Source: Pseudomonadota bacterium
GTDB taxonomy: Bacteria; Bdellovibrionota; UBA1018; CAIMNF01
Direction: 5' to 3'
DNA length: 64,000 nucleotides
Assembly: GCA_027486675.1 (NCBI GenBank)
Contig: JAIXOQ010000020.1
Location: 62,001-126,000, forward strand
This document shows positions 1-64,000 of this stretch, piece by piece (the first letter of the stretch is position 1; each line of letters opens with the position of its first letter). Under the pieces are notes generated by a model. That model searched no databases. It was not told the DNA's origin and worked only from the letters and a program-made list of their open reading frames with translations. Both the position numbers and the translations under genes were made by a program.

Positions 1-3000
1 TTGTAGCAAAATATGATTCCTCTCTGAACCCATTCTTTCGATTGAACATCGGTACAGCTTCAGACGATGAAGCACACGGCATTGGTGTGAACGCCGCAGG
101 TGATGCATTTATATTTGGTTTTACCGTAGGTGACTTTGGGAATGGAAACGTTGGTTATTACGATACCTTCATGACCAAGGTCAAATCAGACGGCACGATT
201 CTTTATTCTAAGAACACCGGCAGCACGAGTGATGATTACGGATACGGCGGCATCTTAGACTTAAACGAGGCGCCGTGGACTGTGGGTCAAAGTGACGGAG
301 ACCTGGGCGATGGCAATAGTGGGCAATGGAACGCTTTCATCATAAAAGTCCGCGAACAACTTCCGCCGCTCCAAGTTTTAAGTCTGACGCTCGACACATC
401 AGTTCCTGGGACGATCTCACTTTCTTGGAATCCATCTCTGACTGCAACCACTTACACAATCCAGCGGAGTGATGATGGCGGTGCGACGTGGATAGATCTT
501 GTAACAGGATTTGGCGGTACAACTTACAACGACACGACCGTAGTCCTTGGGACGACGTATAATTACACAGTAACACCGTACAACGGTAATCATCCCGGCG
601 CAGTATCCCCTTCGACTCAGGCCGTGGCAAACTTCCCAGCTCCAGTTGTGACTGCACTGGATGTCACCATGGGTCCAACATCAGGCAGCACCTTGATCAA
701 CATCACAGGGCAGTACTTTGAATCAGACGCAATAGTCAGAGTCGGTGGCCGTACCTGTACGGGTGTGACGGTGAATTCGGGGACTTCTATCACTTGCACA
801 ACCCCAATCGGAATTTCAGGCCTGAGAGATGTCGCGGTGACCAACGTTGCACGTGCGCAAACGGGGACAGGTGTTGGACTGTTTAGTTACGATGCTACCC
901 CTGGGTTCTCGAATCTTTCGATTACGAGTCAGAACCTAGGCACGAGTGGTGATGACTTAGGTTACGGCGTTGCGATTGATAGCAGCGGTAATGTTTGGAT
1001 TGTCGGTTACACAGAAGGCAATCTAGGCGGAGGCAGTCAGGGCGATCGAGACGCGTTCATAGCGAAGTACGACAACAGCGGAGCACTTTTATTTTCTAAA
1101 AATTTAGGCACAACGGGTGATGACCGTGCTCGGAGTATCGCTCTTGATGGAAACGGCAACGCCTGGGTGGCGGGACAGACAACGGGCAATTTCGGCGGTG
1201 GCAATCAGGGCGGTTACGACGCTTTCATCGGGAAATACAACACTTCCGGAGCGTTATTATTTGTCAAAAACGTTGGCACAACAGGTGATGACGGAGTATC
1301 GAGCTTCGCCTTAGATGGAAGTGGCAACGCTTGGATCACGGGGACCACAGACGGTAATCTCGGAGGGGGGTATCAGGGCGGCGGTGCAGACGCATTCATC
1401 GCGAAATACGATACTTCGGGTACGCTTCTGTTCTCGAAAAACCTAGGTACAAGTAGTGCTGACTATGGACAGAGCATCGCGCTGGATATTAGCGGCAACG
1501 CATGGGTGGTGGGCTATACAGGCGGTAATCTCGGAGGGGGGTATCAGGGCGGCGGTGCAGACGCATTCATCGCGAAATACGATACTTCGGGTACACTACT
1601 GTTCTCAAAAAACTTAGGAACGAGTAGTGGTGACTATGGTAATGGCATTGCGCTGGATGCAAGTGGCAACGCCTGGATCACGGGGAGCACATTAGGCAAT
1701 TTAGGTGGTGGATATCAAGGTAATGGTGACGCGTTCATCGCGAAATACAACAGCGCAGGTGCGCTATCTTTCTCAAAGAACTTAGGAACAAGTGTTAGTG
1801 ACGGTGCTTTCAGTATCGCGCTGGATAGTTACGGAAACGCATGGGTTGGTGGGATCACATTTGGCAATTTAGGTGGTGGAAATCAGGGGAGTCAAGACGC
1901 GTTCATCGCGAAATACGACACTCTAGGCGTACCTTTGTTTACTAAGAACCTAGGCACAGTGGGTGATGACTATGCCCAGGGTATCGCACTAGATGCCAGC
2001 GGAAATACCTGGGTTATGGGGTATCAGACTGATAACTTTGGAGGGGGACTATTCGACGCATTTCTATCGAAGATCGACCCAGTATTTGACATCGCAAACG
2101 TTTCGGCGGTGCCTCCTTCGATCGCGGAGTACCGCGCAGTAGCAAGAGATACCTCAGGTAATCTTTACACCGTAGGAAGCACGACTGGAAATTTAGGTGA
2201 TGGTAATGTCGGAAGCTTCGACATCGTGGTTGCGAAGTATTCTGCAACCACGGGCACGCCCGGGACCTTGATCTGGTCAGAGACGATTGGCACGGCTGCA
2301 AGCGATAATGGCTACGGCATTGCGGTTGATAGTTCAGACGCTGTTTGGGTCACTGGATCAACGGAGGGTAACGTCGGAGGTGGTTTCGTTGGCGGCACAA
2401 CCGATGCCTTCCTTGCCAAATTAAATGCCACAACGGGCGCAGTTACCTTCCAGAAAAACTTCGGCACTACGGGTGATGACATCGGCTACAGCATCGCAAC
2501 TGATTCTTCAGATAACGCAGTCGTGGTCGGATCAACGACAGGAAACTTCGGCAACGGATTCGCAGGCGGCGCGACGGACGCGTTCATCGCGAAGTTCGAT
2601 TCTTCAGGTACGCTGATTTTTGATAACAACCTAGGCAGCACAGGGTCGGATGTTGCATACGGAGTTGTGATCGATGTTGGCGCAGATAGAATCTTTGTTG
2701 CTGGGACCTCAGGAACCGGGACGATCTCGGGCTATGGTGGTACCGGCGCCTTTCTAGGCTCATATGATAGTTCTGGAGCCTTCGAAGTGGGGGAAACGAT
2801 TGCTAGTTCCACGGCATATGCCATTACACTACATGGCGCCTCTGACGTCTGGATCACCGGAGTCACAAGTGTCGATCTTGGCAACGGTTTAGTCGGCGGC
2901 AATGATGCATTTGTAGCAAAGTATAATTCAAGCCTCACCCAACTTTTTCAAAAGAACATAGGTACTGTCCCAAACGATGCCGGACGTGGCATTGGTGTTA

Positions 3001-6000
3001 ACGGAGCAGGCGATGCGTTTTTGTTTGGTTTTTCCGATGGGGACTTCGGGAATGGAAGTACTGGAGGCGCGGACGCTTTCCTGACCCGCGTAAAATCTGA
3101 CGGCACAATTCTTTACTCAAAGAACACAGGTAGTAATGACGATGACTTTGCCCTTACGGGTATCTTAGATTTGAACGATGTGCCTTGGGTTGCAGGATCA
3201 AACATGGGTGATCTTGGAGACGGAAATTCCGGACAACCGAACGCATTCATTATCAAACTCAGAGAACAACTTCCGCCGCCACAAGTTTTAAGTCTGACGC
3301 TGGATGCATCGGTAGGCGGAACCGTGACACTCACCTGGAATTCATCTTTGACTGCAACGACCTACACTATAGCGCGTAGTCAAAATGGTGGAGCTACATG
3401 GACGACGATTGCTACAGGACTTGGTGGGACCAGTTACAACGACACGACGGCGGTGGGTGGGACCACTTATAGCTATACGGTTACCCCGTTAAACGGGAAT
3501 TTTCCCGGTGTAGTATCCCCGGCCACACAGGTAGTGGCAACCTTCCCTAACCCAGTTGTGACTTCACTTGATGTCACCACCGGCCCAACTGCAGGCGGCA
3601 CCTTGATTAATATCACAGGGCAATACTTTGCAGCAGATGCGACGGTCAGAATTGGTGGGCGCACCTGCACGGGTGTGACTGTGAACTCTGCAACTTCTAT
3701 CACTTGCACAACACCAAACGGAACTTCAGGGTTTAGGGATGTCGTGGTGACAAACGTTGCACGTGCGCAAACGGGGACAGGTGTCGGACTGTTTAGTTAC
3801 GATACGACTGCAGGGTTTTCTACTCTTTCGAGTCTTTCGATTACAAGTCAAAACTTAGGTACGAGTAGTGGTGACGTAGCCTACGGCATTGCGACCGATT
3901 CAAGCGGCAACGCATGGATTTCAGGGTCTACAACGGGTAATCTCGGGGGCGGGAATCAGGGTAGCCTTGATGCGTTTATCGCAAAGTATAATTCCGCAGG
4001 CACGCTTTTATTCTCTAAAAATTTAGGCACAACTGATGGTGACACTGCTCGGGGCATCGCGCTTGATAGTAGCGGTAACGCATGGATTACGGGGTCAACA
4101 TTTGGCAATCTCGGCGGCGGGAGTCAAGGGGATTATGATGTATTCATCGCGAAATATGACAGCACAGGCAATCTATTATTCTCAAAAAACTTAGGTACAA
4201 GTGGTCTTGAATTTTCCTATCGTATCGCGATTGACAGTAGTGGCAACGCATGGGTGACGGGATTTACAACGGGCGATTTTGGCGGCGGGAATCAGGGTGG
4301 TAACGACGCATTCATCGCAAAATATGATACGTCTGGAACGCTTTTATTCTCAAAAAACTTAGGCACAAGTGGTGATGACCGCGCTTATGGTATCGCGCTT
4401 GATAGTAGCGGCAACGCATGGATTACAGGGGGAACAAGTGGTAATCTGGGAGGCGGGAATCAGGGAAGCACTGACGCATTCATCGCAAAATATGATCCAT
4501 CTGGAACGCTTTTATTCTCAAAAAACTTAGGAACAAATAGTACTGATGATGCTCGGGGCATCGCGCTTGATAGTAGCGGCAACGCATGGATTACGGGGTT
4601 TACATCGGGCAATTTCGGGGGCGGGAACCAGGGTAGCGGTGACGCTTTTATCGCAAAGTACAATTCCGCAGGAACGCTTTTAGTTTCAAAAAACTTAGGT
4701 ACGAATGTTGATGATTCGGCTAATGACATTAGCCTTGATGCAAGTGGTAGCGTCTGGATCGCCGGCCAGACCGGGGGTGATTTTGAGGGAGGGTTTCTTG
4801 GCGTAGTTGATGGGTTCATCGCGAAATTCGATAATATCGGTACCCTCATGTTTGCTAGAAACTTAGGCACAAGTGTTGATGACCGCGCCTATGGCGTGGA
4901 CTTAGATGGAAGCGGCAATGCTTGGGTGGCGGGTTCGACTCGCGGCAATCTAGGAGGAGGAAATCAAGGGAATGACGACGCATTTATTTCCAAGATCGAT
5001 CCCGTCTTCGACACCGCAAACGTGTCTGCTATCCCACCATCGACTGCGGAATACCGTGCGGTTGCAAAAGACGCCTCAGGCAATCTTTACACCGTGGGTC
5101 AGACGACCGGAAACTTAGGTGATGGCAATGTTGGAAGCAGCGACGTCGTCGTTGCGAAGTATTTTGCAACAACGGGCACACCTGGAGCTTTGATTTGGTC
5201 AGAGATAATCGGAACTGCGGCCACTGACATGGGCTACGGCATAGCGGTGGATTCAGCGGGAGCTGTGTGGGTCACAGGATCGACGGCTGGTAACATAGGT
5301 GGCGGTATCATTGGCGGTACGGATGCATTCCTTGCCAAGTTAAATGCCACAACGGGTGCCGTGACTTTCCAAAAAAACTTCGGGACGGTGGGCGATGATA
5401 TTGGTTACAGCATCTCTACAGATTCTTCCAATAACGCAATCGTCGTAGGATCTACGACTGGAAACTTCGGAAACGGAAACGTAGGCGGTGCGACGGATGC
5501 CTTCATTGCGAAGTTCAATTCTTCAGGGACCCTCATCTTTGATGACAACGTGGGCAGCACGGGGGCTGATGTTGCATACGGCGTAGTGGTTGGTGCTTCA
5601 GATAAAATCTTCATCACAGGCACATCAGGAAGCGGGACGATTTCAGGCTACGGTGGATCTGGTGCGATCTTAGGTCGCTATTCCTCAGCAGGTAGCCTTG
5701 AGGCGGGGCTGAGCATCGCAAGTTCCATCGGCTATGCGCTTACGTTGGATGGGTCTTCCAACATCTGGATCGTAGGTCAGACCAGTATTAACCTGGGCAA
5801 TGGTTTAGTCGGCGGCAATGATGCGTTTGTTGCAAAGTACAATTCTTCGTTTACCCAAACCTTCCAAAGAAATATCGGTAGCGCCGCAAACGACTACGCA
5901 AGTGGCATCGGAGTGAATGCCACGGGCAATGCGTTTGTATTCGGCTCAACTTTAGGCAACGTTGGCAATGGATCGGCCGGTGGTACAGACACCTTTGTTT

Positions 6001-6188
6001 CGAAAGTTTTATCGAACGGCACGATCGACTCCTCCAGAAATACAGGAAGTACAGGGGCCGATATCTGTAACGGTGGGGTCTTAGACCTAAACGGAGCCCC
6101 ATGGTTGACCGGGTCTTCTGACGGAAACCTAGGCGACGGAAACTCGGGTCAGCAGAATGCAATCATTATAAAAGCGCGTCCTTACTAG
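1..6188 (+). CDS. Giant SBBP/FN3/IPT repeat protein, 5' end outside window
   Basis: The frame is open from base 3, and the residues before the first possible start (TTG at 42) match the internal repeats, so the gene is cut by the window edge. At least 2060 residues are present. Most of the protein consists of repeats of about 57 residues with a KNLGT...GDD...GIALDSSGNAW..G.T.GNLGGG.QG..DAFIAKYD pattern, typical of SBBP beta-propeller repeats. Two FN3-like segments (about 350-640 and 3260-3550) are each followed by an IPT/TIG-like segment (about 640-890 and 3550-3800). Only two cysteines occur per IPT segment. Such proteins are usually surface-exposed or secreted; the export signal would lie upstream. 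The protein ends shortly after a third copy of the motif that precedes FN3, so the C-terminus is a truncated module. Function unknown; adhesion or cell-surface display is an inference. Confidence 0.85.
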   Translation, partial: VAKYDSSLNPFFRLNIGTASDDEAHGIGVNAAGDAFIFGFTVGDFGNGNVGYYDTFMTKVKSDGTILYSKNTGSTSDDYGYGGILDLNEAPWTVGQSDGDLGDGNSGQWNAFIIKVREQLPPLQVLSLTLDTSVPGTISLSWNPSLTATTYTIQRSDDGGATWIDLVTGFGGTTYNDTTVVLGTTYNYTVTPYNGNHPGAVSPSTQAVANFPAPVVTALDVTMGPTSGSTLINITGQYFESDAIVRVGGRTCTGVTVNSGTSITCTTPIGISGLRDVAVTNVARAQTGTGVGLFSYDATPGFSNLSITSQNLGTSGDDLGYGVAIDSSGNVWIVGYTEGNLGGGSQGDRDAFIAKYDNSGALLFSKNLGTTGDDRARSIALDGNGNAWVAGQTTGNFGGGNQGGYDAFIGKYNTSGALLFVKNVGTTGDDGVSSFALDGSGNAWITGTTDGNLGGGYQGGGADAFIAKYDTSGTLLFSKNLGTSSADYGQSIALDISGNAWVVGYTGGNLGGGYQGGGADAFIAKYDTSGTLLFSKNLGTSSGDYGNGIALDASGNAWITGSTLGNLGGGYQGNGDAFIAKYNSAGALSFSKNLGTSVSDGAFSIALDSYGNAWVGGITFGNLGGGNQGSQDAFIAKYDTLGVPLFTKNLGTVGDDYAQGIALDASGNTWVMGYQTDNFGGGLFDAFLSKIDPVFDIANVSAVPPSIAEYRAVARDTSGNLYTVGSTTGNLGDGNVGSFDIVVAKYSATTGTPGTLIWSETIGTAASDNGYGIAVDSSDAVWVTGSTEGNVGGGFVGGTTDAFLAKLNATTGAVTFQKNFGTTGDDIGYSIATDSSDNAVVVGSTTGNFGNGFAGGATDAFIAKFDSSGTLIFDNNLGSTGSDVAYGVVIDVGADRIFVAGTSGTGTISGYGGTGAFLGSYDSSGAFEVGETIASSTAYAITLHGASDVWITGVTSVDLGNGLVGGNDAFVAKYNSSLTQLFQKNIGTVPNDAGRGIGVNGAGDAFLFGFSDGDFGNGSTGGADAFLTRVKSDGTILYSKNTGSNDDDFALTGILDLNDVPWVAGSNMGDLGDGNSGQPNAFIIKLREQLPPPQVLSLTLDASVGGTVTLTWNSSLTATTYTIARSQNGGATWTTIATGLGGTSYNDTTAVGGTTYSYTVTPLNGNFPGVVSPATQVVATFPNPVVTSLDVTTGPTAGGTLINITGQYFAADATVRIGGRTCTGVTVNSATSITCTTPNGTSGFRDVVVTNVARAQTGTGVGLFSYDTTAGFSTLSSLSITSQNLGTSSGDVAYGIATDSSGNAWISGSTTGNLGGGNQGSLDAFIAKYNSAGTLLFSKNLGTTDGDTARGIALDSSGNAWITGSTFGNLGGGSQGDYDVFIAKYDSTGNLLFSKNLGTSGLEFSYRIAIDSSGNAWVTGFTTGDFGGGNQGGNDAFIAKYDTSGTLLFSKNLGTSGDDRAYGIALDSSGNAWITGGTSGNLGGGNQGSTDAFIAKYDPSGTLLFSKNLGTNSTDDARGIALDSSGNAWITGFTSGNFGGGNQGSGDAFIAKYNSAGTLLVSKNLGTNVDDSANDISLDASGSVWIAGQTGGDFEGGFLGVVDGFIAKFDNIGTLMFARNLGTSVDDRAYGVDLDGSGNAWVAGSTRGNLGGGNQGNDDAFISKIDPVFDTANVSAIPPSTAEYRAVAKDASGNLYTVGQTTGNLGDGNVGSSDVVVAKYFATTGTPGALIWSEIIGTAATDMGYGIAVDSAGAVWVTGSTAGNIGGGIIGGTDAFLAKLNATTGAVTFQKNFGTVGDDIGYSISTDSSNNAIVVGSTTGNFGNGNVGGATDAFIAKFNSSGTLIFDDNVGSTGADVAYGVVVGASDKIFITGTSGSGTISGYGGSGAILGRYSSAGSLEAGLSIASSIGYALTLDGSSNIWIVGQTSINLGNGLVGGNDAFVAKYNSSFTQTFQRNIGSAANDYASGIGVNATGNAFVFGSTLGNVGNGSAGGTDTFVSKVLSNGTIDSSRNTGSTGADICNGGVLDLNGAPWLTGSSDGNLGDGNSGQQNAIIIKARPY
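351..6173 (+). repeat. Tandem duplication of a ~2.9-kb coding module
   Basis: The segment starting at 351 (FN3, IPT, seven-odd SBBP blades, a spacer and further blades) is repeated from 3261. The offset is 2910 bp, exactly 970 codons. The third copy begins near the end of the gene: the residues before FN3 recur at about 6171, 2916 bp after their counterpart at 3255, and the gene then stops. Both units contain the same domain order and many identical short stretches, so the gene grew by whole-module duplication in frame. Confidence 0.85.
1352..1594 (+). repeat. Two identical 72-bp blades 171 bp apart
   Basis: Bases 1352-1423 and 1523-1594 are identical by eye. The spacing of 171 bp equals one 57-residue blade. 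Other blades in the gene differ at many synonymous positions, so this pair reflects a very recent duplication or gene conversion. Confidence 0.85.
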
Positions 6189-6255
6189 GGCAAAAAAACG
6201 CAAGCCCGCCCAACACATACTAAAGACCATTGAATTTGAGATAGAATCTAAGAAC

Positions 6256-7482
6256 ATGAACTCGAAAATTCAGGTCCTGCTTTTGGTTGCTGGTCTGGGG
6301 TTACTTTCTGGAGGCGTATTTCTTTACAAAAAAGTGACCTCCGAATCCCCTGAACTTCTGAAAGCGCCAGACTTGCTTGCCGACTATAAAACACTCAAAA
6401 GCGGCACCGATGATCCGTCTGCGGTCGGGATGGCATTGGCCCGCCTTGCAGGAAGGCAGATCCCTGAAGGGCAAGCGGAAGCCCTGAAGAGGGTCACTCA
6501 TAAGAATCCAACCGTTCGCCGGATGGTGGCGCAGACGCTCGCATTTTATCCCTTTGAAAAAGCGACGAAGGACGCTTTAACGAAGCTATCGCTAGATCCG
6601 GATGAAAACGTGCGTACGACCGTGCTTGAGATGCTTCCCAGTCGTAACGACGGGGAACAAAGGATTTTATTCTTAAAGAATTACTTAGAGCGTAAGGAAG
6701 CCACAAAAGAAGAGCTCACCCTCTGCCACTACGGGCTTTATCAACTTGCGAAAGACCCTAACGAAAAGCAGACCCACTTGGATACCGTCTTTAAAGCCGC
6801 AAGTACGGAGCCCAGTGCCAGGAACGCGATCGGTCTTTTGATTCGCATGGCGCCAACGGATAAGAAAGTGATCGAATTCTTACAGGCTCGCATCAGTACC
6901 GCGGTGATGACGAAGGGGCAGCCATCGGAGGAGGTCGCGCGGATGTTACCGACGATTTATCGCCATTTGGTCACACAATACCCGACGGTGCTGAAAGAAA
7001 AGTTTGCAACCTATGCAACGACCCCTGACCTTCATCTGCGTGTGACGGCACTCACATCGGTGGCTCAGCTTTGCCCTTCGGATCGTTGGCGAGTTTTAAA
7101 CAAGATCCTGATGAGTCCAGAGAGCGACTTTGCTTCAAAGAATGCGGCTCTGACGGGCATTGACCAGTTGGGTGGAAAGAAAGGGCTGCAGCTTCTGAAA
7201 GACATTCCAAAGTCTTCAATCCTACAGATCAAGTCCCGTGCTGAGTTGCTTTCGAAGTCCCCCTCTTTTCAGCGCGCTTTGGACCAATGTGAAATTCCGA
7301 AAGCGGCCCCTAAGGTTGCTGCCAAGGCATCAGCCGTGCCCAAGCACTTAAGCCCTGAGGATTTGCGTGCATTAAAATCAGGGCCTAAAGCGCTTGGTGG
7401 ATTTCCTCCGGGCCGTGGGGTTCCGCCGGGATTCCCGCAGCCTCCAGGGATGAAGGGCTTGATGCCGCCCGCGTCAAAGTAA
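6256..7482 (+). CDS. Membrane-anchored HEAT-like repeat protein, unknown function
   Basis: 408 residues. Residues 7-25 form a hydrophobic stretch after a short N-terminus with one lysine, consistent with a signal anchor or uncleaved signal peptide. The body is alpha-helical with repeated motifs such as NPTVRRMVAQTL and DENVRTTVLEML, which resemble HEAT/PBS-lyase-like repeats. The tail (about 345-408) is rich in Pro, Gly and Ala with PPG-type repeats. It starts 67 bp after the SBBP gene on the same strand. I do not recognise an orthologue. A periplasmic scaffold role is an inference from the repeats only. Confidence 0.6.
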   Translation: MNSKIQVLLLVAGLGLLSGGVFLYKKVTSESPELLKAPDLLADYKTLKSGTDDPSAVGMALARLAGRQIPEGQAEALKRVTHKNPTVRRMVAQTLAFYPFEKATKDALTKLSLDPDENVRTTVLEMLPSRNDGEQRILFLKNYLERKEATKEELTLCHYGLYQLAKDPNEKQTHLDTVFKAASTEPSARNAIGLLIRMAPTDKKVIEFLQARISTAVMTKGQPSEEVARMLPTIYRHLVTQYPTVLKEKFATYATTPDLHLRVTALTSVAQLCPSDRWRVLNKILMSPESDFASKNAALTGIDQLGGKKGLQLLKDIPKSSILQIKSRAELLSKSPSFQRALDQCEIPKAAPKVAAKASAVPKHLSPEDLRALKSGPKALGGFPPGRGVPPGFPQPPGMKGLMPPASK

Positions 7483-7493
7483 TGGGCATGAAT

Positions 7494-7523
7494 CCCTAAA
7501 GCCCAAGGTAACAGCTTTTAGGG
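7494..7523 (+). terminator. Weak hairpin after the HEAT-like gene
   Basis: CCCTAAAGC pairs with GCTTTTAGGG with one bulged base. No T-run follows, so it is a poor intrinsic terminator. It may only mark the gap before the toxin-antitoxin promoter. Confidence 0.25.
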
Positions 7524-7535
7524 GGTAGAAATATT

Positions 7536-7558
7536 TGTGTACACATACTGGTACACAT
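7536..7558 (+). promoter_or_regulatory. Operator-like repeats upstream of toxin-antitoxin pair
   Basis: TGTGTACACA at 7536-7545 is a perfect 10-bp palindrome. GTACACAT occurs at 7539-7546 and again at 7551-7558, a 12-bp repeat spacing. The block lies 30-50 bp before the antitoxin start, the usual place where Phd/YefM antitoxins bind to repress their own operon. Confidence 0.6.
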
Positions 7559-7587
7559 GTTACACTCATAGATAAGTGAGGTGACTT

Positions 7588-7842
7588 GTGGAATCCACAT
7601 CCCCTAGAAGTTTTAGAGCTAATTTGAAGGGCTATATGGAAATGGCAGAGGAAAAGCCTATCCGGATTCAGAAGCGGGAGGGTAATGCCTGCGTTTTGAT
7701 GTCAGAGGAGTACTATGAAGGACTTCTGAATGAAATTTCCTCCCTTCAGAAAAGTCTCGTTTCTACCAATCAGGCGCTTAAAGGTGACACCACCGAATAT
7801 AAGATGGGTGACAAGGCACGTCTTCATCGATTCAAAAAATGA
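7588..7842 (+). CDS. Phd/YefM-family antitoxin
   Basis: 84 residues starting at GTG, preceded by GAGGTG at 7578-7583. The N-terminal part (PRSFRANLKGYMEMAEEKPIRI..., then VLMSEEYYEGLL) has the layout of the Phd/YefM fold: a short strand, a helix, the 'I.K..G...VLMS...Y..L' strand-helix unit, and a charged C-terminal tail that would wrap the toxin. Antitoxins of this type bind operator DNA through the N-terminus and neutralise a toxin through the tail. The stop codon overlaps the next gene by 4 bp (ATGA), typical of a coupled pair. Upstream palindromes support autoregulation. Confidence 0.75.
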   Translation: MESTSPRSFRANLKGYMEMAEEKPIRIQKREGNACVLMSEEYYEGLLNEISSLQKSLVSTNQALKGDTTEYKMGDKARLHRFKK

Positions 7843-8195
7843 ACTATATCAAAACTCCGCAGTTCGATGCAGACCAACTTCGGATAGAAGATCATGTTTT
7901 TGAATCCAATTATCGCGAAGTGAGGTTTGTTGAAAAGTTCATCGAAGAATTGGACGTAGCCGTTCAGTGGCTTGGATTAAACGCCACTGTACCCAAGGAA
8001 GATGAGATGGGTGATCGTTCTTGGCCCTTTTTCCGTGATCAACAGGGCTTGTTTCGCTATCGCCTGAAATATCTTGTCTTGCTGCACACACCCAAACCCA
8101 GCATTGTTCTAAAACGCATCATTGATAATAGAGAGCAGAATCTTAATCTATATCCAGTTCATAAATTGAATAGCTTTTCTGCGGACGATGAATGA
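7839..8195 (+). CDS. Probable toxin partner (RelE/ParE-like, divergent)
   Basis: 118 residues, start overlapping the antitoxin stop by 4 bp. No clear family motif is visible. The second half contains a segment FRYRLKYLVLL followed by SIVLKRIIDNRE, which resembles the central and last strands of RelE/ParE-fold toxins. The protein is longer than typical RelE/ParE toxins (about 85-105 residues). The call rests mainly on gene order behind a Phd/YefM antitoxin and on size. If correct it would act on translation or DNA gyrase; which one cannot be told from the sequence. Confidence 0.5.
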   Translation: MNYIKTPQFDADQLRIEDHVFESNYREVRFVEKFIEELDVAVQWLGLNATVPKEDEMGDRSWPFFRDQQGLFRYRLKYLVLLHTPKPSIVLKRIIDNREQNLNLYPVHKLNSFSADDE

Positions 8196-8200
8196 ATCAA

Positions 8201-8217
8201 CTGCCCTCCTCGGGCAG
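8201..8217. terminator. Short perfect hairpin between convergent genes
   Basis: CTGCCC-TCCTC-GGGCAG forms a 6-bp perfect stem between the toxin gene and the convergent barrel gene. No T-run follows on either strand. It may slow transcription from both sides, but is weak as a terminator. Confidence 0.3.
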
Positions 8218-8218
8218 G

Positions 8219-9295
8219 TCAAAGTGAGTAAGACGCCCCCAGCGAAAGTGTGCTGACCGAAGATAAAATGCCCGCAAATGTCAAATTCAGCTGCGAGAAA
8301 TCAAGAACGATCGACCCCGTGTGCCCATCTTCAAGAACTCTCGTAAATGCGAATCCGAACGCAATCTCCCGATTAGACAGACTTAAGAGGCTTAGAGAAC
8401 TCCCAACCGGCGAGAACTTAAAGTAAGACGAAAGAGCGTCTGTGGTACTCAGCGTGTATTTTATTGTCGGATAAATTTGTGGCCCAGATACATTGGTGAA
8501 ACCAAAAGTGCGAAATGGCTTCCCATTGGAATCCAGACCAGGATTTACAAACATCGTGGCGTAGTACCAGCCTCCATATATGGTCACTTTCCAAGGCTCT
8601 TCAGCTTCAGGGACGATGTAACCAAGCCGCAGATTAAGTCCGAAATAACGAACGTCCACATCACGACTACGGGTGAGCTGCAGGGCAGTCAGGTAAAAGC
8701 TAAATCCAGCGTCCCATAGAGGTGGATCCAGGGCGTAGTTCACTGAACCCTTAGCGGTGAGTGCCACGCTACTGTAATCAGCAACGCCTTCTTCAGATTG
8801 CTGAATGGAGCTGAAACTGAGGCCTGGCACAAGAACCAATCTTTCCCTCCAGGCCAGAGGCTTCATCTCAGAACCCGCGGTTTTCGTTGCCACTACTTTG
8901 AGCGTGAAAGTTTCCCGCTCGATCTTACCGACTCCGTCGATTGCGATCAGTTCCTGGTCACTGGTTTTCGCGTCTATCTTAAAAGAAACAGAGAACCCTC
9001 CCTTTTCATCGACCGGTAAGGGGGTGCTTCCTTTACCTTCAATCAGGGTGGCATCAGCGTTTAGAAAAGTGCCTCGGACTTTGACGGTGTCATCTTCAGT
9101 TGAGTAAATTTCATCCAAAGATAGTCCTTGGATTCGCATTGAAGAATCGGAGGAGCGAAGCAATTGCACTTCTTTCGCAGCGGCATTGAATAGGAAAAAG
9201 TTTTGGGCCAGAAAAAGAAAAATAAGAGGCCCATATCCCCAATTCATACATCTCAAAAGCGACTTCTTAGAGTCTACGGACAGATCACCTTGCAT
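8219..9295 (-). CDS. Exported beta-rich, probable outer-membrane protein
   Basis: 358 residues. A hydrophobic leader (GPLIFLFLAQNFFLFNAAA) ends near residue 41; an internal Met at residue 17 (start at 9247) would give a more ordinary signal peptide, so the start is uncertain. Residues about 45-140 look like a small beta-sandwich with glycine turns. Residues about 150-358 alternate polar and apolar residues in strands and end in ...LSLGASYSL. A C-terminal aromatic or hydrophobic residue after such strands is common in outer-membrane barrels. No family is recognised. It is convergent with the toxin-antitoxin pair. Confidence 0.55.
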   Translation of the reverse strand: MQGDLSVDSKKSLLRCMNWGYGPLIFLFLAQNFFLFNAAAKEVQLLRSSDSSMRIQGLSLDEIYSTEDDTVKVRGTFLNADATLIEGKGSTPLPVDEKGGFSVSFKIDAKTSDQELIAIDGVGKIERETFTLKVVATKTAGSEMKPLAWRERLVLVPGLSFSSIQQSEEGVADYSSVALTAKGSVNYALDPPLWDAGFSFYLTALQLTRSRDVDVRYFGLNLRLGYIVPEAEEPWKVTIYGGWYYATMFVNPGLDSNGKPFRTFGFTNVSGPQIYPTIKYTLSTTDALSSYFKFSPVGSSLSLLSLSNREIAFGFAFTRVLEDGHTGSIVLDFSQLNLTFAGILSSVSTLSLGASYSL

Positions 9296-9350
9296 TCTGA
9301 GTTAGGATATCGGGGTGCTTAGGGAAATTCATAGGTTTATGCAAAGAAGA

Positions 9351-10817
9351 TCACATGGAAAGCTCACCCAAACGTGTAAACCCCCTTGCCCGCTCAATAT
9401 CTCCGGGCGACAAACCAGGCTGCTCTACCGGTGGTGCTTTGCCCATTTTCTGAGTCCATCCTTCGCGGTCGCTGGAGTAATGCATGGGTTTGGCTTGAAG
9501 TGTCGTCTTGTAAAACGGGTTCATCAGTTTTGCAGCAAGCTCCGCGCAATACAAAGACTCTTTACCGCTAGGGTCTTTGTTGTCCCACAGAAAGTCTTTG
9601 TCATAGCTTCCGCCTTCAAACTTCGACTGAAAGCGGGAAAGAATCTTCTGACCGCATGACTTTTCTGTCCCACACCGAAGCGCTTCATTCGCACGCAAAA
9701 CTACGATCTTCCCCCCAGGCTTTGTCCGAGCTCCGAAATGCTGTAGTGTGACCTCTTCCACTTTGGAATAAGCCTCAAGCACAGTTGGCGTTTTCCCAGG
9801 ATGCTGAACCACAATTCCCACGTGCGAAAAAGCAGTCTTCTCTTCTTTTTCAATCAACTTACACATCTCGCAGTCTAAGGGCTGCAGCAGTAGATCCCCG
9901 CTGCGCAGTTCTTCGGTGCGGACAAGGCTGATAGGTTCGGCTTTTAACTCTTCTGCAATCTTGAGAATGACGTTCACATATCCGTCAGCACGGTTGTAGT
10001 GATAGAGCGCGGCCTTTTTGGTTTGAAGATCAGCCTCAAGCCAGCCATTCGCTTTTAAGTAAAAGCCGACGCTATGAATGGCGTCGGGCATCTCATGGAG
10101 GTTCGGACTCGCCTTCTTCCCATGGGGTCTTGCCCACTGTAGATAACTCGACGGGATGAACTGTGGAATCCCAAATGCTCCGGCATAAGATCCCCTCAAG
10201 TTCCGGATATCTGCTCCCCGCGATTTCCTCATTTCATCTAAAGACCCGATCTCTCGTAAGGCCCAGTTCGCCTTCGCGTAGGATCGGTCTATCGCGCTTT
10301 GTTTATATTTTTCATACTCATCAGGCGCACGTGCAGCTAAGGCGCCCAGGGTTTGCCGCATGACATCGGGGTGAGGCGCCTGAAGCAACGAAAAGAAAAC
10401 GTTTGCGACATTAAATTTTCCTTTGTCCGTACCAAACTTGGTTTCTACCCACAAAAGAGCGGTCACGGATTCTTTGGATACTCCGTACCATTTTTCGGTT
10501 TGGCCTAAAACTTTTGCGTACTTTTTTAGAAAAGCCCTGCATTTCTTCAAAGCACCCATGCTGTAGTGACCGTCGTATTCTGCTTTCCCTAAAAAACCTA
10601 AAACGCTTAAGCCAACAATTTTGTCCCGCGTATCCGGCTCGAATGAATCTTCTAGGATTTTGATCGTCTCTTCTGAAATCCCAACAACCCTCAAAGAGGA
10701 AACCGCGTGACCCACGGGGGTACCTTCAATGGGTGCGCGCGCCCAGACGAATGAAAGTTGCAAAAGGAATGTGAGTATTAGCGTCATGGTTCTTTGTGTC
10801 CTCTTTGAAAGTAGCAC
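9351..10817 (-). CDS. MltB-type lytic transglycosylase fused to papain-like (YiiX-type) amidase domain
   Basis: 488 residues with an N-terminal signal peptide (ending near ARA, residue 27); start is GTG at 10817 or ATG at 10787. Residues about 80-290 match the SLT_2/MltB fold: LLWVETKFG with probable catalytic Glu125, GSYAGAFGIPQFIPSSY and SVGFYLKANGW. From about residue 300 a second domain begins with SGDLLLQ, then SHVGIVV (His332) and YCAELAAKL (Cys424), the His and Cys pattern of permuted papain-like NlpC/P60 relatives such as YiiX. Transglycosylases cut the glycan backbone of peptidoglycan; the second domain would be expected to hydrolyse an amide bond. Both would work in the periplasm. 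The combination in one chain is unusual. Confidence 0.75.
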   Translation of the reverse strand: MLLSKRTQRTMTLILTFLLQLSFVWARAPIEGTPVGHAVSSLRVVGISEETIKILEDSFEPDTRDKIVGLSVLGFLGKAEYDGHYSMGALKKCRAFLKKYAKVLGQTEKWYGVSKESVTALLWVETKFGTDKGKFNVANVFFSLLQAPHPDVMRQTLGALAARAPDEYEKYKQSAIDRSYAKANWALREIGSLDEMRKSRGADIRNLRGSYAGAFGIPQFIPSSYLQWARPHGKKASPNLHEMPDAIHSVGFYLKANGWLEADLQTKKAALYHYNRADGYVNVILKIAEELKAEPISLVRTEELRSGDLLLQPLDCEMCKLIEKEEKTAFSHVGIVVQHPGKTPTVLEAYSKVEEVTLQHFGARTKPGGKIVVLRANEALRCGTEKSCGQKILSRFQSKFEGGSYDKDFLWDNKDPSGKESLYCAELAAKLMNPFYKTTLQAKPMHYSSDREGWTQKMGKAPPVEQPGLSPGDIERARGFTRLGELSM

Positions 10818-10834
10818 TCTTCCACCCTGATGAT

Positions 10835-10874
10835 CCTATTAAAAGTAATAGGTTTACCTATTAAAAATAATAGG
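10835..10874 (+). promoter_or_regulatory. Two tandem 18-bp palindromes upstream of DUF4143 ATPase
   Basis: CCTATT-N6-AATAGG occurs at 10835-10852 and 10857-10874. The two copies start 22 bp apart, about two helical turns, so a dimeric repressor could bind both on one face. They sit in the divergent gap between the transglycosylase and the ATPase, ending 14 bp before the ATPase start. A possible third half-site (TATAGG) follows at about 10882. Confidence 0.65.
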
Positions 10875-10888
10875 CTAATATTATAGGA

Positions 10889-12040
10889 ATGAGGGTCCTG
10901 GAAAGAGCTTTTGTTCGCGGGCTTGCGTCCTTTCTCAGAGGGGACGAAGATCTGCTGCAGGTTTTGCTTGGGCCGAGGCAGGTAGGGAAGACAACAACCA
11001 CCCTGGATTGGTTCCTGCGGAAGTACCCGAATCAGTATATTTATATCAACGCCGATGAATGGCTTGTTCCCTCTCCTGATCAATTGGTTGAAGTTTGGCA
11101 GGAGGCAATTCGACAAAAGAAGATCCTCATCTTAGATGAGATCCACCGAGTACCTCAGTGGGATCGCACATTGAAAGGACTTTGGGACCGACAGCATCGG
11201 GAAAAGCGGGGTATGAAGATTGTCGTCCTTGGATCGAGTTCGCTCGAGGTACAGGCCGGACTTCAGGAAAGTTTGGCTGGCCGCTTTCGGCTCACCTATG
11301 TTCCCCATTGGTCATTCACTGAATCCTCAAACCATTTTGGCCTTACACTCGATCAGTATCTGAACTTCGGCGGCTATCCTGGATCTTATCGGTACTTAAA
11401 GGATGCGCGCATTTGGCGGAGTTTTGTTCGAGACTCCATTCTGCATGCCGTACTTGAGCGCGATATTTTAGCAAATCATACAGTTAAGAATCCTGCTCTC
11501 TTTCGCCAAGCTTTTGAACTCTTGGCGACTCTTCCAGGGCAAGAGATCAGTTTTACCAAGTTACTCGGAAATCTTCAGTCCAAAGGAAATGTCGAAGTCG
11601 TTCAGCACTATATCAAGTTGTTTGAGGGAGCTTACTTTTTTAAGGCACTTCAAAAATACTCAAAGAATGGAATTCGCAAGCGCCTGTCCGCGCCAAAGAT
11701 TTTGCCGCTCGCCCCGGCGGTTGCAGTGGGCGGGAGTGGTGTGGGTGCTCTGGATGAATCTAGGGGACGGATCTTTGAATCCGTTGTTGGTGCAACTCTG
11801 ATGCGGTCGACTGAAGAGCTGACCTACTGGCGTGAAGGGAATGCAGAGGTTGATTTCATTGCGGGAGCTGGAAAGCGTACCTTTGCGATTGAGGTGAAGT
11901 CGGGTGCAAAGCCCAAGCTTCGTAGGGTTGGGTTTGATCTATTGCAAAAGCAATACCCAAAGATTGTGCCTGTATTTATCACGGAGCAAAACTTTGCAAG
12001 CTTCGATGCTGACCCTCTGCAGTTTTTAGGAGCAATATAA
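10889..12040 (+). CDS. AAA_14/DUF4143 family ATPase
   Basis: 383 residues. The N-terminal ATPase part has a Walker A GPRQVGKTT (28-36) and Walker B ILILDEIHRVP (79-89). The middle is helical and winged-helix-like. The C-terminal DUF4143 part ends with EVDFIAGAG...AIEVKSG, a D...ExK pattern like that of PD-(D/E)XK nucleases. This family is common and scattered in bacteria and archaea, and its cellular role is not established. It stands alone here, next to tandem palindromes, which suggests tight local control. A second member lies at 42635-43837. Confidence 0.85.
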   Translation: MRVLERAFVRGLASFLRGDEDLLQVLLGPRQVGKTTTTLDWFLRKYPNQYIYINADEWLVPSPDQLVEVWQEAIRQKKILILDEIHRVPQWDRTLKGLWDRQHREKRGMKIVVLGSSSLEVQAGLQESLAGRFRLTYVPHWSFTESSNHFGLTLDQYLNFGGYPGSYRYLKDARIWRSFVRDSILHAVLERDILANHTVKNPALFRQAFELLATLPGQEISFTKLLGNLQSKGNVEVVQHYIKLFEGAYFFKALQKYSKNGIRKRLSAPKILPLAPAVAVGGSGVGALDESRGRIFESVVGATLMRSTEELTYWREGNAEVDFIAGAGKRTFAIEVKSGAKPKLRRVGFDLLQKQYPKIVPVFITEQNFASFDADPLQFLGAI

Positions 12041-12046
12041 AAGAAT

Positions 12047-12457
12047 ATGGCCACACCAGGACGTGAACTCAAACTTGAAGCTGGGACAAAACTTTTCCAA
12101 GAGGGCGAAGCCTCTGCCGATCTCTACATCGTGCAACAGGGCATTGTGAAGGTTTATAAGATGGTGGATGGAAAGCAGTTGCCCTTAGGCCTCGTTCGCC
12201 AGGGGCAATTCGTGGGGGAACTGAGTTTCTTCGACGGGAAGCCCCGCTCTGCAACCGCTGAAGCCGCCACTTTCGTGAAGCTTCTTCAGATCACAAAAGA
12301 GGACTTAGAGAGCGTGCTCGCAACCCTGCCGGGATGGATGATGACCCTGATCAAAAGCATCTCCTCGCGAGTGCGCGAGGCGGACGATCTTGTTAAACGA
12401 AACAAGATTATTGATGGAGACCTGGAAGAGGAATTTAAGCGAATTACAAAGAGCTGA
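12047..12457 (+). CDS. Stand-alone cyclic-nucleotide-binding domain protein
   Basis: 136 residues consisting almost entirely of a CRP-type cNMP-binding domain: GTKLFQEGEASADLYIVQQGIVKVYK, then the phosphate-binding cassette FVGELSFFDGKPRSATAEA. A helix follows (residues about 95-136) but there is no helix-turn-helix, so it is not a CRP/FNR regulator in itself. Gly-Glu and Arg of the cassette are present, so ligand binding is plausible; the ligand is unknown. It begins 6 bp after the ATPase gene. It may act by protein-protein contact. Confidence 0.8.
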   Translation: MATPGRELKLEAGTKLFQEGEASADLYIVQQGIVKVYKMVDGKQLPLGLVRQGQFVGELSFFDGKPRSATAEAATFVKLLQITKEDLESVLATLPGWMMTLIKSISSRVREADDLVKRNKIIDGDLEEEFKRITKS

Positions 12458-12501
12458 AGGCCCTTTATTCCTGACGAAAAAAGGCATATACTGCTGCCCC
12501 T

Positions 12502-12999
12502 ATGCCTTCCTTTGATATTTCGAGCGACGTCGACTGGCAAGAGGTCGATAACGCCATCAACCAAGCCTTAAAAGAAATTCAGACTCGATTTGATTTCAAG
12601 AACATCAAGAGCGAGATCAAGTTCGATAAGAAAGAAAAGACGCTGACGCTGCTTTGTTCCGAAGAGGGCAAGTTGGAGTCTGTGCGGGATGTCATCTCAT
12701 CCAAGCTGATCAAGCGTGGCATTTCATTGCTTTCTCTTGATTATAAAAATGTAGAGCCCGCGACCCTAGGAAGCGTGCGTCAGGTGATTGTGATTCAGGC
12801 AGGGATCTCAAAAGAAAAAGGTAAAGAAATCATTGCCGCAATCAAAGAATCAAAACTGAAAGTCCAAGGGCAAATCCAGGATGAACAAGTGCGGGTAACA
12901 GGAAAATCGCGCGATGACCTTCAGGAAGCAATGAGCCTGCTTCGTGGAAAACAAGACGGGCTTAAAGTGCCGATGCAATTTGGAAATTTTAGGGATTAA
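12502..12999 (+). CDS. yajQ: YajQ-family (DUF520) nucleotide-binding protein
   Basis: 165 residues, the usual length for the family. The start [20 protein letters not shown] and the end [10 protein letters not shown] are characteristic. YajQ proteins have two ferredoxin-like domains; family members bind nucleotides and, in Xanthomonas, cyclic di-GMP, and influence transcription. The stop codon overlaps the rimO start by 1 bp, so the two are likely co-translated. Confidence 0.93.
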
Positions 13000-14441
13000 T
13001 GATGTCAACACAAGTGTCAGCGCGTGAAAAACCAAATGTCTATTTTGTCAGCCTAGGCTGTCCTAAAAACCTAGTGGACTCCCAAGTCATGCTTGGAAAA
13101 CTGGAAACCGAACAATACAAAGTGACCCAGTCTCCAGAAGACGCGGAAGTCATTATTGTAAATACCTGTTCATTCATCCAAGCCGCGAAGGAAGAATCTA
13201 TTGAGACCATCTTAGAAATGGCTCAATACAAGGAGACCGGAAACTGCAAAGCCCTTGTGGTGTCTGGATGTTTACCGCAGCGGTATTCAGCAGAACTTGA
13301 AAAAGAGATGCCCGAAGTGGATCTGATGATCGGTACCGGGCAGTATCACCGCATTACAGAACTTTTAGAAAAGCACGAAGAGGCCCTCAGTTTAGGCGGA
13401 GCGCTTCCGAATCGCTCCTACATCGATTTCCCAGCGTTCATTCACACCGAAAAAGATCCGCGTGTGCATACTGGTCCAGCCCACACTGCTTTCTTAAAAT
13501 TATCCGAAGGTTGCAATCGCCGTTGCGCATTTTGCATCATCCCAACGCTTCGTGGTGACGTTCGTTCACGAACCGTCGAAAGCTTAGTCGAAGAAGCCAC
13601 AGCGATGGCCAATCGTGGAGTGAAAGAGCTGAATCTGGTTGCGCAAGACCTCACGCATTATGGTCTTGATACCAAGTACAAAGAGAATCTCGTCACCCTT
13701 CTCCCTGCACTTGCAAAGATCGATGGTATTGAGTGGATTCGCCTGCACTACGTTTATCCAGACGAATTTTCAGACGAGCTCATTGAGGTTTTTGCAAACG
13801 AGCCAAAGATCGTCAAATACCTGGATATGCCCATTCAGCACACGAATGATCGTGTCTTACGGTTGATGAACCGACGTCTGACGAAGGCAAAGTTGTTCCG
13901 TCTGATGGATCGTCTTCGAGAGAAGGTGCCAGCCCTTGTTTTTAGAACCTCTATTATTGTCGGATTTCCTGGGGAGACCGAAGCTGAATTCCAAGAACTC
14001 TGTTCTGATCTGGAAAAGCTCAAGCTCGATCATGTCGGTGTCTTTAGCTATTCAAAAGAAGAGGGAACCAAGGCTGCGACGATGGAAGGGCATGTGAACC
14101 CATCGACGCGTCGTAAGCGGCAGAAAGCTTTGATTTCGCTGCTTCAAAAGCAACGTGATGAAAAGCTCGATTCAATGATTGGCACACGGTCTAGGGTGAT
14201 GCTGGACGGCCCATCACCCGAATCTGGTCTACTGCTGCAAGGTCGGCTCAGCACACAAGCGCAGGAGATCGATGGGCGTGTCTTGATCAATGATCTTGGC
14301 CCTCTTTCTGATGCGAGCGTCACTCCAGGTGACTTTTTTGAAGTCGAAATCACAGAACGAGTGGACCAGGATCTTCTTGCGCGTGTGGTTTCTGTAAAGT
14401 CACATGGAAAATCTGCAAGCTCTCAAAAGTTCCTTCAATAA
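12999..14441 (+). CDS. rimO: Ribosomal protein uS12 methylthiotransferase RimO
   Basis: 480 residues. The N-terminal methylthiotransferase domain has YFVSLGCPKNLVDS with Cys21, plus Cys57 and Cys91 for one iron-sulphur cluster. The radical-SAM domain has CNRRCAFC (Cys172, 176, 179) for the second cluster, followed by a TRAM-like C-terminal domain. RimO adds a methylthio group to a conserved aspartate of uS12. The CPKN..D start sequence separates RimO from MiaB. The start at 12999 overlaps yajQ; a second ATG follows directly at 13002. The end overlaps queG by 38 bp. Confidence 0.95.
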   Translation: MMSTQVSAREKPNVYFVSLGCPKNLVDSQVMLGKLETEQYKVTQSPEDAEVIIVNTCSFIQAAKEESIETILEMAQYKETGNCKALVVSGCLPQRYSAELEKEMPEVDLMIGTGQYHRITELLEKHEEALSLGGALPNRSYIDFPAFIHTEKDPRVHTGPAHTAFLKLSEGCNRRCAFCIIPTLRGDVRSRTVESLVEEATAMANRGVKELNLVAQDLTHYGLDTKYKENLVTLLPALAKIDGIEWIRLHYVYPDEFSDELIEVFANEPKIVKYLDMPIQHTNDRVLRLMNRRLTKAKLFRLMDRLREKVPALVFRTSIIVGFPGETEAEFQELCSDLEKLKLDHVGVFSYSKEEGTKAATMEGHVNPSTRRKRQKALISLLQKQRDEKLDSMIGTRSRVMLDGPSPESGLLLQGRLSTQAQEIDGRVLINDLGPLSDASVTPGDFFEVEITERVDQDLLARVVSVKSHGKSASSQKFLQ

Positions 14442-15342
14442 CGCTGGGTTTCCGCTCGTTGGAGTGGTCGACTTTGATGCCGCTCTTCCGCTGTATCAGC
14501 AACACGTGGAGCGTTACCGCGAATGGCTTGCTCGTGGTGCTCACGCCCATATGGGCTATCTGGAACGAGGCCTAAAATTCAGGGAGAACCCCCGCGAACT
14601 TTTCCCTGCAGTAAAAAGCGTTATCGCTTTTGCCCGACCTTATGACGCGAGCCCGCCACCATCCCAGTCCCTGAAATACGCGCGTTACCTGCGTAATCGC
14701 GATTATCACAAAGAAATGCTGAGTAACGCCGAGCGTGCACTGCAGAGTCTAGTTACTGCGTCAGTCATCCCCAAAGAAGCAAAGTCTAAGATCTGCGTCG
14801 ATACGTCAGCGGTATTAGAGAGAGCTTGGGCAGAGATTTGTGGTTTAGGGTGGATCGGGAAAAACACACTGTTGATTCATCCGAAACTGGGGAGTTTTAC
14901 ATTCTTAGGTGTGATTTTTACGGACGTATCGTTCGGAGCCGAGCCTAATCTTCTTCCGAATTACTGTGGCAATTGCACGCGATGCATCTCCGGTTGTCCT
15001 ACAAAAGCGTTAGGGACGGAGGGGTTAGAAAGCTCAAAGTGCATCGCATATCGGACCTTAGAGCACCGAGGTCCATGGGAAGATGACCTGGATCATCAAG
15101 GTTATGTAGCGGGTTGTGACATTTGCCAGGAGGTTTGTCCGTTCAACCGTAAGGCACTGCAAGAGGCGCTGAAAAATCCAAGTCTCGGTGATTCAGCACT
15201 CAGTCAAGATGAGGAGCTCTTAGTTCAAGAGGGTCGCGATGACTATAAAAAGCGCGTCTCAGATTCGGCTCTAAAAAGGGTAAAATTTGAGGATTTTAAG
15301 CGAAATCTCAATCATGTCTTAAGGACCATCAGTCCAAAATAG
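14404..15342 (+). CDS. queG: Epoxyqueuosine reductase
   Basis: 312 residues, slightly short for the family. Asp134 in DTSAVLERA matches the catalytic aspartate of QueG. Two ferredoxin-type clusters are visible: CGNCTRCISGCP (Cys188, 191, 194, 198) and CDICQEVCP (Cys238, 241, 245). The enzyme uses a cobalamin cofactor to reduce epoxyqueuosine to queuosine in tRNA. The start lies inside the rimO end, so translation is probably coupled. The 3' end overlaps the convergent gene by 31 bp. Confidence 0.95.
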   Translation: MENLQALKSSFNNAGFPLVGVVDFDAALPLYQQHVERYREWLARGAHAHMGYLERGLKFRENPRELFPAVKSVIAFARPYDASPPPSQSLKYARYLRNRDYHKEMLSNAERALQSLVTASVIPKEAKSKICVDTSAVLERAWAEICGLGWIGKNTLLIHPKLGSFTFLGVIFTDVSFGAEPNLLPNYCGNCTRCISGCPTKALGTEGLESSKCIAYRTLEHRGPWEDDLDHQGYVAGCDICQEVCPFNRKALQEALKNPSLGDSALSQDEELLVQEGRDDYKKRVSDSALKRVKFEDFKRNLNHVLRTISPK

Positions 15343-16286
15343 AGTACTGGAAAATCAGTTGGCTCGATCACTTCAAGCTCTAAGTTTCCGGAGAGCGGTT
15401 CGTCCGAGGACTTTAGAATTTCGTACACTCCGGAGGAGTGATTGATCTCCACAAGAGTTTGGGCCTGAAGCCCGAATTTCAGTTGAGCACCACTCTCCCG
15501 CTCTGGGACATTCTCACCGTTCCATCTCACGAGTATTCGGCCGCCTGCTTGTTCCGCTTTGTCTAAATCTAAAATGAGGAGGGCTCCCGTCCCCTCAATG
15601 GATACGTTGATCTTACAACCTGGGCCTGAGGAAAGTGCTCCGCCGAGATGGGGTACCCAAGGGCCAGAAAGCCCTTCACGGAGTGGACGCATCTCTACGG
15701 CGTGAGCTGTGGGGATCTCCATAGGTGCAATGCGAGGTAAGGGAATTCCAGGATCATCGGTTTTTAGAATCGTTTGCAGCGCAGATTCTAAGTCATGGGA
15801 CCATTCTGTGTTTTTTCCTCTCAGCTCAAAGCGTTTGAACTCTCTCCCTTTTGTGAAGACCACAAGAGTGGGTTCCAGAGGAATGGAAAAGGCTTTATTC
15901 ATTTCTTGAGTGGGATCCAGCCAGAGAAAACATTCCTTAAATTCTTCGTACGGCTCAAAGCGACTATAGAACGTCTTTTTCAGTGCAAAGGGATATCGCG
16001 GGGTAATGACAAACCCTGTTGAGAATGGAAGTTCAACATAACGCTGGTTGATCAGACGAAACGCTTCAAAGACGGGCATCAGTTCTGGATCAGTGGCTTC
16101 ACCCATATAGACGATGAAAGTGTTCTGCTGAGTGGTTTTGGCGAGGGGGAAGAATTCTGGACCCCCAGAGGAGGGCAGTGCCATAAACTGCGGCGTCCCA
16201 TGCAACCACTGTCCGGCACGCTCTATGCCTCCTCGGGTGATCATTTCTTCGCGCGTTAATGGGCGTTCTTTTCTTTTCAATGCCAT
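15312..16286 (-). CDS. Conserved hypothetical protein, possible thioredoxin-like fold
   Basis: About 324 residues from the ATG at 16286, 4 bp after the stop of the upstream gene; a longer frame up to 16406 would overlap that gene and is not preferred. The first half has a pattern strand TFIVYMG, helix PELMPVFEAFRLINQRY, strands and then LEPTLVVFTKG, which resembles a thioredoxin fold with a cis-Pro-like position but no CxxC. The second half (after about residue 200) is beta-rich. No signal peptide is seen in the short form. Function unknown; it forms a pair with the exported protein encoded just upstream. Confidence 0.55.
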   Translation of the reverse strand: MALKRKERPLTREEMITRGGIERAGQWLHGTPQFMALPSSGGPEFFPLAKTTQQNTFIVYMGEATDPELMPVFEAFRLINQRYVELPFSTGFVITPRYPFALKKTFYSRFEPYEEFKECFLWLDPTQEMNKAFSIPLEPTLVVFTKGREFKRFELRGKNTEWSHDLESALQTILKTDDPGIPLPRIAPMEIPTAHAVEMRPLREGLSGPWVPHLGGALSSGPGCKINVSIEGTGALLILDLDKAEQAGGRILVRWNGENVPERESGAQLKFGLQAQTLVEINHSSGVYEILKSSDEPLSGNLELEVIEPTDFPVLYFGLMVLKT

Positions 16287-16290
16287 TTTT

Positions 16291-17088
16291 TTAGAAATCC
16301 CTCCGAAATTGTATCTGCGCGCCTGTGTCTGTCTTCTTAGTGAATGGATCCTGTCCGGCTTGAATTGAAAGTTGAAAGTCACGTGTGATGGGCTGAACGA
16401 TCGCACCCTTCACAGTCTGAGTTGTAAAATTATAGTGCACCTCACTGGATGTATCGATCGATGAGATTGTTCTTCCGACCATCATGTCCGTGTTGCCCTC
16501 GTTCCCATTGAACTTTAATTCTCCGTTCACGATAGGCGAACTCCAATTGAAATGTGCAGTTCTATTGCGTCCTTCGATGTGGGTGGTGAGATTGAGGTAT
16601 TCCTTTCGAACTAGTCGGAATGTGCGCCCTGCCCAAAAAGCTGCCCCTGTCGCGATGACCGAAAGAGGTGAATGGAGTTCCTCGTTCTCGTCCCAAAGCC
16701 TCTTCGCAGCCGGAGTGACTTTCTCTAAGGCCCGTTTAAATTCTTGATCACGCACGATGTTGACCAATCGCTCTGCGGTCGCTCGGTTGGAGTCGACAAT
16801 CCTCGACTGATCCCACTGTCCATGGGTCGCAGTCCTACGGTCCTGCTCCTGTTTCAACAGGCTCTGTTCCATTTCAAATCTTTCCGCTGCAGCGGTACGT
16901 TCTCGTTCTTTTTCGCCATCACTCTTGGTTGTCAAACTCTGAATTTTTTCTTCTAACGTTTTAGACGCAAGCATCTGGTTGCGCAGTTCTGCATTGGCGG
17001 GCTTGCGCTGCGCGGCTTTTTTGCGTTTCGCAGCCTCGGCATTTTGGCCTGAACCCAGCAATACGAAGAGGAGGACAAAGACTTTCAC
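16291..17088 (-). CDS. Exported coiled-coil protein of unknown function
   Basis: 265 residues with a signal peptide MKVFVLLFVLLGSGQNAEA. Residues about 20-125 are highly charged and helical (EEKIQSL, EKERERTAAAERFEMEQSLLKQEQDRR), probably coiled coil. The C-terminal 120 residues are beta-strand-like (TAHFNWSSPIVNGELKF, SSEVHYNFTTQTVKGAI, FQLSIQAGQDPF) and end in ...QFRRDF, which could be part of a small barrel. The GTG start is only 2 bp after GGAGG. Function unknown. Confidence 0.6.
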   Translation of the reverse strand: MKVFVLLFVLLGSGQNAEAAKRKKAAQRKPANAELRNQMLASKTLEEKIQSLTTKSDGEKERERTAAAERFEMEQSLLKQEQDRRTATHGQWDQSRIVDSNRATAERLVNIVRDQEFKRALEKVTPAAKRLWDENEELHSPLSVIATGAAFWAGRTFRLVRKEYLNLTTHIEGRNRTAHFNWSSPIVNGELKFNGNEGNTDMMVGRTISSIDTSSEVHYNFTTQTVKGAIVQPITRDFQLSIQAGQDPFTKKTDTGAQIQFRRDF

Positions 17089-17130
17089 ATCCTCCGTTTC
17101 GGAGTGTTGTCCCCCTGACCTAAGGGGGCG

Positions 17131-17901
17131 TCAGATCTTTGGCGTGAGCATGCCTACCGAAACACGGACCAACTCCGAATCTGGATAAAGCTGAGTCCAA
17201 GGGGCTAAAGCATCTAAGAGTGGGGCTGTTGGATTAGACTCCAGTCCTGAAGTGGGGTCTCCGTCGTCCTTATCATCAAGTGCTTGATAGATTTCCCCAA
17301 ATAGGTAACCCGCATGAGAAAGCACTGGGATGAGCTTTCTCTGTTCTGCGCGCTCATCAATCCTTGCGGGCATGGTAAAAGCGAGCTCAAACAGGGCCCC
17401 AGTTTTTAACCGGTCAATGATCTTCTTCTGCTGCTGAGTTGTAGTTTTTGCCGTGACTTCGATCCACTGTCCACCGATGAGGCCCGCGCCACCGGATTGC
17501 TCGATGAAGTGCTGAAGGGCCTCGGTTGCCAAATCCGATCTCACCCAAGGCATCATTTCAGTACAAAGCCCAAATGCGAGCGCAAATGCAGCATCCCCGG
17601 CGAGCAAACCCTCTGCATGTCCAAATCTTCGGTGCGTGGTCCATCGACCTCGGCGCCAGTCATCGTTGTCTAATTCAGGGAGATCGTCGTGAATGAGCGA
17701 AAAAGTGTGTACGACTTCTAAAGCCGCTGCCATAGGCCGCCAAACAGTCTCAGGAGTACCTAAGTCCTTCGCGGCAGCATGAAGCAAACGAGGACGCAGT
17801 TTTTTGCCACCTGAGTGCAATGCCTCCAGCACTGCCTCCCTGAGTTGGTCCGGCCAAGATGCTGTTTTGCTAGTTATCAATTCCAAAAATTGATAGTTCA
17901 T
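17131..17901 (-). CDS. Polyprenyl (farnesyl/geranylgeranyl) diphosphate synthase
   Basis: 256 residues, on the short side (usual about 290-300). The first aspartate-rich motif DDLPELDND starts at Asp72 and is followed by RRGRWTTHRRFG. GGQWIEV is the usual central motif, and YQALDDKDD marks the second aspartate-rich region. GGKKLRPRLL near residue 31 binds IPP. The enzyme joins IPP to allylic diphosphates to make C15-C20 prenyl chains for quinones and undecaprenol. It is divergent from the IPP isomerase gene, which supplies its substrates. Confidence 0.9.
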   Translation of the reverse strand: MNYQFLELITSKTASWPDQLREAVLEALHSGGKKLRPRLLHAAAKDLGTPETVWRPMAAALEVVHTFSLIHDDLPELDNDDWRRGRWTTHRRFGHAEGLLAGDAAFALAFGLCTEMMPWVRSDLATEALQHFIEQSGGAGLIGGQWIEVTAKTTTQQQKKIIDRLKTGALFELAFTMPARIDERAEQRKLIPVLSHAGYLFGEIYQALDDKDDGDPTSGLESNPTAPLLDALAPWTQLYPDSELVRVSVGMLTPKI

Positions 17902-17964
17902 GACCGACTAATCATATCCGAAAACAAGAGGGTTCTGTGATAAAGTTAAGCCCTTAAATCTCCT

Positions 17965-19011
17965 ATGGACTCTTTTTCTCAAAGAAAGCAGCAACACTTG
18001 GACCTTTCTATGGACCCTAAACACCAGGTCCATAGAACCCTTTCGCTGTGGGACTCCGTACAGCTCATGCACGAAGCTTTGCCTGAATGTGACTTGAACG
18101 AAGTTGACTTAACAACCTCCTGCAGCGCAATTCTGGCCACGAAGACACCGTTCGTGATCACTGGCATGACTGCGGGTCACAGTGGTGCGCCCAAGCTGAA
18201 TCGAATTTTTGCGGCTGCTTGTGAGCGTCGTGGTTGGATCTTTGGTTTGGGTTCCTTGCGACGTGACCTCGAGTCTCTTCCTGCACTTGAGGATTGGTCT
18301 ATCTTCAGAGATCAGTTTCCAAGTCTTAAAGTCTTAGCAAACTTTGGGATATCCCAATTGCGAGGGCTAAGTGGTGAGCGGTTTGCAGATCTTCTCTCTT
18401 GTTTGCGCCCTGATGGTGTAGCCATTCATTTGAATGCTTTGCAAGAAGCACTTCAGCCGGAAGGCACCCCAAATTTCAGAGATGCCGCAAAACTTCTTAA
18501 GAATTTTATCAATAAAGAAGGCATCCCGGTCATTGCCAAAGAAACTGGATCCGGCATTTCAAAACGCACGGCTATTCATCTTGTGGAGTGCGGCGTCCGT
18601 GGGATCGATGTGAGTGGTCTGGGTGGAACTCATTGGGGTCGCATCGAGGGCTCGCGCTCCTCAGATCAATCCTTAGCTCGTGGAGTGGCGGAAACATTGA
18701 AGGATTGGGGCATTCCAACACCCATTTCGATTCAATTGGTAAAGCAAGGCGCGGGGCCAGGTGTGTCTATTTGGGCCAGTGGTGGAATCCGCAGTGGTTT
18801 AGATGCAGCCCGTGCTGTTGCACTTGGAGCCACCCGCGTCGGGTTTGCTCAGCCTGCACTTCATGCCGCACTTCAGTCAGAATTAGTATTAGATCAATGG
18901 ATGGAGCGGGTAGAGACTGAGTTTAAGGTCGCGCTCTTTTGCATGGGCTGCACTACCCCAGAGATGCTGCGCAACAAGGAGGAATCATGGATCCATTTGA
19001 ACATTTCTTAG
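17965..19011 (+). CDS. fni: Type 2 isopentenyl-diphosphate isomerase
   Basis: 348 residues, the family's usual length. The N-terminal QRKQQHLDL keeps the RK..H signature, which fixes the start at 17965 although no Shine-Dalgarno is visible. VITGMTAGH, the glycine-rich FGLGSLRRDLE, VIAKETGSGIS, GVRGIDVSGLGGTHWG and ASGGIRSGLDAARAVALGA form the FMN-binding TIM barrel. It interconverts IPP and DMAPP using reduced FMN. This enzyme is typical of bacteria that use the mevalonate pathway. Its end overlaps the HMG-CoA reductase gene by 25 bp. Confidence 0.95.
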   Translation: MDSFSQRKQQHLDLSMDPKHQVHRTLSLWDSVQLMHEALPECDLNEVDLTTSCSAILATKTPFVITGMTAGHSGAPKLNRIFAAACERRGWIFGLGSLRRDLESLPALEDWSIFRDQFPSLKVLANFGISQLRGLSGERFADLLSCLRPDGVAIHLNALQEALQPEGTPNFRDAAKLLKNFINKEGIPVIAKETGSGISKRTAIHLVECGVRGIDVSGLGGTHWGRIEGSRSSDQSLARGVAETLKDWGIPTPISIQLVKQGAGPGVSIWASGGIRSGLDAARAVALGATRVGFAQPALHAALQSELVLDQWMERVETEFKVALFCMGCTTPEMLRNKEESWIHLNIS

Positions 19012-20267
19012 AGGGCTTCCATCGTCTTCCCAGTGAAGAGCGGATCTTGAAAGTCGCATCCTGGTGCGGACTCGATCCGGCTGAAATCAGCACCCTGAGT
19101 GGTCGAAATCCTCTCCCTCTTTCCACAGCTGAACACTTTATCGAAAACGTTATTGGCGTTTTCCCTTTACCCCTTGGCTTAGCAACTTACTTCAATATCA
19201 ATGGCAAAGACGTATTGATCCCCATGGCAGTCGAAGAGACCTCGATCATTGCTGCGGTATCCTCCATGGCCAAATGGATACGTAGGCAGGGTGGAAAGAT
19301 TGAATCGCATTCGTTAGGCCGTAGGATCATCGGTCAATTGCAGATCCCGCGTATCAATAACATGGAAGCTGCGATTTCTGCGTTGATCACCCGGAAACAA
19401 GAACTGATTGATGAAGCAAATGCGTTTGTTCCTGGGTTGGTCTCACGCGGTGGGGGCATTGAAGAGCTTGAACTCCGACGTATACCGCGTGCGGATGGTG
19501 ATGGCGACATGCTCGTGCTCCATCTTCTGTGCAATCCATGTGATGCGATGGGCGCTAATCTCATTAATCAAGTGTGTGAAGGGATGAAGCCAGTGATTGA
19601 GGAAGTCACCCATGAGAAGGTGGGGCTCTGCATTCTTTCAAACTTGGTCGATGGAAATTTGATCGAATCCACGGTCGAGATTCCCGGCATCACGCCTGAG
19701 ATCGGTTACGGAATTCAAGAGGCGACACTCTTTGCACAGTCTGATCCATACCGTGCAAGCACACATAATAAGGGCGTATTGAATGGGATTGACCCCATTC
19801 TGATTGCCACGGGCAATGACTGGCGTGCTGTTGAGAGTGGAATGCATGCTTACGCCAGCCTCAGTGGAAAATACCAGCCTGTTTCAAAGTGGACGTATGA
19901 GGACGGCGTTTTAAAAGGACGCATGGTGGCGCCGATTGCTGTAGGCACTGTCGGTGGAGTAACAACTCTGCATCCGACGGCGCGGATCGCACTCAGGATT
20001 TTAGGTGTGACACACGCCACCGAGCTTGCAGAAATCTGTGGGGCCGTAGGTCTAGTGCAGAATTTGGGGGCTTTAAAGGCCCTGTCTACCGTCGGAATCG
20101 TACAAGGTCACATGAGATTGCATACTGCAAATCTTGCGATGGCCGCCGGTGCAACAGAATCAGAATTACCGGTCGTTCGGCAGAAGCTCTCTGAGATCCT
20201 GTCCCAGGATCGTCGGATCAATTTGTCTAAAGCTAAAGAAGTTTTGAGTGAGCTCCGCGGACACTAA
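18987..20267 (+). CDS. mvaA: Class II HMG-CoA reductase
   Basis: 426 residues from ATG 18987, which follows AAGGAGGA at 18976-18983; a longer frame from 18939 is rejected for this reason. ENVIG (53-57) is the dimer motif, EETS contains the expected catalytic Glu83, GNDWRAVESG holds the active-site Asp, and GHMRLHTANLAM holds the catalytic His. Length and motifs match class II bacterial enzymes. It interconverts HMG-CoA and mevalonate; beside IPP isomerase and a prenyl synthase it most likely acts in the synthetic direction. No other mevalonate-pathway enzymes are in the window. Confidence 0.95.
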   Translation: MDPFEHFLEGFHRLPSEERILKVASWCGLDPAEISTLSGRNPLPLSTAEHFIENVIGVFPLPLGLATYFNINGKDVLIPMAVEETSIIAAVSSMAKWIRRQGGKIESHSLGRRIIGQLQIPRINNMEAAISALITRKQELIDEANAFVPGLVSRGGGIEELELRRIPRADGDGDMLVLHLLCNPCDAMGANLINQVCEGMKPVIEEVTHEKVGLCILSNLVDGNLIESTVEIPGITPEIGYGIQEATLFAQSDPYRASTHNKGVLNGIDPILIATGNDWRAVESGMHAYASLSGKYQPVSKWTYEDGVLKGRMVAPIAVGTVGGVTTLHPTARIALRILGVTHATELAEICGAVGLVQNLGALKALSTVGIVQGHMRLHTANLAMAAGATESELPVVRQKLSEILSQDRRINLSKAKEVLSELRGH

Positions 20268-20270
20268 GAG

Positions 20271-21998
20271 TTAACTCCACTGAGCTGCAAGCAATTCCTG
20301 AAAACGGCCTCCGGAGTTTCGAAGCTGAGAAAAGTTTCCTCTTTCAGCGATTTTACCCTGATCTAATACCAAGATCTCATCCGCCTCTTGTATGGTGCTC
20401 AGCCGATGCGCAATGAGGAGTACTGTTTTCTCCTTCATAAGAGTTGCGAGTGTGTCTTGGATCCCCCGTTCGGACTCCGTATCTAAATTAGAAGTCGCTT
20501 CATCTAGGATGAGGACATCCGGATCCCTTAAAAATGCGCGAGCGATTGAGATTCTCTGTCTCTCGCCCCCGCTTAAGCGCGCGCCTCGATCCCCAACAAT
20601 CGTATTCAAGCCATTTGGAAGACTTTCAATGAAGGATAAAGCATTAGCCCTGCGGGCTGCTTCTTTTACTTCTTCGTTGGTCGCATCAGGTGAACCCATG
20701 CGGATGTTCTCAAGAACGGAGTCGTGAAACAGGAACACATCCTGACTGACTAAAGCCAAACGAGCCCGATAGTCAGAAATACTGAGGTCCCGCAAATCTT
20801 GCCCATCCACAAGAATTTTTCCAGCACTCGGATCTGCAAGCCTTAGGATGAGCTGTGTGATTGTAGTCTTGCCGGATCCGCTCGGGCCGACGAGTGCAAT
20901 GGATTTGCCACGGGGAATGGAAAACGATACTTCGCTTAAAACTTTTCTGTCTTGGCCAGGATACTGAAAAGAGACGCCATGAAATGAAATATCTCGATTG
21001 ATCGATCTTAAAGGCTTTGCGCTGTTGCTTGGAATGATCCGGCTCTTCCAGTCTAAAAAGTCCTGGATGCGAATCATCGCTCCAGCGGAGGAGTGCAATT
21101 TAGAATTGATATCACTGAGTGTTCGCAGTGGATTTACCGCCAGCGCAAAAGCGGCAAAGAATGAAATCAACTGCCCCGAGGTCATTACACCGTCTAAGAC
21201 ATATGACCCGCCTTGATAGAGCATCAGGGCAAGTGCAATGGAGGTGATCCATTCAACACCTGGGTGGGAAGCTTCTTCCACTTTTGAGATCTTCTTCAGA
21301 AGAGTCGAGATGCGGTCCAACGAAGCGGTGAACACTCCTTGAACTTTTTTCTCGAGTCCAAAAGCATGAATGACCCGGATGCCTTGAATGGCCTCGCCAA
21401 TAGAGCTCAGCATTTCTCCATTGAGCTCTTGAAACCGCTGAATCTTTTCTTTGAGCTGCTTTCCAGACCAGGAAAACAGGACAGCCAAAAATGGGATGAT
21501 AATGAAAACGGTGAGTGCAAGCTTCCAGTTGATTGAAATCGCGTATCCGATCAACGCAATAAATGTGATCGGCTCTCTGAGAAGCGCGCCAAAATTCCCA
21601 ACCCCCTGATCGATCTGTGCTGGATCAAGACTGATCCTGGATGCGAGCGATCCTGCCTTTTCATTTGAAAAATAGTCACTCGAAAGGCTGAGTAGGTGCT
21701 CCATCATCTTTTCGCGGATCCGTTGATTGGTATGAATCACAACCACGCGGTTTGCGTAGTAGTGAAAGAAGCGAATGATGAAGTTCACACTAAATAGCCC
21801 AACGACGCCGAGTGGTACAAACCAAAGTGCTGTACGGTCTTTTGCGACCAACAATTGATCCACAAGATGTTGCACCAGGGGCACTGGGCCCACACGCACT
21901 GCGGCCATCGGGAGGGCGAGGCCAACACTGAGCCAGAACCAACGGCGGACTGGTTTTAAGTAGGGGAGAACTTTCCAAAGGGGGCGTAACGAGTCCAT
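20271..21998 (-). CDS. MsbA-like ABC transporter, membrane plus ATPase
   Basis: About 575 residues from ATG 21998; a further upstream ATG at 22037 would overlap the divergent galE-like start. Six hydrophobic segments occupy residues about 20-300, followed by an ABC ATPase with GPSGSGKTT (Walker A), SGGERQRIS (signature) and VLILDEATS (Walker B). It belongs to the half-transporter exporters that flip lipid A core or other amphiphiles; the exact substrate cannot be read. It is convergent with mvaA (3 bp apart) and divergent from the GalE-GmhB gene, which could fit an envelope-glycolipid role. Confidence 0.85.
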   Translation of the reverse strand: MDSLRPLWKVLPYLKPVRRWFWLSVGLALPMAAVRVGPVPLVQHLVDQLLVAKDRTALWFVPLGVVGLFSVNFIIRFFHYYANRVVVIHTNQRIREKMMEHLLSLSSDYFSNEKAGSLASRISLDPAQIDQGVGNFGALLREPITFIALIGYAISINWKLALTVFIIIPFLAVLFSWSGKQLKEKIQRFQELNGEMLSSIGEAIQGIRVIHAFGLEKKVQGVFTASLDRISTLLKKISKVEEASHPGVEWITSIALALMLYQGGSYVLDGVMTSGQLISFFAAFALAVNPLRTLSDINSKLHSSAGAMIRIQDFLDWKSRIIPSNSAKPLRSINRDISFHGVSFQYPGQDRKVLSEVSFSIPRGKSIALVGPSGSGKTTITQLILRLADPSAGKILVDGQDLRDLSISDYRARLALVSQDVFLFHDSVLENIRMGSPDATNEEVKEAARRANALSFIESLPNGLNTIVGDRGARLSGGERQRISIARAFLRDPDVLILDEATSNLDTESERGIQDTLATLMKEKTVLLIAHRLSTIQEADEILVLDQGKIAERGNFSQLRNSGGRFQELLAAQWS

Positions 21999-22035
21999 AG
22001 AATTTGTTGACAAATCATATGTTAAGCTCGCATTC

Positions 22036-23568
22036 ATGGCAAAAGTTCTCGTCGTGGGCGGAGCGGGCTATGTCGGCTCAACGACAGCTTTCGCTCTCAA
22101 AGACCTGGGGCATGAGGTAGTGGTCTTGGATTCGCTTGCGACTGGGCATCCAGAACTCGCGCGTTCTGGTTTATTCGTCCAAGGAGATATGGGCGATCGC
22201 TCCGTTTTAGACGCGATCTTTTCTTCCCAAAAGATTGATGTGGTCTTTCATTTCGCTGCCAAGACCGTCGTTTCTGAGAGCGTGCTCTACCCGAACGAAT
22301 ACCGTGAGAACAATGTTCTTAAAACAAGGATCTTGTTGGACGCCATGATCGATCATCGAGTTTTGGCGCTTGTGTTTTCTTCCACTTGCGCCATCTTTGG
22401 GGAGCTTGAGGCTCCCATTTCTGAGAATGCAGCTCTAGGTCCATTGTCTCCTTACGGCGAAAATAAAGCTGAAGTGGAGGCTATGCTTCGGGACGAGTAC
22501 GCAGCTCGGGGGATGAAATCCGTTGCGCTTCGCTACTTTAACGCAAGCGGTGCCGAGGCAAACTTACGAACTGGGGAGTGGCATACACCAGAAACTCACC
22601 TCATTCCTCGGGTGATTCAGGCCGTAAAATCTGGGGTAGAAGTCAGCATCTATGGCACAGACTATCCAACTCCAGATGGGACCTGTGTGCGTGACTATGT
22701 TCATGTGAGTGATCTTGCGGACGCACACATTCTGGCGATGAAAAAGTTATCTGTCAGTGGACCAGGCTCTTTTAACGCCTTCAATCTTGGAACAGAGTCG
22801 GGCACGACCGTTTTAGAAGTGATCTCAGCGGTTTCAAAAGTGCTAAAAATTCCTGCAAAAATACGCCACGATGCGCGCAGGGCTGGTGACTCTGTCTCTC
22901 TGGTTGCCGACTCAAAAAAAGCAAAAGTCGAATTGGGATGGACTGCAAAGCTCCCGCTTTCAAACATCGTAGAGACGGCAGTGAAGTTTGAAGAACGTCG
23001 GATGGAATGGGCTTGTCGGAAAGTGGTGGTGCTCGATCGGGACGGTACTTTGAATCCCGACCCTGAGCCGGGATACATCAATGACCCTGGCAGGCTCTCC
23101 CTGTTTCCTGGCGTCGGAGAAGCCTTGGGCCGATTAAAAAGGGCTGGATTCACCTTAGTGCTTGTGACTAATCAAAGCGGAGTCGGTCGCGGCAAAATTC
23201 TTCCTGTTGATTTAGAAAAGGTGCACATTCGGCTTCAGGAACTCCTTCTTCCTTTTGATGCGCAGATCGATTTTTTTGCGATGTGCATCCACAGTCCTGC
23301 GGAAGAATGTCTTTGCCGCAAGCCGAAAACAGCGCTCATTGAGCAGGCGGCTTCTGTGCTTGGATTTCAGATTGCGGACGCAGTCTATGTGGGTGACCGG
23401 GCAACCGATCTTCTGCTCGCTAAAAATTGTGGAGCGAAATCTGCGATTCTTGTTCGCACTGGCCATGGGGCCGAGACCGAACGAAAAATGGAGTACCCGG
23501 ATGGATTAGTGGTCAGCGCCTACGACAGCCTTAAAGAATGGGTTGGCCCATTTCTTTTAGGTAAGTGA
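22036..23568 (+). CDS. UDP-glucose 4-epimerase fused to heptose-bisphosphate phosphatase (GalE-GmhB)
   Basis: 510 residues. Residues 1-about 328 are an extended SDR epimerase: GGAGYVGS nucleotide loop, SSTCAIFGE and SPYGENK with catalytic Tyr and Lys. From about residue 331, VVVLDRDGTLNPDPEP starts a HAD phosphatase with TNQSGVGRG, zinc ligands in CIHSPAEECLC (Cys, His, Cys, Cys), CRKP and VGDRATDL. These are hallmarks of GmhB, which removes the 7-phosphate from heptose-1,7-bisphosphate in LPS core synthesis. Both halves keep their catalytic residues. The fusion is uncommon and suggests linked supply of UDP-galactose and heptose. The 3' end overlaps recO by 38 bp. Confidence 0.9.
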   Translation: MAKVLVVGGAGYVGSTTAFALKDLGHEVVVLDSLATGHPELARSGLFVQGDMGDRSVLDAIFSSQKIDVVFHFAAKTVVSESVLYPNEYRENNVLKTRILLDAMIDHRVLALVFSSTCAIFGELEAPISENAALGPLSPYGENKAEVEAMLRDEYAARGMKSVALRYFNASGAEANLRTGEWHTPETHLIPRVIQAVKSGVEVSIYGTDYPTPDGTCVRDYVHVSDLADAHILAMKKLSVSGPGSFNAFNLGTESGTTVLEVISAVSKVLKIPAKIRHDARRAGDSVSLVADSKKAKVELGWTAKLPLSNIVETAVKFEERRMEWACRKVVVLDRDGTLNPDPEPGYINDPGRLSLFPGVGEALGRLKRAGFTLVLVTNQSGVGRGKILPVDLEKVHIRLQELLLPFDAQIDFFAMCIHSPAEECLCRKPKTALIEQAASVLGFQIADAVYVGDRATDLLLAKNCGAKSAILVRTGHGAETERKMEYPDGLVVSAYDSLKEWVGPFLLGK

Positions 23569-24352
23569 GTGAACTGAGATTCTGACTCTGCAGTCCACTG
23601 ATATGAAACTGCGCGTGCTCTAAGAGTGCGCCTAGCAACGCACGTGAATCATTGGCTGCGATTCCACGCGGAGTTTGCCGGATTGGGAGCAATACCGAAG
23701 GTAACCAAGTCACCAGTGCTTCAGCGCGGATCAATTTCGCGGTGAAGTTTTCTCTAGGATCACGGGCTTTCGCGCAGGATTCACAAAGCCAATGGCCATG
23801 TGCAGCCATCAAATAGAGCTCTGCTCCTGTATCGCCCCCTAGGGGAGTCGCGCATTGCCCACAGCGAGTGAGTGAGGGCTGAACCCCTAAAGACTGCAGC
23901 AGCCGGAAAAGAAAAGACGCCGCAATGTTTGCGCATTCTTCGATCGACACTTCATTGAGCAACTTTAAGGCCTGACCAAAAACACGGTAGACCTCTTCAA
24001 GGGGTCTTTCTCTGGGCAGGGATCGCACGACGAGTTCTGAGAGGAGGGAGGCATAGCCTAGTTTTTCTGGATCAGAGGTCAGCGACGTGAGTTCGTACAC
24101 ACTGTCGGCGCTTTCCAGGCGATGCAATGCATCGTCACCGAGTTCTTGAAGGAATTTTTTCTTTGAGTCAAAACGAAGGCGACTGACTGCTAAAAGTTCG
24201 ATGGCACTGGTGAAACGTTTCGACTGAATGGCATTGGGTGCAAATAGAGCGACTAATCCGTGTTTTTCAGTGAAGGCGGTTAGAATGACGTCCCGTTCGC
24301 GGTAGCGTTGCTTTTTGAGCACGACGCCGATGTCTTCACGGATCTCATGCAT
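23531..24352 (-). CDS. recO: DNA repair protein RecO
   Basis: 273 residues. The N-terminal OB-fold starts with VVLKKQRYRERDVILTAFTEKHGLVALFA, characteristic of RecO. A zinc-binding site CGQC...CESC lies near residues 160-190. RecO helps RecR load RecA on single-stranded DNA covered by SSB. The start overlaps the end of dusC by 8 bp, so the two are an operon. Confidence 0.9.
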   Translation of the reverse strand: MHEIREDIGVVLKKQRYRERDVILTAFTEKHGLVALFAPNAIQSKRFTSAIELLAVSRLRFDSKKKFLQELGDDALHRLESADSVYELTSLTSDPEKLGYASLLSELVVRSLPRERPLEEVYRVFGQALKLLNEVSIEECANIAASFLFRLLQSLGVQPSLTRCGQCATPLGGDTGAELYLMAAHGHWLCESCAKARDPRENFTAKLIRAEALVTWLPSVLLPIRQTPRGIAANDSRALLGALLEHAQFHISGLQSQNLSSLTYLKEMGQPIL

Positions 24353-25307
24353 CGGCTGATTGTGCCTTTAAGTAGGTGAGCACGTCCTCTTGTACTTTGA
24401 CTTCATCCCACCAAGAAATGTGGTTTCGGCCCTTGGCATAGCGTAGCCAGCCCTTCAGGCGAGATGAAAATGCGGCGCTGTACCAGCGTTCCACATCCTT
24501 CTTATGAATCTCTTCAAAACGGGAAAATAGCTTTGCCCATGTGGAGTGAAGCTGAAGCCTTGGGAAGTCTGTGTCTGTGAGTGACGCGTCCTTGAGAAGC
24601 ATCGGAAGATTCGGATTCGTCAGCGCTCCACGCCCAAGCATCACAGCAGGGGATCCTGTTTCAACTAAGCAGCGTTCATAGTCTTTGCGGTCCCAGATTT
24701 CACCGTTTGCGATCACAGGAATCGATAGTGCGCGGCGGACTCTGCCAATCGGTTCCCAGTACGCAGGTGGTTTGTAGCCGTCCATACGAGTGCGGCCGTG
24801 GATGGTAATCCAGGAAGCTCCTCCCTGTTCAGCTCGCTTTGCATTTTCATCAATCGCTTTTGGATCGTCCCAACCTAAGCGCAGTTTCGCTGAAACTGTG
24901 ACATCGGCGGGTAAAGCTTCGCGCACAGTGCGCACAATATTTTCTAAGCGTTCTGGATATTTGAGCAGCGTTGCGCCGCCGTCGTTGCGATTCACCGTGG
25001 GAGCGGGACAACCGAAGTTGAGGTCTATGTTTTTTGCTCCCAGTTCAGCAGCATTGCGAGCGCTTTCAGCAAGGCGATCTGCATTTCCACCTAAAAGTTG
25101 AACCCACACAGGCGTGCCTGAGGGAGTCTTGCAACCGTGCAAAAGTTCCGGTGCGTGTCTTAGAAAGACATGGGGCGGCACTGGATGATCGGTCACACGA
25201 AAGAAATAGGTGACGCACGCATCGAAGCCGCCGCGCTCGGTCATGAGTGCACGCATGCTGGCGTCGGTGATGCCCTCCATGGGCGCAAATACGATCATGT
25301 TCTGCAT
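24345..25307 (-). CDS. dusC: tRNA-dihydrouridine synthase, DusC-like
   Basis: 320 residues. FAPMEGITD, RTPSG-like KTPSGTPVWVQLLG, LNFGCPAPTVNRNDGGATLL with the catalytic Cys, KLRLGWDD, IHGRTRMDGY and VIANGEIWD follow the DusC layout closely. The enzyme uses FMN and NADPH to reduce uridine to dihydrouridine (position 16 in E. coli DusC). Two ATGs lie 9 bp apart at the start and neither has a clear Shine-Dalgarno. The leading position in front of recO, 22 bp after a 32-bp repeat, shows that the upstream junction was altered by insertion. Confidence 0.88.
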   Translation of the reverse strand: MQNMIVFAPMEGITDASMRALMTERGGFDACVTYFFRVTDHPVPPHVFLRHAPELLHGCKTPSGTPVWVQLLGGNADRLAESARNAAELGAKNIDLNFGCPAPTVNRNDGGATLLKYPERLENIVRTVREALPADVTVSAKLRLGWDDPKAIDENAKRAEQGGASWITIHGRTRMDGYKPPAYWEPIGRVRRALSIPVIANGEIWDRKDYERCLVETGSPAVMLGRGALTNPNLPMLLKDASLTDTDFPRLQLHSTWAKLFSRFEEIHKKDVERWYSAAFSSRLKGWLRYAKGRNHISWWDEVKVQEDVLTYLKAQSADA

Positions 25308-25329
25308 GGTGGTCTGCTGAAGCGTTTGA

Positions 25330-25361
25330 GGTCAAGGGAAGCCGGCCAGGCGGAGTAGGGC
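25330..25361. repeat. 32-bp direct repeat, copy 1 (cassette boundary)
   Basis: Identical to 26091-26122 over 32 bp, with different bases on both sides. Read on the minus strand it encodes ALLRLAGFP plus a stop, the same 3' end as the methyltransferase-like gene. It is a duplicated gene end left on the dusC side of the toxin-antitoxin cassette. Confidence 0.9.
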
Positions 25362-25413
25362 TGACCTCTAAGTATCTGATATTAATAGTATAAACTGTAT
25401 ATATAATCCTGAT

Positions 25414-25441
25414 TTTACAATGGATAATATAATGGTATAAT
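25414..25441 (+). promoter_or_regulatory. Sigma70-type promoter of the AbrB-Doc pair
   Basis: TTTACA (25414-25419), 16-bp spacer, TATAAT (25436-25441). The surrounding 25375-25447 is strongly AT-rich compared with its neighbours and holds several overlapping TATAAT-like hexamers, which may also be operator sites for the AbrB-type antitoxin. Confidence 0.65.
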
Positions 25442-25460
25442 ATAAGATGAGGTGCCCATT

Positions 25461-25697
25461 ATGAAAAAGAACCTAACTGCCATCGGGGGAAGCCTGGGTT
25501 TCATTATAGATAAGCCCATCGCTGATCTCTATAACCTGGATCGAAATACGCAGATCGAAGTCACACCGAAGGAAGATGGCTTGAATATCCGTTTTCTTAA
25601 AGAGAAGTCCCCTCGCGCTGAAGATGATGAAGTAACGAAAGCTGCAAAAGACATCAACAAGCGCTACGGAAAAATGATGAAGAATTTGGCGAAATGA
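25461..25697 (+). CDS. AbrB/MazE-type antitoxin
   Basis: 78 residues from ATG 25461, with AGGTG 6 bp upstream; a GTG at 25452 is less likely. The sequence KKNLTAIGGSLGFIIDKPIADLYNLD...IEVTPKEDGLNI has the SpoVT/AbrB swapped-hairpin pattern, and the charged tail (35 residues) would bind the toxin. It overlaps the toxin gene by 4 bp (ATGA). Such antitoxins repress their own promoter. Pairing of an AbrB-type antitoxin with a Doc-type toxin departs from the classic Phd-Doc pair. Confidence 0.8.
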   Translation: MKKNLTAIGGSLGFIIDKPIADLYNLDRNTQIEVTPKEDGLNIRFLKEKSPRAEDDEVTKAAKDINKRYGKMMKNLAK

Positions 25698-26089
25698 ACC
25701 TAAAGCCAAAGTTCCTCACCTTGGACCAAGTCGTGGATCTGCATACAATGCAGATCGAGCAGTTTGGCGGCATCCATGGAGTCAAAGATGAGGGCCTGCT
25801 TTTATCGGCGCTTGCGCAGCCCGAATCGGGCTTCGGCGGTCAGTACCTTCACAGGGACCTTTTTGAGATGGCTGCCGCGTATCTTTTTCATTTGGTTAAG
25901 AACCATGCATTCAACGACGGCAATAAGAGAATCGCAGCACTTACAGCTGCGGTCTTTCTTCAAGTGAATGGATGCACGGTGATTGCAGAAGAGGATGAAT
26001 TCGAAAAACTCGTTTTAGATTCAGCCCAAAGTCGCCTGACGAAAGAGCAGATTGCGGATTTCTTCAGAAAGAATGTTTCCACTTCCTAG
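25694..26089 (+). CDS. Doc-type toxin (Fic superfamily, death-on-curing)
   Basis: 131 residues, the usual Doc length. HAFNDGNKRIA matches the Fic/Doc motif HxFx(D/N)xNKR. The surrounding helices (HGVKDEGLLLSALAQPE and FEMAAAYLFHLVKNH) are typical of Doc. Doc phosphorylates elongation factor EF-Tu and so stops translation; the Gly in place of the Doc Ala before NKR is closer to AMP-transferring Fic proteins. The stop codon is 1 bp from the second 32-bp repeat, so the cassette carries only these two genes. Confidence 0.9.
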   Translation: MNLKPKFLTLDQVVDLHTMQIEQFGGIHGVKDEGLLLSALAQPESGFGGQYLHRDLFEMAAAYLFHLVKNHAFNDGNKRIAALTAAVFLQVNGCTVIAEEDEFEKLVLDSAQSRLTKEQIADFFRKNVSTS

Positions 26090-26090
26090 C

Positions 26091-26122
26091 GGTCAAGGGA
26101 AGCCGGCCAGGCGGAGTAGGGC
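26091..26122. repeat. 32-bp direct repeat, copy 2 (cassette boundary)
   Basis: Identical to 25330-25361. This copy is the genuine 3' end of the minus-strand methyltransferase-like gene (last nine residues plus stop at 26093-26095). The unique DNA between the copies is 729 bp and holds the promoter, antitoxin and toxin only. Confidence 0.9.
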
Positions 26123-27138
26123 GAGCGTATGTTCAGCTTCGTACTTGAGGTCAGCAAGATGGATGCGAACTCTATTGATAGTGCGGTTGTCCACGGATTC
26201 AACGTAACCTTTGTTTGCCGATTCATCTATGCCCCTGAGTCGAGTGGCGGACTTAAGCCCCCCATCTAGGGTGAGGTCTATCGACTTCGCCCATGTGGGC
26301 AACCGAAATCTTGGAGAAATTCTTTTAGCCGCCAACCAGATCTGTTTCAGCCGCTTATGGTCTTCTTGCAGGGCAAGTCGTATTGCTAGATCGTTCTCAA
26401 AGCTCACTAAGTGCATACGGATGTCTTCTAAGGTCTGCGCGATACTATAGTTAAAGGGTGACAGGTCCCATGGATCCCACTTTACACCGGGCTCCATGAA
26501 GATTCTGAAGCTTGGCTTATTCGGGATATAAAGACCTAATTCCAGTTCAGGCGCCACGGCTTCGATTTTCGTGCGTGTAAAGATCGTATGATCCTGGGTC
26601 TTAAACCATCCCAGGCTGTAATGCAGATACTGCGGCAATGAATAGGGTCCATGCAACTTCGTGACCACAACGGTTCTTGTCTCGGTCGCTACCATCATGA
26701 GCGCTGTGCCCGGATCCATGAAATGAGCAACTCGAGCGAGATCCGTAGGGAGTTGCGTGGTGTAGCTGATGATCCCATGAATATCTAAGGTAGCGGCTGG
26801 CGGTTTAGAGTCCTGCAAAGTTTTGTTTGGGACATCGTGAAAAAATTGTCCCGTTACTTCGGTGATCATTTTGTTTTTGAACTTCAGGGGAGTCAGGCTG
26901 AAGGAAAGAAAACGAAGATCCCTTTTTTGTGTTTCGACTACATCTTGTTCAAGTGCGCCCTGACCCGCACCAAGATTCCAGATGGTGCTTCCGTCAGGAA
27001 GTGACGCGATTTTATCTCTGATAGCACTTGGAATCTGGGTATGGTCGATGCCCCTCGCGTCAAACCAGCCTTGCTCCTGTTTCAGCCATTGATTCCCAAT
27101 CGAAATCTGCTCGATCTCTTAGCAGATCGATGCGGCAT
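26093..27138 (-). pseudogene. SAM-methyltransferase-like gene with N-terminal frameshift
   Basis: The first in-frame start of the main frame is at 26869, but the frame stays open up to 27118 and encodes a clear motif I (IWNLGAGQGALEQD) upstream of that Met. An in-frame TAA sits at 27119-27121. In another frame an ATG at 27138 starts MPHRSAK and runs into the main frame if one A is added in the AAG run near 27120, giving MPHRSAKEIEQISIGNQW. So a 1-base deletion (or sequencing error) separates start and body. The rest has a Rossmann-like methyltransferase layout (SLTPLKFKNKMI) and a helical C-terminus. Substrate unknown. It probably once headed an operon with dusC and recO. Confidence 0.65.
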
Positions 27139-27307
27139 GGCCGTGCGGCCCCAAGAGGGCTGTTAAGAGTATAAAGAGGTGCAGCACGCGGCCGGAACTT
27201 ATCAAAAGGTGTCGGTTAACGCTAATAGTGAACTCAGTTCGTTGAATACCTCTAAAGACTGACGAAAATACTTTACTTTTGTCTTGGGGTTGGGCATTTT
27301 GCCCACT

Positions 27308-28216
27308 ATGTTTCGGACCCAGTCGCTCGCCCTATTCTTTTTGCTCGCACCAGCTGCGTGTTTTGCGGCCGGTGGTGGTGAGGGAGTGGGCAAGGTTATT
27401 CAAATCCTTCAGAGGGTGGTGGGTGGTGTGGGCGATGGCAGTCCGGTGCAGGAGGCTTCGGCCGAGTGTGTCCTGATTTCGATGGCGACCCCTGAATCAA
27501 AAGCTGCGCTGACCCTTGGGCGACGAATGCGGGATTCCATTCTCAGGGAGATGGAGATCCTTGGGATCGACCGCATTTTTACTAAGGAGCAAATTGAGTT
27601 CGCGGCGGATCAAAAAATGAGAAGTGGAGTGAGTGAAGCGGAGCGAGCCGCTGTTGTTTCAGCGAAAGACCATTTGTTGTTGGTTTTTCAGCGCGAGCCA
27701 GAAGCATTCGGGTCTCTTCTGGGGACGTTGCTGCGGGAGCACGTCAGTTTTAAATATATCGCATCGAACGAGGGTTTCATAAACTACCTTCGTATCCTTC
27801 GCGATCTGATGCGAGGCCCGCTAGAAGAACTCCGCAATACACTTTTGCACCAGCGGTCGGAAATTCTCAGATATCTCATGACGGATCAAAATGGGAATCT
27901 ACATCTGGGTAGTGAGGCCTTCTTAATCTTACTCAGGGGAGTCTGTTTGCCCGAGTTCGAGATTTTTAGCATTAATAAGGATGGTCTAGTAGATGCTTTG
28001 TACCTGCAGGGCCTTGGGCAGCACAGGTTGGAGCGATGGTCAGCAGAAGTAATTCTCTTACATTCAATGTTTATGCAGCTTCAGGAATACGGCGTGACAC
28101 AGCTGTCTGAAGACTCACTCCTAGGCAGAGGTAGATCCGTGGCAGAGTACATCTCTCGGTTAGCTGAGCAGCGTTGGCTCTTTCAACTCGAGCTCGACCG
28201 CCGTGGGTTGAAATGA
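27308..28216 (+). CDS. Exported helical protein of unknown function
   Basis: About 302 residues from ATG 27308; a TTG 24 bp upstream is less likely because the shorter form gives a good signal peptide (MFRTQSLALFFLLAPAACFA). The mature protein is almost all helix and has a cysteine soon after the leader (SAECVLIS). I see no known domain. It is divergent from the methyltransferase-like gene, with a 169-bp gap between them in which I could not identify a convincing promoter. In size and style it resembles the other exported unknowns of the window, but no real sequence similarity is visible by eye. Confidence 0.55.
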   Translation: MFRTQSLALFFLLAPAACFAAGGGEGVGKVIQILQRVVGGVGDGSPVQEASAECVLISMATPESKAALTLGRRMRDSILREMEILGIDRIFTKEQIEFAADQKMRSGVSEAERAAVVSAKDHLLLVFQREPEAFGSLLGTLLREHVSFKYIASNEGFINYLRILRDLMRGPLEELRNTLLHQRSEILRYLMTDQNGNLHLGSEAFLILLRGVCLPEFEIFSINKDGLVDALYLQGLGQHRLERWSAEVILLHSMFMQLQEYGVTQLSEDSLLGRGRSVAEYISRLAEQRWLFQLELDRRGLK

Positions 28217-28364
28217 GAACCAACTGGCTCCCGCTACGCAGATTCAAGATTTTTAAGTAAAGAGCCGCTGATAGGATGGGAGGTATAATCCCCAAAATCC
28301 CGTCCGGCCGCGGTCTGCGGGAAGCGCTGGTCTTGAGTTTGCACACTGCACAGTCAGGTTTTAC

Positions 28365-28862
28365 TTACTTCGCGATCCCGTGCTCGAGCAGATAGAAATA
28401 TTCAGAATATGGATCGCGCAAAGAACCATCTCTGAAGCGTCGCAATATTTCCTCAAAAATTTCCTTAAGCTCTGGGTCCACGATCTTCGATTGCGCGTAA
28501 GGGAAAAAATCTTCGACCTTTCGATAACCCTGTGGCAAGTACACCATGGCTTGAATCGCCGCATCGATCTTATCGAGATCGCCATCTCTAATCGCAACTT
28601 CGGTCTCGCGTTTTTCAAACTCGTACCAGGCTTGAATAATCTTTTCCTGATACGGAAGGGGTGGAGACGCAAACAAACCTAGAAGTGCGCGCTCCTCGAG
28701 AGCGTACTTCGTTTCGGGACTGATCTTGTCGTGGGGCGTGTAGTCAATGAATGGACCGTGTTCTACTAAATCATGCCACGTGAGCATAAAAGCTGCGTAC
28801 TTAGCCTTGCTTGGGTTACGCCGCGCAAAAAATATCTCGGCAGCGCGTAGCCAGGTGATCAA
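28365..28862 (-). CDS. Hypothetical protein downstream of tRNA-Phe, start uncertain
   Basis: The open frame reaches 28919, but its first 12 codons lie inside the tRNA gene. A TTG at 28862 or an ATG at about 28790 (MLTWHDLVEHG) are likelier starts; I chose TTG because the frame between the two looks coding (LRAAEIFFARRNPSKAKYAAF). The protein is acidic and helical, with clusters such as KEIFEEILRRFRDG, and has no signal peptide. Function unknown. Confidence 0.5.
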   Translation of the reverse strand: MITWLRAAEIFFARRNPSKAKYAAFMLTWHDLVEHGPFIDYTPHDKISPETKYALEERALLGLFASPPLPYQEKIIQAWYEFEKRETEVAIRDGDLDKIDAAIQAMVYLPQGYRKVEDFFPYAQSKIVDPELKEIFEEILRRFRDGSLRDPYSEYFYLLEHGIAK

Positions 28863-28884
28863 TTTTAAAACTTGAATTTGAAGA

Positions 28885-28960
28885 TGGTGCCCGGGGACGG
28901 ATTTGAACCGCCGACACACGCCTTTTCAAGGCGCTGCTCTACCGACTGAGCTACCCGGGC
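28885..28960 (-). tRNA. tRNA-Phe (anticodon GAA)
   Basis: Read on the minus strand: acceptor stem GCCCGGG/CCCGGGC, D arm GCTC...GAGC, anticodon stem GCGCC/GGCGT around loop TTGAAAA giving anticodon GAA, T arm GGCGG-TTCAAAT-CCGTC (one G-T pair). The 3' CCA is encoded. Total 76 nt. Confidence 0.97.
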
Positions 28961-29110
28961 AAGGGTAGGAAAAACTGAACTTTAAGAATTACGCGAGTCA
29001 GCCCCCGCATTCAATGACATTTCGCCCCCCGGAGACGCAAATGCGCCATTCGGTGTGCAGCGACTTTAGTTAATCCGATAGTCAATACTCGGGAAATTGC
29101 AGTTCCTCAT

Positions 29111-29138
29111 TTGACAAAGTCCGATTGCAAACCATTAT
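29111..29138 (+). promoter_or_regulatory. Sigma70-type promoter of groESL
   Basis: TTGACA (29111-29116), 16-bp spacer, CATTAT (29133-29138), about 40 bp before the groES start. I looked for a CIRCE operator (TTAGCACTC-N9-GAGTGCTAA) in 28961-29175 and found none, so HrcA control is not supported here. Confidence 0.6.
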
Positions 29139-29175
29139 GAGAGCGAACCGAAAAAACCTTAAATAAGGAGGCATT

Positions 29176-29463
29176 ATGCAAGTACGTCCGTTGCACGACC
29201 GTGTGCTGGTGAAACGCCAAATTGAAGAAGAAAAAACTAAGTCTGGGATCTACATTCCTGACTCTGCAAAAGAAAAGCCAGTTGAAGGCGAAGTGATCGC
29301 AGTAGGAACAGGTCGAGTAGGTGATGACGGCAAAGTGCGTCCGCTCGATGTTAAAAAAGGTGATCGTATTCTTTTCGGAAAATACTCCGGAACAGAAATC
29401 AAAATCGAAGGCGATGAATTCCTCATGATGCGTGAAGAAGACATCCTCGGAATCATTCAGTAA
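29176..29463 (+). CDS. groES: Co-chaperonin GroES
   Basis: 95 residues, standard length. The start [12 protein letters not shown], the mobile loop ...[17 protein letters not shown] and the end EDILGIIQ are typical. It caps the GroEL ring during folding of cytosolic proteins. A strong Shine-Dalgarno (AAGGAGG, 29164-29170) precedes it. groEL follows after 12 bp. Confidence 0.98.
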
Positions 29464-31125
<1,662 letters not shown>

Positions 31126-31158
31126 GTCCTGGCCCCTAAAGCCAAATAGACCTTAAAG

Positions 31159-31194
31159 ACCCCCGGGTTGCGTGATCGCAGCTCGGGGGTTTTT
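31159..31194 (+). terminator. Intrinsic terminator of groESL
   Basis: ACCCCCGGG (31159-31167) pairs with CTCGGGGGT (31182-31190) with one G-T pair, followed by TTTTG. It lies 34 bp after the groEL stop. Confidence 0.85.
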
Positions 31195-31213
31195 GTTTGG
31201 GGTGGTTTTGGAA

Positions 31214-32353
31214 TCAATCCCCAACAAAAAACGGGCACATCTTGTCTATATTTGGCCGACGGCTGTAGCTCATCAGCAGATCCTCAATAAAATCTTCGAA
31301 CCGATAATTTAAAATTCGATTCTTCACGAATAGAAAATCAAAACTTCCGTGAATGCTCTCAGGGTCACCGCTCGACCAGTTATGATTGAATGTGAAGGTC
31401 TGTCCATCTTGAGCTCTCACGACTAATGTGAGTAAGTTAATCTCTTGGATGATCCCCTCAACGGTGATGGGTTCCCCAACTTGCGGTAAGAATCGTAGCC
31501 GGACAGTTCGACCTAGGTCTTGTTCCTGGCCTGGGTAGATTTGACTACTTTCACTTTGAAACTGCGCATCACGCGGCTTGAAGTCCTCATTGAAAAGATC
31601 ATGCACATTCCAACCGCGCTTCTCGGCTGCGCGAAGAGGTAGATCTTGGAGATAAGAAATGTATGAATCCGTCCATGCATCCATTTCAATCCTCGGGTTA
31701 AAAGTGGAAATATGCTTGGCCAGCATCAAAAGTTGCGGAGTGTGCAAGGACCTCATGAATCCTTCGTACTTAGGAAAAGCTCTTTGTATCTTCCGCAGAT
31801 TCCTAAAAGCGAAATATAAATCATCCGTTGTAGCCCCCATCTGTTTCCAAAGAAACCTCATGGACCGATGCAGGGACTGCGAAATATCCCCAACTTGCGG
31901 AGGGATCAGGGTGTCGATGAACAGGATCCAGTCTGTGGTCGTGAAGCGCTGAATGCCATCAATGTAGCGGGTGAACTGAGCCTCTAAGTAGAGATCAGAT
32001 TCAAGGCTGAATATTCCTTCAAGGCCCTCCACCAGAGCGCGAGCAACCTGGTATGCTAAGTCTTCGGCATCCAGGCCGCCTGTTGCGGCAATCGCCGGAA
32101 TTAAGTGACGCAGCACTTCATGAAAGACCTCAGGATGTTTTTCGAAAGTCGGAAAAGGTCCCTTACGGCCGTCAATCAGGTGAAGCTCGTGATCCAGGGC
32201 CTCGATCAAGGCAAAGAGTACTTTGTCGTCGAGCAGCTCATCGTTACAAATGAGTGGAAACTTCTCGCAGAATTCATAAGGGTCCATTGCCCGGGCATAG
32301 GGCGATGCGAAGATGGGTCCGAGGCTCATGAGTAGCAATAAAAATAGTTTCAC
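31214..32353 (-). CDS. Exported protein of unknown function
   Basis: 379 residues with signal peptide MKLFLLLLMSLGPIFASPYARA. Two cysteines follow closely (FCEKFPLIC). The first 250 residues are helical. Residues about 290-340 (TVRLRFLPQVGEPITVEGIIQEINLLTLVVRAQDGQTFTF) look like a small beta-barrel domain, perhaps SH3- or OB-like. It is convergent with groEL. No family recognised. Confidence 0.55.
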   Translation of the reverse strand: MKLFLLLLMSLGPIFASPYARAMDPYEFCEKFPLICNDELLDDKVLFALIEALDHELHLIDGRKGPFPTFEKHPEVFHEVLRHLIPAIAATGGLDAEDLAYQVARALVEGLEGIFSLESDLYLEAQFTRYIDGIQRFTTTDWILFIDTLIPPQVGDISQSLHRSMRFLWKQMGATTDDLYFAFRNLRKIQRAFPKYEGFMRSLHTPQLLMLAKHISTFNPRIEMDAWTDSYISYLQDLPLRAAEKRGWNVHDLFNEDFKPRDAQFQSESSQIYPGQEQDLGRTVRLRFLPQVGEPITVEGIIQEINLLTLVVRAQDGQTFTFNHNWSSGDPESIHGSFDFLFVKNRILNYRFEDFIEDLLMSYSRRPNIDKMCPFFVGD

Positions 32354-32367
32354 GCCTGTGCGTCAGG

Positions 32368-32796
32368 CTAGTCAGTTGTGATGGTATCTTCAAGCTCATT
32401 CTTGTCAGAGGCCAAACGGGGGAAGTGCTTGGAGAGCTCCTGGCCCACTGCAGCGATCGCGGCTGTTAGGGCGGGCACCACTCCCTGTCCTTTGATACCA
32501 TTCAAAAACCCTTCTGCTAATGCATCCCAGAAGCTTTGGCCGACCTTTTCATGAATGGCCGTATCCCCGTAAAAAGCGAATTTTTTCTGATGCAGGTGCA
32601 CATAAAGCAGCACGCCATTGTGGAGATCGGTCTGATCCATCTTGAGTTTTACAAAGATCTTTTTGGCCTCGCGCATCGGATCACCTGCAAATGCATTGCG
32701 CGACAGATGAACGCGGATCTCACCTGAAGTGCCGAGTTCGGCTGCTCGAATCGCCTCTAAAACAGCCTCTTCCAGGCCTAAAATTTTACCAGCCAC
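32368..32796 (-). CDS. TPM-domain protein, second of a pair
   Basis: 142 residues from GTG 32796, which overlaps the end of the preceding TPM gene; GGAGG stands 8 bp before it inside that gene. The longer frame to 32889 only reads the Gly-rich tail of the neighbour in another frame. The sequence LEEAVLEAIRAAELGTSGEIRVHLS...NGVLLYVHLHQKKFAFYGDTAIHEKVG is a TPM (TLP18.3/Psb32/MOLO-1) domain with no signal peptide. The role of bacterial TPM proteins is poorly known; they commonly travel with LemA. Confidence 0.75.
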   Translation of the reverse strand: MAGKILGLEEAVLEAIRAAELGTSGEIRVHLSRNAFAGDPMREAKKIFVKLKMDQTDLHNGVLLYVHLHQKKFAFYGDTAIHEKVGQSFWDALAEGFLNGIKGQGVVPALTAAIAAVGQELSKHFPRLASDKNELEDTITTD

Positions 32797-33532
32797 CTGA
32801 TGATCCTCCGCCGCCACTACGACCACCGCCGCCCCCAAAACCACCGAAACCGCCACCGCCGCCGAATCCTCCGCCGATGAAAGGTCCACCCACTCCGCTA
32901 CGTCGCCCGCCGATGCTGGTGCCGCTCAACCCACCCACGAAGCGGATCAGTAAAAACATCATTACCAAAATCCCAATCAGGATCGTGCGGGGGAGAGATC
33001 TTTTTTTAGGTCCAAAAGCGCTGAGCTTTGCAGCATCTGCGGCTGGATCCACATTGATCCATGCACGCAACTGTTTCGCCGACAGCATGAGGCCTTCAGC
33101 GATGCGGCCCTCTTTGATCTTAGGTGCAAGGATCTCGCGGATCACGCTCGATGCACGGAGATCCGTGATCCAGGGCTCAAGACCATAGCCTACTTCGATG
33201 CGGATCTTTCGGTCGGCCTGGAAGATGGCGACGATCACGCCATTGTCTTTGCCTTTTTGCCCGGGTTTCCATTCTTGAAATACGCGGACTGTGAAATCAA
33301 CCAGATCCTCGTTTTCTAGACCCTTAAAAATCGCAAATACGATTTGATTGCCGCGCTCCTGGTCTTCCTGGGCAAGCATGGATGAGAGCTGCGCTTTTTC
33401 AGATGAACTCAGTAAGCCCGGTTCATCGAGGACGTAATCTTTCGGCGCTGGGGGGATCGCGCGCGCAAAAGAAAATGCGGGGCTCAGGCTGAGGGCGGCA
33501 ATTGCAAGGAAAAGGCCTAGTCTGTTACGCAA
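32786..33532 (-). CDS. YgcG-like TPM-domain membrane protein
   Basis: 248 residues: signal peptide (to about residue 24), TPM domain (about 30-160, with DEPGLLSSSEKAQL and NGVIVAIFQADRKIRIEVGYGLE), one membrane segment (TILIGILVMMFLLIRFVGGL), and a C-terminal tail of Gly/Phe/Ser repeats ending GGW. This is the usual layout of YgcG-type proteins: periplasmic TPM domain, single anchor and glycine-rich tail. It follows lemA by 3 bp and overlaps the next TPM gene by 11 bp, so the three form one operon. Confidence 0.85.
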   Translation of the reverse strand: MRNRLGLFLAIAALSLSPAFSFARAIPPAPKDYVLDEPGLLSSSEKAQLSSMLAQEDQERGNQIVFAIFKGLENEDLVDFTVRVFQEWKPGQKGKDNGVIVAIFQADRKIRIEVGYGLEPWITDLRASSVIREILAPKIKEGRIAEGLMLSAKQLRAWINVDPAADAAKLSAFGPKKRSLPRTILIGILVMMFLLIRFVGGLSGTSIGGRRSGVGGPFIGGGFGGGGGFGGFGGGGGRSGGGGSSGGW

Positions 33533-33535
33533 AAC

Positions 33536-34114
33536 CTAAAACTCTACTTTAGGAGCGGTTTCAGTGCCTGGAGCGGATTGGAAATACTCCCGGGTCTTTA
33601 AGCCCTTCATCCCAGCGATGAAGCTGGTTGGGAACTGGCGGATCTGGGTGTTTAACTTTTGTGCGGCTTCATTAAAGCGCATACGTTCCACAGAGATTCT
33701 GTTTTCCGTTCCTTCAAGAGTGTTTTGAAGGTTCACAAAACTTTCGCTCGCCTTAAGGTCAGGATATTTTTCAGCAACGACCAACAGCCGTGAGAGCGAT
33801 GAAGAGAGCTGATCCTGTGCTTTTTCAAAGTTTCTGATGTCGCCTGGGTTATTGACTTTGATTTGTCCTACTTGGCTCCTTGCTTCTGTCACCGCTTGAA
33901 GAACGCTTGCTTCATGTTTTGCGTAACCTTTCACGGCGCTCACAAAGTTCGGGATCAAGTCCGCCCGACGTTGGTAAGTATTTTCTACCTGTGCCCAGGC
34001 AGTGGTCACCGATTCATCTAAGGCAACGAGGCTGTTACCTGCAGAAACAAAATACAAAACACAGAGAAGTAAAATTCCGCCGATGGCAGCGAATGGAATC
34101 AAGGCTTTGTTCAT
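33536..34114 (-). CDS. lemA: LemA-family protein
   Basis: 192 residues. An N-terminal membrane segment (ALIPFAAIGGILLLCVLYFVSA) is followed by NSLVALDESVTTAWAQVENTYQRRADLIPNFVSAVKGYAKHE, the hallmark of LemA, and a long helical body. LemA proteins are membrane-anchored helix bundles that occur with TPM proteins; their biochemical role is not settled. Confidence 0.93.
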   Translation of the reverse strand: MNKALIPFAAIGGILLLCVLYFVSAGNSLVALDESVTTAWAQVENTYQRRADLIPNFVSAVKGYAKHEASVLQAVTEARSQVGQIKVNNPGDIRNFEKAQDQLSSSLSRLLVVAEKYPDLKASESFVNLQNTLEGTENRISVERMRFNEAAQKLNTQIRQFPTSFIAGMKGLKTREYFQSAPGTETAPKVEF

Positions 34115-34134
34115 GAGCCTGATTATACAGCAAT

Positions 34135-35010
34135 TTAGGAGCTGAGTAATTCCCGAAGATCAGACTGACTCAGTGTGTAGGATTCCGCACAGAAGTCGCA
34201 GGTGACCTCAGCCTTGCCTTCTTCAATCATCTCTTCGATATCCTTGTTCCCAATCAACGAAATGGACCGCTTCACTCGCTCAATCGAGCAGCTGCAGCGA
34301 AATGAGATCGGAGTTTGCTCTAAAATTGAAAAGGACTGGTTCTGAAGTAAGTAGGCCAACAGCGATGTCGGTGTTTCCCGTTCCGTTGTGCTGCCGATGT
34401 GTTTTCCGAGCCGTTTGAGCTGGTTCTCTATGAATTCAAGGTCAGCATCTGTTGCGCCGGGCAAAGCCTGCACCAAGACGCCTTCAGCGTGGGTCACAAC
34501 GCCTTGATCCGCCTGAACGAAAATCCCCACGGCCGTGGGCACTTGTTCGCTTTGCACCCAGTAGAAGGTCAGATCTTTCCCTAGATATCCGGTTAAGATC
34601 GGCACCGTCCCAATGTAGGGTTGTTTCTCATCCTGTTTGGTCCGCAGCACAGAAAGTAAGCCGGTGCCCCAAGGGCCAATCTCTGGCGGGATCACGCGTT
34701 CGGCCGGTTCACGAGGAACAACGTACCCGCGAATATCACCGTTTGCATTCGCATCGATGACACTCTGTTTGATCCAGCCCGATCCTTGGATGTTTAAATT
34801 AATCTTTTCTTCGCCCTTGCAGTAAGAAGCCAGAAGAAGTGCGCCCACCACACACTCAGATAATGCGTGCTGACCATCCCCTGTCAGTTTGTGGCGATCA
34901 CTTAAAATATTGGATGCTTCAATGGCAGACACCGCCACCGCACGGATCGTCCCGTTTGAAGAAATACACTTAGTCCACTGGTCTGCTTTGGTAGTTACTG
35001 TAATCGACAT
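34135..35010 (-). CDS. hslO: Redox-regulated chaperone Hsp33
   Basis: 291 residues, usual length. The C-terminal zinc switch has CSC...CDFC (residues about 236-272) as expected for Hsp33 (CxC and CxxC). The N-terminal body (IRAVAVSAIEASNILSDRH..., LLASYCKGEEKINLNIQGSG) fits the family. It becomes an unfolding-protein holdase when oxidised. Same strand as, and upstream of, the LemA/TPM genes (20 bp), possibly in the same transcript. Confidence 0.95.
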   Translation of the reverse strand: MSITVTTKADQWTKCISSNGTIRAVAVSAIEASNILSDRHKLTGDGQHALSECVVGALLLASYCKGEEKINLNIQGSGWIKQSVIDANANGDIRGYVVPREPAERVIPPEIGPWGTGLLSVLRTKQDEKQPYIGTVPILTGYLGKDLTFYWVQSEQVPTAVGIFVQADQGVVTHAEGVLVQALPGATDADLEFIENQLKRLGKHIGSTTERETPTSLLAYLLQNQSFSILEQTPISFRCSCSIERVKRSISLIGNKDIEEMIEEGKAEVTCDFCAESYTLSQSDLRELLSS

Positions 35011-35022
35011 CGAGCGGCTAGT

Positions 35023-35709
35023 TTAGAAGCTCGCTCCCGCATGGATCAAGAAGGAGACGAAGGCGCCCCCAATGTTTCTCATATTTCCGTCTGAAGCTAC
35101 ACGGGTCGTATTGAACATGTTGCTGTAGGTGAGACGGGTGCCGAAGAATACCCGGTCAGAAAGAACCAAATCGATCCCAGTGCCTAGATTGAGACCAAAA
35201 AGCAGCCCGCTCGTCTCTACGTTTGAGACCGTGGTGCTGGGGCGGAAGAAGCCCAAGCCAAAGGCTGCATAGGGAATCAGTTGATCAAAGAAGATTAGGT
35301 TCGTGCGCACACCTGGAATCACGGACAGCAAGGATAGATTGTTTTGGCCGCGGCTATGAGAGCTGTAACCCAGGGAGGTTTCAAAGGCGAACAAGTCGCT
35401 CACGCCGTAGGAATACTGCGCCTGAGTCCCGAGTGCGTCGTCGAATTGATCTGCCAAGCTGCCCGCTAAGAAAACCTGGCCCACGCTGACTGCGGCATTG
35501 TGACTGCCTGGTGAGAACGGCATCTTCGCCGTGCGACTTTCTAGAAGTCCAGTTTGAGTGGGTGCCGATCGAGTGAAGCCGATCGATTCGGATACAGAGT
35601 TGGAAGGTGCCTTACGGCTGTAATAAGACGACTGAGCACTAGCAACAGAAGCTGCGGTCAGTGCAATTAAAGCTAGGATTGTATTTCGTGCAAACGTCAT
35701 CTGATTCAT
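35023..35709 (-). CDS. Outer-membrane beta-barrel protein
   Basis: 228 residues from ATG 35709, which has GGAGG 5 bp upstream; this decides between three close Met codons. The signal peptide ends at ASAQ. The mature part shows repeated amphipathic strands with glycine/aromatic turns (QYSYGVSDLFAFETSLGYSSHSRGQNN, LIPYAAFGLGFFRPSTT, GTGIDLVLSDRVFFGTRLTYSNMF) and ends in ASF, an aromatic C-terminal residue typical of BAM substrates. It resembles the OmpW/OprF-like 8-strand barrel group, without a specific match. Confidence 0.75.
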   Translation of the reverse strand: MNQMTFARNTILALIALTAASVASAQSSYYSRKAPSNSVSESIGFTRSAPTQTGLLESRTAKMPFSPGSHNAAVSVGQVFLAGSLADQFDDALGTQAQYSYGVSDLFAFETSLGYSSHSRGQNNLSLLSVIPGVRTNLIFFDQLIPYAAFGLGFFRPSTTVSNVETSGLLFGLNLGTGIDLVLSDRVFFGTRLTYSNMFNTTRVASDGNMRNIGGAFVSFLIHAGASF

Positions 35710-35763
35710 CTGGACCTCCATGTCGCTAACTCAATTTAGGATATGCCTAGGGTCCTTTTAGCG

Positions 35764-35806
35764 CAAAAAAGTGCGGCGTTTAAGCCCGTCAAGGCTTTAA
35801 CGCCGC
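35764..35806 (-). terminator. Intrinsic terminator downstream of the PhaR-like gene
   Basis: On the minus strand GCGGCGTTAAAGCC pairs with GGCTTAAACGCCGC (one mismatch) around a 6-base loop, followed by ACTTTTTT. It lies about 36 bp after the PhaR-like stop and ahead of the barrel gene. Confidence 0.85.
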
Positions 35807-35842
35807 CGTAAGAGTCAGGGTCAATTGTTAAGAGCTTAAAGA

Positions 35843-36196
35843 TTAGTTCGTAGGTGCTGCGTTTGCATCCGCTGCATTGATAGCAGGGGCGGCGGCATCC
35901 GCATTGGTCTCAGGAATATTTCCTGTGATATACCCAGAGAACGACCCATCCCCATTACGAATGATCGTTTTCAGAAGATCCACGGATGGTTGGGTCTTCG
36001 CCTTGCGTTCGCTCTCGTAGAGGAGCTGCGTCAAGGTCGATGCTGTGATGTCATTCTTGGTTTTATTGTCGATCACTCGGATATCATCGCCATTTTTGAT
36101 CATGCGCGCGATCTCATCGAGTGTGACGTAACTCGACTCCTGTGTGTCGTAGAGCTTCCGATTCTGGTACCGCTTAATGACTTTCTCTTCTTTCAT
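35843..36196 (-). CDS. PhaR-like polyhydroxyalkanoate accumulation regulator
   Basis: 117 residues from ATG 36196, preceded by AAGGAGGGG; a longer frame to 36241 is not supported. KRYQNRKLYDT...YVTLDEIARMIKNGDDIRVIDNKTKNDITASTLTQLL is the PHB_acc_N DNA-binding domain of PhaR. The PHB_acc C-terminal part is replaced by a short, Ala/Asn-rich tail. PhaR represses phasin and polymer genes in PHA producers; no PHA synthase is in the window, so the target here may differ. Confidence 0.85.
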   Translation of the reverse strand: MKEEKVIKRYQNRKLYDTQESSYVTLDEIARMIKNGDDIRVIDNKTKNDITASTLTQLLYESERKAKTQPSVDLLKTIIRNGDGSFSGYITGNIPETNADAAAPAINAADANAAPTN

Positions 36197-36384
36197 TGAT
36201 CCCCTCCTTGGTTCAACTCCTACGCCAGCCTGAAGCGTCAAATCCGTGACGCAAACATGCTTTTGGCACGGCGCAATAAAGGCCGCCTCTCAGAATTAAC
36301 AATTGTCATCATTTAAGTCAACGGGTGACTCAACTCTTTCCGCAGAAAGTCGAAGAGACAGAGGTAAAGGGGCGTAACTCACCC

Positions 36385-38082
36385 ATGAAGCAGGCAGTAC
36401 CGTTCATTTTGACTCTTTTTAGCCTATCGCTGGGTTGTGCGACTTCTCGCCCAGTGGTCACGCAGACTCTCGATTTCGAGCGGCTTGACCAGAAGGTTCA
36501 AAATGACTGGAAAGGCATGGTGGTGACTTCGTCGAGTGCGCATCACTTTGCATTAGGCGAGGCCCATTCTTTAGAGGGTGAAACAGATGCAGCGATTGAA
36601 GAGTATCGCGCAGCCTTAATCTACGATGCTCAGTCGGATCTGATTTTAAATAAGCTTGCAGCCGAGTACGCAAAAAAAGGGCTCTTTAGCCTCGCGATTG
36701 AAACTGCGAAAAAGGCTTTGGTGGTACAGCCAAAGTCAGTGGACGCACACCTCACTTTAGGTGGGATCTACTCAGCAAGTCAGGCATCGGATCTTGCTGC
36801 AACCCACTTCGAAAAAGCGCTTAAGATCGATCCGACCAATGAAGAAGCGGCAGTGTTCTACATCCAATCTTTATTAGAGACCGGCCGCACTGCAGACGCA
36901 GTCAAAGTTGCTCGAAAATCAGCACAGCTCATTCCCGACTCGAGCGCGATCTTTTATATCTTAGCTTTGACTGAACAGCTGGCTGAGAACTTTGATGGCG
37001 CGATTTCGGCTTACAAAAAGTCATTAGACCTCGTACCTGGTTTCTCAAAAGCAGCCTTGGCGATGGGCTTATTGCTTGAATCCCAAGGGAAAGCCGAAGC
37101 AGCGATCGGTGTCTATGTCTCAGCGTTTGAGGCAAAAAATGATTCCCAATTGGGGAGCAGGCTTGCCCAGGTGTACATCCAGCGCGGAGAGTTTCCGCGA
37201 GCCATCAAGATCTTCGAAGCTTTGCACCAGATTGAACCCAATGATTCAGAACACTCTTTTAAGCTAGGACTGCTCTACATGCAGCAGAACCAATGGGATA
37301 GAGCAGTAAAAACTTTGTCTGAATCTTTGATCTCTGCATCAGATCAAGACCGTGTTCACTACTATCTCTCGGCTGCGTTTGAAGAACAAAAGCAGTTCTC
37401 AGCGGCTGCGGACCATTTAAAAAGTGTTTCTGCCGAATCCAAGTATTTTGAAGATGCATCGGTGCGCTTGGTCTCTATGTTGCGTTCACAAAAGCGTGAA
37501 GCCGAAGCGGTGGACTACCTCAATGACGTCTTGCAAAAGCACCCAGAAAACGTGAATTTACATATTCAGTTAGCCGCTATTCATGAGTCTCGTAAAGAGT
37601 TCGCGGAAGCGTCTAAAGCGATTGATCGGGGATTAAAAACTTTTCCATTGGATGAAAAGCTCAGCTACTCCAAAGGCGCGATCTTGGAACAGCAAGGCGA
37701 TACCCAGGGGGCGTTGGTTTGGATGGAAAAAGTGGTAGAGATCAATCCGAAAAACGCAGAAGCACTGAATTTCATCGGCTACTCTTGGACCACCCAAGGC
37801 GTACGTCTGAAGGATGCAGAGGATCTGTTGAGGCGCGCAGTCGCTTTGCGGCCTGAAAATCCTTTTTTCCTAGATAGTTTAGGCTGGAATTTGTTCATCT
37901 CTGGGCGATCAGAAGAGGCTCTCCCCGTGCTTGAAAAAGCCGTTGCGATGAAGAGTGATGAAGGCGTGATCTTAAAGCATTTAGCCGAAGTGTATGTTCG
38001 GGTACGGCTTCCAAATAGAGCCCTCGCGATAGAAGAAAGAGTTCGAAAGCTTTCAGCTGAAAGAAGCCCAGCAAGCGAGTAA
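36385..38082 (+). CDS. TPR-repeat lipoprotein, LbcA-like
   Basis: About 565 residues from ATG 36385; the longer frame from 36325 lacks a signal peptide. Lipobox LSLGC marks lipidation at Cys18. About a dozen TPR units follow (e.g. AHHFALGEAHSLEGETDAAIEEYRAAL, AHLTLGGIYSASQASDLAATHFEKALKIDP). It is probably an outer-membrane-facing scaffold. The next gene is a LolB-like lipoprotein 10 bp downstream. The pair TPR lipoprotein-LolB is the same order as in Pseudomonas, where the TPR lipoprotein LbcA binds the protease CtpA; orthology is an inference. Confidence 0.8.
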   Translation: MKQAVPFILTLFSLSLGCATSRPVVTQTLDFERLDQKVQNDWKGMVVTSSSAHHFALGEAHSLEGETDAAIEEYRAALIYDAQSDLILNKLAAEYAKKGLFSLAIETAKKALVVQPKSVDAHLTLGGIYSASQASDLAATHFEKALKIDPTNEEAAVFYIQSLLETGRTADAVKVARKSAQLIPDSSAIFYILALTEQLAENFDGAISAYKKSLDLVPGFSKAALAMGLLLESQGKAEAAIGVYVSAFEAKNDSQLGSRLAQVYIQRGEFPRAIKIFEALHQIEPNDSEHSFKLGLLYMQQNQWDRAVKTLSESLISASDQDRVHYYLSAAFEEQKQFSAAADHLKSVSAESKYFEDASVRLVSMLRSQKREAEAVDYLNDVLQKHPENVNLHIQLAAIHESRKEFAEASKAIDRGLKTFPLDEKLSYSKGAILEQQGDTQGALVWMEKVVEINPKNAEALNFIGYSWTTQGVRLKDAEDLLRRAVALRPENPFFLDSLGWNLFISGRSEEALPVLEKAVAMKSDEGVILKHLAEVYVRVRLPNRALAIEERVRKLSAERSPASE

Positions 38083-38092
38083 ACTCTGGGGC

Positions 38093-38743
38093 ATGCGCCC
38101 TATTTTGATCGGCCTGGCACTTTTGTCCTTGGCCTGTTCTTCTGCAAAAGTCCTCCGCACTCGGGATAAATCTGTTTTAAAAGAAGCCTGCGTGGGTTTA
38201 GGTGCTCCGGATCGTTGGAATGGTCGCTTGTGGATCCGTTGGGAGGACACTCGCCGTTCACAATCGCTGCCAGCCACTTATCTTTGGAACAGTGGAACAT
38301 TTACCTTAGCGGTGGCCTCACCTCTGGGTGAAAACCTGCTGACTGTCGTGGGGGATGCGGATCGCGTAGAAGTGGAATCGCCCTATGCGCCAGAGTGGAA
38401 TGGCGCACACCACAAAGTCTTTAATGGGATTCCGCTCGTTTGGATGACTTCGCTATTTGCAGGAAATGCTGTGTGCCCAGATGCGGCAGGAGTAGATGCT
38501 GCAGAAACGCGGTCGGATGCAGAGTGGACCACCAGCGACGGACGAGGGGTATGGTACTTGGAACTCGCTTCTTTGCCGGGTGGACGCGCGCGGCCCCGTA
38601 AAGTTGAATTCAGGACGGGCCTAGCGGGTGATCCAGTGCTTCTTGAAGTAGAAAGTTGGGACAAGTCTGGCAGGATCGATCGAGGAAAAATCACGACAAA
38701 AGAATTCACACTGAGCTTTAGCTGGAGAGCACGGAAGATCTGA
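38093..38743 (+). CDS. LolB-like outer-membrane lipoprotein
   Basis: 216 residues with lipobox LSLAC (Cys15). [11 protein letters not shown]...[34 protein letters not shown] follows the LolB pattern of a W.GR strand, F/YxW strand and a PLG turn before a 'V.GD' strand. LolB receives lipoproteins from LolA and inserts them in the outer membrane. Similarity is weak by eye and LolB is often missing outside gamma- and betaproteobacteria, so an alternative is an unrelated half-barrel lipoprotein. The last base of the stop overlaps the following ABC gene start. Confidence 0.5.
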
Positions 38744-39735
38744 TGGAAAAAATTCTAGAGGTTAAAAATCTTCAGACTTCGTTCTTTACTCCTGAAGGAG
38801 AGGTACGTGCCGTAGATGGTGTGAGTTTTGATCTCTACCGTGGAAAGACCGTGGGTTTAGTGGGTGAGTCCGGTTGCGGAAAAAGCGTTACGTCGCTGTC
38901 GATCATGCGATTGATCGCATCACCGCCTGGGAAGATTGTCGGTGGGGAAATTCTTTACCATGGTAAAGATCTGCTGAAGTTGCCCCCTCCAGAAATGCGA
39001 AAGATCCGGGGCAATCAGATCTCCATGATTTTTCAGGAGCCCATGACTTCCTTGAATCCGGTATTCACAATTGGAAATCAGATCGTTGAAGCCATTCGTC
39101 TGCACCAGGATCTATCCAAGTCAGCGTCTCGGGAAAAAGCCATCGAGATGATGAAGTTGGTCGGAATTCCTGCACCAGACAAGCGGATCGACGATTACCC
39201 ACATCAGTTATCCGGGGGTATGAGGCAGCGGATCATGATCGCTATGGCTCTCTCTTGTGATCCAGAGGTATTGATCGCAGATGAGCCCACTACTGCGTTA
39301 GATGTCACGATTCAGGCGCAGATTTTGGATCTTTTGAAGGGATTGCAGGAACGCACAGGACTTTCGATTTTGTTGATCACCCATGATCTAGGGGTTGTTG
39401 CCGAAGTCGCCGATGAAGTCGTGGTGATGTATGCAGGCAAAGTGGCCGAACGTGCGCCGACCCGGGAGCTTTTTGCGCATCCGATGCACCCCTATACGAA
39501 GGGTCTACTCAATTCCATCCCAGTCTTAAGTCATGATCCGACAGGAAAGAAAAAGAAATCACGACTGGAACCGATCCCAGGTTTGGTACCCAATCTTTTG
39601 GATTTGCCTGTGGGCTGTCGGTTTCAAGAGCGTTGTCGTTCTGTAGAAGCGCGCTGCAAGATCGTGGAACCAGAACTTTTAACGGCTGCCCCGAGTCACG
39701 ATGTGCGGTGTGTGCTGGTTGGGGGTCAAAAATGA
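38743..39735 (+). CDS. Oligopeptide/dipeptide ABC transporter ATPase (OppD/DppD-like)
   Basis: 330 residues. Walker [10 protein letters not shown]-loop [12 protein letters not shown], signature LSGGMRQR, Walker [15 protein letters not shown]. The C-terminal Opp/Dpp-specific region with [16 protein letters not shown]-like sequence and Cys residues (CRFQERC...C) that bind an iron-sulphur cluster in DppD is present. It energises import of peptides. No permease or binding protein is in the window. Overlaps the next gene by 4 bp. Confidence 0.92.
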
Positions 39736-40724
39736 ATCGAGAAATATTATTGTCCGTACGGAACTTGGTGAAGGAATTTCCAATTCACGGTGGCCTTCTG
39801 GGACGAAAAATAGGAGCACTGCAAGCGGTTTCCGACGTTTCATTTGATATCTATAAGGGTGAAACCCTAGGCTTGGTTGGGGAAAGTGGATGCGGAAAAT
39901 CCACTCTTGGGCGCTGCATATTGAGGCTCCTTGACCCAACTTCTGGATCGGTCAAATTTCAGGGGCAGGAACTCACAACACTTGGAAAAACAGAGCTTCG
40001 CAAACTTCGAAGGTCGATGCAGATCATCTTTCAGGATCCCTTTGCTTCGTTGAATCCACGGATGTCAGTTGAAGAAATCTTAGGTGAACCCATCGACATT
40101 CACGAACTGGCTCCATCGAAGGAGGCGCGGAAGAAGAGGATCTTTGAACTGATGGATCTGGTGGGGTTAAGAAAAGAATCGATCTCAAGGTACCCCCATG
40201 AGTTTTCAGGCGGTCAGCGCCAACGGATCTGCATTGCGCGCGCACTTGCCGTCGAACCGCAGTTTATCGTTTGCGATGAACCTGTCTCCGCATTGGATGT
40301 TTCGATTCAAGCACAGATTTTGAATTTGCTTCAGGATCTTCAGAAGGAACTGGGGCTGACTTACTTGTTCATTGCTCATGATCTGAAGGTTGTGGAACAC
40401 ATTTCTACGCGCGTGGCGGTGATGTATTTGGGAAAAGTGGCTGAAATTGCGTCGGGCGAAGAACTTTACGAAAAGCCCATGCACCCGTATACGAAGGCGC
40501 TTCTTTCAGCGATTCCGATCCCAGATCCCACTTACAAAAAGGATCGTATTTTGCTTAAGGGCGACGTGCCCTCCCCACTCAATCCGCCGAGCGGCTGCTA
40601 CTTTCATCCCCGCTGTCCGGTGGTGCAGGGGAACTGTTCCAAAGATATTCCACAACTAGTTGCAGTACTTGGTGCTGTGGATCATGCCGTTTCCTGTCAT
40701 TACGCAAAGGAAGGACCACATTAG
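39732..40724 (+). CDS. Oligopeptide/dipeptide ABC transporter ATPase (OppF/DppF-like)
   Basis: 330 residues from ATG 39732, which overlaps the oppD stop; the frame upstream to 39633 is the neighbour read in another frame. Walker [49 protein letters not shown], and the C-terminal [12 protein letters not shown]...CYFHPRCP are typical. It pairs with the preceding ATPase as a heterodimer. The pterin dehydratase gene follows without gap. Confidence 0.92.
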
Positions 40725-41021
40725 ATGAAACGTCTGAATCAGCAAGAGATCGATCATGGATTAAAAACACTCTCAGGGTGGAAAGCGATAGGCGTTGGGA
40801 CCTCTGCAGAACATCTGGAGAAGGAGCTTAAGTTCCCTGATTTTGTTTCCGCCTTAGCCTACGTGAATCGTTTGGGTGCCGCAGCTGAAACGATGGAGCA
40901 TCATCCTGATCTTTTTTTAGGCTGGGGTCGCGTGAAGATTACACTTTCTACCCACGACGCTGGGGGTGTGACTGAAAAGGATTTCGCCTTAGCAAAACAA
41001 GCCGAAGGATTATTGAAATGA
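40725..41021 (+). CDS. phhB: Pterin-4a-carbinolamine dehydratase
   Basis: 98 residues, usual length. ETMEHHPDLFLGWGRVKITLSTHDAGGVTEKDFALA contains the catalytic EHHPD and the T.D.GG.T..D signature. The enzyme recycles tetrahydrobiopterin made by aromatic amino-acid hydroxylases; no hydroxylase is visible in this window. It overlaps the P5C dehydrogenase gene by 4 bp. Confidence 0.95.
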   Translation: MKRLNQQEIDHGLKTLSGWKAIGVGTSAEHLEKELKFPDFVSALAYVNRLGAAAETMEHHPDLFLGWGRVKITLSTHDAGGVTEKDFALAKQAEGLLK

Positions 41022-42628
41022 GTCTGCCTAAAAATGAAGTTGTTTTTGATTATCGCGTTGGAAGTCCTGAGCGCGCGACGATTAAATCTGAGCTCTTACG
41101 TCTATCGAATGAAAGCCTAGAAATTCCATGCGTGATCAACGGCCAATCCGTGTACACGGGCAACACGGTTGATGTGGTCATGCCGCACGCGCATTCGCAC
41201 GTGCTTGCGAAACTTCATTTGGCCGGATCCAAGGAACTGGAATTAGCCATTCGCGGAGCCATGCAGTCGAAATCAGCTTGGGAGGCTCTAGGATTTGAGG
41301 CTCGGTTACGCATTTTTGAAAAAGCTGCGGATCTGCTGTCGGGGCCGTGGCGCGCTCGCATCAATGGATCGACCATGCTTGGGCAATCGAAGAACGTATT
41401 TCAAGCTGAGGTAGATGCAGCCTGCGAGATGGCAGATTTTTTTAGGTTCAATGCGGCCTTCTACCGACGCATTTTGCTGGATCAACCGATCTCAGCAGCG
41501 GGGCAATTGAACAGTGTGGAGTACCGCGCACTGGATGGATTCATCGCCGCAATCGCTCCGTTTAATTTTACGGCCATCTCGGGGAATCTATCCACTGCCC
41601 CTGCAATGGCGGGGAACGTCGTGCTTTGGAAGCCGTCTGAGACCCAGAGTCTTTCAGCTTATCTGACTTATCAAATGTTAGTGGAAGCAGGCTTGCCTCC
41701 AGGGGTGATTCAGTTTGTTCCGTCCTTAGGCGCAACAGCGGCTGAGTCCATCTTCGCAAGCTCTCACTTAAGCGGCGTGCATTTCACAGGGTCTACAAAA
41801 ACTTTTGAATCAATTATTTCAACCGTTGGCTCACGGATTGGGCACTATGAATCTTATCCGCGCATTGTTGGGGAAACTGGGGGCAAGGGTTTCGTCTTTG
41901 CTCATACCAGTGCTGATCCGGATGCACTCCGTGTAGCGTTAATTCGTGGGGCCTTTGAATACCAGGGGCAGAAGTGTAGCGCAGCATCTAGGGCCTATGT
42001 CCCTGAAAGTTTATGGAAACGCATCCGGGATGATCTTGTATCTGAAGTGAAAGACATTCGCATGGGGGATGTGCGTGATTTTAGAAACTTGATGGGTGCT
42101 GTGATTGATGGTCGTGCGCACACCAAAATTAAGGGGTACATCGATTACGCGAAAGCAGATCACGGTTACCGATTGCTTGCGGGTGGGGAAGCCGATGCTC
42201 GCGAAGGATACTATGTGCAGCCCACAATTTTTGAATCTACCGATCCTAGGTCTAGGTTGATGAGCGAAGAGATCTTCGGCCCCGTGCTCGCTGTGCATGT
42301 TTATCCGGACGCTGAATTAGATTCTATGTTGAAGGTGTGTAACAACACGTCTTCCTATGCGTTAACTGGGGCGATCCTTGCCCAGGAGCGTAGTGTGATT
42401 GAAAAGCTTTCGCATGCATTGCGCTATGCCGCAGGAAACTTCTACATCAATGATAAACCCACGGGTGCCGTCGTGGGTCAGCAACCGTTCGGTGGTGCCC
42501 GGAAGTCAGGCACAAATGATAAGGCAGGCAGTGCGCTCAACCTGACTCGGTGGCTTTCCGCTCGCACGGTGAAAGAGACCTTTGTTTCGCCGAAAAATGT
42601 GGCTTACCCGCATATGGAAGCGGAGTAG
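41018..42628 (+). CDS. pruA: Delta-1-pyrroline-5-carboxylate dehydrogenase
   Basis: 536 residues, the length of the single-function P5CDH (ALDH4) rather than a bifunctional PutA. FIAAIAPFNFTAISGNLSTAPAMAGN, VHFTGSTKTF, the catalytic Glu in GETGGKG and the catalytic Cys in EYQGQKCSAASR are in place, as are EEIFGPVLAV and the C-terminal GGARKSGTNDKAG. It oxidises P5C to glutamate in proline breakdown. The N-terminal segment resembles mitochondrial-type P5CDH. It is translationally coupled to phhB; both fit amino-acid degradation. Confidence 0.93.
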   Translation: MSLPKNEVVFDYRVGSPERATIKSELLRLSNESLEIPCVINGQSVYTGNTVDVVMPHAHSHVLAKLHLAGSKELELAIRGAMQSKSAWEALGFEARLRIFEKAADLLSGPWRARINGSTMLGQSKNVFQAEVDAACEMADFFRFNAAFYRRILLDQPISAAGQLNSVEYRALDGFIAAIAPFNFTAISGNLSTAPAMAGNVVLWKPSETQSLSAYLTYQMLVEAGLPPGVIQFVPSLGATAAESIFASSHLSGVHFTGSTKTFESIISTVGSRIGHYESYPRIVGETGGKGFVFAHTSADPDALRVALIRGAFEYQGQKCSAASRAYVPESLWKRIRDDLVSEVKDIRMGDVRDFRNLMGAVIDGRAHTKIKGYIDYAKADHGYRLLAGGEADAREGYYVQPTIFESTDPRSRLMSEEIFGPVLAVHVYPDAELDSMLKVCNNTSSYALTGAILAQERSVIEKLSHALRYAAGNFYINDKPTGAVVGQQPFGGARKSGTNDKAGSALNLTRWLSARTVKETFVSPKNVAYPHMEAE

Positions 42629-42634
42629 GGTGCG

Positions 42635-43837
42635 TTAGGCTTTGATCGTGCTAGCCTTTGATTGCAATGAATCCCAGAGCCCAAGCAGCCGGTCTCTGAG
42701 TTTCTGAATGGGAGTCCCCTGTTCAAGAACGTGATCCCCAGCGCCGTGCACTACCCAGAGTGGGACCGATGGTCCCGCCAAAGATTTCAGTGATTTTGGC
42801 GCACTGATATTTGCAAGAGGCAGCGTCATCTTCGACTCAATCTGCGCGATGATCTTACCTTCTTGGACAATTAGAAAGTCTAACTCGTCCCCGTCTCGGG
42901 TCCTGTATGTGTACATTTGCCACGGAAGATCAAAGTTTCGGATTGTTTTGTAAACTTCTGCAAAGACCAAGCATTCGAATAGGCTCCCTGCTTGAGGTGA
43001 ACTCAGTAGCAAGTTTGGGCTAGCGAATCCTTGGAGGCGACATGCAAGCCCTGTGTCTAAGAAGAAAATCTTCGGTGCTTTTACCATCCTCGATGTTGCG
43101 TTGGTTGAGTAAGGAGAGAGGAGGGAGATAATGCCCATTCGCTCCAAGCTTTGTACCCAGCTTTTTATGGTGTTGGATTCAACTCCAATATCTCGCCCCA
43201 GCTCGCTGGTATTTAAAAATTGCCCTGTACGGGCGGCAAGATGTCTTGTGAGTTCAATGAAGCGATCTACTTTTGTGATTCCAGCTGAAATCACAATGTC
43301 CTTCTCGATGAACGTATTGATGTATTGGTCCAGATATTGCCTAGAGTCAGGAAGTTCGCGTGCGTGAATCTCTGGCCAACCGCCAAGATAAATCAGTTGG
43401 TCGAGCCCTAAGGAACGTACTTTGATGATCTCGGCGACACTCAGGGTGCAAAGCTCATCGATTGTTGCCCGCCCTGCAAGCGACTCTCTGACATTTTGAT
43501 CTAAGGAAATTTGATTTGAACCTGTGATCCTGATTTTAATAGAGTAGTCGCCTTGACGTTTCCAAAGGTCCACTTTGCGTTTTAAGGATGGAAAGAGAGC
43601 GGGCGCATATTGAACTTCATCGATAACCAGCGCTTTGCCTTCATGTTGACTCAAAAAGAGATCTGGATCCCGTTGCGCGAGGGACCTCAGTGCAGGATCG
43701 TCGAGCGATAACTCAAGGAAGTTCCTATCAAGATGAATTAACAGCGAGCTTTTCCCCACTTGCCGAGGCCCACGGATCATTTGGACTGGCATGGAAGATG
43801 TCATGAGGCGGCTTGAAATATCCCTTTCGATCCACAT
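42635..43837 (-). CDS. AAA_14/DUF4143 family ATPase (second copy)
   Basis: 400 residues. Walker A IRGPRQVGKSS (about 21-31) and Walker B ALVIDEVQYAP, then SNTIKSWVQSLERMGIISLL winged helix, and a C-terminal DELDFLIVQEGKIIAQIESKM in which the usual 'ExK' of DUF4143 reads ESK. Overall order equals the protein at 10889 but the two are clearly diverged, so they are separate family members and not a recent duplication. Role unknown. It is convergent with pruA and divergent from the eight-gene exported cluster, so it shares an upstream gap with that cluster. Confidence 0.85.
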   Translation of the reverse strand: MWIERDISSRLMTSSMPVQMIRGPRQVGKSSLLIHLDRNFLELSLDDPALRSLAQRDPDLFLSQHEGKALVIDEVQYAPALFPSLKRKVDLWKRQGDYSIKIRITGSNQISLDQNVRESLAGRATIDELCTLSVAEIIKVRSLGLDQLIYLGGWPEIHARELPDSRQYLDQYINTFIEKDIVISAGITKVDRFIELTRHLAARTGQFLNTSELGRDIGVESNTIKSWVQSLERMGIISLLSPYSTNATSRMVKAPKIFFLDTGLACRLQGFASPNLLLSSPQAGSLFECLVFAEVYKTIRNFDLPWQMYTYRTRDGDELDFLIVQEGKIIAQIESKMTLPLANISAPKSLKSLAGPSVPLWVVHGAGDHVLEQGTPIQKLRDRLLGLWDSLQSKASTIKA

Positions 43838-43838
43838 A

Positions 43839-43875
43839 CTTGGCAGAATAGCATTGTCATTGCGAATCTGCCAAG
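43839..43875. promoter_or_regulatory. Inverted repeat directly upstream of second DUF4143 ATPase
   Basis: CTTGGCAGA (43839-43847) and TCTGCCAAG (43867-43875) are perfect 9-bp inverted repeats around a 19-bp centre, 1 bp before the ATPase start on the minus strand. It could be an operator or an mRNA 5' hairpin. The divergent exported cluster starts about 108 bp away. Confidence 0.55.
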
Positions 43876-43982
43876 GGGGGGGTAACGCACGCTCAGTTCA
43901 TTCTAGTGTGCATCCTCCCACCGAATGAACTAGCTAACTCTTTGACTTATCAAATGGCCCAATGTTAAGAATTGTCATCTAA

Positions 43983-45677
43983 ATGGGTCGGATAATCTGC
44001 AATACACGAATCAGCTGGCTTGGGCCGTTCATGCTGACGTTTTGTTTTGGCGTTATGTCCGCTCCGTTTTGTCATGCAGCCGGCCCTGACCCCGTCACAC
44101 CTCTGATCACAAAACTTCCTGGATATACGCTGAGTGCCGCTGCATGCAAGGAGATCGCGAACACTAACAACGGTGGGTTTGAAAAGGTCGCTGTTCGGGA
44201 AATTACGGAAGTCGGGGCGGCGATGTCGTTCTTGGCGGAGTATGGGCTTCTGGATCATCGTTTCGCGGCCGCGATTAAGCAGGCAATGGTTGCGCAGGTA
44301 AATAAGCCAGAAAAGCTATCGAGCAAGAATGCTCGAACGAGAGTCAAGGTGGTCCATGAGCTTTTTCTTGCCATGTTGCAGGATGGCGATCGATTAGTCA
44401 CTGATGCCTTGGAGTCCTATCGCAATAGCTTGACTACCGAGCAGCGTATCGAGGCATTCAGGCTTACAGATGGAGGTCTGGCAGAAAAGCGTGTTGCCGT
44501 TCAGGCACAGATGACTTCTGTCCGGCTAATGAATCTGATTGCGGCGTTAAAAGAGCAGCCCGATTCCAGGGTTGCATCAACCCTCAGGTCATTTGCTGGG
44601 TTGCAGTTCGTTCGATGGGTGTTTCAACATAAAAACAGCGAAACACAGAAAATTTTTTCTGAGAAATCGCTTCGTAATCTCTCCACCCTCGAGACTGACC
44701 TCTACAAGTCCATTTTCAACTTAAATGGATGGGATGCGTTGACCGCGCTAGGTGCTCTTGGGGGGACTGCGATGTTTGCTGTTACTGATATCCTCCTCCC
44801 CATCTTGTTCGCGATTACGGACGGAGTAAACGTCGCGGTTCATCACATAGGCAAAACATGGGAAGCTGTCGCTTTGCCCAGTTTGACTATCGCCATTCCT
44901 TCGTTTCTTTTTTGCATATATAGGATTCGCGGACCTCGCCTCGGCGGTGATCCGTCTACTTTAATGTCAGCCGAATTTATGACCCTGATGGGACTTGATC
45001 CCACCAAAGTGAGCGCAGTGCAGATTCAAGAATCCCACGGTCCAAGTCACGGGCCCAAAGAAACAAAAACCTTATCCATGGTGAGTTCCTTGAGCTCACT
45101 TCGCGGTCAATCCCTTCGTGATGTTTCGTATCTTTCTGACTTTGAGCGAGGGTTGATGCAATCGATTCGAGAGTCTATTGAGATTTCGTCTCTAGAAACA
45201 CGGGCAAAAATTCAGACCTGGGATCAGCTTGCGATTGGTGTCTTAGATTCAACTTCGCTCAGTGATGTTCCGGCGGTAGCGCTCAATGAAGCGATGCGGG
45301 AGTTTGTTCGATCGTATGGTGACGCGTCAGAGATGGCTCGAGGCTTAAATGATTTGGAGTCCTTAATTCGTGAGAGTGTAGTCCAGATAAAGAAGATCAA
45401 AAGCTTGCCGTTCCAGGATCAGGGGGGTGTGTCTGAACCGCAACAGACAGCCGTTGCGGAACTTCTGAATGCACGTCTGCAGACCAGTCTAAAGACCATA
45501 GAAGAGTTTAGTCAGTACGCGGAGACGATCCGCGTTGGTCGCACGCGATACATTGACGCAGCAAACAAGATTGATTCAATACTCAAGAGCAAAACGCTGA
45601 GCAGCGATACGTCACTTTCGGAGTGGCATGAGATCGCAAGTGAGTTCAGAGAACAACTGGAGAGGGTGCTGAAATGA
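43983..45677 (+). CDS. Exported membrane-hairpin paralogue 1 of AAA+ cluster
   Basis: 564 residues. Signal peptide ending at FCHA (about residue 32). Residues 44-92 hold the family block LPGYTLSAAACKEIANTNN, then FEKVAVREI and a helix ending AEYGLLD. Two hydrophobic segments at about 250-280 and 293-316 form a likely membrane hairpin. The C-terminal half is helical, with a WDQLAIGVLD motif near 413 and a terminal block (LSEWHEIASEFREQLERVLK). If the signal peptide is cleaved, both soluble parts lie in the periplasm. The gene overlaps the next by 4 bp. No domain recognised. No Shine-Dalgarno is obvious; an alternative start is ATG 44031. Confidence 0.7.
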   Translation: MGRIICNTRISWLGPFMLTFCFGVMSAPFCHAAGPDPVTPLITKLPGYTLSAAACKEIANTNNGGFEKVAVREITEVGAAMSFLAEYGLLDHRFAAAIKQAMVAQVNKPEKLSSKNARTRVKVVHELFLAMLQDGDRLVTDALESYRNSLTTEQRIEAFRLTDGGLAEKRVAVQAQMTSVRLMNLIAALKEQPDSRVASTLRSFAGLQFVRWVFQHKNSETQKIFSEKSLRNLSTLETDLYKSIFNLNGWDALTALGALGGTAMFAVTDILLPILFAITDGVNVAVHHIGKTWEAVALPSLTIAIPSFLFCIYRIRGPRLGGDPSTLMSAEFMTLMGLDPTKVSAVQIQESHGPSHGPKETKTLSMVSSLSSLRGQSLRDVSYLSDFERGLMQSIRESIEISSLETRAKIQTWDQLAIGVLDSTSLSDVPAVALNEAMREFVRSYGDASEMARGLNDLESLIRESVVQIKKIKSLPFQDQGGVSEPQQTAVAELLNARLQTSLKTIEEFSQYAETIRVGRTRYIDAANKIDSILKSKTLSSDTSLSEWHEIASEFREQLERVLK

Positions 45678-47323
45678 TCTGGCAAACCACGGTCGTTCTT
45701 CCATTTCTCTTCGCACCCGTTGCCTATGGTGGTTTGATCGATTCCACAGTGACGAATACCGTCGTACCTTTGGTCACAAAATTTCCCGGATACACGCTGA
45801 GTGCCGCCGCATGCAAAGAGATCGCGAACACGAACAACGGTGGGTTTGAGCGTGTTGCAGTCCGTGAGATCACGGATGTCAGGACTGCTGCGTCCTTTTT
45901 AGCAGAATACGGATTGTTCGATGCACGTTTTAGGGAAGCGGTTCATAAGGCACTGGTTGCTCAAGCAAAAAAGCCTGACGGCCAAACAGGGGACACAGTA
46001 AAAGGAAATAGTAAAATCCGTCGGATCCTTACGTCTCTTGAAGAAAATGGTGATCTCGTCACCTTTCAGGCAATAGAGTCGTACCGAGATGAACTCAGAA
46101 TGAATCAGCGTATTAGGGCTGAACACTTTACCGATGACGCCGAATCCGCGCGTAACATTGCGGTTCAAGCTCAGCTCGCCGATGCCCAGTTGCAGCTCTT
46201 GACAGCTGCGCTAAAAGAGCAGCCACAGTCAAAGGTGGCAGAAACGCTTAGATCTTTTGTGGGCATTAGCGTTGCTAGAATCCTGTATCGCGCAACGAGT
46301 GACACCGGTAGCATCCGGTTCACCAAGGACAAGAACCGCGAAAACGGATGTGAGATTTCGTATAGGCAGTTTCTAAAATGGAAAAATCCTCTAGCTAAGG
46401 GAGTTTCAATTGCTTGTGGCATAATGACTCTTGGTATAGGCGCCTATGCTCCTCTTGAAACAGATGCCAATACAATTGACGCTCTGATTCGTTTTGGATG
46501 GGTCTATGGTGTCCAGGCAGTATTCGCAAGTGCAGCGACCATCTCTGGAATCATTGGCTTTGGGCCTCATCTTCAGGCTCAACGCAAAAGCAATCCTTCA
46601 ATCTCCTTTTCGACTGAACTTTTGAGTCTATTGGGTCTTGAATTTTCTAAGTTCGATGATCATAAAACTCGTGATGCCCTTCTTTCGGTAAGTCAAGAGC
46701 CTAGGGCCGCGCAGAGCCTTTCGACGTTAACAACGTCTAGCTCTCTTTCTGGGCACTCACTACGGGACATCTCCTACCTGGGCCACCTGGAAAAAGGCCT
46801 AATGGTTTCATTAAGGGAGGGCGTAGAACTTTCGATAGCCGAGTCAAAAGCGAAGATTAAGAAATGGGATCAGGCTGCGATGAGGGTACTAGATTCCTCT
46901 TACGCAGACGGGACCGCGTTTCTAGACCTTCATGAGTCGATGCGCGAGTTCGTGGGAACATTCAACAATGACTCAGAGGTCATCCATGGTCTTAAGAAGC
47001 TAGAAAAGATAGTCCGAGACAGTACGAAGTCGATCAGAAAGATCAAAGAAATCCCATTTCAAAATAGACCCTATAGCGACGATCCAAATGAGAAGGTTAT
47101 GCAAAGGTTTCTCATTCACACCAGTCAGCTGAGCTTAGTCACTATAGAAGAGTTTGGTCAGTACGCGGAGACGATCCGTCTGGGTCGCACACGATACATA
47201 GCTGCCGCAAATAGGATTGATTTGATACTCAAGAGCAAAACGCTCAGCAGCGATACGCCACTTTCGGAGTGGCACGAGATCGCCGTTGATTTTAGGGAAC
47301 AGCTAGAGATGGTGCTGAGATGA
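45674..47323 (+). CDS. Exported membrane-hairpin paralogue 2 of AAA+ cluster
   Basis: 549 residues. Leader MIWQTTVVLPFLFAPVAYGG, family block from about residue 34 (KFPGYTLSAAACKEIANTNN, FERVAVREI). Membrane segments at about 243-260 and 275-297. KIKKWDQAAMRVLDSS and the terminal LSEWHEIAVDFREQLEMVLR repeat the family pattern. DNA identity with paralogue 1 is very high at both ends (for instance the last 150 bp and the 'AACKEIANTNNGGFE' stretch) but low in the middle. Overlaps both neighbours by 4 bp (ATGA). Confidence 0.7.
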   Translation: MIWQTTVVLPFLFAPVAYGGLIDSTVTNTVVPLVTKFPGYTLSAAACKEIANTNNGGFERVAVREITDVRTAASFLAEYGLFDARFREAVHKALVAQAKKPDGQTGDTVKGNSKIRRILTSLEENGDLVTFQAIESYRDELRMNQRIRAEHFTDDAESARNIAVQAQLADAQLQLLTAALKEQPQSKVAETLRSFVGISVARILYRATSDTGSIRFTKDKNRENGCEISYRQFLKWKNPLAKGVSIACGIMTLGIGAYAPLETDANTIDALIRFGWVYGVQAVFASAATISGIIGFGPHLQAQRKSNPSISFSTELLSLLGLEFSKFDDHKTRDALLSVSQEPRAAQSLSTLTTSSSLSGHSLRDISYLGHLEKGLMVSLREGVELSIAESKAKIKKWDQAAMRVLDSSYADGTAFLDLHESMREFVGTFNNDSEVIHGLKKLEKIVRDSTKSIRKIKEIPFQNRPYSDDPNEKVMQRFLIHTSQLSLVTIEEFGQYAETIRLGRTRYIAAANRIDLILKSKTLSSDTPLSEWHEIAVDFREQLEMVLR

Positions 47324-48960
47324 TTTTAAGAATCATTCTTATCCTCGAAGCATTGTTCTCCGGGCCGGCATCCGCCACTGACACAGTATCACCCCTGATC
47401 ACCAGGCTTCCAGGATACACGCTGAGTGCCGCGGCATGCAAAGAGATCGCGAATACCAATAACGGTGGGTTTGAACGTGTTGCAGTGCGCGAGATCACGG
47501 ATGTTGGATCGGCAGTTTCGTTTTTGACGGAATACGGAATTTTTAGCGATCCCAATTTTGATAGGGTCGTACAAACAATATTAACCCAGCAGGCGAAGAA
47601 GCCTCAGTATCTGACGACCTTTGGTACTCGGGATCGAACTCTGAAGGCGTTCCGTGATATTGCACATGCGATTCAGAAAGACCCCCATTCCCTTACGATC
47701 GAAGCCTTACGGTTGTATCGTCGTGCAGTATTAGAGACCAGTAAGATCGAGGCGTTCCGTCAATCTCAATCTGTGGAAGAACACCACGCTGTAAAGTCAG
47801 CTCAAAGTATCCTACGCGTCACCAAGGTGGATCATCTGATCACGGCCATCACTGAGAGTAGGGACTCAAAGGTGACCCGGACGATTCATTCGTTCCTGGG
47901 GCTTCAGTTCTTTTCGAAGGTGCTTTCCTACACAATGGACGCAGAAAAGAACTTAGCCTTTGGTTCAGAGTACAAAGCGCCTGTTGATTTGCATCGAACG
48001 TACTTTTTGCTTTATAGCTTCATTCAAGGTAAAGGCCTCTCTGATGTGGCACCGTTTGCTCTTTTGAGCGTAGTCTCGTCTTTCTTCGCTGCTATCCATG
48101 GATTAAGGACAGCACAGCATATGCCAGATTCGGATCTAACGAAGGCCATAGTGTGGGTTGCGATTGGTGTTGCTTCAATCATTCCTTACTATCGCTTCGC
48201 TTACGGTCCTCTTTGGGCAAAAAAAGAGGATCCAAGCAGTTTGATGGACGATAGTCTCTGGGAATTCTTAGGACTTAAGGCTAAAGGCATAAATCAACTG
48301 CAACTTAATGCTGCACGAGTTGCAGTTCGGGCCGAGCCCAAGGTCCAACCATCCATCGCTGAGGTGGCGAATTCAGGGAGCTTGCGTGATCTATCTCCGG
48401 GCGAAATCACCTATTTAGGCGACGTAGAAAGGCTCGAGCTTCACGAACTGCGAGATGGGCTTCAGTTGTTAGAACTCGCACGCAAAACAAAGATGCAGAA
48501 GTGGGATGCTTCAGCATTAAATGTCCTAGACGCGAAGTTGATCGGAGCAGCCGGCACAATCGACCTTCGAAATTCGATGCAGGAATTCATTCTTGAGTAC
48601 AACGCCCAAAGTACAACTGCACAATTATTTTTGAAAATGGAGCAAGGCCTTACGTCGCTCCATCGTGCGGTTCATAGTCTGAAGGGTCTGCCTTTTGAGA
48701 TGAGTGATGGACCGCAAGATCCAAGAAAGAGAGCGGTTGCAGAACTTCTGAACGCTCGGCTCCATAACAGTCTCAAGACAATGGAAGAGTTTGGTCGCTT
48801 CGCTGAAACGATTCGCCAGGGGCGGTCGTTATATATGGATGCAGCAAAAAAGACTGATGATTTGCTGATGGGTAAGAACTTAAATAGCGACACTTCTTTA
48901 TCAGAATGGCAAGCGATTGCGACTCAGTTTCGAGATCAATTAGAGAGGGTATTAAAATGA
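47320..48960 (+). CDS. Exported membrane-hairpin paralogue 3 of AAA+ cluster
   Basis: 546 residues. Leader MILRIILILEALFSGPASA, family block RLPGYTLSAAACKEIANTNN, FERVAVREI and TEYGIF. Membrane segments at about 242-262 and 274-296. KMQKWDASALNVLDAK and AVAELLNARLHNSLKTMEEF are shared with paralogue 1, and the protein ends SEWQAIATQFRDQLERVLK. It overlaps the AAA+ gene by 4 bp, so these proteins are made in step with the ATPase. Function unknown. Confidence 0.7.
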   Translation: MILRIILILEALFSGPASATDTVSPLITRLPGYTLSAAACKEIANTNNGGFERVAVREITDVGSAVSFLTEYGIFSDPNFDRVVQTILTQQAKKPQYLTTFGTRDRTLKAFRDIAHAIQKDPHSLTIEALRLYRRAVLETSKIEAFRQSQSVEEHHAVKSAQSILRVTKVDHLITAITESRDSKVTRTIHSFLGLQFFSKVLSYTMDAEKNLAFGSEYKAPVDLHRTYFLLYSFIQGKGLSDVAPFALLSVVSSFFAAIHGLRTAQHMPDSDLTKAIVWVAIGVASIIPYYRFAYGPLWAKKEDPSSLMDDSLWEFLGLKAKGINQLQLNAARVAVRAEPKVQPSIAEVANSGSLRDLSPGEITYLGDVERLELHELRDGLQLLELARKTKMQKWDASALNVLDAKLIGAAGTIDLRNSMQEFILEYNAQSTTAQLFLKMEQGLTSLHRAVHSLKGLPFEMSDGPQDPRKRAVAELLNARLHNSLKTMEEFGRFAETIRQGRSLYMDAAKKTDDLLMGKNLNSDTSLSEWQAIATQFRDQLERVLK

Positions 48961-50540
48961 TATTCGTACTTAGCTTTTGGATTCTACATATTTCAACTAC
49001 TCGTGTTTTCGCAACTGAGGATACCGCTGTTTCGGCAACAAAACCCGTCTCCGAGGTGCGTTGTGTAATTGTTGCAGAAGGTGCGCGCCCGAAGGAGATT
49101 CAACAGATCGCAGACGAGGCAAAGCGATATGTGATTGGGCAGGATGAGGCGATCGATCTCATTGTCGATACTCTGTCGATAGCTCGTGCAGGGATGAATG
49201 ACCCAAAGAAGCCATTTACTAGCGTTCTTGTGCTTGGGCCGACAGGCGTGGGTAAGACAGAAACCGTAAAGGCGATGGTGAAAGCCATGGGCGGTGATTT
49301 TCAAAAGAATGTCATCCGTCTCGACGGTGCAAACTTTGGCGGAGGCCACGAAGGGAGTGCGTTGACGGGCACGGCACCGGGTTATGCGGGTTACGGCGAA
49401 GCAACTCGTTTAGACCCTCAATCTGTTGAGAAAACCAAATTTAGCGCTCCATTTCTCAAGGGTTCGAATCGCAAAGTGGGCTGGCTACTTTTTGATGAGT
49501 TAGAAAAAGCGAGTCGTAAAATAGACAATACCTTCTTACCCCTTTTAGATGAGGGTTACATCGAAGATCTTAAAGGACAGAAAACAGATTTTCGCGAACA
49601 CATTGTATTCATGACAAGTAATGCAGGTGCGACGAAGGTGGCGGAGGCTGTACATGAAAGGCAAAAGCAGCTTGATTCGGAGTTCGGCGTAGGAATTCGG
49701 GACGCAACCGGACGTAATGACGCGCAGTTTGCTGCTGAAGTTCGCGAAATTTACATGAAAGCCCTTTCGGAAGCTGGCTTGACGCCGGAGTTTAGAAATC
49801 GATTCGACGCGATCGTGGTCTACTACCATCTTGGCCGCGAGCAAAATCTTAAAATATTAGAGAAGGAATTGGCAATGATACAGCAGACCATCTTATTGAA
49901 GGCTGGCGCCAAGGTCCTGCTGAAGGTGACGGATACAGCAAAGATCGAGTTAGTGCGGCAAGGAATGGATCTTTTTAATGGCGCAAGGAACCTTCAGCGT
50001 AGTTTAAAAAAGCTTGTTCGAAAGCCGATATCAGAGTTCATAAACATGGATAGAATTCAGGATGGCGATCGTTTGGTGCTCGATTTTGAGAATGGGTCTG
50101 GCTTCCAATGGTCCAAAGAGTCCACGGGAATGAATGCAGCGATGCTTGCGGCCGATGCAGCACATGAGTACCCAGGATTTGGATTAGATAGGGTTTCTAC
50201 CTTGGACGTGAGTAACGATCTTGAAGGATCACGGCCTCAGGAGTGGACCTATCATGAGGCAACACTTAAAAACCTCTGGTCTCGCATAACAATGCAACCG
50301 CTGAAACTAGAGGGGACTGAGACCATGATAAAATTCTTCCGTGTCGATAGTCTTATTTATAAAATGAAACGAACTGAGCATAGTTCTGCAGTTCGTGAGT
50401 TTTCCATTATGGGTACTTATGAAAACTTCTCAGAGATCAACTTAGGTCCAAAGCCAAGTATTACTGAAAAGGATCTGACCACTTTTAAGACCGGTCCACT
50501 CGAGGGCGGAGTCTTCAAGTTCGAAAAGGTGGAGTTATAA
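48957..50540 (+). CDS. ClpB-D2-like AAA+ ATPase with an N-terminal export signal
   Basis: 527 residues from ATG 48957, chosen because it overlaps the previous stop by 4 bp like the other junctions. Residues 1-19 are a hydrophobic leader ending VFA. The AAA+ core is complete: GPTGVGKT (94-101), pore-loop-like PGYAGYGE (141-148), Walker B LLFDELEKA (177-185), sensor 1 MTSNAG (219-224), arginine finger PEFRNRFD (277-284), sensor 2 GARNLQR (342-348). It is closest in pattern to the second ATPase ring of ClpB/Hsp104 and to torsins, with a unique C-terminal extension (about 380-527). No ClpP-binding loop or protease is seen. Export of an ATPase is puzzling; the leader has no N-terminal positive charge, so an anchor with the ATPase left in the cytosol is possible. 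Confidence 0.85.
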   Translation: MIFVLSFWILHISTTRVFATEDTAVSATKPVSEVRCVIVAEGARPKEIQQIADEAKRYVIGQDEAIDLIVDTLSIARAGMNDPKKPFTSVLVLGPTGVGKTETVKAMVKAMGGDFQKNVIRLDGANFGGGHEGSALTGTAPGYAGYGEATRLDPQSVEKTKFSAPFLKGSNRKVGWLLFDELEKASRKIDNTFLPLLDEGYIEDLKGQKTDFREHIVFMTSNAGATKVAEAVHERQKQLDSEFGVGIRDATGRNDAQFAAEVREIYMKALSEAGLTPEFRNRFDAIVVYYHLGREQNLKILEKELAMIQQTILLKAGAKVLLKVTDTAKIELVRQGMDLFNGARNLQRSLKKLVRKPISEFINMDRIQDGDRLVLDFENGSGFQWSKESTGMNAAMLAADAAHEYPGFGLDRVSTLDVSNDLEGSRPQEWTYHEATLKNLWSRITMQPLKLEGTETMIKFFRVDSLIYKMKRTEHSSAVREFSIMGTYENFSEINLGPKPSITEKDLTTFKTGPLEGGVFKFEKVEL

Positions 50541-51149
50541 ATGAAGAACTTAAACTTTTTTTTGGCCTTGGTGATTCTGTCTATTCCGCACGTGAGTGTG
50601 AGTGCCAACAGCTGCAACGCTGCATCAGAAGGAGCTGGCGCGAGAATATCTACACAACTTGCAACGCAGCTTGCGCATGAAGTCTACACGGCTCAAGAGG
50701 CTTATGTGGCGCCTGTTTCATTCCTAGATGAGGTGTTTGCATTCGACTTCGGACTCGATGAGGCCTTCTTGCGTGCAAAAGAGGAATATGAGGCGATTGT
50801 CATCGATCAAGCATTTCTAGAGCGATACGAATCGATTGATGACATCCGGGACCAACTACCTCCAGCGCTCAATCTACGTCAGAAGCTCAATTTCATCGGG
50901 AAGCATTATGACAAAGCACTTACCGATATCGGCAAGAAAAAGTCATTGGGTGTGGCACTCAGCATGCTCAGTATCCCGGCGGAACCCACCTTTGCTGCCG
51001 TTATTGCGAATGACCCGGTCAGTCAGGAGTTTAAGAGTGCTCTTTATCATGGGGTCAAAGAGTGGTTTGCCTCAGAAGGATATAGTGTTACGAGTTGGTC
51101 AAATGGGTTTGACCAACATATTGCGAATGCTAAGCGCAGAAGGTTATAG
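50541..51149 (+). CDS. Small exported protein of AAA+ cluster
   Basis: 202 residues beginning directly after the AAA+ stop codon. Signal peptide MKNLNFFLALVILSIPHVSVSA, then a Cys (NSCNAA). The mature part is helical and acidic in the first half, basic at the end (AKRRRL). No family recognised. Its position between the ATPase and two more exported proteins implies the same process. Confidence 0.65.
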   Translation: MKNLNFFLALVILSIPHVSVSANSCNAASEGAGARISTQLATQLAHEVYTAQEAYVAPVSFLDEVFAFDFGLDEAFLRAKEEYEAIVIDQAFLERYESIDDIRDQLPPALNLRQKLNFIGKHYDKALTDIGKKKSLGVALSMLSIPAEPTFAAVIANDPVSQEFKSALYHGVKEWFASEGYSVTSWSNGFDQHIANAKRRRL

Positions 51150-51151
51150 CT

Positions 51152-51967
51152 TTGTTCCTTTTGGCTTTCCTCATTTACCAACAGGTTGCGGCTGCTGCCA
51201 CTCTTTGTGCAGATATTTCGGATGTGCTTACGCGCTTCTATAAACACCCCTTGGTCGCGTGGGCCGGGCCCGAGATTGCTTTGCGCAGACCCCCGTCGGT
51301 TTTCCCGACGCTTGGGACGGAGGAACTTCTATCCGTTCGCCCCATCATGGAACTTCCTCGCGGGCTTTCTGAATACCAAGCCAGGATTTTCCGGCGGATG
51401 ATAGAGACATTACGATCCCCTGGACGTATTTTTTTGCACATACTCGTGCTTGAATCACGCCTCAAAGAAGAGTCCTTAGAAAATATTTTATCCGCCTCCG
51501 AATCAATGTTTGGATTTCAAGTGGTTGATGTGAGGGGTCGCCTCACCCGTCAGGAGTGGATGAAATATTTGGCAAGCGGTCAGACTTTCAATGATTTCGG
51601 CGGGGATCTTATCAGTCTAAGTATCAATGGCCATCGCACGCAGAAGGGGCATTGGCGTCACGCCAGACTGGCCCATCGGTTGCAGCTTGGTTTGATTTTG
51701 ATGGATTACATGCAGACCCCAGAGGCGTACGGCACAAAAGCGGAGCTTCTGCAGGCCTACAAAGACTTAGGCGATAGAGCTTTAGACGCACGTCTTGATT
51801 GGTCTCACACGTATCTTGCACCCACTGATCCTGAACATGCTGAGTATGATGATCGGCATAATCTTTTCTTTCAGATTTTTGATAGTGCTGAAAATAATCC
51901 GTCAAGCCCAGGATTCTTCCACGAATACCGTGAGTTCTGGCCTCGTCTTGCGGAGGCGATTCTATGA
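51152..51967 (+). CDS. Exported protein of AAA+ cluster, TTG start
   Basis: 271 residues from TTG 51152; AGAAGG 8 bp upstream (51138-51143) supports this start. Leader MFLLAFLIYQQVAAAA, then LCADISD. The body has a conserved-looking WMKYLASGQTFNDFGGDLISLSINGHRTQKGHWRHARLAHRLQLG segment with several His and Arg residues, and a C-terminal region rich in Asp, Glu and aromatic residues. I see no catalytic motif I can name. Overlaps the next gene by 4 bp. Confidence 0.6.
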   Translation: MFLLAFLIYQQVAAAATLCADISDVLTRFYKHPLVAWAGPEIALRRPPSVFPTLGTEELLSVRPIMELPRGLSEYQARIFRRMIETLRSPGRIFLHILVLESRLKEESLENILSASESMFGFQVVDVRGRLTRQEWMKYLASGQTFNDFGGDLISLSINGHRTQKGHWRHARLAHRLQLGLILMDYMQTPEAYGTKAELLQAYKDLGDRALDARLDWSHTYLAPTDPEHAEYDDRHNLFFQIFDSAENNPSSPGFFHEYREFWPRLAEAIL

Positions 51968-53430
51968 CTTTACTCCTCTCTCTATTCTGTTTCTTTCTTC
52001 TTCCAGAGGCCTCTGCTGAATCAGGATCCAGGCCTCAGTATTCCCTTTCTCTAGAGGCTTGCGAAAAGTTTGCTTCCGCGAAAATGACCTTTGAGCAGAT
52101 AGCAGTCAGCGAGATCAAAGACACCTCCGGCGCACTTGCACTGCTCTTTGACTACGGGCTCCTTGATCGTAAGTTCGCAAGGATCATCGAGATGACCGTG
52201 GACACATTTCACAGCGAAGGCCCGATCAGTTCTCTACCTGTAAAAGACATCAGGGGGCGCGCAATACGGACGGCGCAGACCTTCGAAAACATTCATAACG
52301 ACTTTGACCGTTTTCGGAACGAAGTCCTCGCTGGATATCGCTCCGTGAGTCTTCAGAGGGCAAAGATAGGTGATGATCAGACTTTAGGAATCCATACGGC
52401 CGCACAGTTAGCGCGACTCTATGCGGCCATAGAGGAATATCCACAATCAGCCGTGTCTTTGGGATTTAATCAATATCTGCGCTATCAATTGCTAGGTGAA
52501 TTGACCGCGAAAGCTCCCAACCAGGGGTGGGTGAGTTTTTTTCCGATTCAGTACTACCTCGCCGTAGTCTGGGTCGCAGGTGGTCTAGCTATTGCGGCAG
52601 GACTATCAGATGTTGATGCCTTATCACTTCTACCTTTTTTAGCTGCATTCCATGCCGTTTTGGCGCTACCCCCGCTTCTTTATGATCTTGTAAACAACAG
52701 TATTCGCCGATTTAAATTCGCCCCTATCTTGAAGGCTAAAAAGAATTGGCAAGCGAAGACAGATGTTATCGCCCTTGAGTTTACAGAGGCATTCACAATT
52801 GTGACGCAAAGTGGCTCGCAGGTCTCAGATCAAGGCAGCAAGGAGCCCGATCTCATGCAACAGGCGATGCCTTCGATCGCCTACGCAGGTGAGGAGCATC
52901 GGATCCAGATAGCGCAGGCGATGGACCAACTCAAAGACACCAGGGACGAAATGAAGCTACGTTTTCAAGAATGGGACGCTTCAGCTTTGGAGGTCATCCA
53001 TGTAGACGGCGATGGAACACTTCAGCAGAAAGCTAAGCTTTTTGAGGCAGTGAATGATTTGCATGCATTTCTAGTGTCGGGGGTTGGAGTTTTAGACAAC
53101 CTCAAAGCACTCACTCAAGCATTAGAAAACTACGCCGCGCATATGAGTGAGCTCGGTGAAATTGCATTTGAGACAACGCGTAAGGAACCCGATACTTTGG
53201 CAGCGGCCAAGGCAAACTTACTTTATGCAAGGGTCCTTTCGCAGGAGACATACGTCAAAAACACGCGCGAACAGATTCTAAAACTTCAGGTTTTACATAC
53301 CACGCTGAACGGGCTTGCAAACACCGCAAATGCACTCGTTACAAGAGGTATTCGTCCATCGTCTGCACCCAATGCATGGCTTAGTCTTGCTTCTGATTTT
53401 AGGCTTTTATTGGAAACGGTCAGCTTATGA
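51964..53430 (+). CDS. Distant membrane-hairpin paralogue 4 of AAA+ cluster
   Basis: 488 residues. Leader ending ASA (residue 18). The family block is recognisable but diverged: LSLEACEKFASAKMTFEQIAVSEIKD and LLFDYGLLDRKF. Hydrophobic segments at about 197-214 and 219-243 are in the same relative place as in paralogues 1-3. RFQEWDASALEVIH matches the WDxxAxxVLD motif, and the end (NAWLSLASDFRLLLETV) matches the SEWHEIASEFREQLERV block. It is therefore a true but older relative. Overlaps the following gene by 4 bp. Confidence 0.65.
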   Translation: MTLLLSLFCFFLLPEASAESGSRPQYSLSLEACEKFASAKMTFEQIAVSEIKDTSGALALLFDYGLLDRKFARIIEMTVDTFHSEGPISSLPVKDIRGRAIRTAQTFENIHNDFDRFRNEVLAGYRSVSLQRAKIGDDQTLGIHTAAQLARLYAAIEEYPQSAVSLGFNQYLRYQLLGELTAKAPNQGWVSFFPIQYYLAVVWVAGGLAIAAGLSDVDALSLLPFLAAFHAVLALPPLLYDLVNNSIRRFKFAPILKAKKNWQAKTDVIALEFTEAFTIVTQSGSQVSDQGSKEPDLMQQAMPSIAYAGEEHRIQIAQAMDQLKDTRDEMKLRFQEWDASALEVIHVDGDGTLQQKAKLFEAVNDLHAFLVSGVGVLDNLKALTQALENYAAHMSELGEIAFETTRKEPDTLAAAKANLLYARVLSQETYVKNTREQILKLQVLHTTLNGLANTANALVTRGIRPSSAPNAWLSLASDFRLLLETVSL

Positions 53431-54713
53431 CAACGCTTTGGATCATTCTTTCTTTGATGTTTGTTTCCGATCTTGCTGCAGCTGGGGATCCACCAAAAAC
53501 CCCCCTAACTTTTCCCATGTCGGCCAGATTGTGTGTCGCAGCAGCGAGCGGCATTCCAGGTGAGTTTGAATACATTGCTGTAGATGAAATCAACTCCACT
53601 AGAAGTGCCATGATCCTTTTGGAGGCCTATGGGATGGGGTGGAATGACAAACTGAGCGATGTAGCATATGAAGAAGTCGCCGACGAGGGAAATGCGGGTG
53701 ATCTATTGTTACGTCTAAACAAAGGTTATCGCGTGTCCGACGCTGAAATTAATAGCGCCATCAGAAAGATTCAACAGAGGTCGCAACGGCAGGGGTATTG
53801 GCTCTCGTCTCGCCCTAGGTCGGTTGCATTGTTCTCGACTATCACAGCGAACCCTGACTCAAAAGTTTACAAAACCTTTAAACTTCTCGTGATTCATTTG
53901 ATTCAACTGAGAATTGAACAATCTATTCGAAAGTCTGTACCAACGAGCGGCCCATTGGCGCGGGTTAAGGACCACCGGTATCTATGGTTTCGAGAGCAAC
54001 CCGATTTGGAAACAATGAATGAGCTCAGCGAAGTTCTGCACGAAATTCGGCTCAGTCCCAAACTCACAGAGGATCTTTTCTTCCGTGTCCGTCAGACTGA
54101 AGATGCGCTCCAACCGCAGGTAAGTTTCGATTCATCCGCGTTAACTCCGGTACTGAATTCCATTCAGTCCGAGTATGCGCAACTTCTGACGCGGATCCTA
54201 GAGCTCCAGAATGAAGTCCAGTCTGCCATTGCCGCGTTAGAAAAAGGGAGCCGGCTCCATTCGCTAAAGATTTATCGCATCTTGCTGGATCCTGTTTTTC
54301 TGGACGGCGATGCCAAAATCGGTAGAAAGCTTAAAGAATTTAGAGATCTGGTTACGCAGCAAAAACTCCAGATTTCGGTTGCTGTGGATACACTTTTTAC
54401 AGTCCGAAACGACCGGGTCACAAGCCACGAAGATCGGGTCAGGAGGGAATCGACTCTCGCCCTGATTGACGAAATAAATGGAGTGATTTCTTCATCTGAA
54501 GCACTTTTAGATCAGCTTTCACATCTCCCTGGGTTGTTTGAACGCCTCCTAGAAGAGGTTCGCCAGATTCAGATCGAAAATCCTGGCCCATCCACCCCTG
54601 TCGAAGCTTGGATTGAAGCGGGAAAGGCGATGGATCAGATTTTGGGCAAGGCAATCGCCGAGATACCACAAAAGTCAACTATTGACGAAAGTGCGCCTCC
54701 AGGCCTAGAATAG
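53427..54713 (+). CDS. Distant exported paralogue 5 of AAA+ cluster, no membrane hairpin
   Basis: 428 residues. Leader ending AAAG (about residue 19), then a variant family block with Cys (MSARLCVAAASGIPGEFEYIAVDEINSTRSAMILLEAYGM). FDSSALTPVLNSI aligns with the WDxxAxxVLD motif and PVEAWIEAGKAMDQILGKAI with the terminal block. The central hairpin is missing, so this member may be entirely periplasmic. The C-terminal half is helical, probably coiled coil. Last gene of the exported cluster; guaB starts 3 bp later. Confidence 0.6.
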   Translation: MTTLWIILSLMFVSDLAAAGDPPKTPLTFPMSARLCVAAASGIPGEFEYIAVDEINSTRSAMILLEAYGMGWNDKLSDVAYEEVADEGNAGDLLLRLNKGYRVSDAEINSAIRKIQQRSQRQGYWLSSRPRSVALFSTITANPDSKVYKTFKLLVIHLIQLRIEQSIRKSVPTSGPLARVKDHRYLWFREQPDLETMNELSEVLHEIRLSPKLTEDLFFRVRQTEDALQPQVSFDSSALTPVLNSIQSEYAQLLTRILELQNEVQSAIAALEKGSRLHSLKIYRILLDPVFLDGDAKIGRKLKEFRDLVTQQKLQISVAVDTLFTVRNDRVTSHEDRVRRESTLALIDEINGVISSSEALLDQLSHLPGLFERLLEEVRQIQIENPGPSTPVEAWIEAGKAMDQILGKAIAEIPQKSTIDESAPPGLE

Positions 54714-54716
54714 GCC

Positions 54717-55844
54717 ATGCATACCCTGCCAGAAGCGCTCACTTTTGATGATGTTTTGATCCTCCCCTCCTACTCTGAAGTTCTTCCCACTGAAGTGGAT
54801 ACGTCGGTGGAACTGGTCCCCGGCTTTAAGCTTTCGGCCCCCATCCTATCGGCTGCGATGGATTCCGTGACCGAAACGAAAATGGCCATCCGCTTAGCAG
54901 AGATCGGTGCTCTGGGTGTGCTCCACAAAAACTGTGACATCGCGACCCAAAGTGCTTGGGTGGCTCAAGTGAAAGCAAAAAAAGGCGTAGACGAAGATAG
55001 CACGATCGATAAATCGGGTGCTCTGCGTGTTGCGGCCGCCACAGGCGTTGGACCACAAGGATTGGAACGCGCACTTGCACTTTTGGATGCGGGTTGTGAT
55101 GCGATCGTGATCGACACAGCGCATGGGTATTCCCGCGGTGTTCTTCATGCCGTCGCGGAACTGCGCAAGCTTAGAAAATCCGCAGTCATCATCGCAGGCA
55201 ATGTCGCTATGGCGGACGGTGCAAAAGCTTTGATCGATGCCGGCGCAGACGTGGTGAAGGTGGGCATGGGACCTGGCGCAATCTGCACGACCCGTGTGGT
55301 CAGCGGCGTGGGAGTTCCTCAGTTGTACGCCATTCAAACCTGTGCAGAAGTTTGTCGAGCGGCCGGAAAAACATTGATCGGGGACGGCGGCATTAAGCTT
55401 TCCGGTGATGTGACTAAAGCGCTGGCAGCAGGCGCAACCGCCGTGATGATGGGATCGATGTTGGCCGGTACCGATGAAGCGCCGGGTGAACTGATCGATC
55501 TCGGCGGAAAGAAAGTAAAAGTGTACCGAGGCATGGGAAGTCTTGCAGCGATGGAGCGTGGCGGCAAAGAACGTTACGGCCAAGGCGGAGTTCAGGAAGC
55601 AAAAAAATTAGTGCCTGAAGGCATCGAAGGTTTAGTCCAGGCCAAAGGTCCAGTGGACGCAGTCGTGTGGCAGTTAGTCGGCGGCCTCAGGTCTGGGATG
55701 GGTTATGTGGGTGCCCCGAACGTGCAGGAAATCGCAAAACGCGCACGTTTTGTGCGCATCACTGGAGCCAGTTTGCAGGAAAGTCATCCGCATTCATTAT
55801 CTGCGATCATGGCAGCACCGAACTACAATACGGGGCGCAGCTAA
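54717..55844 (+). CDS. guaB: IMP dehydrogenase lacking CBS domains
   Basis: 375 residues instead of about 487. [51 protein letters not shown] with catalytic Cys190, [19 protein letters not shown] and the flap ([10 protein letters not shown]...RYGQGG) are all present. The two CBS modules that normally sit after residue 90 are replaced by a short linker ([18 protein letters not shown]). The enzyme makes XMP from IMP with NAD, the committing step of GMP synthesis. Loss of CBS domains would remove purine-nucleotide allosteric control. Directly follows the exported cluster and precedes guaA. Confidence 0.95.
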
Positions 55845-55845
55845 A

Positions 55846-57387
55846 ATGAAGGCCTCCGTATGGATTGTGGATTTTGGTTCGCAGTACACGCAGCTCATCA
55901 CGCGGCGGATCCGTGAGTTATCACGTAAGTCAGAAATCTTAACCATCGATACGGCACGGACTCGGTTGAAAGGTGGCGAGCGTCCAGGCGCGTTGATTCT
56001 TTCGGGTGGTCCACAAAGTGTTTTTCTAGATCGTGAGGACTACAGCGCTTTTTTTTCTGATGCCACGCTCCCCATCCTAGGTGTGTGTTACGGAATGCAG
56101 CTGATGGCGCAAACCTCAGGCGGCAAGGTAGAGCGTGGTGTTCAAGGTGAATACGGGAAATCAAAAATCGATGTTTTGGCCAGCGGATTTCCAAAAGGAC
56201 AATCCACAGTGTGGATGTCTCACTCCGACCATGTGATTCAACTACCCGAAGGTTATCAGGTGATTGCTCGCAGTGAAAATAGACTTGTCGCGGCGATGGC
56301 GCACGAAACCCTTCCTAGGGTAGGCATCCAGTTCCACCCGGAGGTCCATCACTCTGAAAATGGGATGCAGTGGCTATCCTGGTTTTTAGATGGGATCGCC
56401 AAGGTAAAACAGGATTGGACCGAAGCAGATCGTTTGAAGGATCTAACGGCAGCAGTAAAAACCGTGAACCCTAAACGCGTATTGTGCGCCTTTAGTGGCG
56501 GTGTGGATTCACTTGTGGCAGCAACACTCGTGCATCGCGCACTCCCGGGCCGCGTGCGCTGCATCTTTGTAGATAACGGCCTTCTGCGTGAACAAGACAC
56601 CGGGCATCTCAAGATGCTTCAAGAGAAAACAGAACTCGATATCGAGTGGGTCGATGCGAGTGAACTCTTTCTTTCCAGACTGAGTGGTGTGTCTGACCCC
56701 GAGCAAAAGAGAAAAATCATTGGGAATACCTTTATCGATGTTTTAGAAGACGAATCTCGCCGCATCGAAAAGAAAGATGGGACCCCGTTTGATTACCTGC
56801 TGCAAGGCACGATCTACCCCGACGTGATCGAATCCTCTTCCCCCCATGGTGTCTCAGGAAAAAGCGTCACGATCAAGTCCCACCACAATGTGGGTGGATT
56901 GCCTGAACGCATGAAACTGGCGCTTCTTGAGCCGCTTCGATTTCTTTTTAAGGATGAAGTGCGCGAACTCGGCCGCGATCTTGGGCTGGATTCTGAGTGG
57001 CTGCATCGCCACCCATTTCCTGGGCCAGGACTTGCAGTCCGCATCATGGGTGATGTGACGCGAGCGCGAATTGATTGTTTGAAAAGAGCCGACTCAATCC
57101 TCATGAACGAACTGCGCAGCAGCGGACTTTACGCTTCGACCTGGCAAGCATTTCCCGTGTTTTTGCCTGTGAAAACAGTCGGTGTGAAGGGGGATGGCAG
57201 AGTGGTCGAAGAAGTCATTGCGCTTCGTGCCGTGAACAGTGTGGACGGTATGACTGCAACTATTACCGAATTTCCTTGGTCTTTTTTAACAAGTGTTGCA
57301 TCCCGAATCGTAAACGAAGTTCCGGGGATTACACGCGTGGTCTATGACTTAACTCAGAAACCACCCGGCACGATTGAGTGGGAGTAG
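55846..57387 (+). CDS. guaA: GMP synthase (glutamine-hydrolysing)
   Basis: 513 residues from ATG 55846, 1 bp after the guaB stop; a longer frame reads guaB in another frame. GATase domain: VDFGSQYTQLI, GVCYGMQLMA with the nucleophile Cys, FHPEVHHSE. ATP-pyrophosphatase domain: CAFSGGVDSLVAA; C-terminal dimerisation domain ends KPPGTIEWE. It converts XMP to GMP. guaB and guaA form an operon. Confidence 0.97.
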   Translation: MKASVWIVDFGSQYTQLITRRIRELSRKSEILTIDTARTRLKGGERPGALILSGGPQSVFLDREDYSAFFSDATLPILGVCYGMQLMAQTSGGKVERGVQGEYGKSKIDVLASGFPKGQSTVWMSHSDHVIQLPEGYQVIARSENRLVAAMAHETLPRVGIQFHPEVHHSENGMQWLSWFLDGIAKVKQDWTEADRLKDLTAAVKTVNPKRVLCAFSGGVDSLVAATLVHRALPGRVRCIFVDNGLLREQDTGHLKMLQEKTELDIEWVDASELFLSRLSGVSDPEQKRKIIGNTFIDVLEDESRRIEKKDGTPFDYLLQGTIYPDVIESSSPHGVSGKSVTIKSHHNVGGLPERMKLALLEPLRFLFKDEVRELGRDLGLDSEWLHRHPFPGPGLAVRIMGDVTRARIDCLKRADSILMNELRSSGLYASTWQAFPVFLPVKTVGVKGDGRVVEEVIALRAVNSVDGMTATITEFPWSFLTSVASRIVNEVPGITRVVYDLTQKPPGTIEWE

Positions 57388-57409
57388 GATAGTACTGCTA
57401 ATCCTTTTC
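57386..57409 (+). terminator. Possible terminator after guaA
   Basis: AGGAT (57386-57390) pairs with ATCCT (57401-57405), extended by AG/CT past a bulge, and is followed by TTTT. The stem is short. It lies between the convergent guaA and response-regulator genes. Confidence 0.4.
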
Positions 57410-58789
57410 ACTGATCGAAAGGAGCTTCATCTTTCGATGCAAATAAGTTCTTTCGATCCCTAGGGCCTCAGCCGTCTTTGAAATGTTCCATTCATTCTCT
57501 TCTAATGCCCGTGTCACAAATTCTTTTTCGAAGAGGGCCTTTGCTGCCTTAAGATCCCGTGCGGGCTCAGAGGGAGACGCCCCTTGTGTCGCCAAGGGTT
57601 CACTCCCATCCAGAGGAACCTCAAGGTGCGCATAAAGTTCATTTCCAGAAATAGGGAGACGGTCCTCAGCAGCCCCTTGCAGGATGACCAGTCGTTCCAC
57701 TAGGTTGCGAAGCTCCCGAATGTTGCCGGGCCATGGGTACTGAGTGAGAGTCTTCACAGCCTCTGCAGAAAGCACGCGTCTTGGTTTACGATGCAGAGCG
57801 CAGAACTCATCTAAAAAGTGATCCATGAGTTCCGCCACATCCGATGCACGTTCACGAAGCGCAGGGAGTTGGATGCGTAGAACGTTCAAACGATAGTAAA
57901 GATCCTCACGAAATAGGCCCTTTTGAATCAGGTCCCGAATATCTTTGTTGGTAGCTGCGATGATCCGGACATCCACCGTCTGTGTCGTACTCCCCCCCAC
58001 ACGCTCAAAGCGTTGTTCTTGAAGAATACGCAGTACCTTGGCTTGGGTCTTCAGACTCATGTCCGCGACTTCATCTAAGAAAATGGTGCCTCGGTCTGCT
58101 AAATCAAATCTTCCTCGTCGTGCACTGACTGCACCAGTAAAGGCCCCACGTTCATGGCCAAAGAGTTCGCTCTCAATCAGTTCCTCTGGAATTGCAGCAC
58201 AGTTCACCTCAATGAAAGCTTCCTTAAAACGAGGCGAAAGGGAATGAACCAAGTGGGCTACCACTTCTTTGCCTGTTCCGTTTTCACCAGTGATCAAAAC
58301 TGATCCAGAAGTAGGGGCGATACGGCTGACTATTTCGCGTACCTGGGAAATCCCGCCTGATTTTCCGATTAAACTTCTGCGTTGGGATGCTTGGCGTTTG
58401 AGGGCCGTGTTTTCTGCACGCAAGCGGCTTGCAGATATGGCGTTTCGAATCAGCAGTAACATGCGGTCGAGCTCAACAGGCTTTTCAAGAAAATCGTAAG
58501 CACCACTTTTAGTTGCACGAACCGCAGTCTCAATGGTTCCGTGCCCGGACATGATGATGACCGGTAACTCTGGAAATGACTGTTTCATCTGCTCTAAGCA
58601 CTGGATCCCATCTGTCCCCGGCATCCATATATCGAGTAGCACTAAGTCGGGTAAGTCTTGTCGAACTGAGGCAATCCCTGAAGCCGCATCGTGGGCCGTG
58701 CGCACGGTGTAGCCTTCGTCGGAAAGGGCACCCTCCACAGACTTTCTTATGGGCTCTTCGTCGTCAATGACCAGGATGGTTCTAGACAT
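57398..58789 (-). CDS. NtrC/NtrX-family sigma54 response regulator
   Basis: 463 residues. Receiver domain with LVLLDIWMPG (phosphoacceptor Asp near residue 53). AAA+ domain with GENGTGKE, ESELFGHERGAFTGA (sigma54 contact loop) and GTIFLDEVADM. Fis-type helix-turn-helix near the end (WNISKTAEALGIERTYLHRKMKLL). It activates sigma54-dependent promoters when phosphorylated. The LHRKMKLL end and the partner kinase point to the NtrX subgroup. The start is 9 bp after the kinase stop. Confidence 0.92.
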   Translation of the reverse strand: MSRTILVIDDEEPIRKSVEGALSDEGYTVRTAHDAASGIASVRQDLPDLVLLDIWMPGTDGIQCLEQMKQSFPELPVIIMSGHGTIETAVRATKSGAYDFLEKPVELDRMLLLIRNAISASRLRAENTALKRQASQRRSLIGKSGGISQVREIVSRIAPTSGSVLITGENGTGKEVVAHLVHSLSPRFKEAFIEVNCAAIPEELIESELFGHERGAFTGAVSARRGRFDLADRGTIFLDEVADMSLKTQAKVLRILQEQRFERVGGSTTQTVDVRIIAATNKDIRDLIQKGLFREDLYYRLNVLRIQLPALRERASDVAELMDHFLDEFCALHRKPRRVLSAEAVKTLTQYPWPGNIRELRNLVERLVILQGAAEDRLPISGNELYAHLEVPLDGSEPLATQGASPSEPARDLKAAKALFEKEFVTRALEENEWNISKTAEALGIERTYLHRKMKLLSISEKD

Positions 58790-58798
58790 AGGGTTAGT

Positions 58799-61021
58799 CT
58801 AAGCGTTCTTTGCTGGGATCGGCAGCTCGATTACAAAAGTTGTGCCGACTCCTTCCCGCGAGGAAATCTTAATGTAGCCCCCGTGGTCGTTGACGATCTT
58901 TTTCACGATCGCAAGGCCTAGGCCTGTGCCTTCGGATTTTGTTGAAAAGTAGGGCTCAAACGCCCGTTCCTGCACGTCGGGACTCATGCCCGGGCCATTG
59001 TCTTTGACTGTGATTTTCACTCTGCGTTGGTCCTCATCTAAGGCACTTTCAAGCTGAATCTCCGGCACTCGAGTTTTAGGGGCAGAGCGCATGGCAGCAA
59101 TCGCGTTGTCGACCAGGTTGGTGATGCAGCGTTTGATTTGATCCCGATCAAAAGAGAACGGCTGCAAGCGAGGATCAAACTTCAGGTGGAAATAGACTTC
59201 AGGATGCGCGGTCCTAAAGAGCTGTGCCACTTCCTCTAAAACAAGGGGAATGGCGTTGGGGGATGCGTTCAATTCAGGCAAACGGGCGAAATTGGAGAAC
59301 TCATTGACTAACTCCTTCAGTTCATCCGTCTGCGAGATAATGGTAGCTGTGCATTCCTGAAGCAGTTCTCCTTCCTTTCCGGGCAGCCCTTGGAGTTTTC
59401 TCTGCAAGCGCTGAGCGCTCAGTTTGATCGGGGTCAGCGGGTTCTTAATCTCATGAGCAATGCGTCGTGCGACTTCTCGCCACGCCATCTCGCGTTGGCC
59501 TTTGACGACCTGGGTGAGGTCGTCGATCACGGCCACTGCGCCCCAAATTTTTCCACCCTCACTTAAAGGTGTGGCTGATGCCACAAGGTTTTTGACCTGG
59601 TCATCAATTTTTGGAGTCCAACTAGAAACGAGTTCCTCAGGGCGCCCGCCTTCAAGAGCTTTAGCTAAGACCTCAGCAAGTGGCTCAAGAGTGGCACCAA
59701 TCAAGGTGTCTCTGAACTTTGGTTTATTCGTGGGGGCTTCAAACCCAAGGATCCGAGATGCTGCCGCGTTCACGGTCACTAACCGACCTGCGGCATCGAC
59801 TTGTAAAACGCCCGCGTCGATTTGTTTGAGCACGGTCTCCATCTGCGTGCTGCGTTGTTCTAAGCTGGTTTGCGCTTCTCCGAGTTGGCGCATCATTCGA
59901 TTAAAAGCATCCACAAGAACTGCGATTTCATCGTGTCCACTTTTTTCAATCTTAAAATTTAAACGTCCACGTCCCACTTCATCCGCAGCGCGCACGAGAC
60001 GTTCAATCGGCACGGTCAATTCACGCGCAAGGTAGAGTCCTAACCAAATTTCCGCAAAGATAATCAGGAGTGTGATCAGGACCAAGATCACGGTGTAGGT
60101 CGTTTTGATTGGATAACGAAGTGGGTTGGTTTCGCGGTAATCCTTCACAACGTGTGAAATTTCGTCGGCACGCGCACTTAAGTTCACGGGAATCACGCTG
60201 CTGACGACGATGACCCCTAAGACTCGATTCGGGTGGGAGCGATCCCGGATGGGTGCAGTGCTGCGGACCAAATCCGTTGTTCCCAAGCTTTGTGTGTAAG
60301 TGAACGCCTTGCCTTCGAAGGCAGTTTCCAAACGCTCAAGCGTCAATCGCACCAGCGCGCCGGGGTACTGTGTGCGTATCAGGTTATGTTCAATCGTGAG
60401 CACTGGATCGAGCGGCCCGGTATAAAGCTCAACCCCGTCTAGATTCATTTCATCCTGGAGGCGGGCAAGTTCCCGAGCTACCGCGGGTACCTTTGGATTT
60501 GGGAATTGTTTTCCGATTCTTCCGCCTAGGAGACGTGCGAAGTGGGAGGAGCTTGCTTCGGCCGTGACGTAATACTGGCGAGCGATGTCTAAAGAACTTT
60601 GGAGAGTGTTCTGCACCTTCAGTGAAAACCACTTGTCGAAACTGGAGTTAATGTAGAGCGAAGAAATAATGAAAAGGACGACTGTGGGTATCGCCGAAAA
60701 GCCAATGAACGCCACGACCAGTTTCGTCTTGAGTGAAGCGCCTAAGATGCGGCTCCTGCGCTCGAAGAAGAGCTTTCCGACATTCTTAAAAATCAGCCAA
60801 AGTAGGGCCGCGAAGATGACGATGTTAACGTTTAAGAGTCCAAAGAAGAAAATCGAGTTCACGAACGGCAATGAAGTCGACTGCTTTGATAAACGGATCT
60901 CAGTGATTGTGAGGACCAAAAAGAGAATTGCGAAGCCTAAAATGAGCCAACGCTCCCTTTGGCGCTTTTTTGATTCTTTTGGGTCGAGCGGCAATTTTAT
61001 CAAGCAGCCTGATTCTCGCAC
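58799..61021 (-). CDS. NtrY-like sensor histidine kinase
   Basis: 740 residues. Hydrophobic segments at about 25-44, 50-77, 97-121 and 310-332 enclose an extracytoplasmic sensor region (about 122-309). A HAMP segment (LTVPIERLVRAADEVGRGRLNF), PAS domain, and kinase core follow: phospho-His in RRIAHEIKNPLTPIKLSAQRL, N box LVDNAIAAM, DNGPGMS and GTGLGLAIVKKI. These match NtrY. It likely phosphorylates the downstream regulator. The start is a GTG at 61021 without a clear Shine-Dalgarno; in-frame TTG codons follow closely. The 22-bp gap to the divergent methyltransferase gene leaves little room for separate promoters. Confidence 0.9.
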   Translation of the reverse strand: MRESGCLIKLPLDPKESKKRQRERWLILGFAILFLVLTITEIRLSKQSTSLPFVNSIFFFGLLNVNIVIFAALLWLIFKNVGKLFFERRSRILGASLKTKLVVAFIGFSAIPTVVLFIISSLYINSSFDKWFSLKVQNTLQSSLDIARQYYVTAEASSSHFARLLGGRIGKQFPNPKVPAVARELARLQDEMNLDGVELYTGPLDPVLTIEHNLIRTQYPGALVRLTLERLETAFEGKAFTYTQSLGTTDLVRSTAPIRDRSHPNRVLGVIVVSSVIPVNLSARADEISHVVKDYRETNPLRYPIKTTYTVILVLITLLIIFAEIWLGLYLARELTVPIERLVRAADEVGRGRLNFKIEKSGHDEIAVLVDAFNRMMRQLGEAQTSLEQRSTQMETVLKQIDAGVLQVDAAGRLVTVNAAASRILGFEAPTNKPKFRDTLIGATLEPLAEVLAKALEGGRPEELVSSWTPKIDDQVKNLVASATPLSEGGKIWGAVAVIDDLTQVVKGQREMAWREVARRIAHEIKNPLTPIKLSAQRLQRKLQGLPGKEGELLQECTATIISQTDELKELVNEFSNFARLPELNASPNAIPLVLEEVAQLFRTAHPEVYFHLKFDPRLQPFSFDRDQIKRCITNLVDNAIAAMRSAPKTRVPEIQLESALDEDQRRVKITVKDNGPGMSPDVQERAFEPYFSTKSEGTGLGLAIVKKIVNDHGGYIKISSREGVGTTFVIELPIPAKNA

Positions 61022-61043
61022 ACCGTGTTAACTTTGGGGACCC

Positions 61044-61793
61044 ATGTCCGTTGAACTGAGAAATCCCCATAGTATTTTGGCTGCTTTAAAACGACGACCA
61101 CGCGCTGTACAGCGCCTATCGATCCCACCCGCCGGTGGTCCCGTCTGGGAAGAGATCGAGGCCTTAGCCACGGAACATCGTGTAAAAATTGAGACCGTGG
61201 AGGCGCGCGCAAAACCCTTAAGCCCCAATGATCGTGGTCACCGCATGCAAAGCTTAGGTGGAGCCACCATTGAAGATTCTGTTCCTGTGCCGCTCGCTCA
61301 GCTGCTCAGAAAGCCTGAAGATCGTTACGGCTTATGGCTTGCCTGTGATTCTTTGCAGGACCCTCAGAATCTAGGGACCATTTTCCGGATTGCCTCATTC
61401 TTCGGAGTCGAAGGCATTATCCTCACGACGGAACGATCTGTACCGCTGACGGGCACTGTTTATGACGTTGCGTCCGGTGGGGTTGAAGACACTCCATTCA
61501 CTTTCGTCACCAACCTTCGCCAGGCATTAGATCAGGTGCGCGAAAATGAGATCTGGATCTTAGGCACCTCCGAGCACGCAAAAGCGAAATTAAACGCGCA
61601 AAAAGGCGATCGGCACTGGTTAGCTGTTGTCGGTAGCGAAGAAAAAGGCATGCGTCGTTTGACTGAAGAATCCTGTGATGTGATTTGCTCCGTGCCAAAT
61701 ATGGGCGGAATGGTGGATTCCTTAAACGTCTCGGTTGCAACAGGTGTCGCAGTACATTGGCTGACGGAAACACGGGAAGAGATCGAAGGATGA
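61044..61793 (+). CDS. SpoU-family RNA 2'-O-ribose methyltransferase (RlmB/TrmH-like)
   Basis: 249 residues. The three SpoU motifs are present: DSLQDPQNLGTIFRIASFFGVEGIIL, AVVGSEEKGM and VPNMGGMVDSLNVSVATGVAVHWL, which build the knotted SAM-binding site. The N-terminal part (IEALATEHRVKIETVEARAKPLSPNDRGHRMQSLG) resembles the substrate-binding domain of RlmB, which methylates G2251 in 23S rRNA. Whether rRNA or tRNA is the target cannot be settled. Overlaps msrA by 4 bp. Confidence 0.88.
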   Translation: MSVELRNPHSILAALKRRPRAVQRLSIPPAGGPVWEEIEALATEHRVKIETVEARAKPLSPNDRGHRMQSLGGATIEDSVPVPLAQLLRKPEDRYGLWLACDSLQDPQNLGTIFRIASFFGVEGIILTTERSVPLTGTVYDVASGGVEDTPFTFVTNLRQALDQVRENEIWILGTSEHAKAKLNAQKGDRHWLAVVGSEEKGMRRLTEESCDVICSVPNMGGMVDSLNVSVATGVAVHWLTETREEIEG

Positions 61794-62278
61794 CTGAGAC
61801 TGCGCTTTTGGCTGGCGGGTGTTTCTGGGGAGTGGAAGAAATCCTCCGTGCATTTCCAGGAGTGATTTCTACCGAAGTGGGTTACACCGGCGGTGCAACC
61901 GAAGCACCAGTGTACGAGCAAGTCAAAAAGGGCACGACTGGCCACGCAGAAGCGATCGAAGTGAAGTTTGACCCGAAGCTTGTTTCTTACGAGTCGATTT
62001 TAAAACATTTTTTTAGACTTCATGACCCGACTCAAGTCAACGGACAGGGGAACGACATCGGTACTCAGTATCGATCAGCAATTTTTTATTTGAATGAAGA
62101 GCAACGCAAGACGGGCGAGCGGGTCAAAGCTGAGCTTCAGGCCTCCAAGAAGTGGCCTAAGCCCATCGCTACAGAGATTGTTCCTGCAAAGAAATTCTAT
62201 CCAGCTGAAGGTTATCACCAGGACTATTTAAAAAAGAATCCGGGCGGGTATACCTGCCACTGGCTACGGCCAGAATAG
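61790..62278 (+). CDS. msrA: Peptide methionine sulfoxide reductase MsrA
   Basis: 162 residues from ATG 61790, which overlaps the previous stop (ATGA). AGGCFWGVEEILR carries the catalytic Cys. GYTGGATEAPVYEQVKKGTTGHAEAIEV, FFRLHDPTQVNGQGNDIGTQYRSAIF and AEGYHQDYL are standard. It reduces methionine-S-sulfoxide in proteins, with thioredoxin as usual donor. No signal peptide, so cytosolic. A Cys in the last residues (YTCHW) may act as resolving Cys. Confidence 0.95.
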   Translation: MTETALLAGGCFWGVEEILRAFPGVISTEVGYTGGATEAPVYEQVKKGTTGHAEAIEVKFDPKLVSYESILKHFFRLHDPTQVNGQGNDIGTQYRSAIFYLNEEQRKTGERVKAELQASKKWPKPIATEIVPAKKFYPAEGYHQDYLKKNPGGYTCHWLRPE

Positions 62279-62313
62279 AGCAATCGAGCGCGCCCATTCT
62301 TTTCCCAATAGAC

Positions 62314-62466
62314 CCACAAGAACCCAAATACTCCCAAGCCCAAACAATCCAATGACCAGTGTGCTCCGAGCCCTCATCCATGAGGCTTGCTCTCGCCATC
62401 CGGGCGAGCGCTTTTAGTCGCACCTGGCCATTGGATTGTTTGGGCTTGGGAGTACTTCTTCTGTGG
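62314..62466. repeat. 153-bp palindromic element, copy 1
   Basis: Left arm 62314-62359 and right arm 62424-62466 are near-perfect inverted repeats (CCAATGACCAG at the inner end of the left arm against CTGGCCATTGG). They enclose a 64-bp core (62360-62423) that itself has two hairpins (CCTCAT-CC-ATGAGG and CTCGCC-ATCCG-GGCGAG). Partial pairing continues outward to about 62291 and 62490. The whole can fold as a cruciform with two side hairpins. No gene is seen in 62279-62595 apart from this element. Confidence 0.85.
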
Positions 62467-62595
62467 TTATGTGTTGGCGAAAGAATGGTCGGGACTGAGG
62501 CAGTTACGGGACAATCGCCGCGAGTTCGTCCACGAACCCATTGGTCGGAGGCTTTCACTAACGCAGCGAGTGTGTCTGCCTATGCAAAACAGACT

Positions 62596-63408
62596 TCATC
62601 CCAACTTTGTAAACCATTCTTGAATATGGATCCCCGCAATTTGTGCAGCTTTCCGATTGTGTGCAGGACAAAGATGGCGGAGGTTTTTTAGTTCGGTTTT
62701 GCCGCCAACTGCGAGCGGAATCACATGATAAATATGCAAATGCGCCTTTGATGGACAACGGGCATTGGTGTTTGGCGCAATGTGCTCGCACTGCCCACTG
62801 GATCTCTCGAAAACTGCACGCTTCATCTGCATCGGAATATATCTGGAATACGGATCATTGGACTGAGCGGGTTGCACATCCGGACGAGTTGGCTCCGATG
62901 CAACTTTCCCCATCTGCTTCTCGCGCTGCTCGATAAAGGTTTTTAATGTTTGCTTGAAGAGCTCTCGGGTTTCTTCATCGATTAGAATTTTCTCAACACT
63001 CCGCTTGGATTGCCCCAAACACTGCGCAATCAGATCTGATTTCTTGATCTGCGGTTTTGAATCCTGCTTTGGCCTCGCCGATGCTGCCTTTTCCGCACGA
63101 ATGTGCCGCTGAATCAGTGCCGCAGACGTCAGCGTCAAAGCGCCCTTTTCAAGGTGTGTTTTCACCTCCGGTACTTCGCGCATCAGCCTCATGGCAGAAA
63201 CTCGTTCTGCCGCTCAACCCTCCGCGTAACCTAAATCTCTGACTACATAGTCAAACAAACTTGAATAAGCATCGACTGCATATGCCCGTCGCTTATCCAC
63301 TTCCTCAAGGTGTGTAAGCAACACCAAGGTCGCAGTTTTTTCATTCTTTGCGGCCTTACTGGTGAGATCTAAGAGTTCTAGGTCTGTGAGTTTCTTCAAG
63401 TTGTTCAT
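62596..63408 (-). pseudogene. HNH endonuclease gene with nonsense codon and altered active site
   Basis: One continuous frame from ATG 63408 to 62596, interrupted by a TGA at 63214-63216. The N-terminal part (LKKLTDLELLDLTSKAAKNEKTATLVLLTHLEEVDKRRAY, SSLFDYVVRDLGYAEG) runs in the same frame into AAERVSAMRLMREVPEVKTHLEKGALTLTSAAL, the usual order in the helix-rich HNH family of Bdellovibrio-type genomes. The C-terminal HNH region reads LHIYHVIPLAVGG...LKNLRHLCPAHNR, where a Tyr replaces the Asp normally found before the first His (DH). Both the stop and this change suggest decay. The 3' fragment could still be translated from ATG 63192. Confidence 0.75.
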
Positions 63409-63753
63409 CGCACCAACAAGTGTAAGCCCATGTTTTTTGACGCCTAAAATGGCTTATAAGTGAATCAAAAAAGGAAAAATGAAAAACAAGAACCTTTTGC
63501 CCGAAATCACGCAGCACAGCCCCGCACAGCAAGTATTAGTGGCGATGAGACCGCAGTGACGGGAGAGGGTTTTTTGTGCACAAAGAAACCTGTCAAGCGC
63601 GACGCGAAATATTTTTTAAATCTTCCGACAAGAGAGAATTCGAAACCACTTCCGGAAATCGTGGTTATAAAACGCCGAAAAGACGTATACGAGACTTAAA
63701 CTGGCGTATGGTCAGAATCGGCCCGGCAGCGCGTCCATTTTTCCCCAATAGAT
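63409..63753. other. Intergenic stretch without a supported gene
   Basis: A plus-strand open frame of 79 codons (63460-63699, GTG start) is Lys/Arg-rich, has no recognisable domain, and could be chance. I see no RNA gene or clear promoter here. The stretch separates the broken HNH gene from the second palindromic element. Confidence 0.4.
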
Positions 63754-63906
63754 CCACAAGAGAACAATTACTCCCAAGACCAAACAATCCAATGACCAGG
63801 TGCGACTAAAAGCGCTCGCCTGGATGGCGAGCGCAAGCCTCATGGATGAGGGCTCGGAGCACACTGGTCATTGGACGGTTTGGGCTTGGGAGTACATCTT
63901 CTGTGG
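63754..63906. repeat. 153-bp palindromic element, copy 2, core inverted
   Basis: Left arm 63754-63799, core 63800-63863, right arm 63864-63906, the same sizes as copy 1. The arms keep the same sequence order as copy 1, but the 64-bp core is the reverse complement of the copy 1 core, with two mismatches by eye. This equals either an inverted copy of the whole element or a flipped core. Confidence 0.85.
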
Positions 63907-64000
63907 CTACGTTTAGGGGAGGAAGCATATCCTCAGCGTGATACCGCTGATCGACTAGTTCTGGGTTCTTTCTCTTTGAAAGCATCCAAATCAAGCTTGC
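63907..64000. other. Right edge of window, nothing assigned
   Basis: Ninety-four bases after the second palindromic element. The only open frame here runs on the minus strand through the element itself and shows no domain, so I assign nothing. Confidence 0.4.

What the first reader, a model, noticed from the sequence alone, without database searches (positions are those of the whole stretch)
43983..54713. Eight-gene, translationally coupled exported cluster around an AAA+ ATPase
Eight consecutive genes, nearly all joined by ATGA overlaps or 0-2 bp gaps, each start with a signal-peptide-like leader. Five are paralogues sharing a Cys block with (I/V)AVxEI, a WDxxAxxVLD-type motif and a common terminal helix; four have a central membrane hairpin. 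A complete ClpB-like AAA+ ATPase and two smaller exported proteins complete the set. I know no described secretion, defence or envelope system with this composition. Inference: a membrane-embedded multi-subunit assembly remodelled or powered by the AAA+ protein, with the paralogues as hetero-oligomeric subunits.
Basis: partly seen in the sequence, partly recalled or inferred. Interest (0 to 1): 0.92.

Follow-up and report, generated by a model that had tools for sequence, protein, structure and literature searches.

The report
Exported Clp-type ATPase operon
A bacterium distantly related to Bdellovibrio carries an eight-gene operon that appears to send a Clp-type protein-unfolding motor and seven partner proteins, four of them with a membrane hairpin, out of the cytoplasm, where bacteria are not known to keep such ATP-driven motors.

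Summary
Eight coupled genes (43983-54713; five ATGA overlaps, gaps of 0 and 2 bp) each begin with a signal-peptide-like leader. Five share a Cys block; P1, P2, P3 and P7 also share a central hydrophobic hairpin and a helical C-terminal part. Only the ATPase matches a known family in Pfam, NCBIfam, PHROGs or PADLOC. It is not a complete ClpB: it is a single D2-type ring with intact ATPase motifs and a GYxGY pore loop. It belongs to a clade (98/95 support) of exported Clp-like ATPases seen in 8 of 369 genomes of the phylum. In the operonic branch it sits among other exported proteins: P5+P6 in two genomes, TelA-like proteins in three; within the class these partners occur only in ATPase genomes. 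The paralogues occur only in this genome, so the recurring unit is ATPase plus exchangeable exported partners. Nearly every component carries one cysteine just after its leader. P6 is distantly DUF5636. Best explanation: an extracytoplasmic Hsp100-type unfoldase working on or through membrane subunits, comparable in logic to PTEX, SKD3 or torsin. Export rests on leader sequences alone, and the periplasm is held to lack ATP. No known system matches.

The parts
43983..45677 (+). P1, 564 aa exported paralogue: Cys block (C55), central hydrophobic hairpin (260-313), C-terminal helical part with WDQLAIGVLD
   Evidence: no family match
45674..47323 (+). P2, 549 aa exported paralogue of P1 (46% identical); weaker hairpin (243-295)
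   Evidence: ATGA overlap with P1
47320..48960 (+). P3, 546 aa exported paralogue (39% to P1); AlphaFold model all-helical, C-terminal bundle pLDDT about 80-90, hairpin region low confidence
48957..50540 (+). AAA, 527 aa exported single-ring Clp/Hsp100-type (D2-like) ATPase; Walker A GPTGVGKT, pore loop GYAGY, Walker B LLFDELEK, sensor 1 TSN, Arg finger PEFRNR, sensor 2 GARNL; only Cys is C36
   Evidence: tree
50541..51149 (+). P5, 202 aa exported protein, one Cys (C25); homologue next to the exported ATPase in G011
51152..51967 (+). P6, 271 aa exported protein (TTG start), one Cys (C19); conserved GHW.H....HRLQ and LFFQxFDSxENN motifs; distant member of the DUF5636 group through intermediates
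51964..53430 (+). P7, 488 aa exported paralogue (23% to P1) with central hairpin (197-243)
53427..54713 (+). P8, 428 aa exported protein; shares only the N-terminal Cys block with P1-P3 and P7
54717..55844 (+). guaB (IMP dehydrogenase), 3 bp downstream, followed by guaA; probably an ordinary neighbour, with a promoter-like site (10 of 12) at 54682-54711 inside the end of P8
   Evidence: gene named from its sequence

Best explanation
The operon encodes an extracytoplasmic protein-remodelling machine. Sec-type leaders send all eight products across the inner membrane. The ATPase, a single D2-type Clp/Hsp100 ring, assembles outside the cytoplasm and uses its pore loops to pull on polypeptides. 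P1, P2, P3 and P7 insert their central hairpins into a membrane and form a hetero-oligomeric platform; P5, P6 and P8 are soluble accessory or substrate-handling subunits. The ring either threads clients through or extracts them from that platform, as HSP101 does on EXP2/PTEX150, or it assembles and disassembles the platform itself. Shown: the gene arrangement, the leaders, intact ATPase and pore motifs, the exported-ATPase clade, recurrent exported partners, and a cysteine just after the leader in nearly every component. Inferred: location outside the inner membrane, complex formation, threading, and that ATP is available there (for example from a prey or host cell).
For: Coupled gene order. 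Intact Walker A/B, sensor 1, Arg finger, sensor 2 and pore loop. Clp-type ring matches: ClpC D2 4.9e-44, HSP101 of PTEX 6e-25, human CLPB/SKD3 1.9e-22. Exported Clp-like ATPases form one clade, 98/95, apart from full-length ClpA/B/C. The relatives G030, G007, G364, G128 and G076 all have Lys/Arg before the hydrophobic core of the leader, which predicts the AAA domain outside. Synteny AAA-P5-P6 in G011. In 58 class genomes P5 and P6 occur only in G000 and G011 and TelA-like only in G007 and G030, all of them ATPase genomes. In G364 the ATPase follows an exported TelA-domain protein and a 551 aa exported protein with a central hydrophobic hairpin. Single Cys within 35 residues of the leader: 6 of 8 here against 5 of 77 background exported ORFs, Fisher 2.6e-5; counting the paralogues once, 3 of 4, p 0.0025.
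Against: The periplasm is held to be devoid of ATP (PMC11366764), and no TLC-type ADP/ATP translocase was found in this genome. The window ATPase leader has no positive charge before its hydrophobic stretch, and no localisation was tested. No partner has a recognisable fold: the P3 model finds nothing below E 0.2 in the PDB and the P6 model is unusable. Partners at other loci are not detectably homologous to P1-P3. The ATPase clade contains long branches, the G007 copy has lost the sensor-2 Arg (GTGDL), and the G076, G128 and G266 copies have no recognised partner operon.
Confidence: 0.5

Rival explanations
1. The ATPase works on the cytoplasmic side: the hydrophobic N-terminus is a membrane anchor with the AAA domain inside, and the operon is an inner-membrane quality-control or assembly factor powered by ordinary cytosolic ATP.
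For: The window ATPase has no Lys/Arg before its hydrophobic stretch and an Arg at its end; the periplasm is held to lack ATP.
Against: The relatives G030, G007, G364, G128 and G076 have positively charged n-regions, several with A-x-A-like cleavage sites, and seven co-encoded partners have leaders too.
Confidence: 0.17
2. A torsin-like envelope remodeller: the exported ATPase does not thread proteins but switches assembly states of the membrane-hairpin proteins.
For: Single-ring Clp relative apparently in an extracytoplasmic compartment with co-encoded membrane proteins; torsins are ER-lumen Clp relatives that likely do not thread (PMC7175109, PMC6646356).
Against: The window ATPase keeps the Arg finger and aromatic pore loop, and no torsin was found at E 0.001 in the PDB sequence search.
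Confidence: 0.14
3. A secreted multi-component pore-forming or antagonistic system: P1-P3 and P7 are helical hairpin pore-formers (ClyA-type architecture), P6 is an effector-like DUF5636 protein, and the ATPase assembles or loads them.
For: Leader, all-helical prediction and central hydrophobic hairpin in several paralogues; DUF5636 is listed once among genes flanking VgrG genes of a type VI secretion system and P6 relatives match it; the first, non-significant fold hit is ClyA.
Against: Fold match not significant (E 0.22, prob 0.20, low-confidence model); no sequence match to a pore-forming family; no immunity gene recognised in the operon.
Confidence: 0.12
4. Chance grouping of orphan genes with no joint function.
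For: The paralogues are known from one genome only.
Against: Full-length ORFs with 39-46% conserved paralogues, five exact ATGA junctions, AAA-P5-P6 synteny in another genus.
Confidence: 0.03

Closest known systems
Clp/Hsp100 ATPases (D2 ring of ClpA, ClpB, ClpC)
   Same: AAA_2 plus ClpB_D2-small domains, intact ATPase motifs, GYxGY pore loop; residues 57-381 align to the ClpC D2 ring with E 4.9e-44
   Different: No N-domain, D1 or middle domain; signal-peptide-like leader; C-terminal extension of about 150 residues without known domain; separate clade
PTEX of Plasmodium (HSP101, EXP2, PTEX150)
   Same: A secreted Hsp100 ATPase acting outside the cytoplasm with membrane partners (PMC7355975); HSP101 chains match the AAA at about 6e-25
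   Different: HSP101 has two rings; no partner here is known to be related to EXP2 or PTEX150; eukaryotic vacuole
Human CLPB/SKD3 of the mitochondrial intermembrane space
   Same: Clp-type protein with one nucleotide-binding domain in a compartment topologically like the periplasm (PMC9934407); match 1.9e-22
   Different: Ankyrin N-domain, no membrane-hairpin partner operon
Torsins
   Same: Clp-related AAA+ ATPase in an extracytoplasmic compartment, working with membrane proteins (PMC7175109, PMC4358337)
   Different: Torsins need an external activator and likely do not thread (PMC6646356); here Arg finger and aromatic pore loop are present
TelA (PF05816) and DUF5636 (PF18686)
   Same: TelA domain in the partner of the G364 ATPase (1.6e-7); DUF5636 in distant P6 relatives (5e-10, 5e-15)
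   Different: Window P6 itself is below threshold; the TelA-like partners carry leaders, and no TelA-like protein was found in the window's genome

Membership tests
Clp/Hsp100 (AAA+ D2 type) | AAA_2 and ClpB_D2-small domains over the Pfam cut-off | tested here: met
   92.8 and 40.1 bits against 27 and 21.9
Clp/Hsp100 (AAA+ D2 type) | Walker A/B, sensor 1, Arg finger, sensor 2, aromatic pore loop | tested here: met
ClpB/ClpA equivalogs | Full-length two-ring protein; NCBIfam cut-off | tested here: not met
   186 bits against 1232 for ClpB, 173 against 993 for ClpA
ClpV/TssH of type VI secretion | NCBIfam cut-off | tested here: not met
   152 bits against 885
Torsin | Sequence relation to solved torsins | tested here: not met
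   no torsin chain at E up to 0.001 in the PDB sequence search
PTEX | EXP2 or PTEX150 homologue | tested here: inconclusive
   no Pfam or NCBIfam match for any partner; EXP2 and PTEX150 not compared directly
ClyA/HBL/Nhe alpha pore-formers | Family profile or significant fold match | tested here: inconclusive
   no Pfam match; ClyA first fold hit but E 0.22 with a low-confidence model
DUF5636 | Pfam cut-off 25 bits | tested here: inconclusive
   window P6 no match; G011 P6 16.8 bits; distant relatives 40.3 and 56.6 bits
Known defence systems (PADLOC) | PADLOC profile for partner proteins | tested here: not met
   only AAA-domain hits to the ATPase and a 0.043 hit to P6 (P2 not scanned)
Extracytoplasmic complex | Location outside the inner membrane | not testable with these tools
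   only leader sequences inspected, no trained signal-peptide predictor

The most novel reading that the evidence does not exclude
Some Bdellovibrionota run ATP-driven Hsp100 unfoldases outside the cytoplasm, with exchangeable exported membrane partners marked by a single N-terminal cysteine, for example to thread proteins across a prey or host membrane: a bacterial counterpart of the malaria PTEX translocon.
Probability: 0.2. Interest if true: 0.95.

Novelty: categorically new. Interest (0 to 1): 0.72.

Why it matters
Energy-driven protein machines are thought to stop at the bacterial inner membrane because the periplasm lacks ATP. A clade of Clp-type ATPases with signal-peptide-like leaders and intact ATPase motifs makes that directly testable: either ATP reaches that compartment in these lineages (perhaps from prey), or the proteins end up in another cell where ATP exists, or the leaders mislead. 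The label 'categorically new' refers to the system as a whole; the ATPase alone is a new, apparently exported subfamily of a known family.

Tried and rejected
Viral contigs for P1: no relatives. P3 and P6 against plasmids: no match. ATPase against phages: only Clp-like matches, the five best covering at most 68% of the query. G007:C262, a weak hit of the Cys block, lies in a phospholipase-D-like protein and was taken as chance. The 466 aa neighbour of the G030 ATPase looked like a remote paralogue by eye (Cys, then VEMATTRIERAAVIANLFGND), but neither BLASTP nor hhalign supports it. The TelA-like, 343/368 aa and 551 aa partners are not detectably related to P1-P3 or P8. AlphaFold of P6 unusable, pLDDT 48. 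Fold search of P3 without significant hit. TLC nucleotide transporter as a sign of nucleotide parasitism: absent from this genome and from the other ATPase genomes of the class. Lipoprotein explanation of the N-terminal Cys: no lipobox at these positions in the operon (sequence inspection). Foreign island: GC of the operon 47-50%, surroundings 47-53%, no clear difference.

Full report
What is there. The window lies in contig C23 of a 2.7 Mb genome assembly. A relative in the same family, G011, is recorded as an Oligoflexia bacterium MAG, AlinenLipids_bin-3717, so the organism belongs to the Bdellovibrionota in the broad sense (inference). At 43983-54713 eight genes follow each other on the plus strand. 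Five junctions are ATGA overlaps, one has no gap, one has a gap of 2 bp. All eight predicted proteins start with a hydrophobic leader. guaB and guaA follow directly and probably are ordinary neighbours; a promoter-like site lies just before guaB, but such sites are no more frequent here than in shuffled sequence.

The paralogues. P1, P2, P3 and P7 are related over their whole length (46, 39 and 23% identity to P1). Each has an N-terminal block S...C...(F)E..AV.EI....A...L..YG, a paired hydrophobic segment in the middle and a helical C-terminal part. P8 has only the N-terminal block. A sixth copy of the block stands alone next to an insertion sequence in the same genome (G000:C7). No family library knows them (P2 was not run against PHROGs and PADLOC). 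In 358 genomes of the phylum the block was found convincingly only in this genome; three weak other hits were listed, of which the one checked (G007:C262) sits in an unrelated phospholipase-D-like protein. An AlphaFold model of P3 from four sequences is all-helical with mean pLDDT 61; the C-terminal bundle is at about 80-90, the hairpin region is unreliable. Foldseek found no match below E 0.2; the first row is ClyA, not significant.

The ATPase. It has one AAA+ module of the Clp D2 type (AAA_2 and ClpB_D2-small) with all catalytic motifs, Arg finger and an aromatic pore loop, followed by about 150 residues without known domain. It is far below the cut-offs of ClpB, ClpA and ClpV. Searching the phylum with a profile of such proteins, eight of 369 genomes stand out above the ordinary ClpA/B/C: G000, G030, G128, G007, G364, G011, G266 and G076. 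The six whose start was read have leaders. In a tree of the AAA domains the seven that span enough of the domain form one clade, 98/95, with two branches: G128, G266 and G076 on one side, and G000, G007, G030 and G364 on the other, 92/90. Long branches make the inner order unsure, and the clade itself could be affected by them.

The surroundings of the relatives. In G011 the end of the ATPase is followed by homologues of P5 (25% identical) and P6 (41%), in the same order as in the window, and then by unrelated genes; the upstream part is cut off by the contig end. In G007 and G030 the ATPase lies beside an exported TelA-like protein and a second exported protein of 343-368 aa. In G364 it follows an exported protein with a TelA domain (1.6e-7) and a 551 aa exported protein with a central hydrophobic hairpin. 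Within 58 genomes of the class P5 and P6 occur only in G000 and G011, and TelA-like proteins only in G007 and G030; these four are exactly the genomes of the class with the exported ATPase. G076 and G128 show no such partner cluster around the ATPase. The recurring unit is therefore an exported ATPase with variable exported partners.

A shared mark. Every protein of the operon has a cysteine shortly after the leader, and six of eight have no other in the mature part. In about 0.4 Mb of the same genome, the window included, 5 of 77 other predicted exported proteins have a single cysteine there, against 6 of 8 here (Fisher 2.6e-5; counting the paralogues once, 3 of 4 against 5 of 77, p 0.0025). 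The leader caller was a simple script and missed some operon members, whose values were read by hand. The same position is occupied in all six ATPases whose start was read and in nearly all partner proteins of G007, G011, G030 and G364. No lipobox is present in the operon proteins. The meaning is unknown; disulfide-linked assembly is one possibility.

P6. Two distant relatives in another family of the phylum score above the cut-off of DUF5636 and align with P6 around W...L..G..FND and GH...HR.Q. DUF5636 is listed once among proteins encoded beside VgrG genes in Dyella; its function is not known.

How it may work. The most economical reading is an extracytoplasmic Hsp100-type machine: a ring ATPase outside the cytoplasm acting on a platform of hairpin-bearing membrane proteins with soluble accessories. 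It would work like PTEX, SKD3 or torsins, but it is not shown to be a member of any of them: the ring belongs to the wide Clp family, the partners match nothing. The main objection is energy, since the periplasm is held to lack ATP. A prey or host cell could supply it, but no direct sign was found, and whether this organism is a predator is not known. The alternative, an anchor with the AAA domain inside, remains possible for the window protein because its n-region is uncharged, but it fits the relatives poorly.

Verdict. The finding is unusual, and its central claim, an ATPase outside the cytoplasm, rests on leader sequences only.

Noticed in passing
L061 2097-5127 (G011:C425) and L062 5322-8233 (G007:C178): A separate three-gene cassette: membrane AAA protein (366-385 aa), 328 aa ClpB-D2-like ATPase without leader, and a TM protein ending in a Cys-rich PCxxCGxCCC motif; its 328 aa ATPase is a distinct branch in the tree.
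   Followed up: partly
L120 14495-18683 (G000:C13): Three tandem exported paralogues of about 450-500 aa beside lon, with a Cys near the leader (C(Q/G/E)E(I/V)), a different family from P1-P3 as far as seen.
   Followed up: no
L111 2235-8941 (G000:C4): Two tandem exported proteins of about 1100 aa with DPSIC shortly after the leader.
   Followed up: no
L063 4460-5245 (G000:C7): Solitary 261 aa exported copy of the Cys block next to an IS element.
   Followed up: partly
L106 5172-7121, L066 6818-8599, L067 about 6305-7420: Branch of exported Clp-like ATPases (G076, G128, G266) without recognised partner operon and with a different C-terminal part; the G266 copy is interrupted by stop codons.
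   Followed up: partly
L065 1-1134 (G007:C198): Exported ATPase with degenerate sensor 2 (GTGDL), possibly inactive.
   Followed up: no
L105 9021-11999 (G364:C390): Large protein (at least 992 aa) upstream of the TelA-like partner, with a Gly-rich start and HEIVHE, a zinc-protease-like motif.
   Followed up: no
L137 371-5652 (G007:C262): Three phospholipase-D-like proteins with leaders in a short stretch.
   Followed up: no
window 42635-43837: Divergent gene for a DUF4143-like AAA ATPase (named from its sequence) directly upstream of the operon, on the opposite strand.
   Followed up: no
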